A stretch of 64,000 nt of DNA, from the NCBI RefSeq assembly GCF_025751555.1, contig NZ_JAOWLB010000002.1:248001-312000 (forward strand). Reading direction: 5' to 3'. The first letter of the stretch is position 1, and the number at the start of each line of letters is the position of its first letter. The notes under the pieces are model-generated. The model saw only the letters and a program-made list of their open reading frames with translations. It searched no databases and was not told the DNA's origin. The position numbers were made by a program, and so were the translations under genes. This stretch comes from Ruegeria aquimaris. GTDB lineage: Bacteria; Pseudomonadota; Alphaproteobacteria; Rhodobacterales; Rhodobacteraceae. Of the stretch, positions 1 through 64,000 are shown piece after piece.

Positions 1-2166
1 GCGACAAGCTACGGTGATCTGTCGCAATTCGCGCAGCAACAAAGCCGCGCGGCGGCCTTTGTCCTGTCGATCGACGATGAAGAGTTCAGCCCCGGCCCCG
101 ACCTCGCCCCGGCGGTTCTGAATCTCCGCAGCTTCATACAAGAGGTCCGCTACAAGAACGAAGATGTCCCGATCTACATCTATGGCGAGACCAAGACCTC
201 GCGGCACCTGCCGAACGATGTCCTGCGCGAGCTGCACGGTTTCATCCATGCCTTCGAGGACACCCCCGAATTCGTCGCCCGCCACATCATCCGCGAAGCG
301 AAGAACTATCTCGAATACATCCAGCCGCCGTTCTTCAAGGCGCTTCTCGACTATGCCGAGGACGGCTCGTATTCGTGGCATTGTCCCGGACATTCGGGCG
401 GTGTCGCCTTTTTGAAGTCGCCCATCGGGCAGATGTATCACCAGTTCTACGGCGAGAACATGCTGCGCGCCGATGTCTGCAACTCGGTCGAGGAACTGGG
501 CCAGCTGCTCGACCACAACGGCGCCATCGGGGCGTCAGAGCGCAACGCGGCGCGGATCTTCAACGCCGATCACTGCTTTTTCGTCACCAACGGGACCTCG
601 ACCTCGAACAAGATGGTCTGGCATCACAACGTCGCGCCGGGCGACATCGTGCTGGTGGACCGCAACTGTCACAAATCGATCCTGCATTCGATCATCATGA
701 CGGGCGCCATCCCGATCTTTCTCAAGCCCACGCGCAATCATTGGGGGATCATCGGCCCGATCCAGAAATCCGAATTCGAACCCGAAGCCATCAGGGCCAA
801 GATCGAGGCCAACCCGCTTCTGGAAGGGATCGACCCCGACACGGTAAAGCCGCGCATCCTCTCGCTCACGCAATCCACCTATGACGGGGTGCTCTACAAC
901 ACCGAAGTCATAAAAGAGATCCTCGACGGCTATGTCGAGACGCTGCATTTCGACGAGGCCTGGCTGCCGCATGCGGCCTTCCACCCGTTCTACGGCACCT
1001 ACCACGCGATGGGGCGCAAGCGCGGGCGCACGAAAAGCTCGATGGTGTACGCGACGCAATCGGTCCACAAGCTTCTGGCGGGCATCAGCCAGGCCAGCCA
1101 TGTTCTGGTGAAGGATGCGGAAGAGGCAAAACTCGACCGGCATCTATTCAACGAATCCTACCTCATGCACACGTCCACCAGCCCGCAATACTCGATCATC
1201 GCCAGCTGCGATGTCGCGGCGGCGATGATGGAGCCCCCGGGCGGCACCGCGCTGGTCGAGGAAAGCCTGATGGAGGCGCTCGATTTCCGGCGCGCCATGC
1301 GCAAGGTGGACGAGGAATATGGCAACGACTGGTGGTTCCAGGTCTGGGGCCCCGACGAACTGGCCGAAGAGGGGATTGGCCGCGCCAAAGCCTGGGAGCT
1401 GAAGAAGACCGACAGCGATGCCATCGAAAGCTCGGGCGAAGACGCCTGGCACGGGTTCGGCGACATGGCCCGCAACTTCAACATGCTCGACCCGATCAAG
1501 GCGACGATCATCACCCCGGGCCTGAACATCGACGGCCGCTTCGAAGAAACCGGGATCCCCGCCTCGATCGTGTCGAAATACCTGACCGAACATGGTGTCG
1601 TGGTCGAAAAGACCGGTCTTTACAGCTTCTTCATCATGTTCACCATCGGTATCACCAAGGGCCGCTGGAACACGCTTCTCGCCGCGCTCCAGCAGTGCAA
1701 GGACGACTATGACCGCAACCAGCCGCTGTGGCGCGTGATGCCGGAATTCTGCGCCAAACAGCCACGCTATGAACATATGGGACTCAAGGATCTGTCCCAG
1801 CACGTGCATGATCTCTACGCCAAATACGACGTGGCGCGGCTCTCGACCGAGATCTATCTGGGCGATCACCGCCCTGCGATGTCCCCGCTCGACGCGTTTT
1901 CCCATATTGCGCGACGCAAGACCGAAAGGGTCGCGATCGACGATCTCGAAGGCCGTGTGACCACAAGCCTCGTCACCCCCTATCCGCCCGGTATCCCGCT
2001 TCTGGTCCCCGGCGAAGTCTTCAGCAAGGAGATCGTGGACTATCTTCGGTTCAACCGCGAGTTTGCCCGCGAATGCCCCGGCTTCGAAACCGATATCCAC
2101 GGCTTGCTTCACGAGGTCGGCGAGAACGGCGAGGTCCGGTATTTCGCCGACTGTGTCGCCGAGTGA
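1..2166 (+). CDS. Orn/Lys/Arg decarboxylase, PLP-dependent, 5' end missing
   Basis: The reading frame is already open at base 1, so the N-terminus lies outside the window; 721 codons are present before the TGA. The visible start matches the end of the response-regulator-like wing domain of fold-I basic amino acid decarboxylases, followed by the large PLP domain (SWHCPGHSGG, then VTNGTSTSNKMVW). The PLP-binding lysine is in the TQSVHKLLAG motif (Lys codon 1069-1071). The C-terminal domain carries the family signature TPYPPGIPLLVPGE. It should decarboxylate arginine, lysine or ornithine to the polyamine precursor, releasing CO2, in the cytoplasm. The substrate cannot be read from sequence alone. 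A strong terminator follows directly, so this is the end of its transcription unit. Confidence 0.93.
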   Translation, partial: ATSYGDLSQFAQQQSRAAAFVLSIDDEEFSPGPDLAPAVLNLRSFIQEVRYKNEDVPIYIYGETKTSRHLPNDVLRELHGFIHAFEDTPEFVARHIIREAKNYLEYIQPPFFKALLDYAEDGSYSWHCPGHSGGVAFLKSPIGQMYHQFYGENMLRADVCNSVEELGQLLDHNGAIGASERNAARIFNADHCFFVTNGTSTSNKMVWHHNVAPGDIVLVDRNCHKSILHSIIMTGAIPIFLKPTRNHWGIIGPIQKSEFEPEAIRAKIEANPLLEGIDPDTVKPRILSLTQSTYDGVLYNTEVIKEILDGYVETLHFDEAWLPHAAFHPFYGTYHAMGRKRGRTKSSMVYATQSVHKLLAGISQASHVLVKDAEEAKLDRHLFNESYLMHTSTSPQYSIIASCDVAAAMMEPPGGTALVEESLMEALDFRRAMRKVDEEYGNDWWFQVWGPDELAEEGIGRAKAWELKKTDSDAIESSGEDAWHGFGDMARNFNMLDPIKATIITPGLNIDGRFEETGIPASIVSKYLTEHGVVVEKTGLYSFFIMFTIGITKGRWNTLLAALQQCKDDYDRNQPLWRVMPEFCAKQPRYEHMGLKDLSQHVHDLYAKYDVARLSTEIYLGDHRPAMSPLDAFSHIARRKTERVAIDDLEGRVTTSLVTPYPPGIPLLVPGEVFSKEIVDYLRFNREFARECPGFETDIHGLLHEVGENGEVRYFADCVAE

Positions 2167-2171
2167 AAAGA

Positions 2172-2200
2172 AAACGCCCCGGCATGACAACGGGGCGTTT
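2172..2200 (+). terminator. Rho-independent terminator of the decarboxylase gene
   Basis: Perfect 9-bp stem AAACGCCCC / GGGGCGTTT with an 11-base loop, 5 bases after the decarboxylase stop codon. The descending arm ends in TTT followed by GCTTT. Confidence 0.85.
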
Positions 2201-2382
2201 GCTTTCGCCAGCAGTGCGGGCGCCGGACACCAACTGTGGTCGGCGGGTGACTGACTTGCGCCGGGGCGGAAAGAACCCGATGCCGGCGCAATCCGAACGC
2301 CTGTTTTGATGTTCGGTCTCAGGTCGGGCCGCCCCCGCAGCGAATCCCTTGCTCCGTCGTGCGGAACTCCGTCCCGGCACAG

Positions 2383-2402
2383 CCCCGCCTTGGCGGGGGT
2401 TT
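2383..2402 (+). terminator. Hairpin terminator without an assigned upstream gene
   Basis: CCCCGCC at 2383-2389 pairs with GGCGGGG at 2392-2398 through a 2-base loop, followed after G and a further base by TTT (2400-2402). It reads as a plus-strand terminator. It lies about 180 bases past the decarboxylase terminator, so it is either a back-up or the end of an unrecognised short RNA. Confidence 0.45.
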
Positions 2403-2462
2403 ATCCAACGCTTGTTCCGCGACACATGCCTGTCGCCGCCTCCCGTTTCCCTCCGGACGCCC

Positions 2463-2511
2463 GTACAAAACGGTCAATTGGGGTCGTTTAGCCAGTACAA
2501 AACGGTCAATT
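2463..2511. repeat. Two direct copies of a 17-bp repeat, possible insertion-sequence end remnant
   Basis: GTACAAAACGGTCAATT occurs at 2463-2479 and again, identical, at 2495-2511, 32 bases apart. On the minus strand the unit reads AATTGACCGTTTTGTAC. Multiple short direct repeats of the TTGACC...TTTTG type remind me of the ends of IS21-family elements, but no transposase is present here, so this is only a guess at origin. Confidence 0.5.
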
Positions 2512-2557
2512 CGGCGGGGTTTCGGGGGTGCAACACTATGTTGATCCGACCGGCATC

Positions 2558-2591
2558 TTGAAATTCTCCACAAGATGTTCTATATTTGTTC
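2558..2591 (+). promoter_or_regulatory. Sigma70 promoter with a LexA (SOS) box over the -10
   Basis: TTGAAA (2558-2563), a 17-base spacer and TATATT (2581-2586) make a near-consensus housekeeping promoter. Overlapping the -10 is GTTC-N7-GTTC at 2577-2591, the exact direct-repeat LexA operator described for alphaproteobacteria such as Rhodobacter and rhizobia. A repressor bound there would block polymerase. The next gene starts 25 bases downstream, so it is a likely SOS-regulon member. Confidence 0.72.
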
Positions 2592-2615
2592 CATAGTGGA
2601 ATGGAGGGTTTCCCC

Positions 2616-2945
2616 ATGTTGACGGCCCCGCGCATGCACGCGTTCGACGGCCCCAGCAACGACTATCACCTGCTGCCGGTCACCGAAAAACAACTGCGAT
2701 ACGCCCGCGCGATTGCACAACGCTCGGCCCTGGAAATCCCGGTCGAGGCGCAGCGTGATCGCCGTGTTCTGTCCGCCTGGATCTCCGCCCACCGGCCTGC
2801 ATCCGAGTCGCCGTTCGACCGCTATCCCTCTGGAAAACAAGTGGCTTTTGCCGAGCGGATCGCGCGGGCCAAGCGCCGGACCGTGCCGCCCGAGTGTTTT
2901 CACGACAAGGCCGCCATGTCCGCCTGGATCGACCGCAACAGGTGA
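2616..2945 (+). CDS. Small two-repeat protein, probably DNA-damage inducible
   Basis: 109-residue basic protein of unknown function. The ATG at 2616 is chosen because GGAGGG (2603-2608) lies 7 bases upstream; the longer TTG start at 2586 would lie inside the -10 promoter element. The protein is an internal duplication of about 38 residues: one copy begins TEKQLRYARAIA and ends LSAWISAHR, the second begins SGKQVAFAERIA and ends MSAWIDRNR, each with a basic middle and an [IV]P.E motif. I recall similar short units at the C-termini of some plasmid-type topoisomerase III proteins, unverified. The LexA-box promoter suggests a role in the SOS response. No signal peptide or membrane segment is seen. 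Confidence 0.72.
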   Translation: MLTAPRMHAFDGPSNDYHLLPVTEKQLRYARAIAQRSALEIPVEAQRDRRVLSAWISAHRPASESPFDRYPSGKQVAFAERIARAKRRTVPPECFHDKAAMSAWIDRNR

Positions 2946-2962
2946 ACGGAGCTAACTCCCGG

Positions 2963-2991
2963 TTGACAAGCCTGACTTATTTAGTCAGTTA
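2963..2991 (+). promoter_or_regulatory. Iron-responsive operator (TGA-N9-TCA palindrome) and -35 element
   Basis: CTGACTTATTTAGTCAG at 2972-2988 is a palindrome with 6-bp arms and contains TGA-N9-TCA, the iron-rhodo/RirA-type box known upstream of iron-uptake genes in alphaproteobacteria. A consensus -35 TTGACA sits at 2963-2968, so the operator fills the spacer and reaches the expected -10 position (2986-2991, poorly conserved). This arrangement predicts repression when iron is sufficient. The first gene downstream is an imelysin, which fits. Confidence 0.7.
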
Positions 2992-3050
2992 ACTGTCATG
3001 CCAGATCCCTGCGGGTCAAGCCAAGCCTGACTCACATCCGAGGGACATCC

Positions 3051-4313
3051 ATGACACCCCAAACGCTCGTAGCCTCTGCGCTGACCCTGCTCTGCGCCGC
3101 GCCCGCCCTGGCCACGGACAGAGCCGCCGTACTTGTCACTTATGCCAACATCGCCGAGGCGAAATATCAGGACAGCCTGGTCACGTCGCGCGCTCTGCAA
3201 GTCGCGATAAACGACCTGATTTCAAAGCCTTCCGAGGCATCGCTTGCCGCCGCCCGCGAGGCGTGGCTGGCCGCCCGCATCCCCTATCAGCAGACCGAGG
3301 TGTATCGTTTCGGCAACCCGATCGTCGACGATTGGGAAGGCCGCGTGAATGCCTGGCCGCTCGACGAAGGGCTGATCGACTATGTCGATGCCTCCTACGC
3401 CGGGCCGACCGATGACAACCTCTATGCGTCATTGAATGTCATCGCGACACCGCAGTTCGAATTGTCCGGAACCCAGGTGGACGCGACCAGCATCACGCCA
3501 ACCCTGCTTTCCGACACCCTGCACGAGGCCGACGGTGTCGATGCCAATGTCGCGGCGGGCTATCATGCCATCGAGTTCCTGCTCTGGGGGCAGGACCTGA
3601 ACGGCAACGGCCCGGGCGCCGGGAACCGGCCCTGGACCGACTATGCGCAGGGTACGGATTGTACAAACGGCAATTGCGACCGCCGCGCAGCCTACCTGCA
3701 AGCCGCCACCACCCTGCTTGTCGACGACCTGGAGTGGATGGCCGCGCAATGGGCCCGGGGGGGTGCCGCGCGTGCAGCGGTGATGGCGGATGAAGCCGCC
3801 GGGCTGATCGCCATCGTGACCGGCATGGGCAGCCTCAGCTATGGCGAACAGGCAGGTGAGCGGATGCGGCTGGGCCTTCTGCTGAACGATCCTGAAGAGG
3901 AACACGACTGCTTCTCGGACAACACCCACAACAGCCATTACTATGACGGGCTGGGCGTTCAGAACGTCTACCTCGGCCGGTATCAGCGGCTGAATGGTGA
4001 CGTGCTCGCCGGCCCATCTCTGTCCGATCTGGTGGCCGAAACCGACCCGGGCCTGGACGCAGAACTGCGTAGCAAGCTCGACACGACCATGGCGGCGCTG
4101 GAGGCGATCCGGACGGCGGTCAAGGGCGGGATGGCCTATGACCAGATGCTGGCGCGCGGCAATGCCGAAGGCGAAGCCCTGATCATGGCCGGGGTCGAAG
4201 GGCTGATCGATCAGACCCGCTCGATCCAGCGCCTGGTTCCGGCGCTGGGGCTGGATGAAATCAGCTTCGAAGGCTCGGAATCGCTCGACAATCCGGGCGC
4301 GGTTTTTCAATAG
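3051..4313 (+). CDS. Imelysin family iron-regulated periplasmic protein (IrpA-like)
   Basis: 420 residues with a clear Sec signal peptide (residues 1-21, ending APALA). The imelysin (peptidase M75) signature GYHAIEFLLWG is at about 170-180, giving the HxxE pair His172 and Glu175 thought to contact metal. The two-repeat helical core extends to the C-terminus. Family members act in iron uptake; the protease activity once proposed is not established. It is first in a five-gene cassette and lies directly behind the iron-type operator. The start is supported by GAGGGA upstream of the ATG. Confidence 0.9.
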   Translation: MTPQTLVASALTLLCAAPALATDRAAVLVTYANIAEAKYQDSLVTSRALQVAINDLISKPSEASLAAAREAWLAARIPYQQTEVYRFGNPIVDDWEGRVNAWPLDEGLIDYVDASYAGPTDDNLYASLNVIATPQFELSGTQVDATSITPTLLSDTLHEADGVDANVAAGYHAIEFLLWGQDLNGNGPGAGNRPWTDYAQGTDCTNGNCDRRAAYLQAATTLLVDDLEWMAAQWARGGAARAAVMADEAAGLIAIVTGMGSLSYGEQAGERMRLGLLLNDPEEEHDCFSDNTHNSHYYDGLGVQNVYLGRYQRLNGDVLAGPSLSDLVAETDPGLDAELRSKLDTTMAALEAIRTAVKGGMAYDQMLARGNAEGEALIMAGVEGLIDQTRSIQRLVPALGLDEISFEGSESLDNPGAVFQ

Positions 4314-4375
4314 GCTTACACACAGCCAGCCAGCCTTGATGGCCCGCCAAGCTGCTCATCAAAGAAAGTAGCAAA

Positions 4376-5383
4376 ATGTACATCCAAAGATTTGCGGCTC
4401 TGGTCGGCACCATTGCCTGTACCACCGCCGCCCAAGCCCAAGACCAAGATCAATCCGGGTTTGCCTGGGAAGGGTCGGTGGAACTGGGCTTTGAATCCGT
4501 CTATTCGTCCGACACACCGGCAAACGAGACCGATACGGCCTATGCCAAGGGCGAGTTCCTGGGCACCTACGCCTTTGGCAACGGCGTTTCGATCTTTGCC
4601 GGACTGACCTTTGAAGAGGTCGAAGATGCCGCCGCGAACACCGGCTATGGTCTGTACCTGGATCAGTTGGGTCTGGAGTTTGGAATCGGTCCAGCCACAG
4701 TGCAACTGGGCAAGGTGCATCCGGCCTTTGGCACCGCCTGGGACGAGGCTGCCGGATATTTCGGCAGCACACTGGCCGAGGATTACGAATTGTCCGAGCA
4801 GATCGGCGCGCTGACCGATCTTGACCTGGGGGTGGCGGGTGTCTTGTCGATCGGACTGTTCTACGCCGACGACACCGCGCTCAGCCAATCGGCCGGGTTC
4901 AACCGAGGGCGCAACAGCACGGCCCTGGGGGGTGCAGGCAATACCGGGCGGCTCGACAATGCCAGCCTGCAATGGCACGGCACGTTCGGTGACACCCGGG
5001 TCTGGGCAGGTGCCCGGCATCTCAGTGCGGGTGCTGGCGATGTCTCGGACGAGACCGGCGGGTTTCTGGCCATTGGCCATACATTCGGCGGCGCGCTCGA
5101 TCTGTTCGCCGAGGCTGCGGTGTTTGATGGCTATGGCGGCACCGCCGACAATGCCCGTTTTGTCACGCTCAACGCCGCCTATGCGGTCGGCGATGTGACC
5201 TTGTCGGGTACGGTGGCGACCCGGGATGTCGATAGCCTGGGCAAGACCGAACTGCTATCCATTGGCGCCGAATACGAGTTCGGAGACCGCTATCTGATCG
5301 GCGCTGCGTTGGCCCGGATCGAGGAAGCCGGTGTAACCGATCATGTATTCGGCGTGAATTTTGAAATCGCCCTGGGAAGCTGA
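4376..5383 (+). CDS. Porin-like outer-membrane beta-barrel protein of the iron cassette
   Basis: 335 residues with a short signal peptide ending AAQAQ at about residue 22. The mature part is a run of alternating polar/hydrophobic strands with aromatic and glycine-rich turns (for example FAWEGSVELGFESVYSS), and the C-terminus ends in the strand VFGVNFEIALGS, typical of small Gram-negative porins. Its place between two imelysins and next to a di-haem protein suggests it is the outer-membrane channel of this iron system. The substrate is unknown. It is 62 bases behind the imelysin gene and 1 base ahead of the next. Confidence 0.82.
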   Translation: MYIQRFAALVGTIACTTAAQAQDQDQSGFAWEGSVELGFESVYSSDTPANETDTAYAKGEFLGTYAFGNGVSIFAGLTFEEVEDAAANTGYGLYLDQLGLEFGIGPATVQLGKVHPAFGTAWDEAAGYFGSTLAEDYELSEQIGALTDLDLGVAGVLSIGLFYADDTALSQSAGFNRGRNSTALGGAGNTGRLDNASLQWHGTFGDTRVWAGARHLSAGAGDVSDETGGFLAIGHTFGGALDLFAEAAVFDGYGGTADNARFVTLNAAYAVGDVTLSGTVATRDVDSLGKTELLSIGAEYEFGDRYLIGAALARIEEAGVTDHVFGVNFEIALGS

Positions 5384-5384
5384 C

Positions 5385-6833
5385 GTGTTTCAACGATCGG
5401 TTCTGGGTCTGATCTCTGCCTGCCTGACCGCTGCATGCGGTCAGGCGCTTGCGGCGTCACCCGTCAAAGAGGATGCCGCTCGGATTGCCGAGGTCATCCG
5501 CCCGACCGAGGCGTTCGAACAGTCAGAACCCTATGAGGCCCTGCCCGGTGGGGCCGCCACGCTCAGGAATACGACGGATCGCGATGCGTTTTCGCATCCG
5601 TCGGCAAACATGAGTTTTGAGCGGGAACTGGATTTTCTGCTGGGCAAGGCCCTGTTCGAAAAGATCTGGGTGTCGTCGCCTTCGTCCACGCAGGCCTCGG
5701 ACGGGCTGGGCCCGCTGTATGACGCGCGATCCTGCCAGGCCTGCCATATCCGCGACGGGCGCGGGCAGCCCCCGGATCAGGATGGATCCGTGTCGATGAT
5801 CGTGCGCCTGGCCCGACCCGGCGGCGGACCGGACCCGGTCTATGGCCGTCAATTGCAGGACCTCGCCCTGCCCGGCCATGCCGCCGAGGCGCAAATAGCG
5901 GTGCGTTATCGCGAGATCCCAATCGAGCTGGCGGGTGGTGAGACTGTGGTCCTGCGACAGCCTGAATACGACCTAGGCACGCTTGGCTATGGCCCGCTGA
6001 ATGGCGAGACCGTGTTCAGCGCGCGGGTTGCTCCGCCGATGATCGGGCTTGGGCTGCTGGAGGCGATCCCCGAACAGGACATCCTTGCCCTAGTTGACGA
6101 GGACGACCGGGATGGCAACGGCATCTCGGGCCGGGCCAATTGGGTTTGGTCGCGGGATGGCGAACAACCTATGCTGGGGCGCTTTGGCTGGAAGGCGGGA
6201 GAGGCCACGATCCGCGATCAGTCGGCCGCAGCCTTTGCCAATGATATCGGCATCTCCTCGCCGTTGTTTCCGGACGGATGGGGTGATTGCAGCGCGGCGC
6301 AAGCGACCTGTCGCGCCGCGCCGCATGGCGATGGCGATATCCGCGACACCGAGATTGACGGTGCGGGGCTTGAACTTGTGAGTTTCTACAGCCGCAACTT
6401 GGCGGTGCCCGAGCGGCGTCTGCCAGATGACCCCGAGGTCCTGCGCGGCAAGCAGGTGTTCTATGACACCGGATGCGTTGGGTGCCACGTGCCCAAACAT
6501 GTCACGGCACGCCTGGCGGATCAGCCGGAACAGAGCTTTCAACTGATCTGGCCTTACACAGACCTGTTGCTGCACGACATGGGCGACGGTCTGGCAGACG
6601 CGCTGCCCGAAGGCCGTGCCGATGGCCATGAATGGCGCACGCCGCCGCTCTGGGGCATTGGTTTGACCGCCGAGGTCAGCGGCTACAGCCGGTTCCTGCA
6701 TGACGGGCGTGCCCGGTCGCTGCTGGAGGCGATCCTGTGGCACGGCGGCGAAGCGGAACCGCAGCAGACGGCAGTGATCGCAATGACGCCTGCGGATCGT
6801 GCCGCCCTGATCCGCTTTTTGGAGAGCCTCTGA
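5385..6833 (+). CDS. Di-haem cytochrome c, DUF1111 'thiol oxidoreductase' family
   Basis: About 482 residues from the GTG at 5385, chosen because GGGAAG lies 5-6 bases upstream and the product then starts with a proper Sec signal (MFQRSVLGLISACLTAACG, cleaved near ALAA). The frame also has an earlier TTG at 5361. Two CxxCH haem sites are visible: C117-xx-C120-H121 (CQACH) and C364-xx-C367-H368 (CVGCH). The MauG-like/DUF1111 fold is usually annotated thiol oxidoreductase, but the real reaction is not known. In this cassette a periplasmic redox role, such as changing the iron oxidation state before imelysin binding, is an inference. Confidence 0.88.
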   Translation: MFQRSVLGLISACLTAACGQALAASPVKEDAARIAEVIRPTEAFEQSEPYEALPGGAATLRNTTDRDAFSHPSANMSFERELDFLLGKALFEKIWVSSPSSTQASDGLGPLYDARSCQACHIRDGRGQPPDQDGSVSMIVRLARPGGGPDPVYGRQLQDLALPGHAAEAQIAVRYREIPIELAGGETVVLRQPEYDLGTLGYGPLNGETVFSARVAPPMIGLGLLEAIPEQDILALVDEDDRDGNGISGRANWVWSRDGEQPMLGRFGWKAGEATIRDQSAAAFANDIGISSPLFPDGWGDCSAAQATCRAAPHGDGDIRDTEIDGAGLELVSFYSRNLAVPERRLPDDPEVLRGKQVFYDTGCVGCHVPKHVTARLADQPEQSFQLIWPYTDLLLHDMGDGLADALPEGRADGHEWRTPPLWGIGLTAEVSGYSRFLHDGRARSLLEAILWHGGEAEPQQTAVIAMTPADRAALIRFLESL

Positions 6834-6834
6834 A

Positions 6835-7833
6835 ATGATCCGTATGCTGCTCTTCCCCCTGTTCCTCGCTGGTATGGCAGCGGCCGATCCAGGGAATGAC
6901 ATTCTGGATGCCCATGTCCTGCCCGGGTTCGATCGGCTAGAGGCCCAAACGCAGGCTTTGTCCGCCATGGCGGACGCAGAGTGTGACACGGCCTCAGCCC
7001 CGCTGAGAGGAGCGTTTGCCGATGCCGTCAAAGCCTGGACAACGGTCAGCCACTTGCGGTTCGGCCCGAGCGAGGCGGAAAACCGCGGCTTCGCGCTTGC
7101 CTTTTGGCCGGACAATCGGGGCATGACGCCCAAGGTGCTGATGGGGCTGATCCTGGCCCGGGATCAGGCCGTTTCCGACAGCACCGCCTTTGCCCAGGTT
7201 TCGATCGCGGCGCGGGGTCTCTATGCGTTGGAATACCTGCTGTTTGACGACAGAATCGCAACAGCCGGGACCGCCGAATACCGCTGCGCCCTGATCCGCG
7301 CCATCGCCGCCGATGGTGCGCGGCTGGCAGGTGACATGGCCACCGACTGGCACGACCGTTATGCCGCCCTGATGCGCAGCCCGGGACCGGGAGGTACATA
7401 TCAGTCCGAGGCGGAGGTGCTCCAGGAGTTCTTCAAGGCGCTGCGGACCGGCCTGCAAATGACGGCTGAGTTACGGTTGGGACGGCCTCTGGGTACCTAT
7501 GACAAGCCGCGCTCGCTACGGGCCGAGATGTGGCGATCCGGCCTGTCATTGGACCTGATCCGGGCGTCGCTGGGGTCGCAACGAGAGTTGGCGCTGCTGT
7601 TGGCCAAAGAAGATACCGACCTGCAAATGGAACTGGCCGCGAAATTCGATCTGGCGCTCGAAACGGCAAGCCGGATTGACGACCCCACTTTGGTCGGGGT
7701 CGCCAACCCAAGCGGTCGGGTTCGTATCGAGGCCTTGCAACAACGGGTGAACGAGATCCGCGAGGCGGTGGCAAAGGACCTTGGACCCAAGCTGGGCGTT
7801 TCAGCCGGGTTCAACTCATTGGACGGAGATTGA
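6835..7833 (+). CDS. Second imelysin family protein, divergent motif
   Basis: 332 residues with a short signal peptide (MIRMLLFPLFLAGMAAA). The fold is imelysin-like, but the signature region reads GLYALEYLLFD at 128-138: the Glu (E133) is kept while the His of HxxE is replaced by Tyr130. It may bind metal differently or act as a partner of the upstream imelysin rather than a copy of it. It begins one base after the di-haem gene stop and is followed 3 bases later by the DUF1513 gene, so all should be co-translated. Confidence 0.86.
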   Translation: MIRMLLFPLFLAGMAAADPGNDILDAHVLPGFDRLEAQTQALSAMADAECDTASAPLRGAFADAVKAWTTVSHLRFGPSEAENRGFALAFWPDNRGMTPKVLMGLILARDQAVSDSTAFAQVSIAARGLYALEYLLFDDRIATAGTAEYRCALIRAIAADGARLAGDMATDWHDRYAALMRSPGPGGTYQSEAEVLQEFFKALRTGLQMTAELRLGRPLGTYDKPRSLRAEMWRSGLSLDLIRASLGSQRELALLLAKEDTDLQMELAAKFDLALETASRIDDPTLVGVANPSGRVRIEALQQRVNEIREAVAKDLGPKLGVSAGFNSLDGD

Positions 7834-7836
7834 GCG

Positions 7837-8913
7837 ATGCGGAACCGACGCGGCTTTCTGGCAGGACTGGTAGCGGCGAGCCTGACACCGAGACTGAGTT
7901 GGGCCGATGCGGGTGCTCCGGCGTTTCTGAGCGCTGGGCGGGCGCCGGATGGCGCCTATTTCCTCTACGGCGTCAACTATCAGGGAAGGCCGGTCTTTCG
8001 TATCCCCATCCCCGACCGGGGTCATGCCGCCGCCGCCCATCCCGACCGCCCCGAGGCCGTCGCCTTTGCCCGCCGCCCGGGACGGTTTGCGGTGGTGCTG
8101 AACTGCGTGTCCGGCGCCGAGATCGCGCGACTTTCGGCCCCCGAGGGGCGGCATTTCTACGGCCACGGCGTGTTTTCGCCCGATGGGACGACCCTCTATA
8201 CAACGGAAAACGACTATGAGGCGGGTGAGGGTCGTATCGGCTTGTGGGACGTGGCCAGGGGATATCGCCGGATGGGAGAGGTGTCCTCGTCCGGGGTCGG
8301 GCCGCATGACATCCGGCTGATGCCCGATGGCCGGACGCTGGTCGTCGCAAATGGCGGGGTAGAGACCCACCCGGACAGTGGCCGGGCCAAGCTGAACCTG
8401 CCGGTGATGCAACCCAACCTGACCTATCTGTCGCTTGAGGGTTTGGTTCTGGACATGGTGCAGATGCCACCCGAGCACCGGCAAAACTCGATCCGGCATC
8501 TTGATGTGCGGGGCGACGGGCTGGTCGCTTTTGCCATGCAGTGGGAAGGCGAGGAGACCGAATTGCGCCCGGTTCTGGGATTGCACAAGAGGGGCGCGGC
8601 GCCCCAAGCCGTTCCCGGTAGTGAGATCGAGATGCGCGCCATGAACGGCTATGGCGGCAGTGTCGCGTTTTTCGACGGCGGCGCTCAGGTCGCCGTGTCA
8701 TCGCCGCGCGGTGGCCGTGTTCAGCTGAGCAACGTGACCACAGGCAGAATTGCGCAGAGTGTCGAGATTGAGGATGTGTGCGGGCTGAGTCTGCTGGGCG
8801 GCCGTTTGCTTACCTCGTCAGGGACGGGACAATTGCAGTGGATTGACGGCGCGTCGCTGAGCCAGACCAACATTGCCTGGGACAATCACCTGGTTCCCGT
8901 TAACGCGGGCTAG
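7837..8913 (+). CDS. DUF1513 beta-propeller protein, Tat-exported
   Basis: 358 residues. The N-terminus has a twin-arginine signal (NRRGFLAGLVAASL) and a cleavage-like SWADA, so export in folded state is likely. The body has repeated beta-propeller blades of the YVTN/WD type, such as GHGVFSPDGTTLYTTEND, and the DUF1513 motif GVGPHDIRLMPDGRTLVVANGG at about 148-169. This family regularly closes imelysin/di-haem iron cassettes. Its function is unknown; a periplasmic metal or partner scaffold is conceivable. It is the last gene of the operon; a minus-strand gene ends 7 bases further. Confidence 0.86.
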   Translation: MRNRRGFLAGLVAASLTPRLSWADAGAPAFLSAGRAPDGAYFLYGVNYQGRPVFRIPIPDRGHAAAAHPDRPEAVAFARRPGRFAVVLNCVSGAEIARLSAPEGRHFYGHGVFSPDGTTLYTTENDYEAGEGRIGLWDVARGYRRMGEVSSSGVGPHDIRLMPDGRTLVVANGGVETHPDSGRAKLNLPVMQPNLTYLSLEGLVLDMVQMPPEHRQNSIRHLDVRGDGLVAFAMQWEGEETELRPVLGLHKRGAAPQAVPGSEIEMRAMNGYGGSVAFFDGGAQVAVSSPRGGRVQLSNVTTGRIAQSVEIEDVCGLSLLGGRLLTSSGTGQLQWIDGASLSQTNIAWDNHLVPVNAG

Positions 8914-8919
8914 GCAGGG

Positions 8920-9426
8920 CTATTCCTTCGAATGCCGGTTATGCGAGGCGACGGCCACGGCCGCCGATACAAACAGGCCCAGCAGGATGTAGCCGGTCAC
9001 CGCCTCGGCCACGGCCAGGCCACGGCACATGCCGACGGGTTGCAGATCGCCATAACCGACCGTGGTGAAGGTGACATAAGAGAAATAGAGCAGTTCCGAG
9101 GCACGATCCGCCCCCTGAACACAACTGTCCGTGTATCCGAAGGAGGCATAGACCGCCGCGTAAAGGAACGGCACCGACTGGATAAAGGAGATACCCATCA
9201 GCACCACCTGATGCTTGGGCTGGCCGATGCGCACGACATAGGTCCAGAGCTGCATCAACAGCCAGGCAGCCAAGGCGATTGTCGAAACCGTACCCAGGGT
9301 GCCACCAGCAAGGCCTTCGTCAACATGTGACAAGATGCGAAACGCAAGGCTGCTGACGATGACCATGCCGCCTGCGGCTATCATGGTTCCGCGCCACTCG
9401 CGCGTCAGGGAATGCGGTTTGGCCAT
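8920..9426 (-). CDS. Two-TM potassium channel protein (ion channel family)
   Basis: 168 residues. Four hydrophobic segments can be made out (about 14-31, 45-65, 76-95 and 133-160), with a pore loop before the last carrying the selectivity filter TTVGYGD (121-127), diagnostic for K+ channels of the Ion_trans_2 (PF07885) class. No regulatory RCK domain is attached. It is convergent with the iron cassette, 6 bases away, and seems to be a single-gene unit. Confidence 0.88.
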   Translation of the reverse strand: MAKPHSLTREWRGTMIAAGGMVIVSSLAFRILSHVDEGLAGGTLGTVSTIALAAWLLMQLWTYVVRIGQPKHQVVLMGISFIQSVPFLYAAVYASFGYTDSCVQGADRASELLYFSYVTFTTVGYGDLQPVGMCRGLAVAEAVTGYILLGLFVSAAVAVASHNRHSKE

Positions 9427-9493
9427 GTCCTGCTCCTCGATCTCCGGCTTCGATCATCTCTTGTCCGTCGAGATCAGGCAAGCGCGCAGCGGC

Positions 9494-10399
9494 TCAATGG
9501 CTGCCGAGGTGTTCTTCTCCGCGCGCGCGGGCCAGCGCGATCTGTTTCTGCCGTTCGCGAAAGCGCGTCTTGTCCGCGTCAGTGGTTTCATTGATGCAGA
9601 GATGACAGCTTACACCATGTTCGTATTCCGGGCGCTTTCGGTCCTCGGGCAGGATCGGGCGGCGGCAGCCATGGCACAGCTCGTGCGGCCCCTCGACCAA
9701 TCCGTGGCCGACCGAGACCCGGTTGTCGAAAACGAAACATTCGCCCTGCCAGGTGCTGTTCTCGGCGGGCATCTCTTCGAGATAGCGCAGGATGCCGCCC
9801 TTGAGGTGATAGACCTGTTCGACCCCCTGCCCCAGCAAATAGTTGGTGGATTTCTCGCACCGGATGCCGCCGGTGCAGAACATCGCCACCCGCTTGTTGT
9901 GGAACCGCTCCTTGTTGGCCTCCCACCAGGCAGGGAATTCGCGGAAACTGTCCGTCTTGGGGTCGATGGCGCCTTCGAACGTGCCGATTGCCACCTCATA
10001 GTCGTTGCGGGTGTCGATCACCACGACGTCCTCCGACCGGATCAGGTCGTTCCAGTCCTGCGGCTCCACGTAGTGCCCGACCTTCGCCAGCGGATCGACA
10101 TCCGGCTGCCCCATGGTCACGATCTCTTTCTTCAGCCGCACCTTCATCTTGCCAAAGGGCGGATGGTCGCTCTGGGCCTCTTTCCACTCCAGATCGGCGC
10201 AGCCCGGCAGAGCGCGGATATGGGCCAGCACCGCGTCGATTCCCGCGCGAGGACCGGCGATGGTGCCATTGATGCCCTCCTTTGCAAGTAACAGCGTACC
10301 CTTGACCTCCTGCGCCTGGCACAGCGTCAGCAGGGCCGGTCTCAGCGCGGCGGGATCGGGGAAACGGGTGAAGTGGTAGAGTGCGGCGATCGTGTACAT
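9494..10399 (-). CDS. trhO: tRNA uridine 5-oxyacetic-acid pathway hydroxylase TrhO (rhodanese family, YceA/UPF0176)
   Basis: 301 residues from the ATG at 10399 ([10 protein letters not shown]); the open frame extends upstream but that part shows no homology. Features: N-terminal ferredoxin-like UPF0176 domain (about 1-105), rhodanese domain (about 115-210) with the active-site loop FCTGGIRC (Cys175, Cys181), and a C-terminal cysteine-rich part (CHGC...CHLC). In the family, TrhO performs oxygen-dependent hydroxylation of U34 in tRNA to 5-hydroxyuridine. The gene stands alone between a channel gene and an Hsp70-like gene. Confidence 0.92.
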
Positions 10400-10475
10400 G
10401 CCCGCGCCATACGCCCCGCCGCCCGCGATTTCAAGAGGCGCGCCATATGGCAAAACATGCGTTTTCGATGTTGTT

Positions 10476-11699
10476 TTATTGAGTTTCGCTGGCCAGTGCG
10501 AGGCCATGCACCACGGCGGTGAACACTTCGGAGTCCTGTTGCCGCGCGTCGGGAAGGACACGGCGCAAAGCCGACCGGATCACCGCCATCAGGCTGGAAC
10601 CACCCACAAAAACGACCTGATCAACACTACCCGGAGTGACACCCGCATCGCGCACGGTCTGCATCGCGCAGACTGCGATTTCATCGGCAAAACCGGCCAG
10701 CGTCGCTTGCATCGCGTCCTTACCCAGATCGGCCCCCAGCCCACGCTCGATGATATCGAGCGTAATGCGGCCCGCCTCGGCCCCGTTGGCGGCGATCTTG
10801 CCCGCCTCGACCGCATAGGCCACGTCGTGGCCGAGATGCGATTCCAGCACTTCGGAGAGGCGTTCGAACAGGCGCGGCTGTTCAGCCAGGCGCGCCCAGC
10901 GCCTCACCTCGCGCAAGATGGCAGGATCATAGACGAAGGCGATTTTTTCCCAACTCGCCAGATCGTGGAACAGCGCCCGGGGCGCGCTGTGGCTGGCATC
11001 GCCCAGTTCGGCGCCGATCCTGGTCTCGTAACCCAGCAACGGCATCGCATGTTCCAGGCTCAGCACCCGGTCAAAGTCAGTGCCGCCGATACGCAAGCCG
11101 CGGCTCGCCAGAACCTGGGTGGCCGAACCCTGACGGTCGCACAGGGTGAAATCCGAGGTGCCGCCGCCGATATCGACGATCAGCATCCGCCCCTGTCCCG
11201 CAACCGCAAGCGCCGCCGCTTCGGGCTCGGGCAGAAAGTCTACATCGCGGAATCCGGCAAGCAGATAAGCGTCACGCAGGTCAATCCGGGCCTGGGCGTC
11301 GCGATCGGGTGCCGCAGAATGGAAATGGACGGGTCGGCCCGACAGGGCGCGATCAAATCTCTGCCCGCTGAGCTTTTCGGCACGCTCCCGGATCTCGGTC
11401 AGAAAGCGGGCGATCACCTCGACCAGGGTCAGCCGCTCGTTCAGAAACACACGGGGTTCGCGCGCCAGAGAGGTGCCCAGAACGCTCTTCAGCGCACGCA
11501 GAAAGCGGCCCTCCTGCCCGTCCATCATGGCGCGGGCGGCGTCGCTGCCATAGACGTAGCGGCGGGTGTCAAAGTCGATGAACACCGCCGTTGGCAGGGT
11601 TTGCGCCCCTGGTTCAAGAGGGAGAATCCGGGGCTGCCCCGCCTGCATCAGCCCGACCGCAGTGTTCGACGTTCCAAAATCCACGCCAAGACGTGCCAT
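10476..11699 (-). CDS. YegD-like Hsp70 family protein
   Basis: 407 residues starting [16 protein letters not shown]; the ATG at 11699 has AGAGAG upstream. The actin/Hsp70 ATPase motifs are present: phosphate 1 VDFGTSNT (residues 5-12), phosphate 2 [13 protein letters not shown], and adenosine [10 protein letters not shown]. The peptide-binding domain of DnaK is absent, which, with the length, fits the YegD group of truncated Hsp70 homologues. The client and role are unknown. It is transcribed divergently from pncA. Confidence 0.87.
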
Positions 11700-11840
11700 A
11701 GCTCTCTCCCGGTCTGTGCGAAAGGAGCCGGATATATCGGAGAGCAGACGATCGCAACGCCGTTTGCGTGGCCTGTGGCGCAAAGGGTGCTTTTTCATCC
11801 TCCGCCCGCACGCTAGTGTCGCTCCAAAAGGGAGATAGCC

Positions 11841-12431
11841 ATGCATGGCCTGATCGTGATTGATGTTCAGAACGATTTTTGCCCCGGCGGCGCATTGGCG
11901 GTGCCCGAGGGCGATGCGATTGTACCCTTGATCAACGGGATGATGAACGCGTTCGATGCTGTGATCCTGACGCAGGACTGGCACCCGGCAGGGCACTCGT
12001 CGTTCGCGTCTTCGCATCCGGGTGCGGCACCGTTCGAACTGATCCAGATGCCCTATGGGCCTCAGGTTCTGTGGCCGGATCACTGTGTTCAGAACACACG
12101 CGGGGCCAAGTTCCATCCCGACCTTGTCACCGATGCGGACCTGATCATTCGCAAGGGGTTCCGTGCCGGTATCGACAGCTATTCGGGGTTCTTTGAAAAC
12201 GACAAGACAACACCGACCGGACTGGACGGATACCTGCGCAATCGTGGCATCGACCGACTGACCCTGGTCGGTCTGGCGACCGATTTTTGTGTTCATTATT
12301 CTGCTGTCGATGCGGCGCGTCTGGGTTACGACGTCACGGTACAGATGAACGCCTGCCGTGCGATCGACCTTGACGGCTCCTTGCAGGCCGCAATCGACGC
12401 CATGCGGGCGGCGGGCGTGAAACTGACCTGA
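11841..12431 (+). CDS. pncA: Nicotinamidase PncA
   Basis: 196 residues, the normal size. The catalytic triad can be read as Asp8 (IDVQNDFCPGG), Lys105 (IIRKG) and Cys150 (LATDFCV), with the metal site Asp46/His48/His52 in DWHPAGHSS. It hydrolyses nicotinamide to nicotinate and ammonia, feeding the Preiss-Handler NAD salvage route; pncB for the next step lies 2.4 kb downstream on the same strand. A purine-rich AAAAGGGAGAT precedes the start. Confidence 0.95.
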   Translation: MHGLIVIDVQNDFCPGGALAVPEGDAIVPLINGMMNAFDAVILTQDWHPAGHSSFASSHPGAAPFELIQMPYGPQVLWPDHCVQNTRGAKFHPDLVTDADLIIRKGFRAGIDSYSGFFENDKTTPTGLDGYLRNRGIDRLTLVGLATDFCVHYSAVDAARLGYDVTVQMNACRAIDLDGSLQAAIDAMRAAGVKLT

Positions 12432-12475
12432 TAGTTGCCATTTGTTAAGGTCTGCCGGGCTAGAACGTTGGGTAC

Positions 12476-14737
12476 ATGTCCATGTCACCCCGGGGTTCGC
12501 CAATGCAAGATACCGGGTCGCACGAAGCCGACCAACTGGCGGAATTCGAACGGAGGTATAGCCGCCGCGGCCTGCTGATCCGTTATGCCAGGGGCCGGGT
12601 CCGGAACTTCGGCAACCGGCAGATCATGACGTTCAGCGGCGGCCTGGCGCTGACAATGTCCGAAGGGCCTGAAACGGGAGCCATTGCAGTTCTTGTCGCA
12701 TTGTTTGGCGAGTTGGTCGACTGCCTGTTCCTGTCCCGCCTGCCCAAGCTGATCGAAGCGGGTCACGATCTGCACAGATTGCTGTTCATCAGCTCGATCA
12801 CGGCCCTGGTGCAATCCGCGACAATAGCGCTTTGCGTCCTGCTGGCCTGGTTCGGAGAGTTCAGCGGGCAGTCTTCCCTGTTCACAATTGCGTTTCTCGC
12901 CGGGGCGGCCATCAATGCCGGGCTGGTGCTGCCGTTTAATCCATCGGCTGGCGCGGTCCGGTTGACCGTCTATGCCCTGGTCACCTTGTTCATTTTTGCG
13001 TTCGAAGTCCTGACCGCGAATAGGCTCGATTCCATCTTCTTGATGGACGCCAGCGGCACAGCGATGCTCGCCTTCATGGTTGCGCTCTTTCTGAATTTCG
13101 TGAACGCGGGTTTCAATACGCATCGGCGCACAACCTTGCGCCTGATCGAACAGGGCCGCGACCTGCTCCGCCACCAGAAAGAGGCGCAGCAACTGTCACT
13201 TGTCGCGCGAAACGCCAACGACAGTGTCATCATGTCAGATGCGACAGGGCGAATTGTATGGACGAACGAAGCTTTTACCCGGATCACCGGGTTTTCGGCC
13301 GACGAAGCCAGGGACAAGCTGCCGGGTGAATTGCTGAACGGGCCCGAAACCGATTTGTCGATGTCGAACGCGATCGCAGCGGCGATCACCGAAGGGCGAC
13401 CATTCCGCGGTGAAATCCAGAACGTGACAAAGCAGGGTCAGCCGATCTGGATGGACGTCAACATGGTGCCCATCGTCGACGAGACCGGCAATGTAGAAAT
13501 GACGGTGGCGGTGGAACGCGACATTACCCAGGCCAAATCCCATGAACAGGAACTGGCCGCTGCGCGCGAAGCTGCCGAGGATGGGGCCAGGGCGAAAGCG
13601 GACTTCCTGGCCACGATGAGCCATGAAATCAGAACCCCGATGAACGGTGTCGTCGGAATGGCGGAATTGCTCTCTGGAACCCCTCTTACGAAAGAGCAGA
13701 ACGAATATGTCGACACGATAAAGAGTTCGGCGGCCGCGCTGCTGACAATCATCAACGATGTTCTGGAACTGTCCCGTCTCGATGCCCACAAGGTGGAACT
13801 CCACCCGGTTGACTTTGATCTGCTGGCCTGCGTGTCGGATACGGTGCGCCTGATCCGGCCTCAGGCGAACAGCAAGGGTCTGCGCCTTTCGCTGGAGACG
13901 CTGACCGAAGTGCCGGAACTTGTTCATGCCGATGATGGCCGCCTGAGACAGATCTTGATCAACCTGCTGGGAAATGCCGTCAAGTTCACCGAAAACGGCG
14001 CGGTGTATCTGCGTCTGTCGGTGGAGCAGGCCGCGTCAGGCCATGTCGCGATCATCGAGGTCGAAGATACCGGTATCGGTATTCCCGCCGACAAGATCGA
14101 GCATGTCTTTGAACGTTTCTCGCAGGCCGAAGCCAACACAACCCGGACCTATGGGGGCACCGGGCTGGGTCTGTCCATCTCTCGGGAGTTGGTCGGGCTG
14201 ATGGGGGGCAGCCTCACTGTGGACTCCACGCTTGGATCGGGATCGTGTTTCTCTCTGAGGCTACCTCTCGCCCCGCCGATGCAGATCGGCGGCACCGATC
14301 AACAGATGAAGATCGAAGACGAAGTACTTGAACGCCTGGATGGGCGGACCGTCCTTGTCGCGGATGACAACAGGGTCAACAGACTCCTGATCGCGAAATT
14401 CCTGGCGGATCTTCCGGTGCGGCTCGAATTCGCCTGTGACGGGCAGCAGGTCGTTGAAATGACCGAGGCGCTCAATCCCGACATCGTCTTCATGGACATG
14501 TCGATGCCGCAGTTGAGCGGGATCGAGGCGACCCGGCTCATTCGGAAGTCCTGGAGCACCGGGCTCCCGATCGTAGCGCTGACGGCGAACGCATATGACA
14601 GCGACCGCAGAGCATGCCTTGATGCCGGAATGAACGACTTTCTCAGCAAACCTGTTGGCAGATCCGAACTGATCTCCTGCCTGCTGAAGCATCTTGCGCA
14701 TCGGACCGATCCGGACTCGGTGCCTCGAACCGCCTGA
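12476..14737 (+). CDS. Membrane hybrid sensor histidine kinase (TM-PAS-HisKA-HATPase-REC)
   Basis: 753 residues from the first ATG (12476); ATGs at 12482 and 12503 are also possible. Order: hydrophobic N-terminal region with about five TM segments (50-215), PAS domain (240-355, WTNEAFTRITGFSADEA), dimerisation domain with phospho-His383 in MSHEIRTPMNG, HATPase (485-600; N-box NLLGNAVKF, GTGLGLSI), and a receiver domain (624-740) with Asp674 in FMDMSMP and a terminal Lys-Pro (SKPVG). The ligand is unknown and there is no separate response regulator gene beside it. Position between pncA and pncB may be coincidental. Confidence 0.92.
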   Translation: MSMSPRGSPMQDTGSHEADQLAEFERRYSRRGLLIRYARGRVRNFGNRQIMTFSGGLALTMSEGPETGAIAVLVALFGELVDCLFLSRLPKLIEAGHDLHRLLFISSITALVQSATIALCVLLAWFGEFSGQSSLFTIAFLAGAAINAGLVLPFNPSAGAVRLTVYALVTLFIFAFEVLTANRLDSIFLMDASGTAMLAFMVALFLNFVNAGFNTHRRTTLRLIEQGRDLLRHQKEAQQLSLVARNANDSVIMSDATGRIVWTNEAFTRITGFSADEARDKLPGELLNGPETDLSMSNAIAAAITEGRPFRGEIQNVTKQGQPIWMDVNMVPIVDETGNVEMTVAVERDITQAKSHEQELAAAREAAEDGARAKADFLATMSHEIRTPMNGVVGMAELLSGTPLTKEQNEYVDTIKSSAAALLTIINDVLELSRLDAHKVELHPVDFDLLACVSDTVRLIRPQANSKGLRLSLETLTEVPELVHADDGRLRQILINLLGNAVKFTENGAVYLRLSVEQAASGHVAIIEVEDTGIGIPADKIEHVFERFSQAEANTTRTYGGTGLGLSISRELVGLMGGSLTVDSTLGSGSCFSLRLPLAPPMQIGGTDQQMKIEDEVLERLDGRTVLVADDNRVNRLLIAKFLADLPVRLEFACDGQQVVEMTEALNPDIVFMDMSMPQLSGIEATRLIRKSWSTGLPIVALTANAYDSDRRACLDAGMNDFLSKPVGRSELISCLLKHLAHRTDPDSVPRTA

Positions 14738-14828
14738 CCGTCGGAGCCAAGCCAACAGAACCGCCTTGAATTGCCATACCGGCTTCGCTGGCGTATCCAT
14801 GGCTGACCCAGATCACGAGGCAGGCCCA

Positions 14829-16118
14829 GTGGATATTGCAACCCGCGTCTATAACCACAAATGGAAGATCGATCCGATCGTGAGGTCACTGATCGACACC
14901 GACTTTTACAAGCTTCTGATGTGCCAGTCGGTGTTCCGCAACAAGCCCGACACCCAGGTGACCTTCTCCCTGATCAACCGGACCACGCGGATCCCGCTGG
15001 CGCGGCTGATCGACGAAGGTGAGCTGCGCGAGCAACTCGATCACATCCGCTCGCTGCGGCTGAGCCGGGGTGAAAGCACCTGGCTGCGTGGCAATACGTT
15101 TTATGGCAAGCGGCAGATGTTCCGGCCGGATTTCATGGAATGGTTCGAGGGGCTGCAATTGCCGCCCTATCATCTGGAACGCCGGGACGACCAGTACGAG
15201 CTGACGTTCGAAGGCAACTGGCCCGAGGTGATGCTGTGGGAGATACCGGCACTCGCCGTGCTGATGGAACTGCGCTCGCGCGCGGTACTGCATGACATGC
15301 GCAGGTTCGAATTGCAGGTGCTCTATGCCCGCGCCATGACCCGCGTCTGGGAAAAGATCGAGCGCCTGCGCCAGATCGACGGATTGACGATTGCCGATTT
15401 CGGCACCCGGCGGCGGCACTCGTTCCTGTGGCAGGACTGGTGCGTGCAGGCGATGATCGAAGGTTTGGGTCCAAAGTTCACCGGCACCTCGAACTGTCTG
15501 ATCGCCATGCGGCGCGAGGTCGAAGCCATCGGCACCAATGCGCATGAATTGCCGATGGTGTACAGCGCCTTGGCCGAGACTGACGCGGGACTGGCTCGTG
15601 CGCCCTATGACGTGCTGAGCGACTGGCACGAGGAGCATGACGGCAATCTGCGTATCATCCTGCCCGACACCTATGGCACCAAGGGTTTTCTGGAACGGGC
15701 GCCCGACTGGCTGGCGGGCTGGACCGGGATCAGGATCGACAGCGGCGACCCGGCCGCAGGCGCCGAGACCGCCATCGCCTGGTGGAAGGCACGCGGAGAA
15801 GACCCGGCAGAGAAACGCATCATCTTCTCGGACGGGCTGGACGTGGACAAGATCGCCGAACTGCATGCCCGGTTTGCCGGGCGAGCCAAGATCTCCTTCG
15901 GCTGGGGAACCCTGCTGACCAATGATTTCAGGGGCCTGGTTGCCAATGACGCGCTGGCTCCATTCTCGCTGGTGTGCAAGGCGGTGTCCGCCGATGGGCG
16001 GCCGACCGTGAAACTGAGCGATAACCCGGAAAAGGCGATGGGTCCCGCCGACGAGATCGCCCGTTACAAGCGAGTGTTCGGGGTGGGCCAGCAAACCCGC
16101 TTTGCTGTCGAAGTGTGA
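14829..16118 (+). CDS. pncB: Nicotinate phosphoribosyltransferase PncB
   Basis: 429 residues from the GTG at 14829, preferred over the ATG at 14799 because GAGG (14817-14820) is 8 bases upstream and the product then begins VDIATRVYNHKWK, as I remember for relatives. Signatures include SLIDTDFYKLLMCQ, the phosphorylated-loop region FGTRRRHSFLWQ, GTSNCLIA and RIDSGDP. It converts nicotinate and PRPP to nicotinate mononucleotide with ATP hydrolysis, following PncA in NAD salvage. It is convergent with an EamA transporter gene, 8 bases apart. Confidence 0.94.
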   Translation: MDIATRVYNHKWKIDPIVRSLIDTDFYKLLMCQSVFRNKPDTQVTFSLINRTTRIPLARLIDEGELREQLDHIRSLRLSRGESTWLRGNTFYGKRQMFRPDFMEWFEGLQLPPYHLERRDDQYELTFEGNWPEVMLWEIPALAVLMELRSRAVLHDMRRFELQVLYARAMTRVWEKIERLRQIDGLTIADFGTRRRHSFLWQDWCVQAMIEGLGPKFTGTSNCLIAMRREVEAIGTNAHELPMVYSALAETDAGLARAPYDVLSDWHEEHDGNLRIILPDTYGTKGFLERAPDWLAGWTGIRIDSGDPAAGAETAIAWWKARGEDPAEKRIIFSDGLDVDKIAELHARFAGRAKISFGWGTLLTNDFRGLVANDALAPFSLVCKAVSADGRPTVKLSDNPEKAMGPADEIARYKRVFGVGQQTRFAVEV

Positions 16119-16126
16119 TCCGGTCG

Positions 16127-17041
16127 TCAGTCTGATCTGTGGTGCCCCGCCCGCGACCTGATCCGCTCGCGCCAGACGATCATGAGCCCGCCGCCCGCAA
16201 TAAAGAGCGCGCCGGGAAACAGATCGGCCCACGGCGTTTCGTCGAACACCAGCCAACCCGCGACAAAGGCGATGGGAATACCGAAATAGCTGAAAGGCGC
16301 CAGGTTGCTCTGTTCGGTCATCCGGTAGGAGGCCACCAGGCACAGCACGGCAGTCCCTCCGAAACCGCCCATTGCCGCGATCCATCCCAGGTCGGCACTC
16401 TGCCCGATGGGGGTAAAACCTCCGGTCGAAAGGGCCAGCACGAGCGATCCGACCAATGCGGCCACGACGGAATAGAGGTTGATCAGCGCACTGGGCACCG
16501 AACTGTCCATCTGCCGCGCCGACACGCCGGTCAGAGCATAGAGAAACGCCGCCCCCAACGGCGCCAGCGCATCGGCCGAGAAACTTTCGCTGCCGGGTTT
16601 CATGACCAAAAGGACCCCAACAAACCCGAGCAGCACCGCCGCCCAGCGCATAAGGCCAACGCGTTCGCCCAGCAGGGGTACCGCAAGCGCAGTCATGAAC
16701 ACCGCGTTGGCATAGGTGATCGTCGAGGCGGTGGCAAAGGCCAGCTTGCCCAGCGAATAGTAGAACAGGAACTGGGCAAAGGTCACATAGACGCCGCGCA
16801 TCAACCCGAGCCGCCACTGCCGGATCTTCCAGGGCCGCCCCGCCCGGTGCCAGGCGGGTGCCGACCACAATGCGATCAGGCTGGGAAAGATGCCAAAGAA
16901 GTTGCGATAGGCTGACAGTTCGGCCGCGCCATAGCGCGGCGACAAATGCTTGATGATCAGCCCCATCATGTCGAACAGGACCAGCGCCAGCAGCGACAAC
17001 AGGATCGCGAGAACCACGTTATCGCCGCTGCGCCCGCTCAT
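16127..17041 (-). CDS. EamA/DMT-family transporter
   Basis: 304 residues with about ten TM helices arranged as two EamA repeats (about 10-140 and 155-290). Typical motifs are FFGIFPSLIALW, FYYSLGKLAFATASTITYANAVFMTAL and VLLGFVGVLLVMKPG. The substrate is not predictable; the family exports amino acids, metabolites or drugs. It starts 2 bases after the aldehyde dehydrogenase stop and is the last gene of a long minus-strand operon with a peptide ABC importer, so it may export a product of that catabolism. Confidence 0.88.
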   Translation of the reverse strand: MSGRSGDNVVLAILLSLLALVLFDMMGLIIKHLSPRYGAAELSAYRNFFGIFPSLIALWSAPAWHRAGRPWKIRQWRLGLMRGVYVTFAQFLFYYSLGKLAFATASTITYANAVFMTALAVPLLGERVGLMRWAAVLLGFVGVLLVMKPGSESFSADALAPLGAAFLYALTGVSARQMDSSVPSALINLYSVVAALVGSLVLALSTGGFTPIGQSADLGWIAAMGGFGGTAVLCLVASYRMTEQSNLAPFSYFGIPIAFVAGWLVFDETPWADLFPGALFIAGGGLMIVWRERIRSRAGHHRSD

Positions 17042-17043
17042 CC

Positions 17044-18495
17044 TCAGCCGTGCCGCGCGGCGACGGTCTTGAGTTGAGAAAATCCGTAGAGCGCCTCGAA
17101 CCCTTTTTCACGGCCATGACCGGACTTGCCGACCCCGCCAAAGGGCAGTTCGACCCCGCCCCCGGCGCCGTAGTTGTTGACAAAGACCTGCCCCGCCCGC
17201 AGCCGTTTGGCCAGCCGCATCTGACGCGCGCCGTCTCGGGTCCAGATGCTGGCAACCAGACCGTAATCGGTGCCATTGGCGATTTCGATTGCCTCTTCCT
17301 CGGTGTCGAAGGGGATCAGGACCTGCACCGGGCCAAAGATCTCGTCCCGTGCCAGCGCATGGTTGGGAGGCACATCGGCGAACAGCGTCGGACGGACATA
17401 AGCCCCCGACGCCGGGGCGTGATCCACGATCCGGCCCTGCGCCGCGATGGTCAGGTCGGCGCCCTTGTTTAGAAACCCGGTCACAATCTCCTTTTGGCGG
17501 GCCGAAATCAGCGGCCCCACCCGCAGATCCTCCATCGCGGGGCCGACGGTCAGGTCGGCATACGCCGCAGCCATGCGCGCCTTGACCTCTTCATAGACGC
17601 CACGCTGAGCCAGGATGCGGGAAGAGGCCGAGCAGGTCTGACCGGCATTCTGACACCCCGCATTCACCAGGAAAGGCAGCGCGGCATTCAGATCGGCATC
17701 GTCGAACACAAGTTGCGGCGACTTGCCCCCCAGTTCCAGCGTCACCGGCACCACGTTGCGCCCCGCCGCTTGCTGCACCAGCGCCCCGGTGGCGACAGAT
17801 CCGGTGAACGAGATATGATGCACGCCCGGATGCGCCGACAGCGCCGCGCCCGCTTCGGCGCCCAGTCCCGGCACCACGTTCAGCGCTCCGGCGGGCAGCC
17901 CGGCCTGCATCGCCAGATCGGCAAAGGCCAGCGCGGTCAGACAGGCCTCTTCCGCCGGTTTCAGAACGCAGGCATTGCCCATGGCCAGCGCCGCGCCTAC
18001 CGAACGACCGATGATCTGCATCGGATAGTTCCAGGGAACGATATGACCGGTCACCCCATGCGGTTCGCGCAGGGTATAGACGGTATAACCGTCGAGATAG
18101 GGAATGGTTTCACCCATCACCTTGTCGGCGGCGCCGCCATAGAACTCGCAATACCGGGCCAGCGCAACGGCATCGGCGCGGGCCTGGGTCAGCGGCTTGC
18201 CCACGTCGGCGGCTTCGATCACGGCCAGATCTTCGACCCGTTCCAGCACCAGTTGGCCGAGGCGCGTCAGGATACGGCCGCGTTCGGTTGCGGTCATCCG
18301 GCCCCAGTCACCACGCAATGCCGTTTCGGCAGCGGCTACAGCGGCATCAATATCGGCGGAACCGCCGCGCGCGATCTGGCAAAGTTCCGACCCGTCAGAC
18401 GGATTGACCAGAGGCAGGGTCGCGCCACCTTGGGCCGGTTGCCAGACCCCGCCGACAAGACAAAGAGAGGCGTCAAACCAGAGAGGGAGGGACAT
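17044..18495 (-). CDS. NAD(P)-dependent aldehyde dehydrogenase
   Basis: 483 residues, the standard family length, from the ATG at 18495, which has a consensus AAAGGAG 6 bases upstream. Key features: IVPWNYPMQ near the cofactor site, the FTGSVATG glycine motif, catalytic Glu in LELGGKSPQ and catalytic Cys in GQTCSASSR, plus EIFGPVQVL. Closest in style to betaine-aldehyde or gamma-aminobutyraldehyde dehydrogenases, though the substrate is unproven. Upstream the frame stays open without a stop into a GNAT domain, so a longer fusion could also be made. It sits in the operon of a peptide-type ABC importer. Confidence 0.9.
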   Translation of the reverse strand: MSLPLWFDASLCLVGGVWQPAQGGATLPLVNPSDGSELCQIARGGSADIDAAVAAAETALRGDWGRMTATERGRILTRLGQLVLERVEDLAVIEAADVGKPLTQARADAVALARYCEFYGGAADKVMGETIPYLDGYTVYTLREPHGVTGHIVPWNYPMQIIGRSVGAALAMGNACVLKPAEEACLTALAFADLAMQAGLPAGALNVVPGLGAEAGAALSAHPGVHHISFTGSVATGALVQQAAGRNVVPVTLELGGKSPQLVFDDADLNAALPFLVNAGCQNAGQTCSASSRILAQRGVYEEVKARMAAAYADLTVGPAMEDLRVGPLISARQKEIVTGFLNKGADLTIAAQGRIVDHAPASGAYVRPTLFADVPPNHALARDEIFGPVQVLIPFDTEEEAIEIANGTDYGLVASIWTRDGARQMRLAKRLRAGQVFVNNYGAGGGVELPFGGVGKSGHGREKGFEALYGFSQLKTVAARHG

Positions 18496-18960
18496 ATCGG
18501 TCTCCTTTCCGAAGTCAAAAGCGTAGCTGTAGCCCTGATGCGGTGTAATTGGAGGGCATCGGCGCAGATTGGCAACCCCCTGCATCCCGGCAAGGCACGC
18601 TTGCCAGAACTCATCCGCGCCCGCCGAGCCCAAGGCAACCCCAAAGCGCCATCGCCCGGGATGAAGTGCAAAGACGGACCGCGCCGCCCGCTTCCCGAAA
18701 CCCTGCTGCCGGAACGATGGAAACAAGGTGTATTCGGCCAGTTCCCTCTGCCCACACGGATGGATGTGAACCAGGGCAAAGCCGGCTTTGCGATCTCTAT
18801 GGACAATCCAGTAGGCGATCCTGCCCGCATCGCGCCAATGGCGCATCGCCATTTCCTCGACCGGCAACGGAACACCCGGCGCGACCTCTGCCAGATAGGA
18901 GGTCATCGCCGCGATGAGATCGGTACTTTCCTCTCGGCGGATGCGGGTGAGCACGATCAT
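17044..18960 (-). CDS. Long frame: GNAT acetyltransferase domain running in frame into the aldehyde dehydrogenase
   Basis: From the ATG at 18960 the frame reads 155 codons of a GNAT-like N-acetyltransferase (RKAGFALVHIHPCGQRELAEYTLFPSFRQQGFGKRAA-type acetyl-CoA loop at about 58-93; C-terminal strand GYSYAFDFGK) and continues with no stop into the complete aldehyde dehydrogenase starting at residue 156. The GNAT start overlaps the ABC ATPase stop (ATGA), so it is translationally coupled. Either a 638-residue fusion is made, or the GNAT stop codon has been lost, with separate ALDH synthesis from the internal site. I cannot tell which product dominates. Confidence 0.55.
   Translation of the reverse strand: MIVLTRIRREESTDLIAAMTSYLAEVAPGVPLPVEEMAMRHWRDAGRIAYWIVHRDRKAGFALVHIHPCGQRELAEYTLFPSFRQQGFGKRAARSVFALHPGRWRFGVALGSAGADEFWQACLAGMQGVANLRRCPPITPHQGYSYAFDFGKETDMSLPLWFDASLCLVGGVWQPAQGGATLPLVNPSDGSELCQIARGGSADIDAAVAAAETALRGDWGRMTATERGRILTRLGQLVLERVEDLAVIEAADVGKPLTQARADAVALARYCEFYGGAADKVMGETIPYLDGYTVYTLREPHGVTGHIVPWNYPMQIIGRSVGAALAMGNACVLKPAEEACLTALAFADLAMQAGLPAGALNVVPGLGAEAGAALSAHPGVHHISFTGSVATGALVQQAAGRNVVPVTLELGGKSPQLVFDDADLNAALPFLVNAGCQNAGQTCSASSRILAQRGVYEEVKARMAAAYADLTVGPAMEDLRVGPLISARQKEIVTGFLNKGADLTIAAQGRIVDHAPASGAYVRPTLFADVPPNHALARDEIFGPVQVLIPFDTEEEAIEIANGTDYGLVASIWTRDGARQMRLAKRLRAGQVFVNNYGAGGGVELPFGGVGKSGHGREKGFEALYGFSQLKTVAARHG
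18502..18508 (-). promoter_or_regulatory. Strong internal ribosome binding site inside the GNAT-ALDH frame
   Basis: On the minus strand AAAGGAG (complement of 18502-18508) is followed by a 6-base spacer and the ATG at 18495. Such a site in the middle of an open frame is unusual and argues for independent translation of the aldehyde dehydrogenase. Confidence 0.75.
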
Positions 18961-20558
18961 CGGGCAATCATCGGACGACGGCGCGGCAACCTTGGTGCGG
19001 CGGCGATCAGGGCCTCGGTATACGGGTGCTGCGGATCCGAGAACACCTGTTCGGTCTCACCCTGCTCGACGATACGGCCTGCCTGCATCACCATCACCCG
19101 GTCGGTGATCGTCCGAACCACACTCAGATCGTGGCTGATGAACAGATAGGTCAGATCGTAGCTGGCACACAGATCGGCCAAAAGATCGAGGATCTGCGCC
19201 CGCACCGAAACGTCAAGCGCCGATACCGCCTCGTCGAAGAGAATAAGTTGCGGGCGGATGATCAGCGCCCGCGCAATCGCGATCCGCTGGCGCTGACCAC
19301 CGGAAAACTCGTGAATGTACTTGCCCGAGTCATCCGGCGACAGACCGACGGCGGTCAGCATTTCGGCGATACGGTCGCGCCGTTCCGAGCCCATTGGCGG
19401 GTTTTCCAAAAGGTGAAAAGGTTCGGTCACCAGCCGGTCGACCCGGTGGCGCGGATTGAAGCTTCCATATGGGTCCTGAAACACCACCTGCATCTTGCGG
19501 CGGACCGCCAGATTGGCCTTGTTACCGGAATAGACCGGTTGACCATCCAGCAGGATATGGCCGGCTTGCACCGGCTCCAATCCCAGGATCGCACGGGTCA
19601 GGGTCGACTTGCCGCAACCGGATTCCCCGACCAAGCCCAGACGTTCGCCCTGGTGCAGGGTAAAGCTGACATGATCCACCGCACGATGCTGACCCGGTCG
19701 CGCAAAAAGGCTTGTGCGCGGCAACGGATAGTCGCGAACGACATTAGCCACGGCCAGCAGGGGCATTTGACCGACTGTTTCGGGCAGAGAGACCTGATGC
19801 TCTGATGCAGCGAACAGCATCTTGGTATAGGGATGCGTCATCCCGGTCAGCAATTGGCGGGTCCGGGCTGCTTCGACCACTTCGCCGCGCCGCATGACCG
19901 TGATGTGGTCGGCCATATCGGCCACCACTGCCAGGTCATGGGTGATCATCAGCATGCCCATGCCGTATTCGCGCACCAGACCTTTGAGCAGGTCGAGAAT
20001 CTGTGCCTGGGTGGTCACGTCCAACGCCGTCGTCGGCTCATCCGCGATCAGCAGTTTCGGGCGCAGGGCAATCGCCATCGCGATCACCACCCGCTGCCGT
20101 TGGCCCCCCGACAGTTCATGCGGATACCGGCCCAGCGGATAGCGTTCGGGCGGCAGACCCACGCGCGCCAGGACCTCGCGCGCGCGTTCCTCGGCCTTGT
20201 CGCGCGGCATGGCCCGGTGGATCAGGATCGTTTCCATGACCTGATCGCCAATGGTCTTGACCGGGTTCAGCGCCGTCATCGGCTCCTGGAACACCATTCC
20301 AACCGCGGCGCCGCGCAGCTCACACATCCGGTCCTCGGGAAGGTCGAGAACCTCTTCGCCGTCCAGGAGGATGGAGCCGGTTGTCTCGCTACCCGCAGGC
20401 AGCAGTTGCATCACCGCCAGGGCCGTCATTGACTTGCCCGACCCGCTTTCGCCAGTGACGGCGACGATTTCGCCTGGAGCGATGGTCAGGTTGACCCGTT
20501 GCAGAATCTCGATCCCGTGGATCGACAATGACAGGTCCTTGATCTGCAACAGGCTCAT
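18957..20558 (-). CDS. ABC transporter fused double ATPase, peptide/nickel type (DppD-DppF-like)
   Basis: 533 residues with two complete ABC ATPase domains. First domain (about 1-260): Walker A GESGSGKS, signature LSGGQRQR, Walker B LLIADEP. Second (about 270-525): [24 protein letters not shown]. Each is followed by the oligopeptide-type HPYTKML / HPYTEALI motif. Such fused ATPases (YejF-like) drive import of peptides or related compounds through the two permeases encoded just upstream in the operon. The start overlaps the permease stop and the stop overlaps the GNAT start, both as ATGA. Confidence 0.94.
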
Positions 20559-21370
20559 GACCGGGCCACCCGAATGCGCGGGTCAAGCCAGTCGCGCAGA
20601 CCATCACCCATCAGGTTCAGCCCCAGCACGGTCAGGATGATGGCAAACCCCGGAATCAACGCCAGATGCGGGGCAAAGCTGACCATGGTCTGCGCATCGG
20701 CCAGCATCCGGCCCCAACTGGGCGTCGGTGGCTGCGCGCCGAGACCGACATAGCTGAGTCCCGCCTCGGCCAGGATACCCAGCGAGAACTGGATGGTGCC
20801 CTGCACGATCAGCAGATTGGCCACGTTGGGCAGGATATGTTCAGCCGAGATATGTGCCGCACTTTTACCCGCGACACGCGCGGCCATGATGAACTCGCGC
20901 TCCCACAGGCTCAGCGCCGCGCCTCTTGTAATTCGGGCAAAGACCGGGATGTTGAAGATGCCGATAGCGATGATGGCGTTGACGGCACCGGCACCGAACA
21001 CAGCGGTGATCAGGATGGCGATCACTAGCGAGGGGAAGGCAAAGACCAGATCGTTGCCGCGCATGATCAGCTCGTCCAGCCACGACCCCTTGCGTGCGGC
21101 GGCAGCCAGGCCCAGCGGTACGCCCAGGCTCATGCCGATGCCCACAGCCAGCAGCGCCACCGCGATCGAGGTGCGCGCGCCCACCATGATCATGGAAAAC
21201 ATGTCGCGCCCGAAATGATCGGTTCCGAGCCAGTGCCGCGCATTTGGGGTTTGCAGCTTGGCCGGGATGTTGAGCGCGGCATAGTCATAGGGCGTCCAGA
21301 CGAACGAGACCAGCGCGGACAGCACCACCAGCGAGGACAGGCCCGCGCCCAGGATCAGGTTACGGCTCAT
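20555..21370 (-). CDS. ABC transporter permease, DppC-type
   Basis: 271 residues from the ATG at 21370, which overlaps the stop of the upstream permease (ATGA); the open frame extends further but without homology. About six TM helices, an N-terminal segment typical of DppC/OppC (HWLGTDHFGRDMFSMIMVGARTS) and the EAA loop EFIMAARVAGKSAAHISAEHILPN that contacts the ATPase. It forms the inner-membrane channel with the DppB-type subunit. Confidence 0.93.
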   Translation of the reverse strand: MSRNLILGAGLSSLVVLSALVSFVWTPYDYAALNIPAKLQTPNARHWLGTDHFGRDMFSMIMVGARTSIAVALLAVGIGMSLGVPLGLAAAARKGSWLDELIMRGNDLVFAFPSLVIAILITAVFGAGAVNAIIAIGIFNIPVFARITRGAALSLWEREFIMAARVAGKSAAHISAEHILPNVANLLIVQGTIQFSLGILAEAGLSYVGLGAQPPTPSWGRMLADAQTMVSFAPHLALIPGFAIILTVLGLNLMGDGLRDWLDPRIRVARS

Positions 21371-22314
21371 GTCCGGGACCTCAGGCGTGGATCGACGGCA
21401 GCATAGGCCAGATCGACCAGGAAATTGACAGTGATCACCGCAAAGACCAGCAGCATGACGACCGATTCCACCACGATCAGGTCGCGCGCCGAGATCGCCT
21501 GAAACACCAGCCGCCCGAGGCCGGGCAGATAGAACACCTGTTCGATGATGATCGATCCCGCCAGGAGGAAAGAGAATTGCAGCCCGATGATGGTCAGCAC
21601 CGGAATCAGCGCATTGCGCAACCCGTGCCGCCAAAGTGCCTGCCGACGGCTGAGCCCCTTGGCGCGGGCGGTGCGCATGAAATCCTCACCCAGGATATCG
21701 AGAAGCGCCGAGCGCATCACCCGCGCGAGGATGGCGGCTTGCGGCAGCGCCAGCGCGATGGCGGGCAATGTCAGCGAGTGTAGGCCTGCTGCCAGCCCCT
21801 TGTCCCAGCCGGCAAAGCCACCTGCGTTGAACCAGCGCAGATTGATGGCAAAGACCAGCACCAGCATCATGGCGAACCAGAAATTCGGAATGGCGACACC
21901 CAGCTGGGTTGCACTCATCACTGTCAGATCACCCACCTTGCCGCGACGTGACGCAGCATAGATACCAGCAGGAAAGGCGATGGCCGTAGACAACGCCAGC
22001 GCATAGAGCGCCAGAGGTAACGACACCCACATCCTGTCCGCGATCATCTGCGAGACAGGCGTGCGATAGGTATAGGATGTGCCGAAATCGCCACGCAGCA
22101 TCCCAGTGATCCAGCTGATATAACGTTCGGCCTTTGACTGATCGAGACCCAGTTCTGTGCGCAGCGCAGCCAGAGTGTCGGGCTGCGCATTGACCCCCAG
22201 CATGAACGAGGCCGGATCGCCCGGAGCGATCTCGATCACTGCAAAGATGACCAGGCTGGCGACGGCCAGACTGATCGCAAGCGAGAACGCGCGTTTCAGA
22301 CTGTAGCGGAGCAT
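21367..22314 (-). CDS. ABC transporter permease, DppB-type
   Basis: 315 residues, about six TM helices, BPD_transp_1 fold. The N-terminus MLRYSLKRAFSLAISLAVASLVIFAVIEIAPGDPA is typical of DppB, and the EAA loop is DFMRTARAKGLSRRQALWRHGLRNAL. It pairs with the following DppC-type permease. It is separated from the upstream binding-protein gene by 108 bases holding two strong hairpins. Confidence 0.93.
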   Translation of the reverse strand: MLRYSLKRAFSLAISLAVASLVIFAVIEIAPGDPASFMLGVNAQPDTLAALRTELGLDQSKAERYISWITGMLRGDFGTSYTYRTPVSQMIADRMWVSLPLALYALALSTAIAFPAGIYAASRRGKVGDLTVMSATQLGVAIPNFWFAMMLVLVFAINLRWFNAGGFAGWDKGLAAGLHSLTLPAIALALPQAAILARVMRSALLDILGEDFMRTARAKGLSRRQALWRHGLRNALIPVLTIIGLQFSFLLAGSIIIEQVFYLPGLGRLVFQAISARDLIVVESVVMLLVFAVITVNFLVDLAYAAVDPRLRSRT

Positions 22315-22367
22315 GTCGGGTCGATACCACCCATTCGGAAAAAAGACCCGCCGCCGGAGCGGCGAGC

Positions 22368-22412
22368 CAGAAAATCGCAGATTTTCTGAACCATTTTCTG
22401 TGTCAGAAAATG
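22368..22412. repeat. Two tandem hairpins built from the same 8-base unit, between binding protein and permease genes
   Basis: Hairpin 1: CAGAAAATC (22368-22376), 3-base loop, GATTTTCTG (22380-22388). Hairpin 2: CATTTTCTG (22392-22400), 3-base loop, CAGAAAATG (22404-22412). The arms share CAGAAAAT/ATTTTCTG, so alternative pairings between the hairpins are possible. No T-run follows on the minus strand. By position it may protect the 3' end of the binding-protein message and set its excess over the membrane subunits. I recall similar ATTTTC hairpins as repeated extragenic elements in Rhodobacterales. Confidence 0.7.
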
Positions 22413-22422
22413 GCCCCGCGCC

Positions 22423-23910
22423 TTACTCGGACCAGCTGATCGCCGACAGATCGGTCGCGGCGGTGGGCGCGTTGGCCCACAATCCCTGCACGCCAGCCTT
22501 GGCCACGCTCAGCGCGGCAAGCTGGAACAGGTAGCCGTTCACGTAATCTTCGGAAATGATGCGCTGCGCCTGTTGCATCAACTCGGTCCGCTTGTCCGGA
22601 TCGGTGGTCGAGTTCAGCGTCGTCATCAGCTCCTGAAACGCCGGATTGTCGTACTGGAAGTAATATTCAGGCCGGGCATAAATGCCGATATCCATCGGCT
22701 CGGTATGGCTGACGATGGTCAGGCCAAAATTCTTGCCCTTGAACACGGTTTCCAGCCATTGCGCCCACTCGACATTGGTGATTTCGGCCTTGATGCCGAC
22801 CGCCGCCAGTTGCGCCGCAATGATCTCGCCGCCGCGCCGCGCGTAAGAGGGGGGCGGCAAGTGCAGCGTGGTTTCAAACCCGTCCGGGAATCCTGCCTCG
22901 GCCAACAGCGCCTTGGCCTTGTCGGGATCATAGGCAGAGTTGCCGGTCAGATCGACATAAGCCGGGTTGTGCGGCGCGAAATGGGTGCCGATAGGTGTGC
23001 CATATCCAAACATCGCGCCATCAATGATCGCCTGGCGGTCGATGGCATGGGCCATCGCCTGACGCACCTTGATATTGTCGAACGGCGGCTGCTTGTTGTT
23101 GGTCGACAGGATCGTTTCGCCCTCGGTCGAGCCGACCAGAACCTGGAACCGGGGATCTGCTTCGAATTGCGGCAGGTTTTCGGGCGCGGGAAAGCCTGTG
23201 AACACATCCACATCCTCGGCCATCATCGCGGCGAAGGCGGCGGTGGGGTCCGAGATGAATTTGAACGTCGCCTGGGCCAGCGCGGGCTCGGCGCCCCAAT
23301 ACCCCGGGTTGCGGTTTAGCACGATCTTGTCGCCCTGCACCCATTCGCCCAGCGTGTAGGGGCCGGTGCCCACCGGCGTGGTCTTGATGTTCTCGATACT
23401 CTCGGGCGCCACGATCACCGCATCGCCCCAGGCCATATTGAACAGGAAATTGCCGTTGGGTTCGGTCAGGGTCACCTTGACGGTCAGCGGATCGACCACA
23501 TCGACGCTGTCGATCCCGGCAAACAGCGCCTTTTGCGCGTTGGCGCTGTCCTCGGCGCGGGCGCGGTCCAGACTGAACTTGACGTCCTCGGCATCCATCG
23601 CCGAGCCGTCGTGGAAGGTCACGCCTTCATGCAGTTTGAAGGTGTAGACGGTGCCATCCTCTGAGATCTCCCAGCTTTCGGCGAGGGCGGGCACAATGGA
23701 TCCATCGCCCATGAATCGGGTCAACCCCTCGAAGATGTTGACATAGACCACCGAGTCGATGGCCTGCGCCGCGGCACTGGTCGGGTCCAGATGCGGCGGT
23801 TCCAGCTGCATGGCGATGGTGATGTCATCCTTGGCCCAGGCGGCCCCTGCGATCAAAGCAGCACTCAGCGCCAGACCAGAGACAAACCCCTGTCTTACAA
23901 ACCGTTTCAT
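22423..23910 (-). CDS. ABC transporter substrate-binding protein, peptide/nickel family (SBP_bac_5)
   Basis: 495 residues with a Sec signal peptide (MKRFVRQGFVSGLALSAALIAGAAWA). Family motifs: AMQLEPPHLDPTSAAAQ near the mature N-terminus, LAESWEISEDGTVYTFKLHEGVTFHDGS at about 79-106, and VRQAMAHAIDRQAII. It captures a peptide or related ligand in the periplasm for the permeases encoded next. GGGAGAG precedes the start. It is the first gene of the minus-strand operon and diverges from panB over a 170-base intergenic region. Confidence 0.94.
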   Translation of the reverse strand: MKRFVRQGFVSGLALSAALIAGAAWAKDDITIAMQLEPPHLDPTSAAAQAIDSVVYVNIFEGLTRFMGDGSIVPALAESWEISEDGTVYTFKLHEGVTFHDGSAMDAEDVKFSLDRARAEDSANAQKALFAGIDSVDVVDPLTVKVTLTEPNGNFLFNMAWGDAVIVAPESIENIKTTPVGTGPYTLGEWVQGDKIVLNRNPGYWGAEPALAQATFKFISDPTAAFAAMMAEDVDVFTGFPAPENLPQFEADPRFQVLVGSTEGETILSTNNKQPPFDNIKVRQAMAHAIDRQAIIDGAMFGYGTPIGTHFAPHNPAYVDLTGNSAYDPDKAKALLAEAGFPDGFETTLHLPPPSYARRGGEIIAAQLAAVGIKAEITNVEWAQWLETVFKGKNFGLTIVSHTEPMDIGIYARPEYYFQYDNPAFQELMTTLNSTTDPDKRTELMQQAQRIISEDYVNGYLFQLAALSVAKAGVQGLWANAPTAATDLSAISWSE

Positions 23911-24080
23911 TCCAACTCTCCCCGTTTGGTTTCGTCTGACGGGATCGTGAACCCGCCACGGCTTGCCTCACTGTTTCCGCAAATCCCGGGGTGATCAAGG
24001 AAATGTTGGCGCAACCGGGCTTTCGCTGCGATTGCGAAATACTTATGCTGCGATGCAACATTTTCCGTGGAGGACTGGAA

Positions 24081-24920
24081 ATGAGTGCAACTGCCCGCAA
24101 GACGGCCCCCAATGCCCAGGATATCCGGGCGCAAAAGGGGGGCGTGCCGCTGGTCAGCCTGACCGCTTATACGACTCCGATGGCGCGGCTGATGGACGGG
24201 CATTGCGATTTCGTGCTGGTGGGCGACAGCGTTGGCATGGTGCTGCATGGGCTGAGTTCCACCCTGGGTGTGACGATGGAGATGATGATCCTGCATGGCC
24301 AGGCGGTGGCGCGCGGGCTGGACCGCGCGATGCTGGTCATCGACATGCCATTCGGCAGCTACGAGGAAGACCCGGCTCAGGCGTTCCGCAATGCCGCCCG
24401 GCTGATGGCCGAGACCGGCGCTGGCGCGGTCAAGCTGGAAGGCGGGGTCGAGATGGCCGAGACGATCCGGTTTCTGGTCAAACGCGGCATTCCGGTGATG
24501 GCCCATATCGGGCTGACGCCGCAGTCGATCAATACGCTGGGCGGCTACAAGGTGCAGGGCCGCGACGATCAGGCCCAGGCGGTGCTGGCCGATGCGCATG
24601 CAGTGGCCGATGCGGGCGCGTTTTCGGTGGTGCTGGAGAAGGTGCCCGCGACGCTTGCCGACCGGATCACCGCCGAGGTGGCGATTCCCACCATCGGTAT
24701 CGGGGCCTCAGCCGGGTGTGACGGGCAGATCCTGGTGGTGGATGACATGCTGGGCTTCTTCACCGCTTTCAAACCGAAATTCGTCAAGCGATATGCCGAT
24801 CTGGGCCCGCTTGCCGAGGCCGCGATTGCCGAATATGCGGCCGAGGTCCGCGCACGCAGCTTTCCGGCGGCAGAACACGTGTTTGGTGATCAGGCCCCTG
24901 CCAAAGGTGCCAAGGCATGA
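24081..24920 (+). CDS. panB: 3-methyl-2-oxobutanoate hydroxymethyltransferase PanB
   Basis: 279 residues from the ATG at 24081, with GGAGGA 6 bases upstream; an earlier in-frame start at 23991 has no such site. Motifs: [27 protein letters not shown] (metal and substrate site), [33 protein letters not shown]. It makes ketopantoate from alpha-ketoisovalerate and methylene-tetrahydrofolate, the first committed step to pantothenate and CoA. The stop overlaps panC by ATGA. Confidence 0.95.
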
Positions 24921-25774
24921 GCGCGCCGATCCTGCGCAAACTGGCCGATCTGCGCGCCGCCACCGCCGGTTGGAAGCGCGCGGGCGAGAGCATCGGTGTG
25001 GTGCCCACGATGGGCGCGTTGCACGATGGCCACCTGTCGCTGGTCGCTGCGGCCAAGGCGGGTTGCGACCGGGTGGTGGTGACCATTTTCGTCAACCCGA
25101 AACAGTTCAACAACCCCGAGGACCTGGCCAAATACCCCCGTACCGAAGAGGCCGACGCTGCCAAGCTCGCGCCCTATGGGGTCGATGCGGTCTATGTGCC
25201 CGATCCCGACCAGATCTATCCCGAGGGGTTTGCCACCACCGTTTCGCTCTCGGGTCTGACCGATGTAATGGAGGGCGCGTGCCGCCCCGGCCATTTCGAC
25301 GGGGTGGCGACCGTGGTGGCGAAACTGTTCCTGCAAACCGGGGCCGACCGGGCCTTTTTCGGCGAAAAGGATTACCAGCAGATGATGCTGGTCACCCGCA
25401 TGGCGCAGGATCTGGATATCCCGATCACCGTGGTGGGGTGTCCCACGGTGCGCGAGGCCTCGGGCCTTGCTATGTCCTCGCGCAACATGCGGCTCTCGGC
25501 TGACGGGCTGGAGCGGGCCGGGCGGCTTTATCCCGTCATGCGGCAGGTGGCCGAGCGGCTGGCGGCTGGCGCCTCTTTTGGTGACCTGGCGCCCGCAGCG
25601 CGCGAGGCGCTGGGCGCCGCCGGTTTTGTCGATATCGAGTATTTCGACCTGCGCGCGGCGGACAGTCTGCGCGCGCTCGACCAGCCCACCGAACCCGCGC
25701 GCCTGCTGGTGGCCACCTGGCTCGACGGGGTGCGGCTGATCGACAATATCGCAGTTCCTCAACTAAACGATTAG
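24917..25774 (+). CDS. panC: Pantothenate synthetase PanC
   Basis: 285 residues. ATP-binding signature [14 protein letters not shown] (about 30-43), [11 protein letters not shown], and FFGEKDYQQ, with the C-terminal MSSRNMRLS loop. It ligates pantoate and beta-alanine with ATP hydrolysis to AMP. Start overlaps the panB stop (ATGA), so both are made together. Confidence 0.95.
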
Positions 25775-25844
25775 TAGGGGCTTCCTGACACGCCGGAAAT
25801 GCGGCTACAGTCCCGGGTCAAGAGACGATGACAGGGGGCGGAGA

Positions 25845-27323
25845 ATGACCTTTATTCTGGCGATCGACCAGGGCACCACTTCGAGCCGGGCGATCCTGTT
25901 CAATGGCGAGATGCGGCGGGTAGCGACCGCCCAACGCGAATTCACCCAGCATTTTCCCGAAGCGGGCTGGGTGGAACATGACGCCGAAGAGATCTGGCAA
26001 ACCACGGTCGAGGTCTGCCGCGAGGTGATCTCTGCTCAGGGGATCGGGCCCGAGCAGATCGCCGGGATCGGCATCACCAACCAGCGCGAAACCACCGTGG
26101 TCTGGGACAAGGCCAGCGGTGCGCCGGTGCATCGGGCCATCGTCTGGCAGGACCGGCGCACCGCCGCCATCTGCGAGCGCTTGCGCAATGCGGGCTGCGA
26201 GGACGACTTTACCGCGCAAACCGGCCTGCTGCTCGATCCGTATTTCTCGGGCACCAAGGTAAAATGGATCCTCGACACGGTGCCAGGCGCGCGCGACCGG
26301 GCCGCAGCGGGCGAGCTGTTGTTTGGCACCATCGACTCGTTCCTGATCTGGCGGCTGACCGGCGGGCGGGTGCACGCGAGTGATGCCACCAACGCCGCGC
26401 GGACGCTGATGTTCGATATCCATCAGGGCGAGTGGAGCAAAGACATCTGCGAGCTTCTCGACGTTCCGATGGCGATGCTGCCCGAGGTGCGCGATTGCGC
26501 CGCTGATTTCGGCACCACCGATCTGTTCGGCGGGCAGGTGCCGATCCTGGGCGTTGCGGGCGACCAGCAGGCAGCCACCATCGGTCAGGCCTGTTTCCAG
26601 CCCGGCATGATGAAATCCACCTATGGCACCGGCTGTTTCGCGCTGCTCAATACCGGAACACAGCCGGTCGCCTCGCAAAACCGGCTGCTGACGACCATCG
26701 CCTATCAGTTGGACGGCCAGCGCACCTATGCGCTGGAAGGGTCGATCTTCATCGCCGGGGCGGCGGTGCAGTGGCTGCGCGACGGGTTGGGGATCATCGA
26801 GAACGCGGCGCAGAGCGGCGAATTGGCCGCCCGCGCCGATCCGGCCCAGAATGTCATCCTGGTGCCCGCCTTCACCGGTCTTGGCGCCCCGTATTGGAAG
26901 CCCGATTGCCGCGGCGCCATGTTCGGGCTGACGCGCAATTCCGGCCCGGCCGAGTTCTGCAAGGCGGCACTGGAAAGCGTGGCCTATCAGACCCGCGACC
27001 TGTGGGAGGCGATGCAGGGCGACTGGGGCGCGGATGCGGATGTGATCCTGCGTGTCGATGGCGGCATGAGCGCGTCCGACTGGGCAATGCAGGGCCTTGC
27101 CGACCGTCTGGGTGCACCGGTGGACCGCCCGGTGATGCAGGAGACAACGGCGCTGGGCGCGGCCTGGCTGGCTGGGATGAAGGCGGGGATCTACCCCGAT
27201 CAGGCAGGCTTTGCCGCGACCTGGGCGCTGGACGCCCGGTTCACCCCAAAGATGGTCGAGGGCGACCGCGAAGCCGCCTATCGCCGCTGGAAAGCGGCGG
27301 TTGCGGCGGCGATGATGGTCTAG
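25845..27323 (+). CDS. glpK: Glycerol kinase GlpK
   Basis: 492 residues, FGGY family, with GGGGCGGAGA before the ATG. Motifs: [17 protein letters not shown] (ATP site), [41 protein letters not shown]-type STYGTGC, and [11 protein letters not shown]. Phosphorylates glycerol to glycerol-3-phosphate. No glycerol facilitator or GlpD gene is adjacent. The stop codon overlaps that of the convergent monooxygenase gene over a shared CTAG. Confidence 0.95.
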
Positions 27324-28579
27324 GCTGGTATCCGCGCGCCTTGGGCGATGGTCCGGGGGCGCGCGTTCAACTCTTCGATCGAGAACCCGGCAATGGATTT
27401 GTATCTGGCCGCATGCGCGGCCAGTTCAGCGCGGGGGATCACCGTGTCGATATCGTCGAATTCGCCGCCGCACAGATCCTCGACCCGTTGCAGCACCCCG
27501 TCCGGTCCGCCGCCCGCCCGATTGGCCTGGCCAACGGCGGTGGTCACCGGGCGGACTTCGGCCTCATAGGCCGCCAGAGCCTTGGGCGTTATCCCATGCT
27601 CCAGCAGCCGGGCACCGATGATGCGGGCATCCAGAATCGCCTGGCTGGCCCCGTTGGACCCCACCGGATAGGTGGGATGCGCCGCATCGCCCATCAGAGT
27701 CACCGAACCGTCGGTCCAGCTGGGCAGCGGGTCGCGGTCGACCATCGGATATTCATAGACCACCTCGGCCCCTTGGATCAGCGCGGGAACGTCGATCCAG
27801 TCGAACCGCCAATCGGCGAAATCCGGCAGGAAATCACTGATATCGGCGGCACGGTTCCAGTCTTCTTTTTTCCACGCGGCGTCCAAGGGGAAGCGCTTCT
27901 CGGCGATCCAGTTCATCTCGACCATGCCGTCGCTGTCAGGGTCCGAGATCGGATAAGACACCAGCCGCAGGTCGTCATGGCCGATCATTGCCATGGCGCC
28001 GCCACCGAAATATGCAGGCGCCCGGGTGGTGGCGCGCCACAAGACGCGCCCGTTCCAGATCGGCTCGCCCTCGTCCGGGTACATCTGCGCCCTGAGCGCC
28101 GAATGGATACCGTCGGCGGCGATCAGCAACCGCCCCTCGATCCGGCGCCCATCGCTCAGGATCAGTATGGCGCCCTCTGGCCCGGTTTCGAGCCCCGCCG
28201 CGCGGGCGCCCGTCACCACGCAATCCGCCCCTGCCCGCGCAATCAGCGCCTCATACAGCATCATCTGCAAGGCGCCGCGATGCACCGAATATTGCGGCCA
28301 GGTATAGCCTGCCCAGGTGCCGCGCGGCTCTTCCCAGATGGTCTTGCCCAGTTTCGAGTAGAAACCCAATTGGCGCGTCCGCACCCCGATCCGGTCCAGC
28401 TCCGCTTCCAGCCCCATGTCGAGCAATTCGCGCACCGCATTGGGTTGCAGGTTGATCCCCACCCCCATCGGGCGCAGCACCGCCGTCGCCTCGTAGATGC
28501 GGAACGGTACCCCGATCTGATGTAGTGTCAGCCCCAGGCTGAGCCCTGCGACACCGGCACCGGCGATCAATACGGTCAT
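27320..28579 (-). CDS. FAD-dependent monooxygenase, PhzS / 3-hydroxybenzoate hydroxylase-like
   Basis: 419 residues from the ATG at 28579, preceded by GAGAAGG. Rossmann motif [15 protein letters not shown] (3-17), the DG motif [10 protein letters not shown], and the FAD-binding [22 protein letters not shown] at about 290-311, characteristic of the group A flavoprotein hydroxylases usually labelled flavin-dependent oxidoreductase. The aromatic substrate is not known. Single-gene unit between glpK and yaaA. Confidence 0.88.
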
Positions 28580-28640
28580 GGCCTTCTCCCTCTCTCGTGG
28601 CGACAGACTGCCCGGTGCCACGCGAGAGGTCGAGAGGAAA

Positions 28641-29411
28641 TCAGCCCTGATAGGGGCGCAGGAATACCGGTTTGTCAGGTTCGGACAAGTCAGCGTTGTA
28701 CTGGTATCCGCCGCTGTCGAACTCGCTCAGCGCCTGTGGATCGGTCAGGCGGCGTTGCACGATATAGCGGGCCATCGCCCCGCGCGCCTTCTTGGCGTAG
28801 AAACTGACGATCTTGGGCGCGCCGCCCTTGTCCTCCATGAACACCGGCGTGATCACGCGCAGTTTCAGTGCCTTGGGATCCACGGCGCCGAAATACTCCT
28901 GGCTGGCGCAGTTGACCAGCACATCGGTGCCGATCGCTTCGGCCTGCGCGTTCAGCGTTCGGGATAGCTGGTCCCCCCAATAATCATAGAGAGAGGTCCC
29001 CCGACGCGTCTTCAACCGGCTGCCCATTTCCAGCCGATAGGCCTGGATCGCATCCAGCGGGCGCAACAGGCCGTAAAGCCCCGACAGGATGCGCAGGTGC
29101 TGCTGCGCCCATTCCATTTCTTCGGGGTCGAGCGAGGTCGCCTCGAGCCCTTGATAGGTGTCCCCGGCAAAGGCCAGCGCGGCAGGGCGGGTCACATCAG
29201 CACCGGGCGTATCGGCGAATTCGCGGAACCTGTCACGGTTGAGCCGGGCCAGATCGTCGCTCAGCCCCATCAGTTTCTTGAGATCGCCCAGCGTCAGGTT
29301 GCGCGCAGTCTTGGCCAGCCGCACCGCATCGTCCTGAAAGGCGGGTTCGGTCGCTGCAACGTCGCGCTCCGCCCAATCCAGCCGCTTGGCCGGAGAGATC
29401 ACCACCAGCAT
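28641..29411 (-). CDS. yaaA: Peroxide stress protein YaaA
   Basis: 256 residues from the ATG at 29411 (MLVVISPAKRLDW). Family landmarks: LMGLSDDLARLNRDR, FAGDTYQGL, HLRILSGLYGLLRPLD, EMGSRLKT and VNCASQEYF. YaaA proteins lower free intracellular iron and protect DNA from Fenton chemistry under H2O2 stress, and have a DNA-binding fold. It starts 33 bases downstream of the recQ stop codon on the same strand, so co-transcription with recQ is likely. Confidence 0.93.
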   Translation of the reverse strand: MLVVISPAKRLDWAERDVAATEPAFQDDAVRLAKTARNLTLGDLKKLMGLSDDLARLNRDRFREFADTPGADVTRPAALAFAGDTYQGLEATSLDPEEMEWAQQHLRILSGLYGLLRPLDAIQAYRLEMGSRLKTRRGTSLYDYWGDQLSRTLNAQAEAIGTDVLVNCASQEYFGAVDPKALKLRVITPVFMEDKGGAPKIVSFYAKKARGAMARYIVQRRLTDPQALSEFDSGGYQYNADLSEPDKPVFLRPYQG

Positions 29412-29444
29412 GTCCTGCCCCCTCATCCCTGGTCTTGGACGTAT

Positions 29445-31484
29445 CTAGGTCGTCTGGCCCAGCACGTCCAGAAAGGCCTCACCAAAACGTTCCCAGCGCC
29501 GATCACCCAGCAGCGCCTCCAACCCGTGCCGGTCGTCGGGCCGCATCTGCGCCACCTTGGCCAGTTGCGATGCCGAACAGCTGAGCGGCTTGTCGATTCC
29601 GTCGGGGCCGCGCGCCAGATCGGCCTGTGCCGCCAGCAGCCGGTCATAGATGTTGCCGGTCTGCCGACCAGCCAGCTTGCGGCGGGCGGGGTGCAGGGCC
29701 TCGGCGGCACCGCTCACCACCTCCAGGAACAAGGCGCCGTAACGCTCCAGCTTCTTGGCGCCGATGCCGCCGATGCGGGCCATCTGGTCCAGCGTCGCGG
29801 GGCGCTTCTCGGCGATCTCGATCAGGGTGCGGTCGGGAAAGATCACATAAGCCGGGACCCGCGCCGCCTCGGCCAGCGCGCGGCGCTTGGCCTTGAGCGC
29901 GGACAGCAGCGGCACGTCTTCGTCGTTGACCATTGCCTTGACCGCCGGACGCCGCGCCGCCTTGCGCACGGTATCCTTGCGCAACTCAATTTCGGCCTCG
30001 CCGCGCAGGATTGGCAGCGCCGCCTCGGTCATCCGCAACGCGCCATGGCGTTCGGGATCAGGGCGCACCAGGTCGCGGCCCATCATCTGGCGAAAGATCG
30101 CCTGCCACTGGGCGCGGTTCCATTCGGTGCCAACGCCGTAGGTGGGCAACTGGTCATGGCGGCGTTCGCGGATCTTGTCGGTCTGGTTGCCCAGCAGGAT
30201 GTCGATCAGATGGGTCGCGCCGAACCATTCCTCGGTCCGCAGCATCGCCGACAAAGCCATGCGCACGGCGGTGGTTCCATCAAAGCGCTCTGCCGGGCTG
30301 TCACACAGATCGCATTTGCCGCAACTGACCTCGGTCTCGCCAAAGTAACCCAGCAGGGTCTGGCGACGGCAGGTCAGCGCCTCGGCCAGCCCCAGAAGCG
30401 CATTCAGCCGGGCATGGTCGGCGGCGCGGCGCTCGGGCGGGGCCAGTCCCTCGTCGATCTGGCTGCGGCGCAGGCGGATGTCATCGGGACCGTAGAGCGT
30501 CAGCGTCTCGGCTGGCCCACCATCGCGCCCGGCGCGGCCGATCTCCTGATAATAGGCCTCGATGGATTTCGGCAGATCGGCATGGGCGACCCAGCGGATA
30601 TCGGGCTTGTCGATGCCCATGCCAAAGGCGACCGTCGCCACCACGATCAGCCCATCCTCGCGGGCAAAGCAGGTCTCGACGATGCGGCGGTCCTCGGCCT
30701 CCATGCCGCCGTGATAATGACAGGCGCTGTGGCCGTCCTCGCGCAGGGCCTGCGCCAGTGTCTCTGTCTTGGCGCGGGTGCCGCAATAGACAATGCCCGA
30801 CTGTCCGCGCCGGGCGCCCGCGAATTCCAGGATCTGGCGGCGCGGGCTGTCCTTGGCGGCAAAGGCAAGGTGGATATTGGGCCGGTCGAACCCGCGCAGA
30901 AAGCTGCGCGGTTCCTCGCCGTCGAACAGTTTCGCGATGATCTCGGCCTGGGTCTCGGCATCCGCCGTGGCGGTAAAGGCGGCCAGCGGCACGCCCAGTG
31001 CGCGGCGCAGCTCTCCTATACGCAGGTAGTCGGGTCGGAAATCATGGCCCCACTGGCTGACGCAATGGGCCTCGTCCACCGCGATCAGGCTGACCCCGAT
31101 CCGCCGCAGCATCCCCATCGCCGCGCCCGAGGCGAGCCGTTCGGGCGCCATGTAAAGCAACTTCAGCCGCCCCGCCTCCAGCGCCTGCCAGACCGCCTCG
31201 GTCTCCTCAGACGTATTGCCCGAGGTCAGCGCCCCCGCCTCGACACCCGCCTCCTGCAAGCCGCGTACCTGGTCGCGCATCAGGGCGATCAGCGGCGAGA
31301 TCACCACCGTCACCCCCTCGCGCATCAGTGCCGGCAGCTGGAAGCAAAGCGATTTGCCGCCCCCCGTGGGCATGATCGCCAGCACGTTCTCGCCCTCGGC
31401 CACGGCCCGCGCGATCTCTTCCTGCCCGGGACGGAAGGCATCGAATCCAAACACATCTCGCAACAGCGGTGCGGCGTCGAACAT
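29445..31484 (-). CDS. recQ: ATP-dependent DNA helicase RecQ
   Basis: 679 residues. Helicase motifs: FGFDAFRPGQEEI (motif 0), PTGGGKSLCFQLPAL (Walker A), VDEAHCVSQWGHDFRPDY (DEAH and aromatic loop), and YYQEIGRAGRDG (motif VI). A zinc-binding CGKCDLC at about 390, RQC domain and one HRDC domain (about 520-600, TLDQMARIGGIGAKKLERYG) follow; about 75 further residues at the C-terminus look like another HRDC-type helical segment. 3'-5' helicase in recombination repair and fork restart. Confidence 0.95.
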   Translation of the reverse strand: MFDAAPLLRDVFGFDAFRPGQEEIARAVAEGENVLAIMPTGGGKSLCFQLPALMREGVTVVISPLIALMRDQVRGLQEAGVEAGALTSGNTSEETEAVWQALEAGRLKLLYMAPERLASGAAMGMLRRIGVSLIAVDEAHCVSQWGHDFRPDYLRIGELRRALGVPLAAFTATADAETQAEIIAKLFDGEEPRSFLRGFDRPNIHLAFAAKDSPRRQILEFAGARRGQSGIVYCGTRAKTETLAQALREDGHSACHYHGGMEAEDRRIVETCFAREDGLIVVATVAFGMGIDKPDIRWVAHADLPKSIEAYYQEIGRAGRDGGPAETLTLYGPDDIRLRRSQIDEGLAPPERRAADHARLNALLGLAEALTCRRQTLLGYFGETEVSCGKCDLCDSPAERFDGTTAVRMALSAMLRTEEWFGATHLIDILLGNQTDKIRERRHDQLPTYGVGTEWNRAQWQAIFRQMMGRDLVRPDPERHGALRMTEAALPILRGEAEIELRKDTVRKAARRPAVKAMVNDEDVPLLSALKAKRRALAEAARVPAYVIFPDRTLIEIAEKRPATLDQMARIGGIGAKKLERYGALFLEVVSGAAEALHPARRKLAGRQTGNIYDRLLAAQADLARGPDGIDKPLSCSASQLAKVAQMRPDDRHGLEALLGDRRWERFGEAFLDVLGQTT

Positions 31485-31765
31485 CTTTGGGGTGGCCTGT
31501 CCTGTTTCTGCGCTCTGCCCTTTGGCGCCACCTTACACGCGCGGAGGCGCCGGAAACAATAGCACCGGCGCCGGTCTTCTTCTGTTCGATAACAACTGCC
31601 GTGTTGCGTTGAGCAAACGATCTTCAGCAGAGAAGCCAATTGTCTTTCACGCGGCGGATTCAACAAGAGAGCCCATTTTCCGGATGCTGCGATCCGAATG
31701 AATGTCCGGTGTGGTGGAACGGACAGATGTCCGCTCTGTAGTTCCTGTGAAGAATTGGCGAACTG
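31485..31765. other. Intergenic region with a long hairpin between VOC and recQ genes
   Basis: No gene recognised. GGCGCCGG (31546-31553) pairs with CCGGCGCC (31565-31572) across an 11-base loop. No good T-run on either side, so the terminator role for the upstream VOC gene is weak. From about 31570 to 31765 the sequence is visibly less GC-rich than the neighbouring genes. Confidence 0.45.
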
Positions 31766-32533
31766 CTAGAAAGTGTCGGTCTGCTTGACGCCGAGAGTAA
31801 ACCGGGCGCCGCACGGGTCACACAGGATGGGGTTATGGGCTTGGACGGAGTCATTCACCTCTACAGAAGCCGGTCGTGCCCCTTTGGTTTCAGCAGCACG
31901 GGACGCATCGGAGGTTGAAGAAACCTTGATGCACGGGATCCAAGCTGCGTTTGAACCGGGTCGCCAAGTCGCGGCATGTTGGATTGCAACAAGATCACCC
32001 CAAGGCCCGAGGAGAGTGACACGGTCCTTGTCCCGCTCGGGAGAAACCTGCCATCCGAAGAGTTCGACGTAGAACGCCTGCGGAAAGTCATTCCCGTTAC
32101 TGACATACACTTCAGGACCGAACTGCCGCTGCGGCACAGGGAAGCTGTGCCGGGACAGCGAAATCCCCACCAGAGCACCAAGCGGATCGCGGACGAGTGC
32201 GTTGCGCCCGACACCCGGCACCTCGAACGGCTCCCGAACTACCTTGCCTCCGAGCGTGTCGACGCGCTTGGCCGCCGCATCCACGTCGGGGACCTCGATA
32301 TAAGCAATCCAACCATTTTCCTGCTCCGGAGGCGTCTCGACCAACCCGGCGCCCGCTTCGTCACCGGATAGGGCAAGAACAAAATCCTTCTCACCGCCAC
32401 CCCAGGCAAAATCCGATGCCCGCTCGACTTCATACGTCCAGTTGGCGACCTGCTGGTAGAACGCCATCGAACACGCCCTGTCCGATGTGAAAAGGTCATG
32501 CCATACGATCCGACCCGCTTTCGACTGCATCAT
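31766..32533 (-). CDS. VOC (glyoxalase/bleomycin-resistance) family protein, two domains
   Basis: 255 residues from the ATG at 32533; AGGAGG lies 7 bases upstream, embedded in the last codons of rsgA. Two VOC modules: the first (about 5-125) begins GRIVWHDLFTSDRACSMAFYQQV and contains the paired-beta segment IEVPDVDAAAKRVDTLGGKV; the second (about 135-250) begins GPEVYVSNGNDFPQAFYVELFGW. No function can be assigned beyond small-molecule binding or metal-dependent chemistry. Translationally coupled to rsgA. Confidence 0.85.
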   Translation of the reverse strand: MMQSKAGRIVWHDLFTSDRACSMAFYQQVANWTYEVERASDFAWGGGEKDFVLALSGDEAGAGLVETPPEQENGWIAYIEVPDVDAAAKRVDTLGGKVVREPFEVPGVGRNALVRDPLGALVGISLSRHSFPVPQRQFGPEVYVSNGNDFPQAFYVELFGWQVSPERDKDRVTLLGPWGDLVAIQHAATWRPGSNAAWIPCIKVSSTSDASRAAETKGARPASVEVNDSVQAHNPILCDPCGARFTLGVKQTDTF

Positions 32534-32537
32534 CGCC

Positions 32538-33620
32538 TTACCTCCTGACATCTTTGAGCTTTTTGATACCGCGAACCATCTTGCCAAACGCCTTGTCGCG
32601 CGACCTGCGTTCCGCAAGGCTCGCGGAATTGAACGCGTCTTCAGCCATGAGCTTGCGCCATCTGCCAAGCCGACCTGCATCGAGAGCGCCCTGGTCAATC
32701 GCCTTCAGAACAGCGCATCCCGGCTCGGTCTCGTGCTGGCAGTCCTTGAACCGACACCGCGCAGCCAACCCCTGCACATCGGAAAAGAGATCATTGATCC
32801 CTTCAGCTGCATCGGTGAGCTGCAATTCCCGCATGCCCGGAGTGTCCAGGATCAGGCAGCCATTGGGCATCGCATGAAGCTCGCGCCGCGTCGTCGTATG
32901 CCGACCCTTTGCGTCGTCCTCGCGAATGGTCTGGGTTGCAATGGACTGGCTCTCGAGCAACGCATTGGCCAACGTCGATTTACCGACACCAGATGAGCCG
33001 AGGAACGCCACCGTCTTGCCCGGCTTGCACCACCGGGTCAGTTCTGTCCGGGGCGCGTCTCCGCGGGCGTCAAGTGCGACCACGTCGATCATGTCCGATA
33101 CCGCGCGGGCCGCGTCGATGTAGCTTTGCGGGTTCGTCACGAGATCGGTCTTGGTGACGACGATGACGGGCGCCATCCGTGCTTCCAACGCCAGGGCGGC
33201 ATAGCGTTCCAGCCGGGCCACCTTGAAGTCCTGATTACAGGAGGTGACGATAAAGGCCGTATCAATGTTCGCCGCGATCAGTTGTTCCTGCCGGTCAGTT
33301 CCGGGCGCACGCCGCTTGATGAGACTCGTGCGCTCGAGAACCCGACTGGATCGCGGGCGCGAAGAATCCAGCATGAGCCAGTCCCCGACAGTTACATCGT
33401 CTCTGGGCGGGAATGTCGTATCGATGCCGTCACCGAGGGCGTGCAGCCCATTGCGATGCACTTCGACAACGCGAACAGGAGGGGTTGCCGACAGTTCTTC
33501 TACGCTGATCTGCTGGGCAAAAAACGGTTGCCATCCCAGTGCCTGAAGAGGACTGAGGTCGGCGTGTGTTCCGGCGTCGGAGGCGCGACGCGGAAGGAAG
33601 TCAGAGTAATCCCTTATCAC
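32538..33620 (-). CDS. rsgA: Ribosome small-subunit-dependent GTPase RsgA
   Basis: 360 residues. Circularly permuted GTPase order is visible: OB-fold N-terminus, then G4 VVTKTDL, then G1 GSSGVGKST, then G3 DTPGMRE, followed by a zinc knuckle CRFKDCQHETEPGC. RsgA checks late 30S subunit maturation. The neighbourhood is loosely packed compared with the rest of the window and the gene may be a later arrival here. Confidence 0.93.
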   Translation of the reverse strand: MIRDYSDFLPRRASDAGTHADLSPLQALGWQPFFAQQISVEELSATPPVRVVEVHRNGLHALGDGIDTTFPPRDDVTVGDWLMLDSSRPRSSRVLERTSLIKRRAPGTDRQEQLIAANIDTAFIVTSCNQDFKVARLERYAALALEARMAPVIVVTKTDLVTNPQSYIDAARAVSDMIDVVALDARGDAPRTELTRWCKPGKTVAFLGSSGVGKSTLANALLESQSIATQTIREDDAKGRHTTTRRELHAMPNGCLILDTPGMRELQLTDAAEGINDLFSDVQGLAARCRFKDCQHETEPGCAVLKAIDQGALDAGRLGRWRKLMAEDAFNSASLAERRSRDKAFGKMVRGIKKLKDVRR

Positions 33621-34013
33621 GGGGTGTCACTTTCATGTCTCTGGCCCAGGTCAGATTTGGGCGCTGATGGTAGGAAATGAGCCTGCACACCAAACATGTC
33701 CGTCAGCTATAAAGTGACGGTGTTGCTTCAGATGTTGGATGTGCTCCGGGAGGCGCGCCGCCTCCCTTCCTTACCGGGACATGAAATCTCCATTTCAGAT
33801 GCTGTGCATATAGGATGAACACGAGCACAAGCCAACAGTTGACGGCTGATTTGGAGCCCTTCTTCAGTTATCGTGGCGGCCATTCGGCCGGAAAAAGGGT
33901 ATGTCAACTCCGTCCCGCAACCTCACACTATGCCCACGGCGCAGCAAAGGTCGGTAGTCGCCAAGGGGTGGATTGGCCGTCAGGCCAAGAGAGAGCAGCG
34001 CCCCCGGACCCGC
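33621..34013. other. 393-base stretch without a gene
   Basis: No credible ORF, tRNA or known RNA is seen. It contains a hairpin GGGAGGCG (33748-33755) / CGCCTCCC (33759-33766) with a 3-base loop but without a T-run. Part of the region (33640-33900) has lower GC than the surrounding genes. The rsgA promoter should lie near 33621-33720. Confidence 0.55.
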
Positions 34014-34301
34014 TCAATAGAACAGTGCCGCGTTGTTGATCAGCACGATGCGCAGTGCCATAATCGCCAGCAGCACCACCAGCGGGGTCAGGTCGAGCCC
34101 GCCCATCGGCGGCAATATCCGGCGGATCGGGCCATAGATCGGCTCCAGCACCCGGTTCAGCCCGTACCAGATCTGCGCCACCAGTTGCTGGCGCATGTTC
34201 AGCACCTGGAAATTGATCAGCCAGCTCATGATCACATGCGCCAGGATAAAGAACCAGACCACATCAAGGATCAGCATCAGGATTTGAAACAGCGACTGCA
34301 T
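34014..34301 (-). CDS. YggT family membrane protein
   Basis: 95 residues from the ATG at 34301 (GGAGG 6 bases upstream). Two hydrophobic segments (about 3-29 and 70-92) flank the YggT core RVLEPIYGPIRRILPPMGGLDLTPLVVLL, which is strongly diagnostic. The family is an integral-membrane one linked to cell-division and osmotic functions; the exact role is unknown. Divergent from the MFS gene. Confidence 0.9.
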   Translation of the reverse strand: MQSLFQILMLILDVVWFFILAHVIMSWLINFQVLNMRQQLVAQIWYGLNRVLEPIYGPIRRILPPMGGLDLTPLVVLLAIMALRIVLINNAALFY

Positions 34302-34429
34302 GGGGCCTCCTTGTTCGCCGACCGAAATGAGACCTAAGAGCAGCAAGCAAAAGACGCAAGTCCCAAGGAAAAGCTTGCCTAACCGCCAGAGCGCCCGCCA
34401 TAACCGAGAAAAGAGGCAGGGGAACGGAA

Positions 34430-35794
34430 ATGGCAACGATTTCGGCGCGCAAGCGGATCTGGGGCTGGTACTTCTTCGACTGGGCCAGCCAGCCATATCA
34501 TACGCTGCTGGTCACTTTTGTCTTTAGCCCGTTCTTCGCGGCGGTGGCGGCCGATTTCTTCATGGGCCAAGGCATGGAAACCGAGGCCGCCAAGGCGCAG
34601 GCACAGGTGGTCTGGTCGCAATGCCTTACCATCACCGGGTTGATCATCGGCTTCGGCGCACCCTTCCTGGGGGCGATGGCCGATATCTCAGGTCGGCGCA
34701 TGACCTGGATCACCCTGTTCTGCGGCATGTATGTCGTCGGCGCCTGGGGCCTTTGGTACATGGACCCGGCGGGCAGCAACCTGTGGTGGATGATGGCAAG
34801 CTTCGGGCTGGGCTTCATCGGTGCCGAATATGCTCTCATCTTCATCAACGCACAGCTGCCTTCGCTTGGAACCAAGGAAGAGGTGGGCAAGATCTCGGGG
34901 TCTGGCTTTGCCTTTGGTTATCTCGGCGGGGTCGTGGCGCTGTTCATCATGCTCTTGCTGTTCGTCGAACAGGCAAACGGCAAGACGCTGATCGGGCTTG
35001 CCCCGGTTCTGGGCCTCGATGCGGCCACGCGCGAAGGAACCCGCTCGGTCGGTCCATTCACGGCGCTCTGGTTCGTGGTCTTCATGATCCCCTACTTCCT
35101 GTGGGTACGCGAACCCGCGGTCGGTGGGCGGCGTGGTAGATTTGCCGAGGCGGTTGCCCTGGTTGTGCGATCGGTCAGGAACCTGCGCCATCGGGGCAGC
35201 CTGGCCAGCTATCTTGCCTCCTCCATGTTCTATCGCGATGCGCTCAACGGCCTCTACGGGTTCGGGGGCGTCTACGCGCGTCTGGTTCTGGGTTGGGAAA
35301 TCACGCTGATCGGTGTCTTCGGGATCATTGCGGCGATATCCGCTGCGCTGTTCAGCTGGCTTGGCGGGCTGGCCGACCGGAAATATGGACCCAAGCCCGT
35401 GATTATCTGGTCGATCCTGATTCTGATCCTGGTCTGCGCCACGATCGTTGGCATGGACCGCCACCAGGTCTTCGGCATTCCGTTCGCCGAGGGATCGAAG
35501 CTGCCCGACGGTATCTTCTTCTTCTGCGGCGTCCTGATCGGCGGCTTTGGTGGCATCCTGCAAGCGGCCAGCCGCTCGATGATGGTGCGTCACACCGCGC
35601 CGGACGCACCAACCGAAAGCTTCGGGCTCTACGGTCTCTCAGGCCGGGCGACCGCCTTTCTCGCGCCCGCGCTGATCGGCGCGGCGACCGCCGCGACAGG
35701 CAGTGCGCGCTTGGGGGTTTCACCGGTCGTGGGCTTGTTTATTGTAGGGTTGATCCTGTTGCTATGGGTCAATCCGAAAGGAGACCAGAGTTAG
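34430..35794 (+). CDS. MFS transporter, UMF1 (Atg22-like) family
   Basis: 454 residues with about 12 TM helices. The N-terminus GWYFFDWASQPYHTLLVTFVFSPFF is the hallmark of bacterial members of the Vacuole effluxer Atg22-like/UMF1 family. A loop motif GRRMTWIT follows helix 2 or 3. Substrate unknown (amino-acid export in the yeast relative). Its stop TAG overlaps the GTG start of mepA by one base (TAGTG). Confidence 0.9.
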   Translation: MATISARKRIWGWYFFDWASQPYHTLLVTFVFSPFFAAVAADFFMGQGMETEAAKAQAQVVWSQCLTITGLIIGFGAPFLGAMADISGRRMTWITLFCGMYVVGAWGLWYMDPAGSNLWWMMASFGLGFIGAEYALIFINAQLPSLGTKEEVGKISGSGFAFGYLGGVVALFIMLLLFVEQANGKTLIGLAPVLGLDAATREGTRSVGPFTALWFVVFMIPYFLWVREPAVGGRRGRFAEAVALVVRSVRNLRHRGSLASYLASSMFYRDALNGLYGFGGVYARLVLGWEITLIGVFGIIAAISAALFSWLGGLADRKYGPKPVIIWSILILILVCATIVGMDRHQVFGIPFAEGSKLPDGIFFFCGVLIGGFGGILQAASRSMMVRHTAPDAPTESFGLYGLSGRATAFLAPALIGAATAATGSARLGVSPVVGLFIVGLILLLWVNPKGDQS

Positions 35795-36675
35795 TGTTTT
35801 TTCATAGGGTTATCATTCTCCTGTTTTGCCTGATTCCGGTCCTGGGCCTGTCGAAAGCGTCTGCGGAACCGCTTGCCAAAGAGCTGTTTGGGGCGCAAAA
35901 GACCGCCTCTCGGCAAAAACCTGCCGCCTATGGCAGCTATGCCAAGGGCTGTGCCGCCGGGTTGGAGCAACTGCCCGAAACCGGGCCGACCTGGCAGGCG
36001 ATGCGGCTCAGCCGCAACCGCAATTGGGGCCATCCCGACACAATTGACTTCATCAGGGATCTCAGCGGTTTCGCCGCCGGTCAGCGCGGCTGGAGCGGGC
36101 TCTATATCGGGGATATCAGTCAGCCGCGCGGTGGGCCGATGTTGACGGGGCATCGCAGCCACCAACTGGGGCTGGATATCGACATCTGGATGCTGCCCGC
36201 CAACAATCTGCGTCTGACAGGATCGCATCGCGAAAAGATCTCGTCGGTCTCGCTGCGCCGGGCCGAGGGCGCCTATGTCAATTCGAACTGGACCGCGCAG
36301 CATCACGCCATCATCCGCGAAGCCGCCCGCGACAAGCGGGTGGCGCGGATCTTTGTCTTTCCGGGCGCCAAGGTCTGGATGTGCAACAACGAAAAAGGAA
36401 ACCGCGCCTATCTGCGCAAGATCCGGCCATGGTGGGGGCATCACTATCATTTCCACGTTCGGCTGAATTGTCCCAAAGGGTCGTCTGGCTGTGCCGATCA
36501 GGACGCACCACCCAAGGGTGACGGTTGCGCCGAAGCGCAGGAATGGGTGAACAACATTCTGAACCCACCACCGCCCAAACCGCGTGATCCAAACGCCCCG
36601 CCGCCCAAGAAACGCCGCGAATACGTTCTGTCCGATCTGCCCAAGCAATGCGCCTCGGTCTTGCGGTCGCAATAG
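35794..36675 (+). CDS. mepA: Penicillin-insensitive murein endopeptidase MepA
   Basis: 293 residues from the GTG at 35794; AAGGAG lies 10 bases upstream and the product then starts with a proper signal peptide (MFFHRVIILLFCLIPVLGLSKASA). LAS-type zinc metallopeptidase: His123 and Asp130 in HQLGLDID and the HHYHFHVRL motif supply metal ligands; several cysteines (KGC, MCN, LNC, SGC, DGC, KQC) match the disulfide-rich E. coli enzyme. Cleaves D-Ala-mDAP cross-links in the periplasm. The C-terminus is proline- and lysine-rich. Overlaps the next gene by 28 bases. Confidence 0.93.
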   Translation: MFFHRVIILLFCLIPVLGLSKASAEPLAKELFGAQKTASRQKPAAYGSYAKGCAAGLEQLPETGPTWQAMRLSRNRNWGHPDTIDFIRDLSGFAAGQRGWSGLYIGDISQPRGGPMLTGHRSHQLGLDIDIWMLPANNLRLTGSHREKISSVSLRRAEGAYVNSNWTAQHHAIIREAARDKRVARIFVFPGAKVWMCNNEKGNRAYLRKIRPWWGHHYHFHVRLNCPKGSSGCADQDAPPKGDGCAEAQEWVNNILNPPPPKPRDPNAPPPKKRREYVLSDLPKQCASVLRSQ

Positions 36676-37535
36676 GCGCCGCCCTATTGCTGTCCCTGCT
36701 GCCTGCCCGGGCGATCGACCGGGGCAAGGCCGAGCATCTGGACAGTTTCACCTGGAACAGAACCGATCCCTGGTTTGGTGGTTTCTCGGCCATCGAAGTC
36801 GGTGACGATGGTCTGTCGATGACGGTCTTGTCGGACCGCGCCAAGATCCTGACGGCCCGGATCAGTCGGGATGGAGAGCGGATTTCGGGCGTAACGCCGG
36901 GCCAGGTCCACAAGGTCAGATCAAGCCGGAACAAGGTGCTCAACGGTCGGGCCGGGGACAGCGAGGGGCTGGTCGTCGCGCCCGATGGCTCCCTATATGT
37001 TTCCTTCGAGGGTATCGCGCGCGTCGCCCGATACCGCCGACTTGGCGGGCCGGCCGAGGTGCTGTCTCGCCCCAAAGCCTTTGATCACATGGCCAGGAAC
37101 GGTGCGTTCGAGGCACTGGCCATGGATGCCAGAGGACGCCTATACACGATGCCCGAAAGCAGCCGGGCCGCCGATGGCACGATCCCGGTCTATCGTTGGG
37201 ATGGTCGGGTCTGGGACACGGTCTTCCACCTCGACCAGATCGGAGGTTTCCTGCCCGTCGCCGCCGACTTTGGCCCGGACGGTCTCCTTTATGTTCTGGA
37301 AAGGAAAGCCGGAACGCTTGGCTTTCGCTCGCGCCTGCGGCGCTGGACGGTGACGGAACAGGGCGCCAGCAACGAGGAAACCCTGTTTCAGAGCGGCACG
37401 GGCCGCCATGACAATCTCGAAGGTCTGTCGGTCTGGCGCGACGCGCAGGGTAAGCTGCGCGCCACCATGATCTCGGACGACAATTTCCTGTTCCTGCAAC
37501 GCACAGAGATCGTCGAATATCGGCTACCGGATTGA
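36648..37535 (+). CDS. Esterase-like phytase-family protein, secreted
   Basis: 295 residues with signal peptide MRLGLAVAIGAALLLSLLPARA, which supports the start within the mepA coding region (28-base overlap). The body is a beta-propeller of the 'esterase-like activity of phytase' family: FGGFSAIEVGDDGLSMTVLSDRA, DSEGLVVAPDGSLYVSFEG, NGAFEALAMDARGRLYTMPE, LEGLSVWRDAQG. Probably periplasmic; substrate unknown. Co-transcribed with the MFS transporter and mepA. Confidence 0.87.
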   Translation: MRLGLAVAIGAALLLSLLPARAIDRGKAEHLDSFTWNRTDPWFGGFSAIEVGDDGLSMTVLSDRAKILTARISRDGERISGVTPGQVHKVRSSRNKVLNGRAGDSEGLVVAPDGSLYVSFEGIARVARYRRLGGPAEVLSRPKAFDHMARNGAFEALAMDARGRLYTMPESSRAADGTIPVYRWDGRVWDTVFHLDQIGGFLPVAADFGPDGLLYVLERKAGTLGFRSRLRRWTVTEQGASNEETLFQSGTGRHDNLEGLSVWRDAQGKLRATMISDDNFLFLQRTEIVEYRLPD

Positions 37536-37626
37536 CTCGAACCGCCCACGCAGGCTAAGGGCCGCGCTTGCTCGCCCTACTCAGCGGGCCAAGTCGCCGC
37601 ACCCTTGCCAAAACGGATCCTGACAC

Positions 37627-38277
37627 ATGACCCGCAAACACCTTCCCGGCATTCTTGCCATGGCCACTATCGTTGTGGCCTCGAACATCCTCGTCCAGTT
37701 CCTGATCCTTGACGGCCTGCTGACCTGGGGCGCGTTTACCTATCCCTTTGCGTTTCTGGTCACCGATGTGATGAACCGGGTCTATGGGACCGCAGCGGCA
37801 CGACGCGTAGTCTTTGCGGGGTTTGTCACCGGCGTTGTCTGTTCGCTGATCGGCAGCCAGATCGTGTTGCAGGGCGACGGATACACCTATGCCGCCGTGC
37901 CGCTGCGTATCGCGGTTGCCTCGGGCACCGCGTTCCTGATCGCGCAACTGACCGATGTCGCGGTGTTCAACCGGCTGCGCGGCGGCGGCTGGTGGCGCGC
38001 GCCGCTGGTCTCGACCCTGGTCGGCTCCGCGCTGGATACCGCGCTGTTCTTTACAATCGCGTTTTCGGCCAGCATCGCCGTTTTTGGCCCGGATGCCGAT
38101 GCCGCGATCAATTGGGCCTGGGAAGCGGTGCCCTTCATGAATCGCGGCGCGCCCGCGCCGTTGTGGGTAACGCTCGCCTTTGCCGACTGGCTGGTCAAAC
38201 TTTCGCTGGCCCTGATCGCGCTGCTACCGTTCCGCCTGATCGTTCAGCATCTTTTGCCAACCCGTGGCGCTGCCTGA
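37627..38277 (+). CDS. Queuosine precursor transporter, YhhQ/VUT family
   Basis: 216 residues, about six TM helices. The motif YPFAFLVTDVMNRVYG at about 39-54 is characteristic of the DUF165/VUT family, whose members import preQ0/preQ1 for the tRNA modification queuosine. Late motif ALDTALFFTIAFS. I looked for a preQ1 riboswitch in the 91-base upstream gap and did not see one. Confidence 0.9.
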   Translation: MTRKHLPGILAMATIVVASNILVQFLILDGLLTWGAFTYPFAFLVTDVMNRVYGTAAARRVVFAGFVTGVVCSLIGSQIVLQGDGYTYAAVPLRIAVASGTAFLIAQLTDVAVFNRLRGGGWWRAPLVSTLVGSALDTALFFTIAFSASIAVFGPDADAAINWAWEAVPFMNRGAPAPLWVTLAFADWLVKLSLALIALLPFRLIVQHLLPTRGAA

Positions 38278-38280
38278 AAA

Positions 38281-38504
38281 AAACGTTTGGAGCAAATCAC
38301 TTCCTGTGGCACGCTGAAGGTGAGTTCAACAGCAAAGCAAAGGAGGTGGTCCAGTGTCGAGAAAGGGATTGGAGAGAGGTGTCGGAACCTAGGGCAGGCG
38401 CCGGTCAAGGCAGTCCTTGGCGGTGATCCGCCCCGGTCGAGCTTGTTGGCCCACTGGCACAGCTTCCTGAACTTTCGAAAGGCCGCCCCACGGGCGGCCT
38501 TTTT
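38281..38504 (+). ncRNA. Candidate small structured transcript with a 12-codon ORF
   Basis: Between yhhQ and arfB, about 220 bases end in a perfect terminator, yet no full gene is present. Within it, AAAGGAGG (38339-38346) precedes a GTG at 38354 opening a 12-codon frame to TAG at 38390-38392 (MSRKGLERGVGT). Two tandem hairpins follow: CAAGG/CCTTG (38406-38419) and GGCGG/CCGCC (38419-38432, sharing one base). It could be an sRNA, a micro-protein message or an attenuated 3' UTR of yhhQ. I do not recognise the family. Confidence 0.35.
38478..38504 (+). terminator. Rho-independent terminator
   Basis: AAAGGCCGCCC (38478-38488) pairs with GGGCGGCCTTT (38492-38502) through a 3-base loop, followed by T's to 38504. 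It lies upstream of arfB, so arfB must have its own promoter downstream or rely on readthrough. Confidence 0.88.
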
Positions 38505-38534
38505 CATGGGCCATAGCAGGGTTATGGTCGCGCA

Positions 38535-38954
38535 ATGTTGTACGTGACGAACGATATCGCGATTCAGGATTGGGAACTGAGTGAAAGCTTCATGCGCGCC
38601 TCGGGTCCGGGCGGGCAGAATGTCAACAAGGTTTCATCAGCCGTCGAGCTTCGGTTCGAGGCCGCCCGGTCGCCCGCGCTGTCGGATCCGGTCAAGGCGC
38701 GCCTGAAACGGATCGCAGGACGCCGCTGGACAACCGAAGGCGCGATTGTTCTGCAATGCGACGAAACCCGCAGCCAGGCCCGCAACCGCGAAATCGTCCG
38801 CGCCCGGCTTGTCGACCTGATCACGCGCGCTCTGGTCGCTCCCAAACGCCGCGTGGCCACGAAACCCACCAAAGGCTCGGTCCGACGGCGCCTCGACGCC
38901 AAGAAGGCCCGGGGCGAGGTCAAGTATCTGCGCGGCAAGGTGGCCGACGAATAG
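38535..38954 (+). CDS. arfB: Alternative ribosome-rescue factor ArfB (peptidyl-tRNA hydrolase)
   Basis: 139 residues. The GGQ catalytic motif is at 26-28 in SGPGGQNVNKVSSAVELRF, and the protein ends in a basic helical tail (RRRLDAKKARGEVKYLRGK) that in the family enters the empty mRNA channel of stalled ribosomes. Short length excludes full release factors. Releases peptides from non-stop ribosomes. Confidence 0.94.
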   Translation: MLYVTNDIAIQDWELSESFMRASGPGGQNVNKVSSAVELRFEAARSPALSDPVKARLKRIAGRRWTTEGAIVLQCDETRSQARNREIVRARLVDLITRALVAPKRRVATKPTKGSVRRRLDAKKARGEVKYLRGKVADE

Positions 38955-39010
38955 GCTGGCATCGCCTTGATCCGGTGCTAGGGTAGCGCCAGCGGAGAGG
39001 GAGCAAGCAT

Positions 39011-39757
39011 ATGAGACTGAACGGAAAGACCGCCATTGTTACCGGGGGCGCGCAGGGCTTCGGTGCCGGGATCGTGGCCAAATTCGTATCCGAAGGTGCC
39101 CAGGTGATGGTTGCCGACATTAACTTGGATCAAGCGCAGAAAACAGCGGCCGATATGGATGGCGACGCATTTGCCCACCAGGTCGACGTATCCGACGGCA
39201 ACTCGGTCGATGCGATGGCGGCGGCCGCTTTGCGGCGCTTTGGCCATGTGGACATTCTGGTCAACAACGCCGGCGTTACCCACCTGCCTTCGCCGATGGA
39301 GGATGTCAGCGAGGCAGATTTCGACCGGGTGTTCCGGGTCAACATGAAGTCGGTCTTTCTGACCGCCCGCGCGCTGGTTCCGCATATGAAAGATCGCGGC
39401 AAGGGCGCGATCCTGAACGTCGCCTCCACCGCCGGTGTCTCCCCGCGCCCGCGCCTGAACTGGTACAATGCCTCCAAGGGCTGGATGATCACCGCGACCA
39501 GGACGATGGCCGTCGAACTTGCCCCCTCTGGCGTGCGTGTCAACGCATTGAACCCGGTTGCGGGCGAAACGCCGCTGCTCAAATCCTTCATGGGCGAGGA
39601 CACCCCGGAAATGCGCGCCAAATTTCTGGCGACGATCCCGCTCGGGCGGTTTTCAACACCGCAGGACATGGGCAACGCGGCCTGTTTCCTGTGCTCGGAC
39701 GAGGCCAGCATGATCACCGGCGTCGCCATGGAAGTCGATGGCGGTCGCTGCATCTGA
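39011..39757 (+). CDS. Short-chain dehydrogenase/reductase
   Basis: 248 residues, classical SDR. Cofactor motif TGGAQGFG (11-18), ADINLDQAQ with Asp after beta2 (suggests NAD rather than NADP), NNAG, catalytic Ser in NVASTAG, and YNASK for Tyr/Lys. C-terminal MITGVAMEVDGGRCI is common in 3-oxoacyl-ACP reductase or sugar/alcohol dehydrogenase annotations. Substrate unknown. GGAGAGGGAGC precedes the ATG; a P1 peptidase follows 24 bases later. Confidence 0.9.
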   Translation: MRLNGKTAIVTGGAQGFGAGIVAKFVSEGAQVMVADINLDQAQKTAADMDGDAFAHQVDVSDGNSVDAMAAAALRRFGHVDILVNNAGVTHLPSPMEDVSEADFDRVFRVNMKSVFLTARALVPHMKDRGKGAILNVASTAGVSPRPRLNWYNASKGWMITATRTMAVELAPSGVRVNALNPVAGETPLLKSFMGEDTPEMRAKFLATIPLGRFSTPQDMGNAACFLCSDEASMITGVAMEVDGGRCI

Positions 39758-39781
39758 GCCTTTGGAAAGGACCTGCAAACC

Positions 39782-40798
39782 ATGATCCCCGGCCCTCGCA
39801 ACCTGATCACCGACGTGCCCGGCCTCAAGGTCGGCAATGCCGAGGACGAAGCGCTGAAATCTGGCGCGACCGTCCTGACGGCGGATCGGCCTTTCATGGC
39901 CTCGGTCCATGTGATGGGCGGCGCGCCGGGGACGCGCGAAACTGATCTGCTCGCTCCGGACAAATCGGTGGCGCGCGTAGACGCATTGGTTCTGTCGGGC
40001 GGTTCTGCCTATGGCCTGGATGCCTGTTCGGGCGTCTCGGATGCCCTGCGGGCCCAGGGGCGCGGTTTTCGCGTTGGTGATGCGGTGATCCCGATCGTAC
40101 CCGGCGCAATCATCTTTGACTTGCTGAATGGCGGACAAAAGGACTGGACCGAAAACCCCTATCGCGCCCTTGGTCAGGCCGCATACCACGTCGCCGGAGA
40201 AGACTTCTCGCTAGGCACCGCTGGGGCCGGAACCGGAGCGCTGACGGCAATGCTGAAAGGGGGGCTCGGCTCCGCCTCACTGGTCTTGCCCGATGGCACA
40301 ACGGTAGGGGCGCTGGTCGCGGCCAACCCTATGGGCAGCGTCACGACACCCGGCGAGCGGCACTTCTGGGCTGCGCCGTTCGAGATAGACGGCGAGTATG
40401 GCGGACTTGGGCCTGACACCAACGTGGGCCTCGGTCGTCAGTTGGAAAGCCGCAAGGTCCAGGCCATGCGCAGCCGCACCGAAGAGCGCGCCAATACCAC
40501 AATTGCCATCGTCGCAACCGATGCCGACCTGAGCAAGGCGCAGTGCCAGCGCATGGCCATCGCGGCGCATGACGGTATCGCGCGGGCCACGGTCCCCGCC
40601 CATTCCCCCGGCGACGGCGATCTGGTGTTCTCGCTCTCGACCGGCGACCGCCCGATGAGCGCCCCCGAACGCGACCTTACCCTGATAGGCCACGCGGCGG
40701 CGGTGTGCCTGTCGCGGGCGATTGCCCGCGCCATCTATCTGGCACGTCCCGGAGCCGGAGATCTGCTGCCGTGCTGGCATTCGGGGCAAACCGGGTAA
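39782..40798 (+). CDS. P1 family (S58) peptidase, DmpA/BapA-like aminopeptidase
   Basis: 338 residues. Starts NLITDVPGLKVGNAED, with LSGGSAYGLDACSGV (about 77-91), GTAGAGTGA and, near 240, the autocleavage site ANTTIAIVATDADL, where Asn-Thr splits the precursor and frees the catalytic N-terminal Thr. DmpA-type enzymes cleave N-terminal residues or beta-amino acid peptides. No signal peptide, so probably cytoplasmic. In an apparent two-gene unit with the SDR. Confidence 0.9.
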   Translation: MIPGPRNLITDVPGLKVGNAEDEALKSGATVLTADRPFMASVHVMGGAPGTRETDLLAPDKSVARVDALVLSGGSAYGLDACSGVSDALRAQGRGFRVGDAVIPIVPGAIIFDLLNGGQKDWTENPYRALGQAAYHVAGEDFSLGTAGAGTGALTAMLKGGLGSASLVLPDGTTVGALVAANPMGSVTTPGERHFWAAPFEIDGEYGGLGPDTNVGLGRQLESRKVQAMRSRTEERANTTIAIVATDADLSKAQCQRMAIAAHDGIARATVPAHSPGDGDLVFSLSTGDRPMSAPERDLTLIGHAAAVCLSRAIARAIYLARPGAGDLLPCWHSGQTG

Positions 40799-40908
40799 AA
40801 GCCCCGTGATCAGGTGCGACACAGTGCCTGAATGATACATTCGGACAGTTGACTCGCGGCACGACTGACGTCTCTCTTGGCGCAACCGAAATCCATGGAG
40901 ATCACATC

Positions 40909-41322
40909 ATGAACCGCATCGTTGCCACCGTTGTCGCCTGTGTCCTTGCCGTGCCCGCCCTGGCCGCCGGCGATGCCGAGAAAGGCGAAAAAGGGTTCAA
41001 CAAATGCAAATCCTGCCACATGATCGAGACGCCCACCGGCGAAACCATCGTCAAAGGCGGCAAGACCGGCCCGAACCTGTACGGTGTAGTCGGCCGCGCC
41101 GCAGGCAGCGCCGAAGGTTTCAAATACGGCGATAGCCTGATGGCCGCCGGCGAGAAGGGCCTGGTCTGGGACGAAGAGACATTCGTGGCTTTCACCATGG
41201 ATCCCGCCGGTTTCCTGAAGACCTATCTGGACGACACCGCCGCAAAGTCGAAGATGACGTTCAAGCTGAAGAAGGACAACGAAGACGTGTTTGCCTATCT
41301 TCAGAGTGTGGCAGCAGAATAA
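40909..41322 (+). CDS. cycA: Soluble c-type cytochrome c2/c550
   Basis: 137 residues from the ATG at 40909 (GGAG 8 bases upstream), with signal peptide MNRIVATVVACVLAVPALAA. One haem site C33-xx-C36-H37 (CKSCH) and axial Met116 in SKMTFKLKK. The segment GGKTGPNLYGVVGR is typical of the Paracoccus c550/Rhodobacter c2 group. Carries electrons between the cytochrome bc1 complex and terminal acceptors in the periplasm. A terminator follows. Confidence 0.92.
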   Translation: MNRIVATVVACVLAVPALAAGDAEKGEKGFNKCKSCHMIETPTGETIVKGGKTGPNLYGVVGRAAGSAEGFKYGDSLMAAGEKGLVWDEETFVAFTMDPAGFLKTYLDDTAAKSKMTFKLKKDNEDVFAYLQSVAAE

Positions 41323-41346
41323 ACCACATCTCGCCTTCCTACGTTC

Positions 41347-41375
41347 AAGGCCGCAGCACCTGACTGCGGCCTTTT
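41347..41375 (+). terminator. Rho-independent terminator of the cytochrome gene
   Basis: AAGGCCGCAG (41347-41356) pairs with CTGCGGCCTT (41364-41373) across a 7-base loop, ending in TTTT. Confidence 0.88.
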
Positions 41376-41547
41376 ATACGATTGAATATGGGCCGGAACA
41401 CTCCCACTCTGGCAGGGCGGCAAATGGAAGAGATGCTCACATCGCTTCAGATGTCGTGAAACAACACACCCTTTCTTGGCCGGAGCGGCCCCCGCGCTGA
41501 GTACAAACGGGTTTCATGCACGCAGGAGTTTTCGACATGGGGATGGT

Positions 41548-42090
41548 ATGGGTATCCTGATTCCGGCCTGGGTCGATGGCGCGCTGGTCCCGGTGGACAA
41601 GCTGGAGGCGCATGAAAAGGGACTGAAGCACAAGGCGGTATCCGTTTTTGCCGTGCGGGGCATGGATATCCTGATTCAGCGCCGTGCCATGGGCAAGTAC
41701 CATACGCCCGGGCTATGGGCGAACACCTGTTGCACCCACCCGGATTGGGATGAAAGCGCATCCGCCTGCGCGGTACGGCGCCTGCGCGAAGAACTGGGGA
41801 TAGAAGGACTGTACCCCGAGTACCGCCATCGGCTGGAATACCACGCGGATGTCGGCCACAACATGGTCGAGAATGAAGTCGTCGATGTCTTTCTCGCACA
41901 TGTCAGGGGGCCGCTGGATGTCGACCCGAATCCAGACGAAGTGATGGAGATCCGCTGGATCGGGTATCACGATCTGCTGGCCGAGGTGAAACGCTATCCT
42001 GAAAGGTTCACGCCCTGGCTGAAGATCTACCTGCATCACCACGCGGATACGATTTTTGGCCCCGACCTGATCATCTCGGCCAAGGCCTAG
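41548..42090 (+). CDS. idi: Isopentenyl-diphosphate delta-isomerase, type 1
   Basis: 180 residues from the ATG at 41548. Nudix-type fold: active-site Cys in ANTCCTHP (Cys62), Nudix helix CAVRRLREELGI and the catalytic Glu in NMVENEVVDVF; the C-terminal tryptophan region is RWIGYHDL. Interconverts IPP and DMAPP for isoprenoid synthesis. An earlier in-frame start at 41476 lacks homology. No carotenoid or bacteriochlorophyll genes are near. Confidence 0.92.
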   Translation: MGILIPAWVDGALVPVDKLEAHEKGLKHKAVSVFAVRGMDILIQRRAMGKYHTPGLWANTCCTHPDWDESASACAVRRLREELGIEGLYPEYRHRLEYHADVGHNMVENEVVDVFLAHVRGPLDVDPNPDEVMEIRWIGYHDLLAEVKRYPERFTPWLKIYLHHHADTIFGPDLIISAKA

Positions 42091-42092
42091 AG

Positions 42093-44318
42093 TCAGGATC
42101 CGTTTTCAGCGTGAACTGGCAGGGTGTCGCCCGGCTGCGCATCGATGATACGCGCGTGGATCAGATCCTTGCGCAACGGTTTCGTCAAATAGTGATCCAG
42201 CCCCGCTGCCAGGATGCCATCTGAATCACCGGACATGGCATGCGCGGTCAGTGCAACGATTGGAACGTGGCGACCGGTTCCGGCTTCCTCCCGCCGGATT
42301 TCCATGGTCGCTTGTTTGCCGTCCATCTTGGGCATCGAGATGTCCATGAAGATCAGATCGGGGCGGAAGTCCCGCCAGATCTCCACCGCTTCCAATCCAT
42401 TGTTGGCAAAGCGAAGCTCGATGTTGATAGATTTCAACATCTTGCTGAAAACCAACTGGTTCGTCCGATTGTCTTCGGCCGCCAGTACTCGCATTTTTCG
42501 TTGAACGCCGGGCGACTGCGGGCGGTCTGGGGCATCGTCTGGCCGATCTTCATCTTGCGCAAGCGATGGAACCTGCGGCCCAGCCTGAACGCCGTTCAAG
42601 AGGTTTGATAAACGCCGGAACAACTCGGCCCTGGGCAGCGGCTTTTGCAGTATCCCCTGAACATTGCATCGGCCCGGATGGTTCTGGGCCGAATTTGAGT
42701 TCGATGAAAGCAACAATACCGGTACCTCGGTCCAACCGCGGTTCCGAAGCTCTCGGGCCAGTTCCAGCCCGTCCATCGCTGGCATATCGTGATCGCTGAG
42801 CACCAGATCGACCTCGTCATCCATGCTCTGCAATGCTTCGGCCCCCGATGCGCAACACGTGATCCGGGCCGAGAGTTGCGCGAGTTGCTTGCTCAGTATC
42901 GCCCGGTTCACCGCCAAGTGATCGACAACAAGGACATGGCGCAATTGCCGGGGGAAATGCGGCAGAACGGGCTGCTGCTCGTCGCTCATCGGCAGAGTGA
43001 CGCGGAACCCAAAGCACGACCCGCGCCCCTCTTCGCTTTCGACCCAGACGGTGCCCCCCATCAGCTGGATCAACCTGCGAGAAATGGCAAGGCCAAGCCC
43101 GGTGCCATCGAATTGTCGGTTGCGGTCATTCTCGACCTGATTGAATTCTCCAAAGATATGCCCAAGCTTCGATTTCGGTATGCCAATTCCGGTGTCTTCG
43201 ATTGCGACATGGATCGCGCAGCGCCCCAAGACCGGATCCGGCACACCCGTGACGCGGATAACCACGTGCCCCTCGGCGGTGAACTTGATCGCGTTCCCGA
43301 TCAGATTTGTCAGAACCTGGCGAACGCGTCCCGGATCGCCGACGAAGCGGGTGGGCAGAAACAGATCATAGTCGATGACCAGAGACAGCGCCTTGTTCTT
43401 GATCGTGGGCTGCATCAGCATGGTCACTTCGTGAATGCAGCGCTCCAGATCGAAGGGTTCGGGATGGAGCGTCATCTTGTCCGCCTCGATCTTGGAGTAG
43501 TCGAGAACGTCGTTGATGATCACCAGCAGCGCTTCGCCCGAGCTCTTGATCGTGTTGGCATAAAGTTTCTGCTCTTCGTCCAGCACCGTATCACACAGAA
43601 GATCCGCCATCCCGACGACCCCGTTCATCGGAGTCCGAATCTCGTGACTCATGTTTGCCAGAAACGCGGATTTAGCGCGGTTCGCGGCCTCGGCCTTTTC
43701 CCGAGCGGCGCGCAACTCGGCCTCGTACCGGACGGTCGATGTGATGTTCAGCGCAAGACTTACCACATCGCCCCCCAGGCCGCGCTGGTCCACCATCTTG
43801 ACGTACTGGTCATTCCACAGCCGCAGCACGATCGGTTCCGGCGAGATTGAACTCCAGCGGTCCTGCATCATGCCTTGCCAATCCCGGCAGGACAGATCCC
43901 CGGTATCAATGATCCCCTCTTCGGCCATCAGTTGCAGAATGCGTTTGTAGGTAATGCCGGGCGCGACCTCCTCCAGACCATCGAACACGTTCAGATAAGC
44001 TGTATTCGCGCCGATCAACCGGCTTTCCGCATCGAAAAAGGCAAATCCATCCTCGATGGTCTGAATCGAATGCCACAACCGGCGCTCGGCTACCTCGATC
44101 TTGGCGTTGGCGACCGTCAGATCCGATTTGACCTTTTCGTTTTCGTCCCGGACGGTGGCCACTTCGGCCTGTTTCTCGCCGATCTGTTTGGTAAGGGCCA
44201 GCGCATGCCGGCCCAGCTTGCGATTGGCGGCCGACAATTCGGCCTGTTTCAGTTCCAACAATCTTTCGGCCGCCAGACGCGCGCGACGTTCCTCGGCAAG
44301 CTTGTTGACCAGGCTCAT
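42093..44318 (-). CDS. Soluble hybrid histidine kinase with two receiver domains
   Basis: 741 residues from the ATG at 44318, with GAGGA upstream; the frame could open at a TTG three codons earlier. Order: long coiled coil (1-80), PAS (about 80-190), HisKA with phospho-His225 (MSHEIRTPMNG), HATPase (about 330-445; NLIGNAIKF, GTGLGLAI), REC1 (about 460-575, Asp509) and REC2 (about 610-725, Asp659 in FMDISMP). No TM helix or signal, so it senses something cytoplasmic. REC1 has VVDH where an acidic pair is usual. Divergent from the macroglobulin operon. Confidence 0.92.
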   Translation of the reverse strand: MSLVNKLAEERRARLAAERLLELKQAELSAANRKLGRHALALTKQIGEKQAEVATVRDENEKVKSDLTVANAKIEVAERRLWHSIQTIEDGFAFFDAESRLIGANTAYLNVFDGLEEVAPGITYKRILQLMAEEGIIDTGDLSCRDWQGMMQDRWSSISPEPIVLRLWNDQYVKMVDQRGLGGDVVSLALNITSTVRYEAELRAAREKAEAANRAKSAFLANMSHEIRTPMNGVVGMADLLCDTVLDEEQKLYANTIKSSGEALLVIINDVLDYSKIEADKMTLHPEPFDLERCIHEVTMLMQPTIKNKALSLVIDYDLFLPTRFVGDPGRVRQVLTNLIGNAIKFTAEGHVVIRVTGVPDPVLGRCAIHVAIEDTGIGIPKSKLGHIFGEFNQVENDRNRQFDGTGLGLAISRRLIQLMGGTVWVESEEGRGSCFGFRVTLPMSDEQQPVLPHFPRQLRHVLVVDHLAVNRAILSKQLAQLSARITCCASGAEALQSMDDEVDLVLSDHDMPAMDGLELARELRNRGWTEVPVLLLSSNSNSAQNHPGRCNVQGILQKPLPRAELFRRLSNLLNGVQAGPQVPSLAQDEDRPDDAPDRPQSPGVQRKMRVLAAEDNRTNQLVFSKMLKSINIELRFANNGLEAVEIWRDFRPDLIFMDISMPKMDGKQATMEIRREEAGTGRHVPIVALTAHAMSGDSDGILAAGLDHYLTKPLRKDLIHARIIDAQPGDTLPVHAENGS

Positions 44319-44452
44319 TCGTGACAATCCTCAACACAACCTGGGTGCCAACATCGAACAGATCCGTGAAAAAGGGCTTAAGGAAGGAAGGACGGGAATC
44401 CTTGCCAACCCGCACGCGCCCATGCGACCCTTGCCTCAAACAGGAGGTCGGA

Positions 44453-47400
44453 ATGCGACGTTTTGGATTTTTCCTAATTCTTTCTTTTTCTGCGTTTTTA
44501 TCTGATGCGGCGCCTGCTGTTGCACAACAGGCGATCCCGGATTTTCGCTATGTCGTGACCCGTGACATGGACTTCTTCGGCGAGGATCTGGATGCATTGT
44601 TTGACACCGACCTGCCATCCTGCGTGCGGGCATGCGACCTCAACCGGGCCTGTGGGGCCTTCACCTACAATGCCCGATCGAACGCGTGTTTTCCCAAGAA
44701 GGGCGTCAGCCAGCAGACACCGTATCAGGGCGCGATCTCGGCCCAGAAATGGCCGACACCACAAGTGGTCGTGGACAGGGCACAGGCGCGTTCCGCGGCG
44801 CTGGGCTTTCTCGGAACATCTGACCTGACCGCAGCCGCTGACCTCGCGCGCACACTCGGGCTGCGCCACCCGGCAGGCGGTTTGGAATTCGATCACGTGC
44901 TGGGTGCGATGCGCGCTGCCTCCACTCCGGCCGAAGCGATGGGCTGGGCCGGAGCGGCCGTGTCCCTGTCTGACCGCGCCGACCTCTGGGCCGAGTATGC
45001 GCGCCTCTTGCTGGCGATCCGCACCAATGACAGCGACGCCCAGCGCGACTACCGGCGCCGGGCGCTGCTCGCTTCGGCCAACGCCTATCTGCGCGCGGAT
45101 CAACCCGGCACCGAGGTCAATGCACTCGACATCATGGCGCAGGTCCTCGAACGTTCCGACCGTGGCCGGGACATGGTGTCGGCATTGCGGCTCGCGTCAG
45201 AGATTCAACCGCGCCCGGACATCCTGGCGGCGCTCGAAACTGCCATCGCCAGATACGGCTTTCGGGTCGTCGAAAGCACGGTCGAGAGCGACAGCGCCCT
45301 GCCGCGCATCTGCGCGCAGTTCTCCGAATCGCTGGCCAAGGCCGGGGTGGATTATGAACCCTTCGTGCAATCCCCCGATGCCACTCTGGTGGTCCAGGCC
45401 GAAGGCAACCAGTTGTGCCTGGACGGGGTCGAGCATGGAAAACGGTACCGGGTGACGCTGCGCAAGGGGCTCCCCGCCGCGTCGGGCGAAACCCTGTGGA
45501 AGGATGTGACCCTCACCCATTATGTCCGCGACCGCAGCCCCACCGTGCGCTTTCCGGGCCGGTCCTATATCCTGCCCAAGGCGGCTGATGCCGCCATCCC
45601 CGTGGAAACGGTCAACACCACCGCGCTTGATCTCACCCTGCGGCGCGTCAGCGACCGCAACCTGCTACGCGCCGTGCAAGACGGGTATTTCGGCCGTCCG
45701 CTGTCCTATTGGGAGGATCAGAGTTTTGCCGCCGATATCGCGCAGGAGGTCTGGACCGGCACCGCTGTCGTCGCAACCGGTCTGAACCGCGACATGACCA
45801 CGCGCCTGCCCCTGTCCGAAGCCATTGCAGGGCAACCGGCGGGTATCTATGCGCTAACCGCCCGGGTACCCGGCGCCGATCCCTATGACGATCCGGGGGC
45901 AACCCAATGGTTTGTCCTGTCCGATCTGGGCCTGTCCAGCGTGTCCGGCAACGATGGTCTGCAAGTCACCGTGCGCGGCCTGTCGGATGCTGCCGCCCGG
46001 GGCGGGGTCGACCTGACGCTGATCTCGCGCGCCAACGCGGTGCTGGGTACTGCCACGACGGATGACGAGGGCTATGCCCGCTTCGATCCCGGCCTGACCC
46101 GTGGAACTGGGTCCGCCGCGCCCGCCCTGATCCTCGCAGCCCTTGGTGACACCGATATCGGCTTTTTGTCCCTGACCGACCCGGCCTTTGACCTGTCCGA
46201 CCGCGGCGTCGAGGGGCGCAACCCATCGGGCCCGGTGGATGTATTCCTGACCACCGACCGGGGCGCCTATCGCGCTGGTGAGACGATCAACGCAACCGTG
46301 CTCAGCCGCGACAGCACCACACGCGCAATCGAGGGCCTGCCGCTGACCGCGATCCTGAGCCGCCCCGATGGCGTGGAGTACGCGCGGCAGGTGTCGGACG
46401 GCGGCGTTGCCGGGGGCCATGTCTTTGCCCTGACAGTCGGCACAAGCGCGCCGCGCGGAACCTGGCGCCTGGAGATCAAGAGCGACCCCAAGGGTCCCGC
46501 ATTGGCAAGCCAGAGCCTGTTGGTTGAAGATTTCCTGCCCGAACGCATCGACTTCTCCCTTTCGCTGCCCGATGCGCCGGTCTTTCCCGGCGATAGCCCA
46601 CCGCTCACAATCGATGCGCGCTATCTCTTTGGCGCACCCGGCTCGGATCTGACAATAGACGGGCAGGTGCTGCTCGGCGCCTCCGAGGGTATCGAGGCCT
46701 GGCCCGGCTACCGCTTTGGCCGGCACGACGCCTTTGTCTCGACCCAAAGCAGCTATTTCGGAGGCGAGCGGACAGATGCCAGCGGACAGGCCCGGCTTGC
46801 AATCGAAATTCCATCTCTGGATGCCGAGGGCAAACCGCTGTCGGCCACCGTGATCGCGCGACTGGCCGATGGCTCTGCCCGCCCGGTCGAACGGCGGCTG
46901 ACGGTGCCGGTGTCACCCGACACCTCCGTGATCGGCATCAAACCCCTGTTCGAGGACGTGGTGAGCGAAGGCACCGACGCCGCGTTTCAGGTGATTGGAC
47001 TGACCCCCGGCCTGACACCGGAACCAATGCAGGTGAAATGGACCCTGAACCGGGTCGAGACCCGCTATCAATGGTACCAGCTCTACGGCAACTGGAACTG
47101 GGAGCCGATCACCCGCCGCACCCGCATCGCAACCGGCGAGGCGACATTGGGCGATGCCCCCCTGTCACTGTCGCAGCCGGTGGAATGGGGCGAATACGAA
47201 CTGCTGGTGGAACGACTCGACGGCAGCTATGTCGCGGCCTCGGTGAATTTCTACGCCGGTTGGTACCAGGCTGCGGATGCCTCGGCCACGCCCGACCGGC
47301 TGGAAATGTCGCTGAATCGCGACAGCTATCGCCCGGGCGACACCGCCCGTCTGCGCCTTGTCGCGCGCGCCGCTGGAACCGCTCTGGTCTCCGTCTTGTC

Positions 47401-49879
47401 CGATCGTGTCATTTCGCGACAGGCCATAACGGTAGAGGCTGGCGAAACCGTCATCCCACTGACGGTCACGGCCGACTGGGGCACCGGCGCCTATGTGACC
47501 GTGACAGTGATCCGCCCGATGGACGTAGCAGCAGGACAGAACCCGGCCCGCGCGCTGGGTCTGGCCCATGCCAGGGTCGAACCGGTCGGCAAGGAACTGA
47601 CCGTTTCCATCGACGCACCCGAAGTCGCCGAACCCCGCCGCACCCAGCCGGTGCGCGTCTTGGTAGAAGGCGCACAGCCGGGCGAAGAGGCATGGCTGAC
47701 CCTTGCCGCCGTCGATCTGGGCATCCTGAACCTGACCGGATTTCAAAGTCCCGATCCACAAGGCTACTACTTCGGCCAGCGCCGTCTGGGGGTCGAATTG
47801 CGCGACATCTATGGTCGGCTGATCGACGGCATGAACGGCGCGCTTGGAACAGTACGTTCTGGGGGCGATGCGGACAACGGTCTCAGGATGCAATCGCCGC
47901 CGCCCACGCAAGAGCTGATGGCGACGTTCAGCGGACCCGTCAAGGTCGGCGCCGATGGCGCAGCCCAGATCGATATCCGCCTGCCCGCCTTTAACGGCAC
48001 CGTGCGGCTTATGGCGGTGGCCTGGTCCCAAGGCGCCATCGGTCAGGCCGAGCGTGACATGATCGTGCGCGACCCGGTGGTTGTCACAGCAACCGTGCCG
48101 CGTTTCCTCGCCCCCGGCGACAGCAGCCGGATTCTGCTGGACGTGACACATGCGGACGGCCCGGCGGGAGAGATGGAACTGGCTCTCAAGACAGCGGGTG
48201 GGCTGGAGATCGACGCGCAGCCGGGGAGTTTCACCCTGGCCGACGGGGCAAAGCAGGTTTTCGAAATCCCGGTATCGGCCAGTGCAATCGGCGATCCGAC
48301 AATCGACGTCAGCCTGGTCACCCCGGACGGGCGCGAACTGAGCCAGACACTGACACTGGCGGTGCGGTCCAACGACCCTGTGGTGGCGCAGACCCGCCGC
48401 TTTGCGTTGGGGGCTGGCGACAGTTTCCTGTTCTCGGGCGATGTCTTTTCCGGGCTGCGGCCCGGGTCTGCCCGGGCGATCCTCTCTGCCGGGCCTCTGG
48501 CGAAGTTCGATGCGCCCGGCCTGCTCAACCTGCTCGACCGCTACCCCTATGGCTGTACCGAGCAGGTGACCTCGCAGGCAATGCCGCTCTTGTATCTGAG
48601 CGCAGTAGCCGAGGCCGCAGGCCTGGGCCATCGCCCGCAGGTCACAGGCCGCATAGATGCCGCGATCCGGCGTATCCTAACCCGGCAGGCATCTAACGGC
48701 GCCTTTGGACTCTGGCGGGCGGAAAGCGGGGATTTCTGGCTTGATGCCTATGCCTCGGACTTCCTCAGCCGTGCCCGGGCAACGGGTCACACGGTCCCCG
48801 ACCGCGCCTTTGCCATGGCGATGGACAACCTGCGCAACCGCATCAGCTATGCCCCAGATTTCGACGAGGGCGGCGAGGATATCGCCTATGCGCTGATGGT
48901 GCTGGCCCGTGAAGGGGCGGCGGCCATGGGCGACCTGCGCTACTATGCGGATGTAAAGGCGAGTGCCTTCACCACCCCGCTTGCAGCAGCACAGCTTGGC
49001 GCGGCGCTTGCGTACTATGGCGACCAGACCCGCGCCGATGCGATGTTCGCCCGTGCAGCAGCGATGGTGGCGGGCCAACGGGTCGAGGATGCCGTTTGGC
49101 GGGCGGACTATGGCACCAACCTGCGCGATGCCGCGGGCCTGCTTGCCCTTGCCGCCGAGGCGGGCAGCACGGTGGTGAACCGCGACGCGCTGCTGACCCG
49201 GATTGACGGACCGGCGGGCCAGATGTCCACGCAAGAGGCGGCATGGGCGCTGCTGGCCGCACAAGCGCTGGTCAAGGTCCCGGAACAATCGGGTCTGCGG
49301 GTCAATGGCGCACCGGTTGATGGGCCATTTGTTCAGGTTCTCGATGGCGGCAGCACCGATGTCCTGAACATCACTGCGTCTGACGCAAAGGCAACCGACA
49401 TCACCCTGACCACCATCGGGGTACCCGAGGTTGCGCCACCGGCGGGCGGCATGGGCTATACCATTACCCGCGCCCTCTACACGATGGATGGTGCGCCGAT
49501 AAACCGCGACACGTTCGCAGTAGGCGAACGCTTTGTCACGGTTCTGACCGTGTCGCCGCACGAGGCAACCGGTGGGCGCCTGATGGTCAACGATCCGCTT
49601 CCAGCGGGGTTCGAGATCGACAATCCGTCGCTGTTGCGCTCGGGCGATGTGCGCGCGCTCGACTGGTTGTCGATGGACGAGGCGGCGCATGCCGAGTTCC
49701 GCAGCGACCGCTTTCTCGCTGCTGTCGACAGTTTCGGCGCACGCCCGGTGACGCTGGCTTATGTCGCACGTGCCGTCAGCCCGGGCACGTTCCATCGCCC
49801 CGCCGCCTCGGTCGAGGACATGTACCGCCCGCAATTCAGAGCCAGGACCGAAACCGACCGCATAAAAGTGACGCAATGA
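44453..49879 (+). CDS. Alpha-2-macroglobulin family protein with N-terminal PAN domain
   Basis: 1808 residues from the ATG at 44453 (AGGAGGT about 4 bases upstream) with signal peptide MRRFGFFLILSFSAFLSDAAPAVA. A PAN/Apple-type domain follows (about 30-98; Cys57, 61, 67, 79). MG-type beta domains fill the middle, and the thioester motif is CTEQ at residues 1368-1371 (YGCTEQVTSQ), followed by the thioester helical domain. The Cys/Gln pair is intact, so covalent trapping of proteases is plausible, as in E. coli YfhM. Partner genes downstream include pbpC, the known companion for repair of breached murein. Confidence 0.93.
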   Translation: MRRFGFFLILSFSAFLSDAAPAVAQQAIPDFRYVVTRDMDFFGEDLDALFDTDLPSCVRACDLNRACGAFTYNARSNACFPKKGVSQQTPYQGAISAQKWPTPQVVVDRAQARSAALGFLGTSDLTAAADLARTLGLRHPAGGLEFDHVLGAMRAASTPAEAMGWAGAAVSLSDRADLWAEYARLLLAIRTNDSDAQRDYRRRALLASANAYLRADQPGTEVNALDIMAQVLERSDRGRDMVSALRLASEIQPRPDILAALETAIARYGFRVVESTVESDSALPRICAQFSESLAKAGVDYEPFVQSPDATLVVQAEGNQLCLDGVEHGKRYRVTLRKGLPAASGETLWKDVTLTHYVRDRSPTVRFPGRSYILPKAADAAIPVETVNTTALDLTLRRVSDRNLLRAVQDGYFGRPLSYWEDQSFAADIAQEVWTGTAVVATGLNRDMTTRLPLSEAIAGQPAGIYALTARVPGADPYDDPGATQWFVLSDLGLSSVSGNDGLQVTVRGLSDAAARGGVDLTLISRANAVLGTATTDDEGYARFDPGLTRGTGSAAPALILAALGDTDIGFLSLTDPAFDLSDRGVEGRNPSGPVDVFLTTDRGAYRAGETINATVLSRDSTTRAIEGLPLTAILSRPDGVEYARQVSDGGVAGGHVFALTVGTSAPRGTWRLEIKSDPKGPALASQSLLVEDFLPERIDFSLSLPDAPVFPGDSPPLTIDARYLFGAPGSDLTIDGQVLLGASEGIEAWPGYRFGRHDAFVSTQSSYFGGERTDASGQARLAIEIPSLDAEGKPLSATVIARLADGSARPVERRLTVPVSPDTSVIGIKPLFEDVVSEGTDAAFQVIGLTPGLTPEPMQVKWTLNRVETRYQWYQLYGNWNWEPITRRTRIATGEATLGDAPLSLSQPVEWGEYELLVERLDGSYVAASVNFYAGWYQAADASATPDRLEMSLNRDSYRPGDTARLRLVARAAGTALVSVLSDRVISRQAITVEAGETVIPLTVTADWGTGAYVTVTVIRPMDVAAGQNPARALGLAHARVEPVGKELTVSIDAPEVAEPRRTQPVRVLVEGAQPGEEAWLTLAAVDLGILNLTGFQSPDPQGYYFGQRRLGVELRDIYGRLIDGMNGALGTVRSGGDADNGLRMQSPPPTQELMATFSGPVKVGADGAAQIDIRLPAFNGTVRLMAVAWSQGAIGQAERDMIVRDPVVVTATVPRFLAPGDSSRILLDVTHADGPAGEMELALKTAGGLEIDAQPGSFTLADGAKQVFEIPVSASAIGDPTIDVSLVTPDGRELSQTLTLAVRSNDPVVAQTRRFALGAGDSFLFSGDVFSGLRPGSARAILSAGPLAKFDAPGLLNLLDRYPYGCTEQVTSQAMPLLYLSAVAEAAGLGHRPQVTGRIDAAIRRILTRQASNGAFGLWRAESGDFWLDAYASDFLSRARATGHTVPDRAFAMAMDNLRNRISYAPDFDEGGEDIAYALMVLAREGAAAMGDLRYYADVKASAFTTPLAAAQLGAALAYYGDQTRADAMFARAAAMVAGQRVEDAVWRADYGTNLRDAAGLLALAAEAGSTVVNRDALLTRIDGPAGQMSTQEAAWALLAAQALVKVPEQSGLRVNGAPVDGPFVQVLDGGSTDVLNITASDAKATDITLTTIGVPEVAPPAGGMGYTITRALYTMDGAPINRDTFAVGERFVTVLTVSPHEATGGRLMVNDPLPAGFEIDNPSLLRSGDVRALDWLSMDEAAHAEFRSDRFLAAVDSFGARPVTLAYVARAVSPGTFHRPAASVEDMYRPQFRARTETDRIKVTQ

Positions 49880-50442
49880 CCGACAAACGCGAAATTGCCG
49901 TCGCCCATTGGCGGCGGCTCGATTGCGAAGGGTCCGACCGCTGCACTCTGTGGCAGGCGGCGCAGGGCAGGATGCTGCTGGGCCATGCCCATTGGCGCTG
50001 CGAGGATGTGGATACGGAACTTAGCTACGATATCCGCTGCGGTTCCGACGGGCATAGCCTTTCGGCGGACGTGGCGGGCGAACAGGCGGGGCGCCGGATA
50101 GAGCTGCGCCTTCTCCGTTCGGCACATGGATGGTTGCTGAACGATGTGATGCAACCGGGCACCTCCGACTGCGCCGATCTGGACCTGAGCTTTACACCCG
50201 CCACCAATCTGCTGCCGCTGCAGCGCCTTGGACCTGCCCGGGGCAGCGAAATGCAAGTCCCCGCTGCTTGGCTCAAACCCGATCTCGGCAGCATTGCCCG
50301 GCTCGATCAGGTCTATACCCGGCTGGACGCGTCCCGGGTGCACTATGCCTCACCCGGCTTCAGCGCCAAACTGGAGGTGCACGCGAGCGGCTTTGTCACC
50401 GGCTATCCGGGGCTTTGGCATGGTTGGGTCGATGGCGCCTAG
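49876..50442 (+). CDS. Glycolipid-binding-fold protein (PF06475, PA1994-like)
   Basis: 188 residues. Recognised from the family landmarks WRRLDCEGSDRCTLW at the start, DLDLSFTPATNLLPLQRL (about 102-119), LDQVYTRLD and the ending GFVTGYPGLWHGW. This family has a lipoprotein-carrier-like beta fold described as putative glycolipid binding; no signal peptide is seen, so a cytoplasmic location is expected unless exported otherwise. The ATG overlaps the macroglobulin stop (ATGA) and its end overlaps the pbpC start by about 11 bases, tying it to the envelope operon. Confidence 0.85.
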   Translation: MTDKREIAVAHWRRLDCEGSDRCTLWQAAQGRMLLGHAHWRCEDVDTELSYDIRCGSDGHSLSADVAGEQAGRRIELRLLRSAHGWLLNDVMQPGTSDCADLDLSFTPATNLLPLQRLGPARGSEMQVPAAWLKPDLGSIARLDQVYTRLDASRVHYASPGFSAKLEVHASGFVTGYPGLWHGWVDGA

Positions 50443-52471
50443 ACCGCACATATGGCTCGCGGCCTGCGCTGTCCTCCTGTGGGGTGGCGCCATGGCGCGG
50501 GACCGCCTCGATACATGGATCGACGCGACCGTGTTGCCGCCGGTGCTTGCCGAAACAGGCGTCGAGATACGCGACCGGGACGGCAAGCCGCTTCGGGTCT
50601 ATCAGGTCGGAAACGGCATCTGGCGGCTGGATCCCGGCCCGGTCGATCCCGGGTTTGTCGCCATGCTGCTCCGATACGAAGACAAGCGTTTCTACGGCCA
50701 TCCCGGCGTCGATCCCCTGGCGATGCTGCGCGCGACCGCACAGGCCCTGCGGCACGGGCAGACGGTCTCGGGCGGCTCGACCCTCACCATGCAGGTCGCG
50801 CGCCTGATCGAAGACGGGCCAACGGGCCGCTGGGCCGGAAAGCTGCGGCAGATCCGCGTCGCCCTGGCTCTGGAACGGCGATTGCCGAAAGAGCAGATAT
50901 TGTCGCTCTATCTCCAGCACGCCCCCTACGGAGGCAATCTGGAAGGGGTGCGCGCAGCCGCGCTGGCGTGGTTCAGCAAGGAACCGCGTCGGCTGACCAC
51001 GGCACAATCGGCCCTGCTGGTGGCGCTGCCCCAGGCGCCAGAGGCCCGCCGACCCGACCGCAACATGGATGCAGCGAGAATGGCGCGGGATCGCATCCTG
51101 CACCGGTTGGCAGACCAGGGCATCCTTTCCACCGCAGATGTCCGGGCGGCCCTGTCCGAACCTTTGCCAACGGCGCTGCACGGGTTCCCGCAACTGGCCC
51201 CACACCTGGCCGACCGGATGCGCGCGGGCGATCCCACAGCGCGGCAGTTCGACACCACGCTCGACGCAGACATTCAGCGCAAGATGGAAGCTCTGTTGGC
51301 CGAGGCCGCCCGCAAGGCCGGCGGCCGGATGTCGGCGGCGCTGGTGGCCGCCGATCACCAGACCGGCGAAATCCTCGCCTCGGTCGGCTCCGCAGCCTAT
51401 GAACCCGCGCGGCAGGGCTTTGTCGACATGACCCGGGCGCTGCGCTCACCGGGCTCAACGCTGAAACCCTTTGTCTATGGGCTGGCCTTCGATCAGGGGC
51501 TGGCACATCCCGAAACCCTGATCCAGGACAGCCCGGTCATGTTCGGCCGCTATGCCCCACGCAACTTCGACGGCCAGTTTCGCGGCGAGGTTCGGGTGCG
51601 CGAGGCACTGCAACTGTCGCTGAATATCCCCGTGGTGCGACTGACCGAGGCATTGGGGCCTGCCCGTCTGATGGCCGCACTGACACGCGGCGGCGCTTCT
51701 GCGCGGCTGCCATCGGGCAGCCCCGGACTTGCCGTTGCCTTGGGGGGGGTCGGGATATCCCTGAACGATCTCGTACAGCTTTACGGCGGTCTGGCGCAGG
51801 GCGGCCAGGGGCCGCTGCTGTGGTACGACCGGACACAGCCGCGCACAACGAGCGGGCGCATCATGTCGGATGTGGCTGCCTGGCAGGTGGGCAACATCCT
51901 GGCCGGGCTGACCCCGCCGCCGGGCGCGCGAAAGGGCATCCTGGCATACAAGACCGGCACGTCCTACGGGCACAGGGATACATGGGCCATCGGCTACGAC
52001 GGGAGGCATGTCATCGGTGTCTGGCTGGGCCGCCCCGACGGCACACCGGTACCCGGCGCATTCGGCGGCGACGTCGCCGCCCCGGTCCTGTTCGAGGCGT
52101 TTGGACGGCTGAAACCGGATTTCTCTCCGCTGCCCCCACCCCCGCACGCAACCTTGCTGCTGGGATCGGCGGAACTGCCACAGCCGTTGCAACGGTTTCG
52201 GCCGCGCAACGCCGCGTTCGACGAGATCCCAAACGCGCCGCAACTGCTGTTTCCACCCGACGGCGCGGCCCTTTATGCCGAAGACGGTGAAATCACGTTG
52301 AAGCTGCGTGGGGGAGCAGCCCCATTCTCGGTCCTGGTTAACGGAGAGCCTGTCGTGACGAAATCGCCGCTCAGGGAAATCGCCATGCCGGTAACCGGTC
52401 GCGGTTTCACCACCTTGCTGGTCCTCGATGCCAAGGGGCAGGCGGACCGGGCTACCGTCACGCTGCGCTGA
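50432..52471 (+). CDS. pbpC: Penicillin-binding protein 1C
   Basis: 679 residues from the ATG at 50432; an ATG at 50420 is also possible. One TM anchor (about 6-22). Glycosyltransferase family 51 domain (about 45-220) with catalytic Glu83 in YEDKRFYGHPGVDP and GGSTLTMQVARL. Transpeptidase domain with SxxK at Ser342 (SPGSTLKPF), SLN in QLSLNIPVVRL, and KTGTSYGHRDTW. A C-terminal BiPBP_C domain (about 590-679). PbpC makes murein and is thought to cooperate with the alpha-2-macroglobulin encoded upstream. Convergent with the next minus-strand gene, 21 bases away. Confidence 0.93.
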   Translation: MAPRPHIWLAACAVLLWGGAMARDRLDTWIDATVLPPVLAETGVEIRDRDGKPLRVYQVGNGIWRLDPGPVDPGFVAMLLRYEDKRFYGHPGVDPLAMLRATAQALRHGQTVSGGSTLTMQVARLIEDGPTGRWAGKLRQIRVALALERRLPKEQILSLYLQHAPYGGNLEGVRAAALAWFSKEPRRLTTAQSALLVALPQAPEARRPDRNMDAARMARDRILHRLADQGILSTADVRAALSEPLPTALHGFPQLAPHLADRMRAGDPTARQFDTTLDADIQRKMEALLAEAARKAGGRMSAALVAADHQTGEILASVGSAAYEPARQGFVDMTRALRSPGSTLKPFVYGLAFDQGLAHPETLIQDSPVMFGRYAPRNFDGQFRGEVRVREALQLSLNIPVVRLTEALGPARLMAALTRGGASARLPSGSPGLAVALGGVGISLNDLVQLYGGLAQGGQGPLLWYDRTQPRTTSGRIMSDVAAWQVGNILAGLTPPPGARKGILAYKTGTSYGHRDTWAIGYDGRHVIGVWLGRPDGTPVPGAFGGDVAAPVLFEAFGRLKPDFSPLPPPPHATLLLGSAELPQPLQRFRPRNAAFDEIPNAPQLLFPPDGAALYAEDGEITLKLRGGAAPFSVLVNGEPVVTKSPLREIAMPVTGRGFTTLLVLDAKGQADRATVTLR

Positions 52472-52492
52472 CGGCCCCGACCGGGAGCGGCC

Positions 52493-54538
52493 CTATCGGC
52501 GCCCTTCTCTCAGCCAACCGGCAATCAGGAACCCCGTAGACAGCAGCAAAACCAACCAGGCCGGAGCCAGCGGCGTTTGCCGAATGTTGCGGGTTTCATA
52601 GGTTTCCCGAGGCGTCAGACCCAACCACCCGCGCCCCGAAGCAGGCCGCCCTTCGCGCACATTGCGCACTGTTGGCAAACCGTCCTCCATTCGAAACACC
52701 CCGCCACGCAGCGGCGCGATCAATGGCGCAAGAACCTCTTGCGTCGCGATGGTCGCCTCGAACTCGCGCGGCGCGGCAGGACCCAGACCCACAACCGCCG
52801 TCTTGCCACCGTCGCTGAGTTTGTAGAGACCGATTTCGGGACCCGCATACAAGGCTTCAAACCGGCCCGGCGACACCTCGGCCAGCGGGATTTCATCGGT
52901 GGTGCCATCCGGTCTGGTCACGGTGACAGAGCCTACCTCGGCCTCCAGCGTCCGGCGGATGATGCGCATGGTCTGGTTCTGAACCTCGGCCCACAGCGCG
53001 TCTTCCTCAAGCTCGGGCTCTTTCATCATCCAATGCGCCAGCCGCCGCAACAGCTCCATCTGCGGGCCACCGCCCTCGTATCCGCGCCCCCAGAGCCAGG
53101 CGTGATCCGAGGCCAGAAGCGCGACCCGCCCCTCGCCCACACGGTCGAGCACCAAGAGCGGGCGCCCTTCGACACCGTTCATCAATACGTGACCGGAGCG
53201 GGGCAGAACGTCGATCTGGCGCAGCCAGCCGCCCCATTCACCCGCGCCGTCCAGGCCCGAGGTCACAGGATGACGCGCGCCGTCCTCTGATACCTCCGGG
53301 CGGAAGTGCTCTTCGATGATGCGCGCCGTCGGTTCTGCTGGCAGGATCGGCGCCAGCGGCGACCGATAAATGCTGTCGGCGGTGGCGAAATCAGGCCCCG
53401 CCGCCACCAGAACCGCACCGCCGCCGTTCACATAGTTGGCGACATTGTCCAGATAGATCGCGGGCAGTATCCCCCGCCGCTTGTATCGGTCAAAGATGAT
53501 CAGGTCGAAATCGTCGATCTTCTCCAGGAACAATTCCCGGGTCGGAAAGGCGATCAGGCTCAGTTCGTCCACCGGGACACCGTCCTGTTTTTCAGGCGGG
53601 CGCAGGATGGTGAAATGGACCAGATCGACGGAACTGTCGGACTTGAGAAGATTGCGCCAGGTGCGCCCGCCCGGGTGCGGCTGCCCCGACACCAGCAGCA
53701 CCCGCAGCCTGTCACGAACCCCGTTGATCTGGACCAGCGCCGAGTTATTGCGGTCGGTCAATTCCCCATCGGCCACCGGCACCACAAACTGGATCACGTT
53801 GCGCCCGCCATGCGGCAAGGTGATCGGCAGGTCGAAGTCCTGCCCCACCGGAATGCTCAACCTGTCCGGCTCGCCGCCGTCGACCGATATCCGAAGTTCC
53901 GCCATCGGCCCAACACCATCAGGGACAGCGCCATTGTCCTCGATCCTGAGGCTCAGCGTGACCGGCTCGCCGATGATGGCGAATGCGGGGGCATTCTTGA
54001 CCACCAGGCGGCGATCCCAGTCACTCTCGCGACCGGACAGCAGCAAATGCAACGGTGCAGGCAGGTCCGGGGCCCGGTCGGTATCGTGAACCTGCCCGTC
54101 GGACAGCGCGATGATACCGGCGATCCGGGCGCGTGGTTCTTCGTTCAGCGCATCGGACAAGGCCGACATCAGACGCGTGCCGCTATCCCCTTCGCCATCG
54201 CCGACTCGAATACGGCGCAACTCAGTGTTGGGCCGTTTCTCGATCTCGACGGCCATGCGATCTGCTGCCGAACGGGTCTGATCCGGGCGGTCCGATACTG
54301 TCTGGCTCGCGCTCTCGTCCTCCAGCATCAAGACGATATCCGTCAGCGGTTCGCGGTCTTCGATCTGCCAGACCGGCCCGGCCAGCGCCGCCAGCAATAC
54401 CAGGGCCGACAACCCCCTCAGCGCCCAGCCCGACAAGCCGCGCCAAAGCGCAAGCACCACACCGAGGACGGTCAACACCGCCAGAACGATCAACAGCGGA
54501 TACGGGACCAAAGGATCGAACAGAAGACTTCCGGTCAT
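52493..54538 (-). CDS. Large membrane protein of the MoxR/DUF58 operon
   Basis: 681 residues. Two N-terminal TM helices (about 12-32 and 36-58, ending ALAGPVWQIEDREP), a periplasmic von Willebrand-like/glutamine-amidotransferase-like part (GIIALSDGQVHDTD; VNGGGAVLVAAGPDFA) and one C-terminal TM helix (PAWLVLLLSTGFLIAGWL). No known enzyme motif is intact. In such operons this is usually annotated as a membrane or amidotransferase-like protein. The start overlaps the DUF4159 stop by 4 bases. Confidence 0.85.
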   Translation of the reverse strand: MTGSLLFDPLVPYPLLIVLAVLTVLGVVLALWRGLSGWALRGLSALVLLAALAGPVWQIEDREPLTDIVLMLEDESASQTVSDRPDQTRSAADRMAVEIEKRPNTELRRIRVGDGEGDSGTRLMSALSDALNEEPRARIAGIIALSDGQVHDTDRAPDLPAPLHLLLSGRESDWDRRLVVKNAPAFAIIGEPVTLSLRIEDNGAVPDGVGPMAELRISVDGGEPDRLSIPVGQDFDLPITLPHGGRNVIQFVVPVADGELTDRNNSALVQINGVRDRLRVLLVSGQPHPGGRTWRNLLKSDSSVDLVHFTILRPPEKQDGVPVDELSLIAFPTRELFLEKIDDFDLIIFDRYKRRGILPAIYLDNVANYVNGGGAVLVAAGPDFATADSIYRSPLAPILPAEPTARIIEEHFRPEVSEDGARHPVTSGLDGAGEWGGWLRQIDVLPRSGHVLMNGVEGRPLLVLDRVGEGRVALLASDHAWLWGRGYEGGGPQMELLRRLAHWMMKEPELEEDALWAEVQNQTMRIIRRTLEAEVGSVTVTRPDGTTDEIPLAEVSPGRFEALYAGPEIGLYKLSDGGKTAVVGLGPAAPREFEATIATQEVLAPLIAPLRGGVFRMEDGLPTVRNVREGRPASGRGWLGLTPRETYETRNIRQTPLAPAWLVLLLSTGFLIAGWLREGRR

Positions 54539-57303
54539 TGGCCCAACCTGTCCAACAGAGCAGGCACATGCACCTGATCCGATTTGTAGTTTCCGGTCAG
54601 CACATGCATCACCAGATTGACACCAAAGCGATAGGCAAGCTCGCGCTTGCGTTCACCGGCCAGGCCCCGGCCCACCGGCAACAGCGCGCGGCCATCGCGA
54701 TCCACCGCCCAGGCCGCGGCCCAGTCATTGCCGCCGATCACCACGGGCGTCACCCCATCATTGAGGTTTCGGAATGGCATGCCTTCGATCCGTTCCGCGT
54801 CCATCGGAGCGGATTCGACCCAGACATCGGTGCCGGAATGGCGCCCCGGGAAATCCTGAAGCAGGTAAAAGGCGCGGGTCAGCACATGATCGCCCGGCAC
54901 CGGCTCCAACGGGGGTATGTCCAGCGGAGCGGCCAGTTCCTGAAGCTTGCGGCCGTTTGGGCTGCCTGAGCCAAACCGCGCGACATCTGCGTCCCGTGTA
55001 TCGAACAGGATCATGCCACCCAAACGCAGATAGGTGTTCAGCCGGGCATAGGCGGCTTCGGACGGGGCTGGCTGATCCGGCGTCACCGGCCAATAGAGCA
55101 TGGGAAAGAACGCCAGCTCATCCCGCTCCAGGTCCACGCCGATCGGGTCGGCCGGTTCCACCGAAGTGCGGTAATAGAGCGTGCGCGAAAGTCCCAACAG
55201 GCCCGCCCAAGCCACGTCATCCACGCTCTTATTGCCCGTCAGGACATGGGCCAGCACCATTTCATGCGTTGCTTCCAGGGCAAAGCGTTCCGCCGCTTCG
55301 GCGGTCTGCGCCTGCGCATCGGGGGCGAAAACGAACACCGCCGCGATAAGGGGGGTGGCCCGGCGCAAGGCGCTCAGACGACCCGACAAGGCCAAGGACG
55401 CCACGACATCAACCGCCAACAGGATCAGCGCCAAGGACAAGAGCCAGCCGCCAAGCGGCCGCTCGGCCTTGACCAAAAGACCGACAACCGGAACAGACGG
55501 CGGCCACTCGGCAACCAACAGTGTCGTGTCCGACCGCAGCACATTGCGGGCCAGCCGCCGTTTCTCGTTGCTGTAGATGCCCGGTCTGATTTCAGGGCCA
55601 AGCGGATCGGACACCAGCGAAACCCCGTCGACCCCGGGCAGGTTACCCGCCTCTTCCAGTTGGCCAAACCCGTCCATGACTCGGACCGGGCTCCAAACCG
55701 TGCCTTCCAGCGCCTCGGCATCGACCTGTTTGGCGCTGGACGACACCGCCAACCGGTCCAGCATCTCGACAAACAACCCTGACAACGGCAACGACGACCA
55801 CTCGGCGTCTGCCGTCACATGGAACAGAACCACCTGACCCAGCCCCAGGGGCTTGCGCGTCACCAGGGGCGTTCCATCGCTCAACGCCGCGATAACCTTG
55901 TCCGCCAGATCGGGATCGGGTTGCGCCACGACCTGGGTCGAAACGGTCACATCGGGCGGCAGCTTCAGCCCAAAGAACGGAGAGTTTTCAGGGAAAGGCG
56001 CCAGTGTCTTGGCTTCACCCCAGCTCATGGCGCCGCCAACCGAGCGCCCGCCGCTGCGCAAGCGCACCGGCAAGAGCGGATCGCTCTCATCCCGGCCGAT
56101 ATCGCTGGCCGCCATCCGCGGCCCCGAGAACCGAAGCAGCAAACCCCCGTTTTCGACCCACTCGGTCAGGGCGCTGGTTTCGGGCGGCGCCAGCGTGGCG
56201 ACATCCGCCAGAACGATCACATCCGGATTTGCCGGAATTACATCCAGCAACGCGCCATCGACAAAATCAGCGGTCGGCACAAGAACCTGCGTCAAATAGT
56301 GCAGCGGCGAGAGAAGCTCCAAACCTTCCCGGTCCTGACGCCCTGCGAACAGGGCCACCTCGCGCCGCCGCAAACCGTCATCGGTCAGGGCTACCGCCCC
56401 GGCCGCGCGTTGGCCTTCCAGCTCAAACCGGGTGATCCGCGCCCGCAGTTCCGAGGGGAGCGACAAGGCAAGCCGTGCTTCGGTCGCCTCGGCATCAAAA
56501 CGCGCTTCGGCCCGTTCCAGCACCCGCACGGTGCCCGAAGGATCGGGTCCAAGCGCGACAACCCCCTGCACCCGCTCGCTGCCACCAACGGACCGCACAA
56601 GCGATAGCTCAATTGCACCATCTGCGTATTGCGCCGGGCGCAGTGCAATCACCGGGTCAGGCGATTGAAAAACCGTCACATCGCCCCGGTCGGCAAGCGC
56701 GGACAACACCTGTTCCCGCCCGTCGAAATCCAAACCGTCGCTCAACCAATGTGTGTCAAACCCGCCAGAGACCGAACGGATCTCTTCTACTGCCACAGCA
56801 AGTTGCCCGGCTCCCGGCTGCCACGGTTCCGGCTTCAGCCCCGCAAGACGGGCTCTCCAACTGGCCGCCGACTGGAACACGGGCGCCTCTGGTGCGGACA
56901 GTCTCATCACCGCCACCGGCCTGTCGGCCCGGCCTGCCTCGGTCAGCTGAGTATCGAGCAGCTCCATCCGCTGACCCCACCCCGCCGACCCGGCCCAGCT
57001 GGCATCGAGCAACAGCAAGAGCGGCCCTGTGCCATCCACCTCGCGCTGAGGGTTCAGGACAGGACCGGCCAGCCCGATGATCACCGCCGCGACCGCGAGC
57101 ATTCGGATCAGCAACAGCCACCAAGGCGTGCGATCCGACACGCTTTCGTCGTCGCGCAGGCCAAGCAGCAGCGTCACCGCCGGGAACATGCGCCGGATCG
57201 GCGCAGGCGGCACCGCACGCAGGATCAGCCACAGGATCGGCAGCGCCAGAAGCCCGGTCAACAACCAGGGTGACGCGAAACCGATACCGCCCAGCACCGT
57301 CAT
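54535..57303 (-). CDS. BatA N-terminal domain / DUF4159 protein
   Basis: 922 residues from the ATG at 57303, overlapping the DUF58 stop. The N-terminal BatA-type 'aerotolerance' segment (about 5-85) has two TM helices around GLRDDESVSDRTPWW. A long periplasmic middle with a VWA-like part (LLLLDASWAGS) lacks the full metal site. A TM segment near 640-665 precedes the C-terminal DUF4159 domain (about 700-922; LAFFPMLYWPVTPDQPAPSEAAYARLNTYLRLGGMILFDTRD). Together with MoxR and DUF58 it is likely to form a membrane-associated chaperone assembly. Its substrate is unknown. Confidence 0.88.
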   Translation of the reverse strand: MTVLGGIGFASPWLLTGLLALPILWLILRAVPPAPIRRMFPAVTLLLGLRDDESVSDRTPWWLLLIRMLAVAAVIIGLAGPVLNPQREVDGTGPLLLLLDASWAGSAGWGQRMELLDTQLTEAGRADRPVAVMRLSAPEAPVFQSAASWRARLAGLKPEPWQPGAGQLAVAVEEIRSVSGGFDTHWLSDGLDFDGREQVLSALADRGDVTVFQSPDPVIALRPAQYADGAIELSLVRSVGGSERVQGVVALGPDPSGTVRVLERAEARFDAEATEARLALSLPSELRARITRFELEGQRAAGAVALTDDGLRRREVALFAGRQDREGLELLSPLHYLTQVLVPTADFVDGALLDVIPANPDVIVLADVATLAPPETSALTEWVENGGLLLRFSGPRMAASDIGRDESDPLLPVRLRSGGRSVGGAMSWGEAKTLAPFPENSPFFGLKLPPDVTVSTQVVAQPDPDLADKVIAALSDGTPLVTRKPLGLGQVVLFHVTADAEWSSLPLSGLFVEMLDRLAVSSSAKQVDAEALEGTVWSPVRVMDGFGQLEEAGNLPGVDGVSLVSDPLGPEIRPGIYSNEKRRLARNVLRSDTTLLVAEWPPSVPVVGLLVKAERPLGGWLLSLALILLAVDVVASLALSGRLSALRRATPLIAAVFVFAPDAQAQTAEAAERFALEATHEMVLAHVLTGNKSVDDVAWAGLLGLSRTLYYRTSVEPADPIGVDLERDELAFFPMLYWPVTPDQPAPSEAAYARLNTYLRLGGMILFDTRDADVARFGSGSPNGRKLQELAAPLDIPPLEPVPGDHVLTRAFYLLQDFPGRHSGTDVWVESAPMDAERIEGMPFRNLNDGVTPVVIGGNDWAAAWAVDRDGRALLPVGRGLAGERKRELAYRFGVNLVMHVLTGNYKSDQVHVPALLDRLGQ

Positions 57304-58175
57304 CGCGTGCCTCCATCCAGCGAACGCCACAGCCAGAGCAAGGCGGTCTGCGCGCTGTCACCCGTATGGTGCAGACCAAGTTGCCATCCGGTCGCTCGGC
57401 ACAGATTGACCAAGACATCACGTCGTTCGGCCAGTCGCTCCAGGTAACGGCCCCGCAATTCGCCCGCCTTCAGGGTTTCATGCCGGATCGTTCCGCCGAC
57501 GCTTTCGAATATGGTCCGGCCCTGATAGGGGAAACTTTCTTCGTTCGGGTCGAGGACCTGATAGACAACGCCCCGGACTCCGCGGTCAGCCGCTTTGGTC
57601 AGGGCCAGTTCCACCTCTGCCATATCGCCCAGGAAATCGGAGATGAACAGCGCGCGCGCATGTGGGATCATCGCCCGATGCTCGGGCGGCGCATAGTCGG
57701 CCGCCACATCCCGCGACCAGGCTTCGGCTAGCCGGTGGATCTGGCCGTTGCCCCGCCGTGGCGGCAATGCGGTTCCGGTCAACCCGACCCGCTCGCCCGC
57801 CCGCACCAGCAGGATCGCCACCGCAAGACCCAGCAACCGGGCCCGATCGGCCTTGGTCTCAAGCGTCTTGTCCGACGCAAACCGCATGGACGCGCCCTGA
57901 TCGACCCACAGCATGACCGATTGCGCGATCTCCCACTCGCGTTCGCGCACGTATTGCACGTCCCCGCGCGCCGAACGGCGGTGGTCAATCATCCGTCGGC
58001 TGTCGCCCGGCTGCGCCGGGCGATACTGCCAGAAATCATCCCCCAACCCGGCCCGCCTGCGCCCATGGTCGCCCAGCAGGACCGTACCGGCCAAATGTTC
58101 CGCGCGCGCCAAAAGAGGCGGCAAGGTCTCGGCCTGTGCCTCGGCCCGTTGCCTCAGGGCGCGCGGGGCACTCAC
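57300..58175 (-). CDS. DUF58 domain protein
   Basis: 291 residues from the GTG at 58175, which overlaps the moxR stop as GTGA; the open frame upstream of it is the antisense-like shadow of moxR. DUF58 hallmarks: DDFWQYRPAQPGDSRRMIDHRRSARG at about 48-73 and the VWA-like VMLWVDQGASMRFAS. DUF58 proteins are partners of MoxR AAA+ ATPases. The product lacks obvious TM helices. Confidence 0.9.
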   Translation of the reverse strand: MSAPRALRQRAEAQAETLPPLLARAEHLAGTVLLGDHGRRRAGLGDDFWQYRPAQPGDSRRMIDHRRSARGDVQYVREREWEIAQSVMLWVDQGASMRFASDKTLETKADRARLLGLAVAILLVRAGERVGLTGTALPPRRGNGQIHRLAEAWSRDVAADYAPPEHRAMIPHARALFISDFLGDMAEVELALTKAADRGVRGVVYQVLDPNEESFPYQGRTIFESVGGTIRHETLKAGELRGRYLERLAERRDVLVNLCRATGWQLGLHHTGDSAQTALLWLWRSLDGGTR

Positions 58176-59179
58176 GCGGCGGCCTCGGTGCGGGCCAGAC
58201 CTGCGGCGGTCGCCTCGATCAGTTGCGCCAGGCTGTCGCCGCGCGCGCGGGCGGCAAAGTTGAGTGCCATCCGGTGGCTCAGCACCGGGCGCGCCATGTC
58301 GATCACATCTTCGGCATTGGGCGCCAACCGCCCCTGCAACAAGGCCCGCGCCCGCACCGTCAGCATCAGCGCCTGCGCCGCGCGTGGGCCGGGACCCCAC
58401 GCAACCGTGTCGCGCACCCGTTCGCTCACCCCCGGTTCATCGGGCCGGAACGCACGCACCAGGTCCAGGATCATCTCTACCACCGACTCGCCCACCGGCA
58501 TCCGCCTGAGCAGAACCTGCGCCGCCAGCAACTCGTCCCGTGTCATCACCTGATGCGCCTCGGCCTCTTCGGCACCAGTGGTGGCCAACAGGATCTCGCG
58601 TTCCGTCGCACGATCCGGGTAATCCACGTCGACCTGCACCAGGAACCGGTCCAGTTGCGCCTCTGGCAACGGATAGGTTCCCTCCTGCTCGATGGGGTTC
58701 TGCGTTGCAAGCACGTGGAAAGGAGTGCCCAGCGAACGATTCTCGCCCGCCACTGTCACGGTCCTTTCCTGCATCGCCTGCAACAGCGCCGACTGGGTAC
58801 GCGGGCTGGCCCGGTTGATCTCGTCCGCCATCAAAAGCTGGCAAAAGATCGGGCCGGGAATGAAGCGGAAATGGCGGCTGCCGTCCTCGGCGGTATCCAG
58901 CACCTCGGACCCCAGGATATCGGCGGGCATCAGGTCGGGCGTGAACTGGATGCGGTTGCCATGCAGCCCCATCACCGTGCTCAGCGTCTCGACCAGCCGC
59001 GTCTTGCCCAGCCCCGGCAGACCGATCAGCAATGCATGACCGCCGCACAAGAGCGCAGTCAGAGTCAAATCCACCACGCGTTCCTGCCCGATGAACCGCC
59101 GGGTGATCGAGGCGCGCGCCTGCCTCAGCTTCTCTCCAAGCGCGTCGATTTCCCCGATAAGATCGGCAGGTTCGGACAT
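58172..59179 (-). CDS. MoxR-family AAA+ ATPase
   Basis: 335 residues from the ATG at 59179 (GGAGGG upstream). Walker A GLPGLGKT, Walker B LLMADEINRASPRTQSALLQAM, sensor ATQNPIEQEGTYPLPEAQLDRF: all characteristic of MoxR. First gene of the four-gene minus-strand operon. MoxR proteins assemble or activate metal-containing or membrane complexes; here no cofactor-enzyme target is encoded nearby. Divergent from the DUF1285 gene over 53 bases. Confidence 0.93.
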   Translation of the reverse strand: MSEPADLIGEIDALGEKLRQARASITRRFIGQERVVDLTLTALLCGGHALLIGLPGLGKTRLVETLSTVMGLHGNRIQFTPDLMPADILGSEVLDTAEDGSRHFRFIPGPIFCQLLMADEINRASPRTQSALLQAMQERTVTVAGENRSLGTPFHVLATQNPIEQEGTYPLPEAQLDRFLVQVDVDYPDRATEREILLATTGAEEAEAHQVMTRDELLAAQVLLRRMPVGESVVEMILDLVRAFRPDEPGVSERVRDTVAWGPGPRAAQALMLTVRARALLQGRLAPNAEDVIDMARPVLSHRMALNFAARARGDSLAQLIEATAAGLARTEAAA

Positions 59180-59232
59180 GGTTTTCCCTCCGCGACAACT
59201 ATATGGGTATGAGTGTATCGCGCTGACAGGAA

Positions 59233-59817
59233 ATGGCAAAAACAATGAGCGGACAAAAGCCCGTGAAACCCTCCGCCGACAGTCTGGCGGCCGCGGTTCG
59301 GACGGTGAAACCACGGGGCTTGCCGCCCGTTCACCTGTGGAACCCACCCATCACCGGCGAGATGGACATGCGGATCGCCCGCAATGGAACCTGGTATCAC
59401 GAAGGCACACCGATCAATCGGCCCAACATGGTGCGGCTGTTCTCTTCGATCCTCAAGCTCGAGGACGGGCGGTACTTTCTGGTCACCCCGGTCGAAAAAG
59501 TGGCGATCACCGTCGATGATGCGCCCTTTGTCGCAGTCGATTGCGATGCGACCGGCGAAGGCCAAAACCAGGTGCTGACCTTTACCACCAATACCGGCGA
59601 TACGACCATTGCCGGGCCAGAGAACGGAATCAGACTGGAGCGCGATCCGGAAACCGGCGAGCCATCGCCCTATGTCCATGTACGCGCTGGGCTCGAGGCC
59701 CTGATCGACCGAAAGACGTTTTATCGTCTGGTGGATTTGGGATCCGAGGATGAGGGCTGGTTCGGCGTCTGGTCATCCGGCCAGTTTTTCCGGCTTGCCC
59801 CGGCGGACCAGCTTTGA
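59233..59817 (+). CDS. DUF1285 domain protein
   Basis: 194 residues; a second ATG at 59245 is also possible. Family landmarks: LPPVHLWNPPITGEMDMRIARNGTWYHEGTPINRPNMVRLFSSILKLEDG-type region at about 30-78, TPVEKVAI.VDDAPFVAVD, and the ending WFGVWSSGQFFRL. The function is unknown; the fold is a small cytoplasmic two-domain one. It is divergent from moxR, as I recall for related genomes. Confidence 0.88.
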   Translation: MAKTMSGQKPVKPSADSLAAAVRTVKPRGLPPVHLWNPPITGEMDMRIARNGTWYHEGTPINRPNMVRLFSSILKLEDGRYFLVTPVEKVAITVDDAPFVAVDCDATGEGQNQVLTFTTNTGDTTIAGPENGIRLERDPETGEPSPYVHVRAGLEALIDRKTFYRLVDLGSEDEGWFGVWSSGQFFRLAPADQL

Positions 59818-59893
59818 CGAACTGACGCGTCGCGCTTGGTGCGCGCGCTGAACATATGCTAGCCTGAATGTGTTTCAGCTTTCGGGTGTTCAC

Positions 59894-61588
59894 ATGGGCC
59901 ATTCTCTACGCGTTTCTCTAATTCTTTCCGTTTGCCTTACCGCGATGCCCGGCATCGCCCACGCTCGGGAAAAGCCCCGGCTGATCCTGCAAATCACTGT
60001 CGACCAGCTGCGGGGCGACCTGCCCATGCGCTATTCCGACCAATTCGGAGAGGGTGGATTTCGCTACCTGATGGAACAGGGCATTCACTTCGACAACGCC
60101 CACCACGCCCATGCGAACACCGAAACCGTGGTGGGGCATGCGACGCTTGCCACCGGCGCACATCCGGCGGGGCATGGAATGGTCGGGAACCTTTGGTACG
60201 ATCGCGGCCAGGGGCGCACCGTCTATAATATCGAGGATCCCGATTATGCCATCCTGACCGGCGGCGCCGGAGTCGATGCCGATACCGAAATCGACCCGAC
60301 CCAACGCGCGGCCAAGACTGACGGGCGTTCGCCCAAGGCGATCCTGACCACCACATTCGGGGATGAGCTATCCGGGCATACCGCCGGGCAGGCCAAGGTT
60401 TTTGGCGTTTCCGTCAAGGATCGCGGCGCCGTCACCATGGCCGGACATGTGGGCAAAGCGTTCTGGTTCTCGAAATCCGCAGGCCAGTTCGTCACCAGCA
60501 ACTATTACTACGACCGGTATCCAGACTGGGTCACCCAATGGAACGACCAGCGCCTGCCGGACGCCTACGCCGGCAAGTCTTGGTCCCTGCTGAACTCACC
60601 CGAATCCTACCTGTTCGGCACCCGTGACGATCAACCGTGGGAACCTGATTTCGCAGGCTTTGGCCGCACCTTTCCGCATCCGTTTCCGGCATCGGACGAC
60701 AAATATTTCACCACTCTGCTGACAGTCAGCCCCGCAGGCGATGAACTGACTGCGACCTTTGCCAAGGCGCTGATCGACAACGAAAACCTGGGCGCGGACG
60801 AGGTGACAGACTTCCTTGGCGTCAGCTTTTCGTCAACCGACTACGTCGGCCATTTCTACGGCCCGTCGAGCCTGGAGAGCGAAGACAACCTGATGCATCT
60901 CGACCGCACGCTGGCCGATCTGCTAGCCCATGTGGACGACCGGGTCGGGCTGGAAAACACGCTGATTGTGCTGTCGGCCGATCACGGCGCGCCCGAGGCG
61001 CCGGGCTATCTGGAGCAACTGGGCAGTCTCGGCGGCTATGTCTCGCCCGATACATGGGACACCGAGGCCGCGATAGCGCGGATCAAGACCCGGTTCGGCA
61101 TCAGCGGCCCGCTGATCACCGGTTACGATCACCCGTATCTCTACCTTGACGAAGCGGTTCGCCGGAACCTTGCCATCGACCAGAGCGCTTTGGAAACCGC
61201 CATCGCCCAGGAACTCATGGCGCTAGACGGGGTGGCCTATGCCGTGCCAAGCGCGCGCCTGCGCCTTGGGTCGCTGCCCGAAAATGCGATGACCCAGGCA
61301 GTGCTGAACAATTATCACCCGGACCGCTCCGGGGATATCTATGTCGTGTTCGATCCCGGCTGGTTCATCAACGATATGGATGGGCTTTCCGTGACGGTGA
61401 CCCACGGTTCGCCGTGGCGCTATGACACTTATGTGCCGATCTTCTTTGCCGGGTTCGGGCTGGAACCGCGCCGGGTCTCGCGCCGCGTTCACACGGTGGA
61501 TGTGGCGCTGACCCTGGCGATGATCGCGGGCACCACCCCACCATCCGCGGCGGCGGGCGAGGTCCTGCTCGAAGTGTTGGGGCAATAA
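59894..61588 (+). CDS. PafA-like alkaline phosphatase / phosphodiesterase superfamily protein
   Basis: 564 residues from the ATG at 59894, with signal peptide MGHSLRVSLILSVCLTAMPGIAHA (a GTG at 59870 is possible). Metal-binding alkaline phosphatase superfamily: ITVDQLRGD (first metal Asp), nucleophile Thr in NTETVVGHATLATG, SFSSTDYVGHFYGP (second metal Asp/His), SADHGAPEAPG and a late VTHGSPWRYD His. The arrangement is that of the Ca-independent PafA phosphatase of marine and soil bacteria, which releases phosphate from many organic esters. Likely periplasmic. Convergent with the XRE regulator gene. Confidence 0.9.
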   Translation: MGHSLRVSLILSVCLTAMPGIAHAREKPRLILQITVDQLRGDLPMRYSDQFGEGGFRYLMEQGIHFDNAHHAHANTETVVGHATLATGAHPAGHGMVGNLWYDRGQGRTVYNIEDPDYAILTGGAGVDADTEIDPTQRAAKTDGRSPKAILTTTFGDELSGHTAGQAKVFGVSVKDRGAVTMAGHVGKAFWFSKSAGQFVTSNYYYDRYPDWVTQWNDQRLPDAYAGKSWSLLNSPESYLFGTRDDQPWEPDFAGFGRTFPHPFPASDDKYFTTLLTVSPAGDELTATFAKALIDNENLGADEVTDFLGVSFSSTDYVGHFYGPSSLESEDNLMHLDRTLADLLAHVDDRVGLENTLIVLSADHGAPEAPGYLEQLGSLGGYVSPDTWDTEAAIARIKTRFGISGPLITGYDHPYLYLDEAVRRNLAIDQSALETAIAQELMALDGVAYAVPSARLRLGSLPENAMTQAVLNNYHPDRSGDIYVVFDPGWFINDMDGLSVTVTHGSPWRYDTYVPIFFAGFGLEPRRVSRRVHTVDVALTLAMIAGTTPPSAAAGEVLLEVLGQ

Positions 61589-61594
61589 GTCGGC

Positions 61595-62161
61595 TCAGGC
61601 CGACTTGACGATCAGGAACACTCGCGCCCCGTCTGACGTCGCGGTGATCGAATGGGCGATATCGGCGGCATAGCGCGCGGTATCGCCGGGCCCAAGATCC
61701 TGAGCAGCCGTGCCCGACGTCACCCTGACCGCGCCTTCGAGCACGGTCAGTTGTTCGCGGGTGCCCCGGCCATGCGGCTGGCTGACCAGCGCTCCGCCCG
61801 GGCGAAAAGCGATATCATAGACCTCGTGCCCGCCTGCATCCTCGGGCGGCGACAGGATGCGGATGCGGCAGCCCTGCCCCATATTGTCGATGCTGGGCAC
61901 TTGCGCCGCGCGCAGCGTGTCGATCTGGGCGGCGTTCTCGGAGGTTTCCAGCAAACCCGCGAAATCGACCTGCAAGGCGCGGGTCAGGTTCCACAGGGTC
62001 GCGATGGTCGGGCTGCTCTCGCCCCGCTCGATCTGGCTGACCATCGAGCGCGAGACCCCGCTCAGGTTCGCAACCGCCTCCAGCGACAGGCCCTGGGCGC
62101 GCCGCGCCTCTTTCAGGCGTGCGGGCAGCAGGTTCAGGATATCGTCGGCTTCTTCCGTCAT
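61595..62161 (-). CDS. XRE-family regulator with C-terminal cupin domain
   Basis: 188 residues from the ATG at 62161. N-terminal helix-turn-helix (about 12-66; LSLEAVANLSGVSRSMVSQIERGESSPTI) followed by a small cupin (about 105-185; PHGRGTREQLTVLEGAVRV), the common HTH_3/Cupin_2 design. Such regulators respond to small metabolites. It is divergent from the thiolase gene, with a palindrome in the gap, so control of that gene is a reasonable guess. Confidence 0.9.
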   Translation of the reverse strand: MTEEADDILNLLPARLKEARRAQGLSLEAVANLSGVSRSMVSQIERGESSPTIATLWNLTRALQVDFAGLLETSENAAQIDTLRAAQVPSIDNMGQGCRIRILSPPEDAGGHEVYDIAFRPGGALVSQPHGRGTREQLTVLEGAVRVTSGTAAQDLGPGDTARYAADIAHSITATSDGARVFLIVKSA

Positions 62162-62224
62162 GACGGATTCTCTGCGCTCATACACGGGATTTGTCAATTC
62201 CGGGCCGCTTGGGGCGCGACGGCA

Positions 62225-62238
62225 CGTCTCAGGAGACG
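62225..62238. promoter_or_regulatory. Palindrome in the XRE-cupin/thiolase intergenic region
   Basis: CGTCTC (62225-62230), 2-base spacer, GAGACG (62233-62238): a perfect 6-bp inverted repeat. A CATAAT -10-like hexamer is at 62255-62260, so the palindrome lies near the -35 of a thiolase promoter. It could be the operator of the divergent regulator; untested. Confidence 0.45.
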
Positions 62239-62284
62239 AATCATGCTGCACCTGCATAATGCGTCAAACCCTGAGGAGGACAAC

Positions 62285-63460
62285 ATGACTGACATCGTGA
62301 TTCTGGATGGTGCCCGTACCGCCATCGGTACTTTTGGCGGCGCGCTCGCATCGACCGCACCCATCGACCTGGCCACCGTGGTGACCGAGGCGGCGCTGGA
62401 ACGTTCGGGCGTCGAAGGCGGCCAGATCGGCCATGTGGTGTTCGGCCATGTGATCAATACCGAGCCGCGCGACATGTATCTGAGCCGGGTCGCCGCGATG
62501 CAGGCGGGTATCCCCAACGGCACCCCCGCGATGAACGTAAACCGCCTGTGCGGGTCCGGTGCGCAGGCCATCGTTTCGGCGGTGCAGTCGCTGATGCTGG
62601 GGGATGCGGAGTTTGCCGTCGCCGGTGGCGCCGAAAGCATGTCGCGCAGCCCGTTCATCATGACCCAGGCCCGCTGGGGCGCCAAGATGGGTGATGTCAA
62701 ATCGCTCGACATGATGGTGGGTGCGCTGAGCTGCCCGTTTGGCACCGGCCATATGGGCGTGACTGCCGAGAATGTCGCCGACGAGCACCAGATCAGCCGC
62801 GAGCAGATGGACCAGTTCGCAATGACCTCGCAAGAACGCGCGGCGGCGGCAATTGCGGCGGGCCATTTCGACGGCCAGATCACGCCCGTACAGGTCAAGG
62901 TCAAGCGCGACATGGTCGATTTCAAGGTGGATGAGCACCCCAAGGCAACCTCGGTCGAGGCGCTGGCGGGGCTGAAGCCGGTGTTCAAGAAGGATGGCCG
63001 GGTGACGGCCGGCAACGCCAGCGGCATCAACGACGGCGCGGCGGCGATGGTGCTGGCCACGGCGGATGCGGCCGAAAAGGCCGGGCTGAAACCCAAGGCG
63101 CGTATTCTGGGCTATGCCCATGCCGGTGTCCGCCCCGAGGTGATGGGCATCGGCCCGGTTCCGGCGGTGCAGAACCTGCTGGCGCGCACCGGGTTGAGCA
63201 TCGGTGATTTCGACGTGATCGAAAGCAACGAGGCCTTTGCCGCGCAGGCACTGGCAGTGAACAAGGAACTGGGCCTTGATGCGGCCAAGGTGAACCCCAA
63301 TGGCGGCGCGATTGCGCTGGGCCACCCGGTCGGGGCGACCGGTGCGATCATCACGCTGAAAACGCTTTATGAACTGGAACGCACCGGCGGATCCAAGGGC
63401 CTGATCACCATGTGCATCGGCGGTGGCCAGGGCATCGCCATCGCCATTGAAATGCTCTGA
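62285..63460 (+). CDS. bktB: Acetyl-CoA acetyltransferase / beta-ketothiolase, BktB-like
   Basis: 391 residues, normal for thiolase II, with AGGAGG upstream of the ATG. Catalytic Cys89 (NRLCGSGAQA), the GGAIALGHPVGATGA His motif and the second catalytic Cys in CIGGGQG. The N-terminal part (RTAIGTFGGAL, VVFGHVINTEPRDMYLSRVAA) resembles BktB-type thiolases as I remember them, which accept C4-C6 beta-ketoacyl-CoA in PHA or fatty-acid metabolism. Paralogues PhaA/AtoB are hard to exclude. Preceded by the XRE-cupin regulator. Confidence 0.88.
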   Translation: MTDIVILDGARTAIGTFGGALASTAPIDLATVVTEAALERSGVEGGQIGHVVFGHVINTEPRDMYLSRVAAMQAGIPNGTPAMNVNRLCGSGAQAIVSAVQSLMLGDAEFAVAGGAESMSRSPFIMTQARWGAKMGDVKSLDMMVGALSCPFGTGHMGVTAENVADEHQISREQMDQFAMTSQERAAAAIAAGHFDGQITPVQVKVKRDMVDFKVDEHPKATSVEALAGLKPVFKKDGRVTAGNASGINDGAAAMVLATADAAEKAGLKPKARILGYAHAGVRPEVMGIGPVPAVQNLLARTGLSIGDFDVIESNEAFAAQALAVNKELGLDAAKVNPNGGAIALGHPVGATGAIITLKTLYELERTGGSKGLITMCIGGGQGIAIAIEML

Positions 63461-63469
63461 GTGGAGAGG

Positions 63470-63505
63470 CTGGGGGCGCTGCCCCCAGACCCCCGGAGTA
63501 TTTTG
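63470..63505 (+). terminator. GC-rich terminator-like extragenic element
   Basis: CTGGGGGC (63470-63477) pairs with GCCCCCAG (63481-63488) over a 3-base loop, 9 bases after the thiolase stop, then ACCCCCGGAGTATTTT. The hairpin plus GGAGTATTT tail is, from memory, a frequent 3' element in Rhodobacterales genomes. Confidence 0.6.
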
Positions 63506-63528
63506 AGCGAAATGAAGCAGGGGCGCGA

Positions 63529-64000
63529 TCAGCCGGTCGCGTCCCTTTCTCGTTTCCGGGCCAGCTTCGCGGCCAGGTTCGGGCCGATGCCCGGGCGCGA
63601 CCAGGGGCATTCGGCGATACAGATGGCGCAGCCGTGGGTCTGGTTGAAGAAGGGCAGGCATTTGTCGAAATCGACATACCATTTGCGGGCGCCGCGCACG
63701 GTCTGTTTGTCCGCGAACAGCGCCTCGGGCGGGCAGGCGTCCTGACAGATGCGGCAGTTCTGGCAAAAGCCGTCGATACCGTGATCCTGCGCCGGGGTCG
63801 GGGCAAAAGGTGCATCGGTCAGCACCGCCGACAGGCGGAACGAGGCGCCAAGATCGGGGTTGATGATGGACCCGTGCTTGCCCAACTCGCCAAAGCCGCA
63901 GGCGAGCGCCGGTGGGATCATCGCCAGAGCGCCGGTCATCGGGCCGGTCAGCGGCTCGGCCTGCCACCCCTGCTGGCGCAGCCATCCGGCGATGGTCTTG
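63529..64000 (-). CDS. 4Fe-4S double-cluster protein, reductive dehalogenase-like, N-terminus cut by the window edge
   Basis: 157 codons present; the frame is open through base 64000, so the start lies outside. Two 4Fe-4S cluster sets can be read: CQNCRICQDACPPEA and CAICIAECPW preceded by FDKCLP. The segment GELGKHGSIINPDLGASFRLSAVLT matches the reductive dehalogenase/QueG-like proteins. The substrate and cobalamin part are not visible. Confidence 0.8.
   Translation of the reverse strand, partial: KTIAGWLRQQGWQAEPLTGPMTGALAMIPPALACGFGELGKHGSIINPDLGASFRLSAVLTDAPFAPTPAQDHGIDGFCQNCRICQDACPPEALFADKQTVRGARKWYVDFDKCLPFFNQTHGCAICIAECPWSRPGIGPNLAAKLARKRERDATG

Follow-up and report, generated by a model that had tools for sequence, protein, structure and literature searches.

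A putative stand-alone topoisomerase-tail gene behind a predicted LexA operator in Ruegeria aquimaris and its plasmid-borne relatives

The locus and its encoded protein

The gene described here lies in a 64-kb stretch of Ruegeria aquimaris DNA, the whole of which is referred to as the window. An earlier note, made from the sequence alone, had described a TTGAAA-N17-TATATT promoter, a GTTC-N7-GTTC site over its −10 element, a ribosome-binding site, and a 109-residue ORF, and all of these were read in the sequence at positions 2558–2945. The features are as follows.

2558..2563, + strand: −35 element, TTGAAA, read from the sequence
2577..2591, + strand: putative LexA operator GTTC-N7-GTTC (GTTCTATATTTGTTC, GTTC-TATATTT-GTTC), spanning the −10 element
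2581..2586, + strand: −10 element, TATATT, read from the sequence, with a spacer of 17 bases to the −35 element
2603..2607, + strand: ribosome-binding site GGAGG, 8 nt 5′ of the ATG
2616..2945, + strand: putative stand-alone two-unit topoisomerase-tail gene, 109 residues (ATG at 2616; the stop codon ends at 2945)
2676..2795, + strand: unit 1, residues 21–60 (predicted helix 24–37, short helix 43–47, helix 49–59)
2826..2942, + strand: unit 2, residues 71–109 (predicted helix 73–86, short helix 92–96, helix 98–108)

Relatives matched the 109-residue ORF without internal stops. Comparison of the window gene with the copy from Ruegeria marina indicated purifying selection over residues 13–109 (pS 0.67, pN 0.07), and synonymous change far exceeded replacement change in all four relatives compared with the ORF, which was therefore taken to encode a selected protein. 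Stand-alone members of the family proved to be strongly basic, with a pI above 9 in all 105 that were measured (9.7–11.6; 3 of the 108 were left out as too short) and a median charge of about +7. No transmembrane segment was found in the window protein (largest 19-residue Kyte–Doolittle mean, 0.11), nor was any family above threshold in Pfam, PHROGs, NCBIfam, or PADLOC. A Pfam DUF7511 match (15.5 bits versus a cutoff of 27) and a PADLOC match of the paralogue (E 0.04) were rejected as noise.

The operator and its conservation

GTTC-N7-GTTC is the LexA motif of the alphaproteobacteria, and in the 64-kb window it occurred once on each strand. The stricter pattern WNGTTCN5WTGTTC was present once, compared with 0.09 expected, and appeared in 9 of 100 shuffles. 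Across the R. aquimaris genome, the plain motif was found 179 times versus 128 for the reversed pattern and is thus weak evidence when taken alone; the stricter form was found 16 times versus 3 for its reversed control. Genome-wide frequency predicts 0.0018 plain and 0.00016 strict operator sites per 100 nt of one strand.

Neighbors of the strict sites were inspected, and six neighboring genes were scanned with Pfam. Sites started 47 nt 5′ of lexA (identified by Pfam and NCBIfam), 69 nt 5′ of recA (identified by Pfam), and 29 nt 5′ of a polymerase-family gene of the impB/mucB/samB (IMS) kind, which we take to be ImuB-like, each in the orientation opposite to that of the window site. Sites oriented as in the window started 29 nt 5′ of mmcB and 337 nt 5′ of a SRAP gene. 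A radical-SAM gene (G000:C4:13220–13247; L114 and L115) was preceded by two overlapping LexA-type boxes in this same orientation, 18 and 29 nt 5′, and is probably a further SOS gene. Part of the remaining strict sites seem to be intragenic and hence are probably due to chance. With its GTTC-N7-GTTC operator at the promoter, the window gene resembles recA, lexA, and mmcB of the alphaproteobacterial LexA regulon; unlike them, it does not encode a known repair enzyme, and its product falls into no Pfam, PHROG, or NCBIfam family. Passages of PMC6473078 name GTTC and GAAC consensus groups of LexA sites.

The earlier note had proposed, as a check on LexA control, that the operator be sought upstream of orthologues. 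Among 53 loci on genome contigs, which were mostly from Ruegeria with four from Sulfitobacter or Pseudosulfitobacter, an exact GTTC-N7-GTTC lay 5′ of the gene in 52, and the one exception (L059) had GTTT in one half. For a larger set, 123 loci were read and 11 duplicates removed to give 112 distinct proteins, and the zone from 320 nt upstream to 60 nt inside the aligned start was searched. The exact operator was present for 103 of these 112, whereas the reversed control pattern turned up for 1 of them. Four of the nine proteins lacking a site were long ORFs (L237–L240), namely three topoisomerases and L239, which had no Pfam match; for topoisomerase genes the search covered only the 320 nt next to the aligned tail. 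When stand-alone relatives were counted by themselves, 103 of 108 carried the exact operator. Three of the five exceptions had a site one base off the consensus (L165 twice), and the other two, L203 and L235, had no operator within one mismatch and also differed at the N terminus. The exact operator was further found in all six opened plasmid records with stand-alone copies, Martelella among them. A chance operator was rejected on this conservation relative to the reversed control, together with the genome-wide frequencies and the shuffles. On comparative evidence, the window site at 2577–2591 is a LexA operator, and LexA control of the window gene, as claimed earlier, is very probable given an operator kept in relatives and a motif common to lexA and recA.

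Operator position relative to the promoter was also compared. Of the 103 relatives having the exact box, 74 showed a TTGA-type hexamer followed by TA after 16–18 nt; the remaining 29 had no TTGA-type −35 by that rule, many of them having TTGC or TTGT there. In 61 of the 74 recognized promoters the operator lay between the −35 and −10 elements (−35 at −8 and −10 at +15 from the box start), whereas the window operator was moved by one half-site, onto the −10 (−19 and +4), as was the case in 7 of the 74. Sorting by the presence of TA after each half-site (n = 108) gave 81 of the first type, with the operator between −35 and −10, and 12 of the second, with the operator on −10; four had both overlapping sites, three fitted both types, one had an extra unclassified site, two fitted neither, and five had none. 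Either placement would be expected to block RNA polymerase. At 9 of the 53 loci (L023, L032, L035, L043, L046, L047, L055, L056, and L067), three GTTC half-sites at 11-bp spacing gave a pair of LexA-type sites that overlap, which may be an intermediate state linking the two placements.

Kinship with topoisomerase tails and predicted fold

The gene had previously been described as one of unknown function, and its homology to the tails of type IA topoisomerases had been missed. A single-sequence search matched a large ORF in the related genome G026 (E 8e-10). This ORF encodes a topoisomerase (Topoisom_bac, 8e-77) whose C terminus carries three units, and unit 2 of the window protein was identical to the last of these at 23 of 39 residues. 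The single-sequence query also found topB C termini on plasmids of Thalassospira (1e-7) and Xanthomonas (2e-7). With an HMM built from stand-alone proteins only, 16 topoisomerase fragments were searched at E ≤ 1: 11 were recovered, the strongest at 6e-24 and seven of them at ≤0.012, and five were missed. None of the 16 reversed fragments was found.

Matches on plasmids extended to 217 records at E ≤ 0.1. In 60 entries spread over these matches, stand-alone proteins were mostly labeled “hypothetical protein”, whereas named entries were all DNA topoisomerase or TopB, from Xanthomonas, Campylobacter, Agrobacterium, Variovorax, Bradyrhizobium, and Thalassospira; two further Xanthomonas entries among the 60 were labeled hypothetical. 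When 385 genomes of the class were searched with a profile of the unit, 27 gave a match at E ≤ 0.01, four of these belonging to the same family. Outside the family, all 11 loci fetched at E ≤ 1e-4 (L244–L254) encoded Topoisom_bac proteins, and one more match at this threshold lay in a 265-aa frame (G640:C277). Weaker matches were mostly short frames, and the one scanned, L257 (153 aa), had no Pfam match. Among the long unit-bearing proteins scanned, those nameable by Pfam were all type IA topoisomerases in which the unit follows the catalytic domain, many of them plasmid-borne. A phage tblastn match (E 3e-3) proved to be a topoisomerase C terminus.

Neither Toprim nor Topoisom_bac was detected in the 109-aa protein (Pfam, E ≤ 10). 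Judged by these homologies, the window gene is almost certainly a detached two-unit tail of a type IA topoisomerase without the enzyme. The same unit of ~38 residues occurs, often in tandem, behind Topoisom_bac in TopB/topoisomerase III-like enzymes, many of which are plasmid-borne, and in RecD2-fused ones. Unlike these, the window protein consists of the tail alone and has its own LexA-type promoter. The earlier suggestion that the ORF was formed by duplication of ~38 residues holds insofar as the halves of the protein align over 36 residues (BLOSUM62 score 67, reached by none of 2000 shuffles), but an origin of the repeat within the window gene is not required, because tandem units, three in one case, occur in topoisomerase tails.

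Two further carriers of the unit were observed. In L239:986–2521 (G236:C21), a 512-aa ORF with no Pfam or NCBIfam match holds one interior tail unit, and this carrier was not recognized as a topoisomerase. In L252, L253, and L254 (G650, G605, and G562), ORFs of 1279–1332 aa join a type IA topoisomerase to one tail unit and a RecD2-type helix-hairpin-helix; two of the three fetched stretches contain an AAA domain too, giving topoisomerase–helicase fusions.

AlphaFold2 produced a confident all-helical model (mean pLDDT 85.6, pTM 0.53), in which each unit runs from a long helix through a short one to a third helix; unit 1 folded alone gave the same result. The profile had no match among PDB sequences at E ≤ 10, and Foldseek against the PDB returned nothing significant for the two-unit model or for unit 1 alone. 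Viral predicted structures yielded one match at E ≤ 0.001, an uncharacterized Aeromonas phage protein with no Pfam match and mostly unnamed neighbors. The three top structural rows for the two-unit model were all the C-terminal domain of lambda Redβ, covering residues 66–109 (unit 2), with Z 4.4 (rmsd 2.4, 43 aligned), Z 4.3 (rmsd 1.9, 42 aligned), and Z 4.2 (rmsd 2.9, 44 aligned), values far below 8, where the aligner's notes warn of common helical arrangements. The next unrelated entry had Z 2.8. When viral contigs were queried with lambda Redβ, all the copies obtained were 99–100% identical. Modeled unit 2 may share a three-helix arrangement with the Redβ C-terminal domain and lambda Orf. 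The unit is shorter, shows 7% identity when aligned by structure, and has no annealing domain; the weak resemblance of unit 2 to the SSB-binding domain of Redβ is treated as a lead only. According to passages of PMC8303780, the Redβ C-terminal domain has SSB and lambda exonuclease as binding partners and shows no DNA binding when isolated.

The weak Redβ-like match and the basic charge, itself no proof of DNA binding, together suggest a module that would work at single-stranded or forked DNA through contact with DNA or SSB. We favor, with moderate confidence, an overall reading in which a LexA-controlled gene supplies a tail module acting alone at such DNA, and an action of the protein on DNA or SSB is in its own right reasonably probable. 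The nucleic-acid-binding factor suggested in the earlier note is plausible, given the strong basicity and the kinship with topoisomerase tails. In undamaged cells, LexA over the −10 element would keep RNA polymerase off the promoter; RecA on single-stranded DNA would bring about LexA cleavage, the promoter would be freed, and the small, strongly basic protein would be made. The free module, touching DNA or docking on SSB, would do what the tail would do for a topoisomerase, and the DNA there might be protected or marked, or a tailed topoisomerase might meet competition. On plasmids, incoming single-stranded DNA could itself trigger the same switch during establishment.

Possible, though we consider it unlikely, is a narrower role as an SSB adaptor, in which each unit would be a reduced Redβ C-terminal or lambda Orf fold that binds the acidic tail of SSB and not DNA, and SOS induction would supply a small competitor or recruiter in excess at SSB-coated gaps. 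The Redβ domain at the head of the structural comparison, its reported binding to SSB in place of DNA, and an SSB gene ~8 kb from one plasmid copy are consistent with such a role. The low Z values argue against it, as do the limitation of the match to unit 2, the failure of unit 1 folded alone to return Redβ among 42 chains compared, and the Foldseek result.

Distribution and remaining alternatives

Of 394 genomes from the same family, 97 gave a match to the profile at E ≤ 0.01, and because of this patchiness the gene was not regarded as a core repair gene. The three genes downstream of the window copy were found beside 2 of 53 copies, and the upstream decarboxylase gene beside none; a vertically inherited core repair gene was rejected on the 97 of 394 genomes together with the differing neighbors. 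Among plasmid records, 182 matched at E < 1e-3 and 100 of these were classed as conjugative; the count takes in tailed topoisomerases and many near-identical Pseudosulfitobacter plasmids; nearly all of the best 60 of the 182 were labeled “hypothetical protein”. Copies with the operator also lay on contigs of 1.5–4.2 Mb (e.g. L211, L212, L224, L226, L229, L232, and L233). The description of a lone gene was thus not borne out, since the family is carried largely on plasmids and the R. aquimaris genome itself contains a second stand-alone copy, 54% identical and with the box. This second copy adjoins a gene 83% identical to a Phaeobacter plasmid methylase/helicase, which carries a strawberry-notch C-terminal domain (Pfam), and a methylase/helicase of the strawberry-notch kind was divergently upstream in 32 of 108 copies (stretches mostly of 1.5 kb). 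Other neighbors on plasmids were genes for SSB, RadC, DUF932, a zincin-like metallopeptidase, and ParB, and one opened plasmid copy lay among metabolic genes. On sequence evidence, this is an unnamed and very basic Rhodobacterales family, largely plasmid-borne and present on chromosome-sized contigs too, and the picture is that of a mobile family settled at several chromosomal sites.

Such a distribution would suit a plasmid establishment or anti-SOS factor, PsiB- or ArdC-like, which would be made in recipients once incoming single-stranded DNA triggers SOS and would later have settled on chromosomes. The plasmid records, with their tailed topoisomerases and near-identical plasmids, the divergent methylase/helicase, and the SSB, RadC, DUF932, metallopeptidase, and ParB neighbors all point this way; like establishment proteins of the PsiB, SSB, and ArdC type, the family occurs on conjugative plasmids, sometimes near partition, SSB, or metallopeptidase genes. 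However, it is a different protein, with LexA-type control and with several copies on the 1.5–4.2 Mb contigs with the operator intact, and a LexA-controlled inhibitor of SOS would come late. We therefore regard this role as rather doubtful.

A trans-acting regulator, interfering as a dominant-negative or decoy with the tailed topoisomerase that competing plasmids encode, is improbable. The identity between unit 2 and the last unit of the G026 tail would fit such a regulator, as would a Thalassospira plasmid carrying a strawberry-notch annotation two genes away from a tailed topoisomerase; in some Rhodobacterales plasmids and in Martelella, it is the stand-alone gene that adjoins a similar methylase/helicase. 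The R. aquimaris genome, however, revealed no tailed topoisomerase at the sensitivity used, and the Thalassospira parallel is one of annotation only, because the 291-residue end of that gene showed no similarity to the Rhodobacterales one. An inhibitor of cell division or a DNA-damage checkpoint, the latter put forward in the earlier note, would share SOS control with the window gene and nothing else found here; the known small SOS division inhibitors of the membrane type carry a transmembrane helix, and this very remote reading was rejected on the missing membrane segment and the homology to DNA topology enzymes.

To return to the preferred reading of a tail module acting alone, one more specific form of it can be offered as speculation, and we hold it to be improbable as it stands. 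The detached tail shared by Rhodobacterales plasmids and chromosomes might be an SOS-induced module docking on SSB or ssDNA, taking the place of the topoisomerase III tail or outcompeting it where forks are damaged and where plasmid strands enter. If so, a cassette of <0.5 kb could redirect fork and plasmid processing without encoding an enzyme.

The LexA operator type is already known, as is the unit, unnamed, in topoisomerases; the stand-alone LexA-controlled version appears to be undescribed in the literature searched. The literature examined on LexA in Rhodobacterales and other alphaproteobacteria, on Roseobacter mitomycin and LexA transcriptomes, on Redβ, on topoisomerase III of conjugative elements or in connection with SSB, and on plasmid anti-SOS genes did not name the gene, which is no proof of its absence from print. 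The searches found no literature linking C-terminal parts of topoisomerases with SOS or LexA in Rhodobacteraceae, and the predicted D. shibae LexA targets, as given in passages of PMC6473078, include no mention of such a gene. An SOS gene family so far labeled “hypothetical protein” gains an identity, and the unnamed repeat that ends plasmid topoisomerases becomes accessible to experiment in the form of a small separate protein behind a damage-type promoter. Should the tail bind SSB or ssDNA, the targeting of plasmid topoisomerases would be accounted for, and a common response of chromosome and plasmid to single-stranded DNA would come to light.

The DNA flanking the window gene showed some further features. 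Directly 5′ of the promoter are two copies of TACAAAACGGTCAATT, at 2464–2479 and 2496–2511, 32 bp apart. This sequence has 73 matches with at most one mismatch in the R. aquimaris genome, compared with 0 for the control, and several of these are likewise paired 32 bp apart; it looks like an interspersed repeat or a regulator site. Among the 53 loci, the pair was found in the flanks of L020 only. Downstream, at 3051–6833, lie genes for an imelysin, a porin, and a di-haem oxidoreductase (Pfam), which we presume to be an iron-uptake locus. An inverted repeat, CTGACT-N5-AGTCAG, is located 5′ of the first of these genes at 2972–2988 and is, we assume, possibly the site of an iron regulator.
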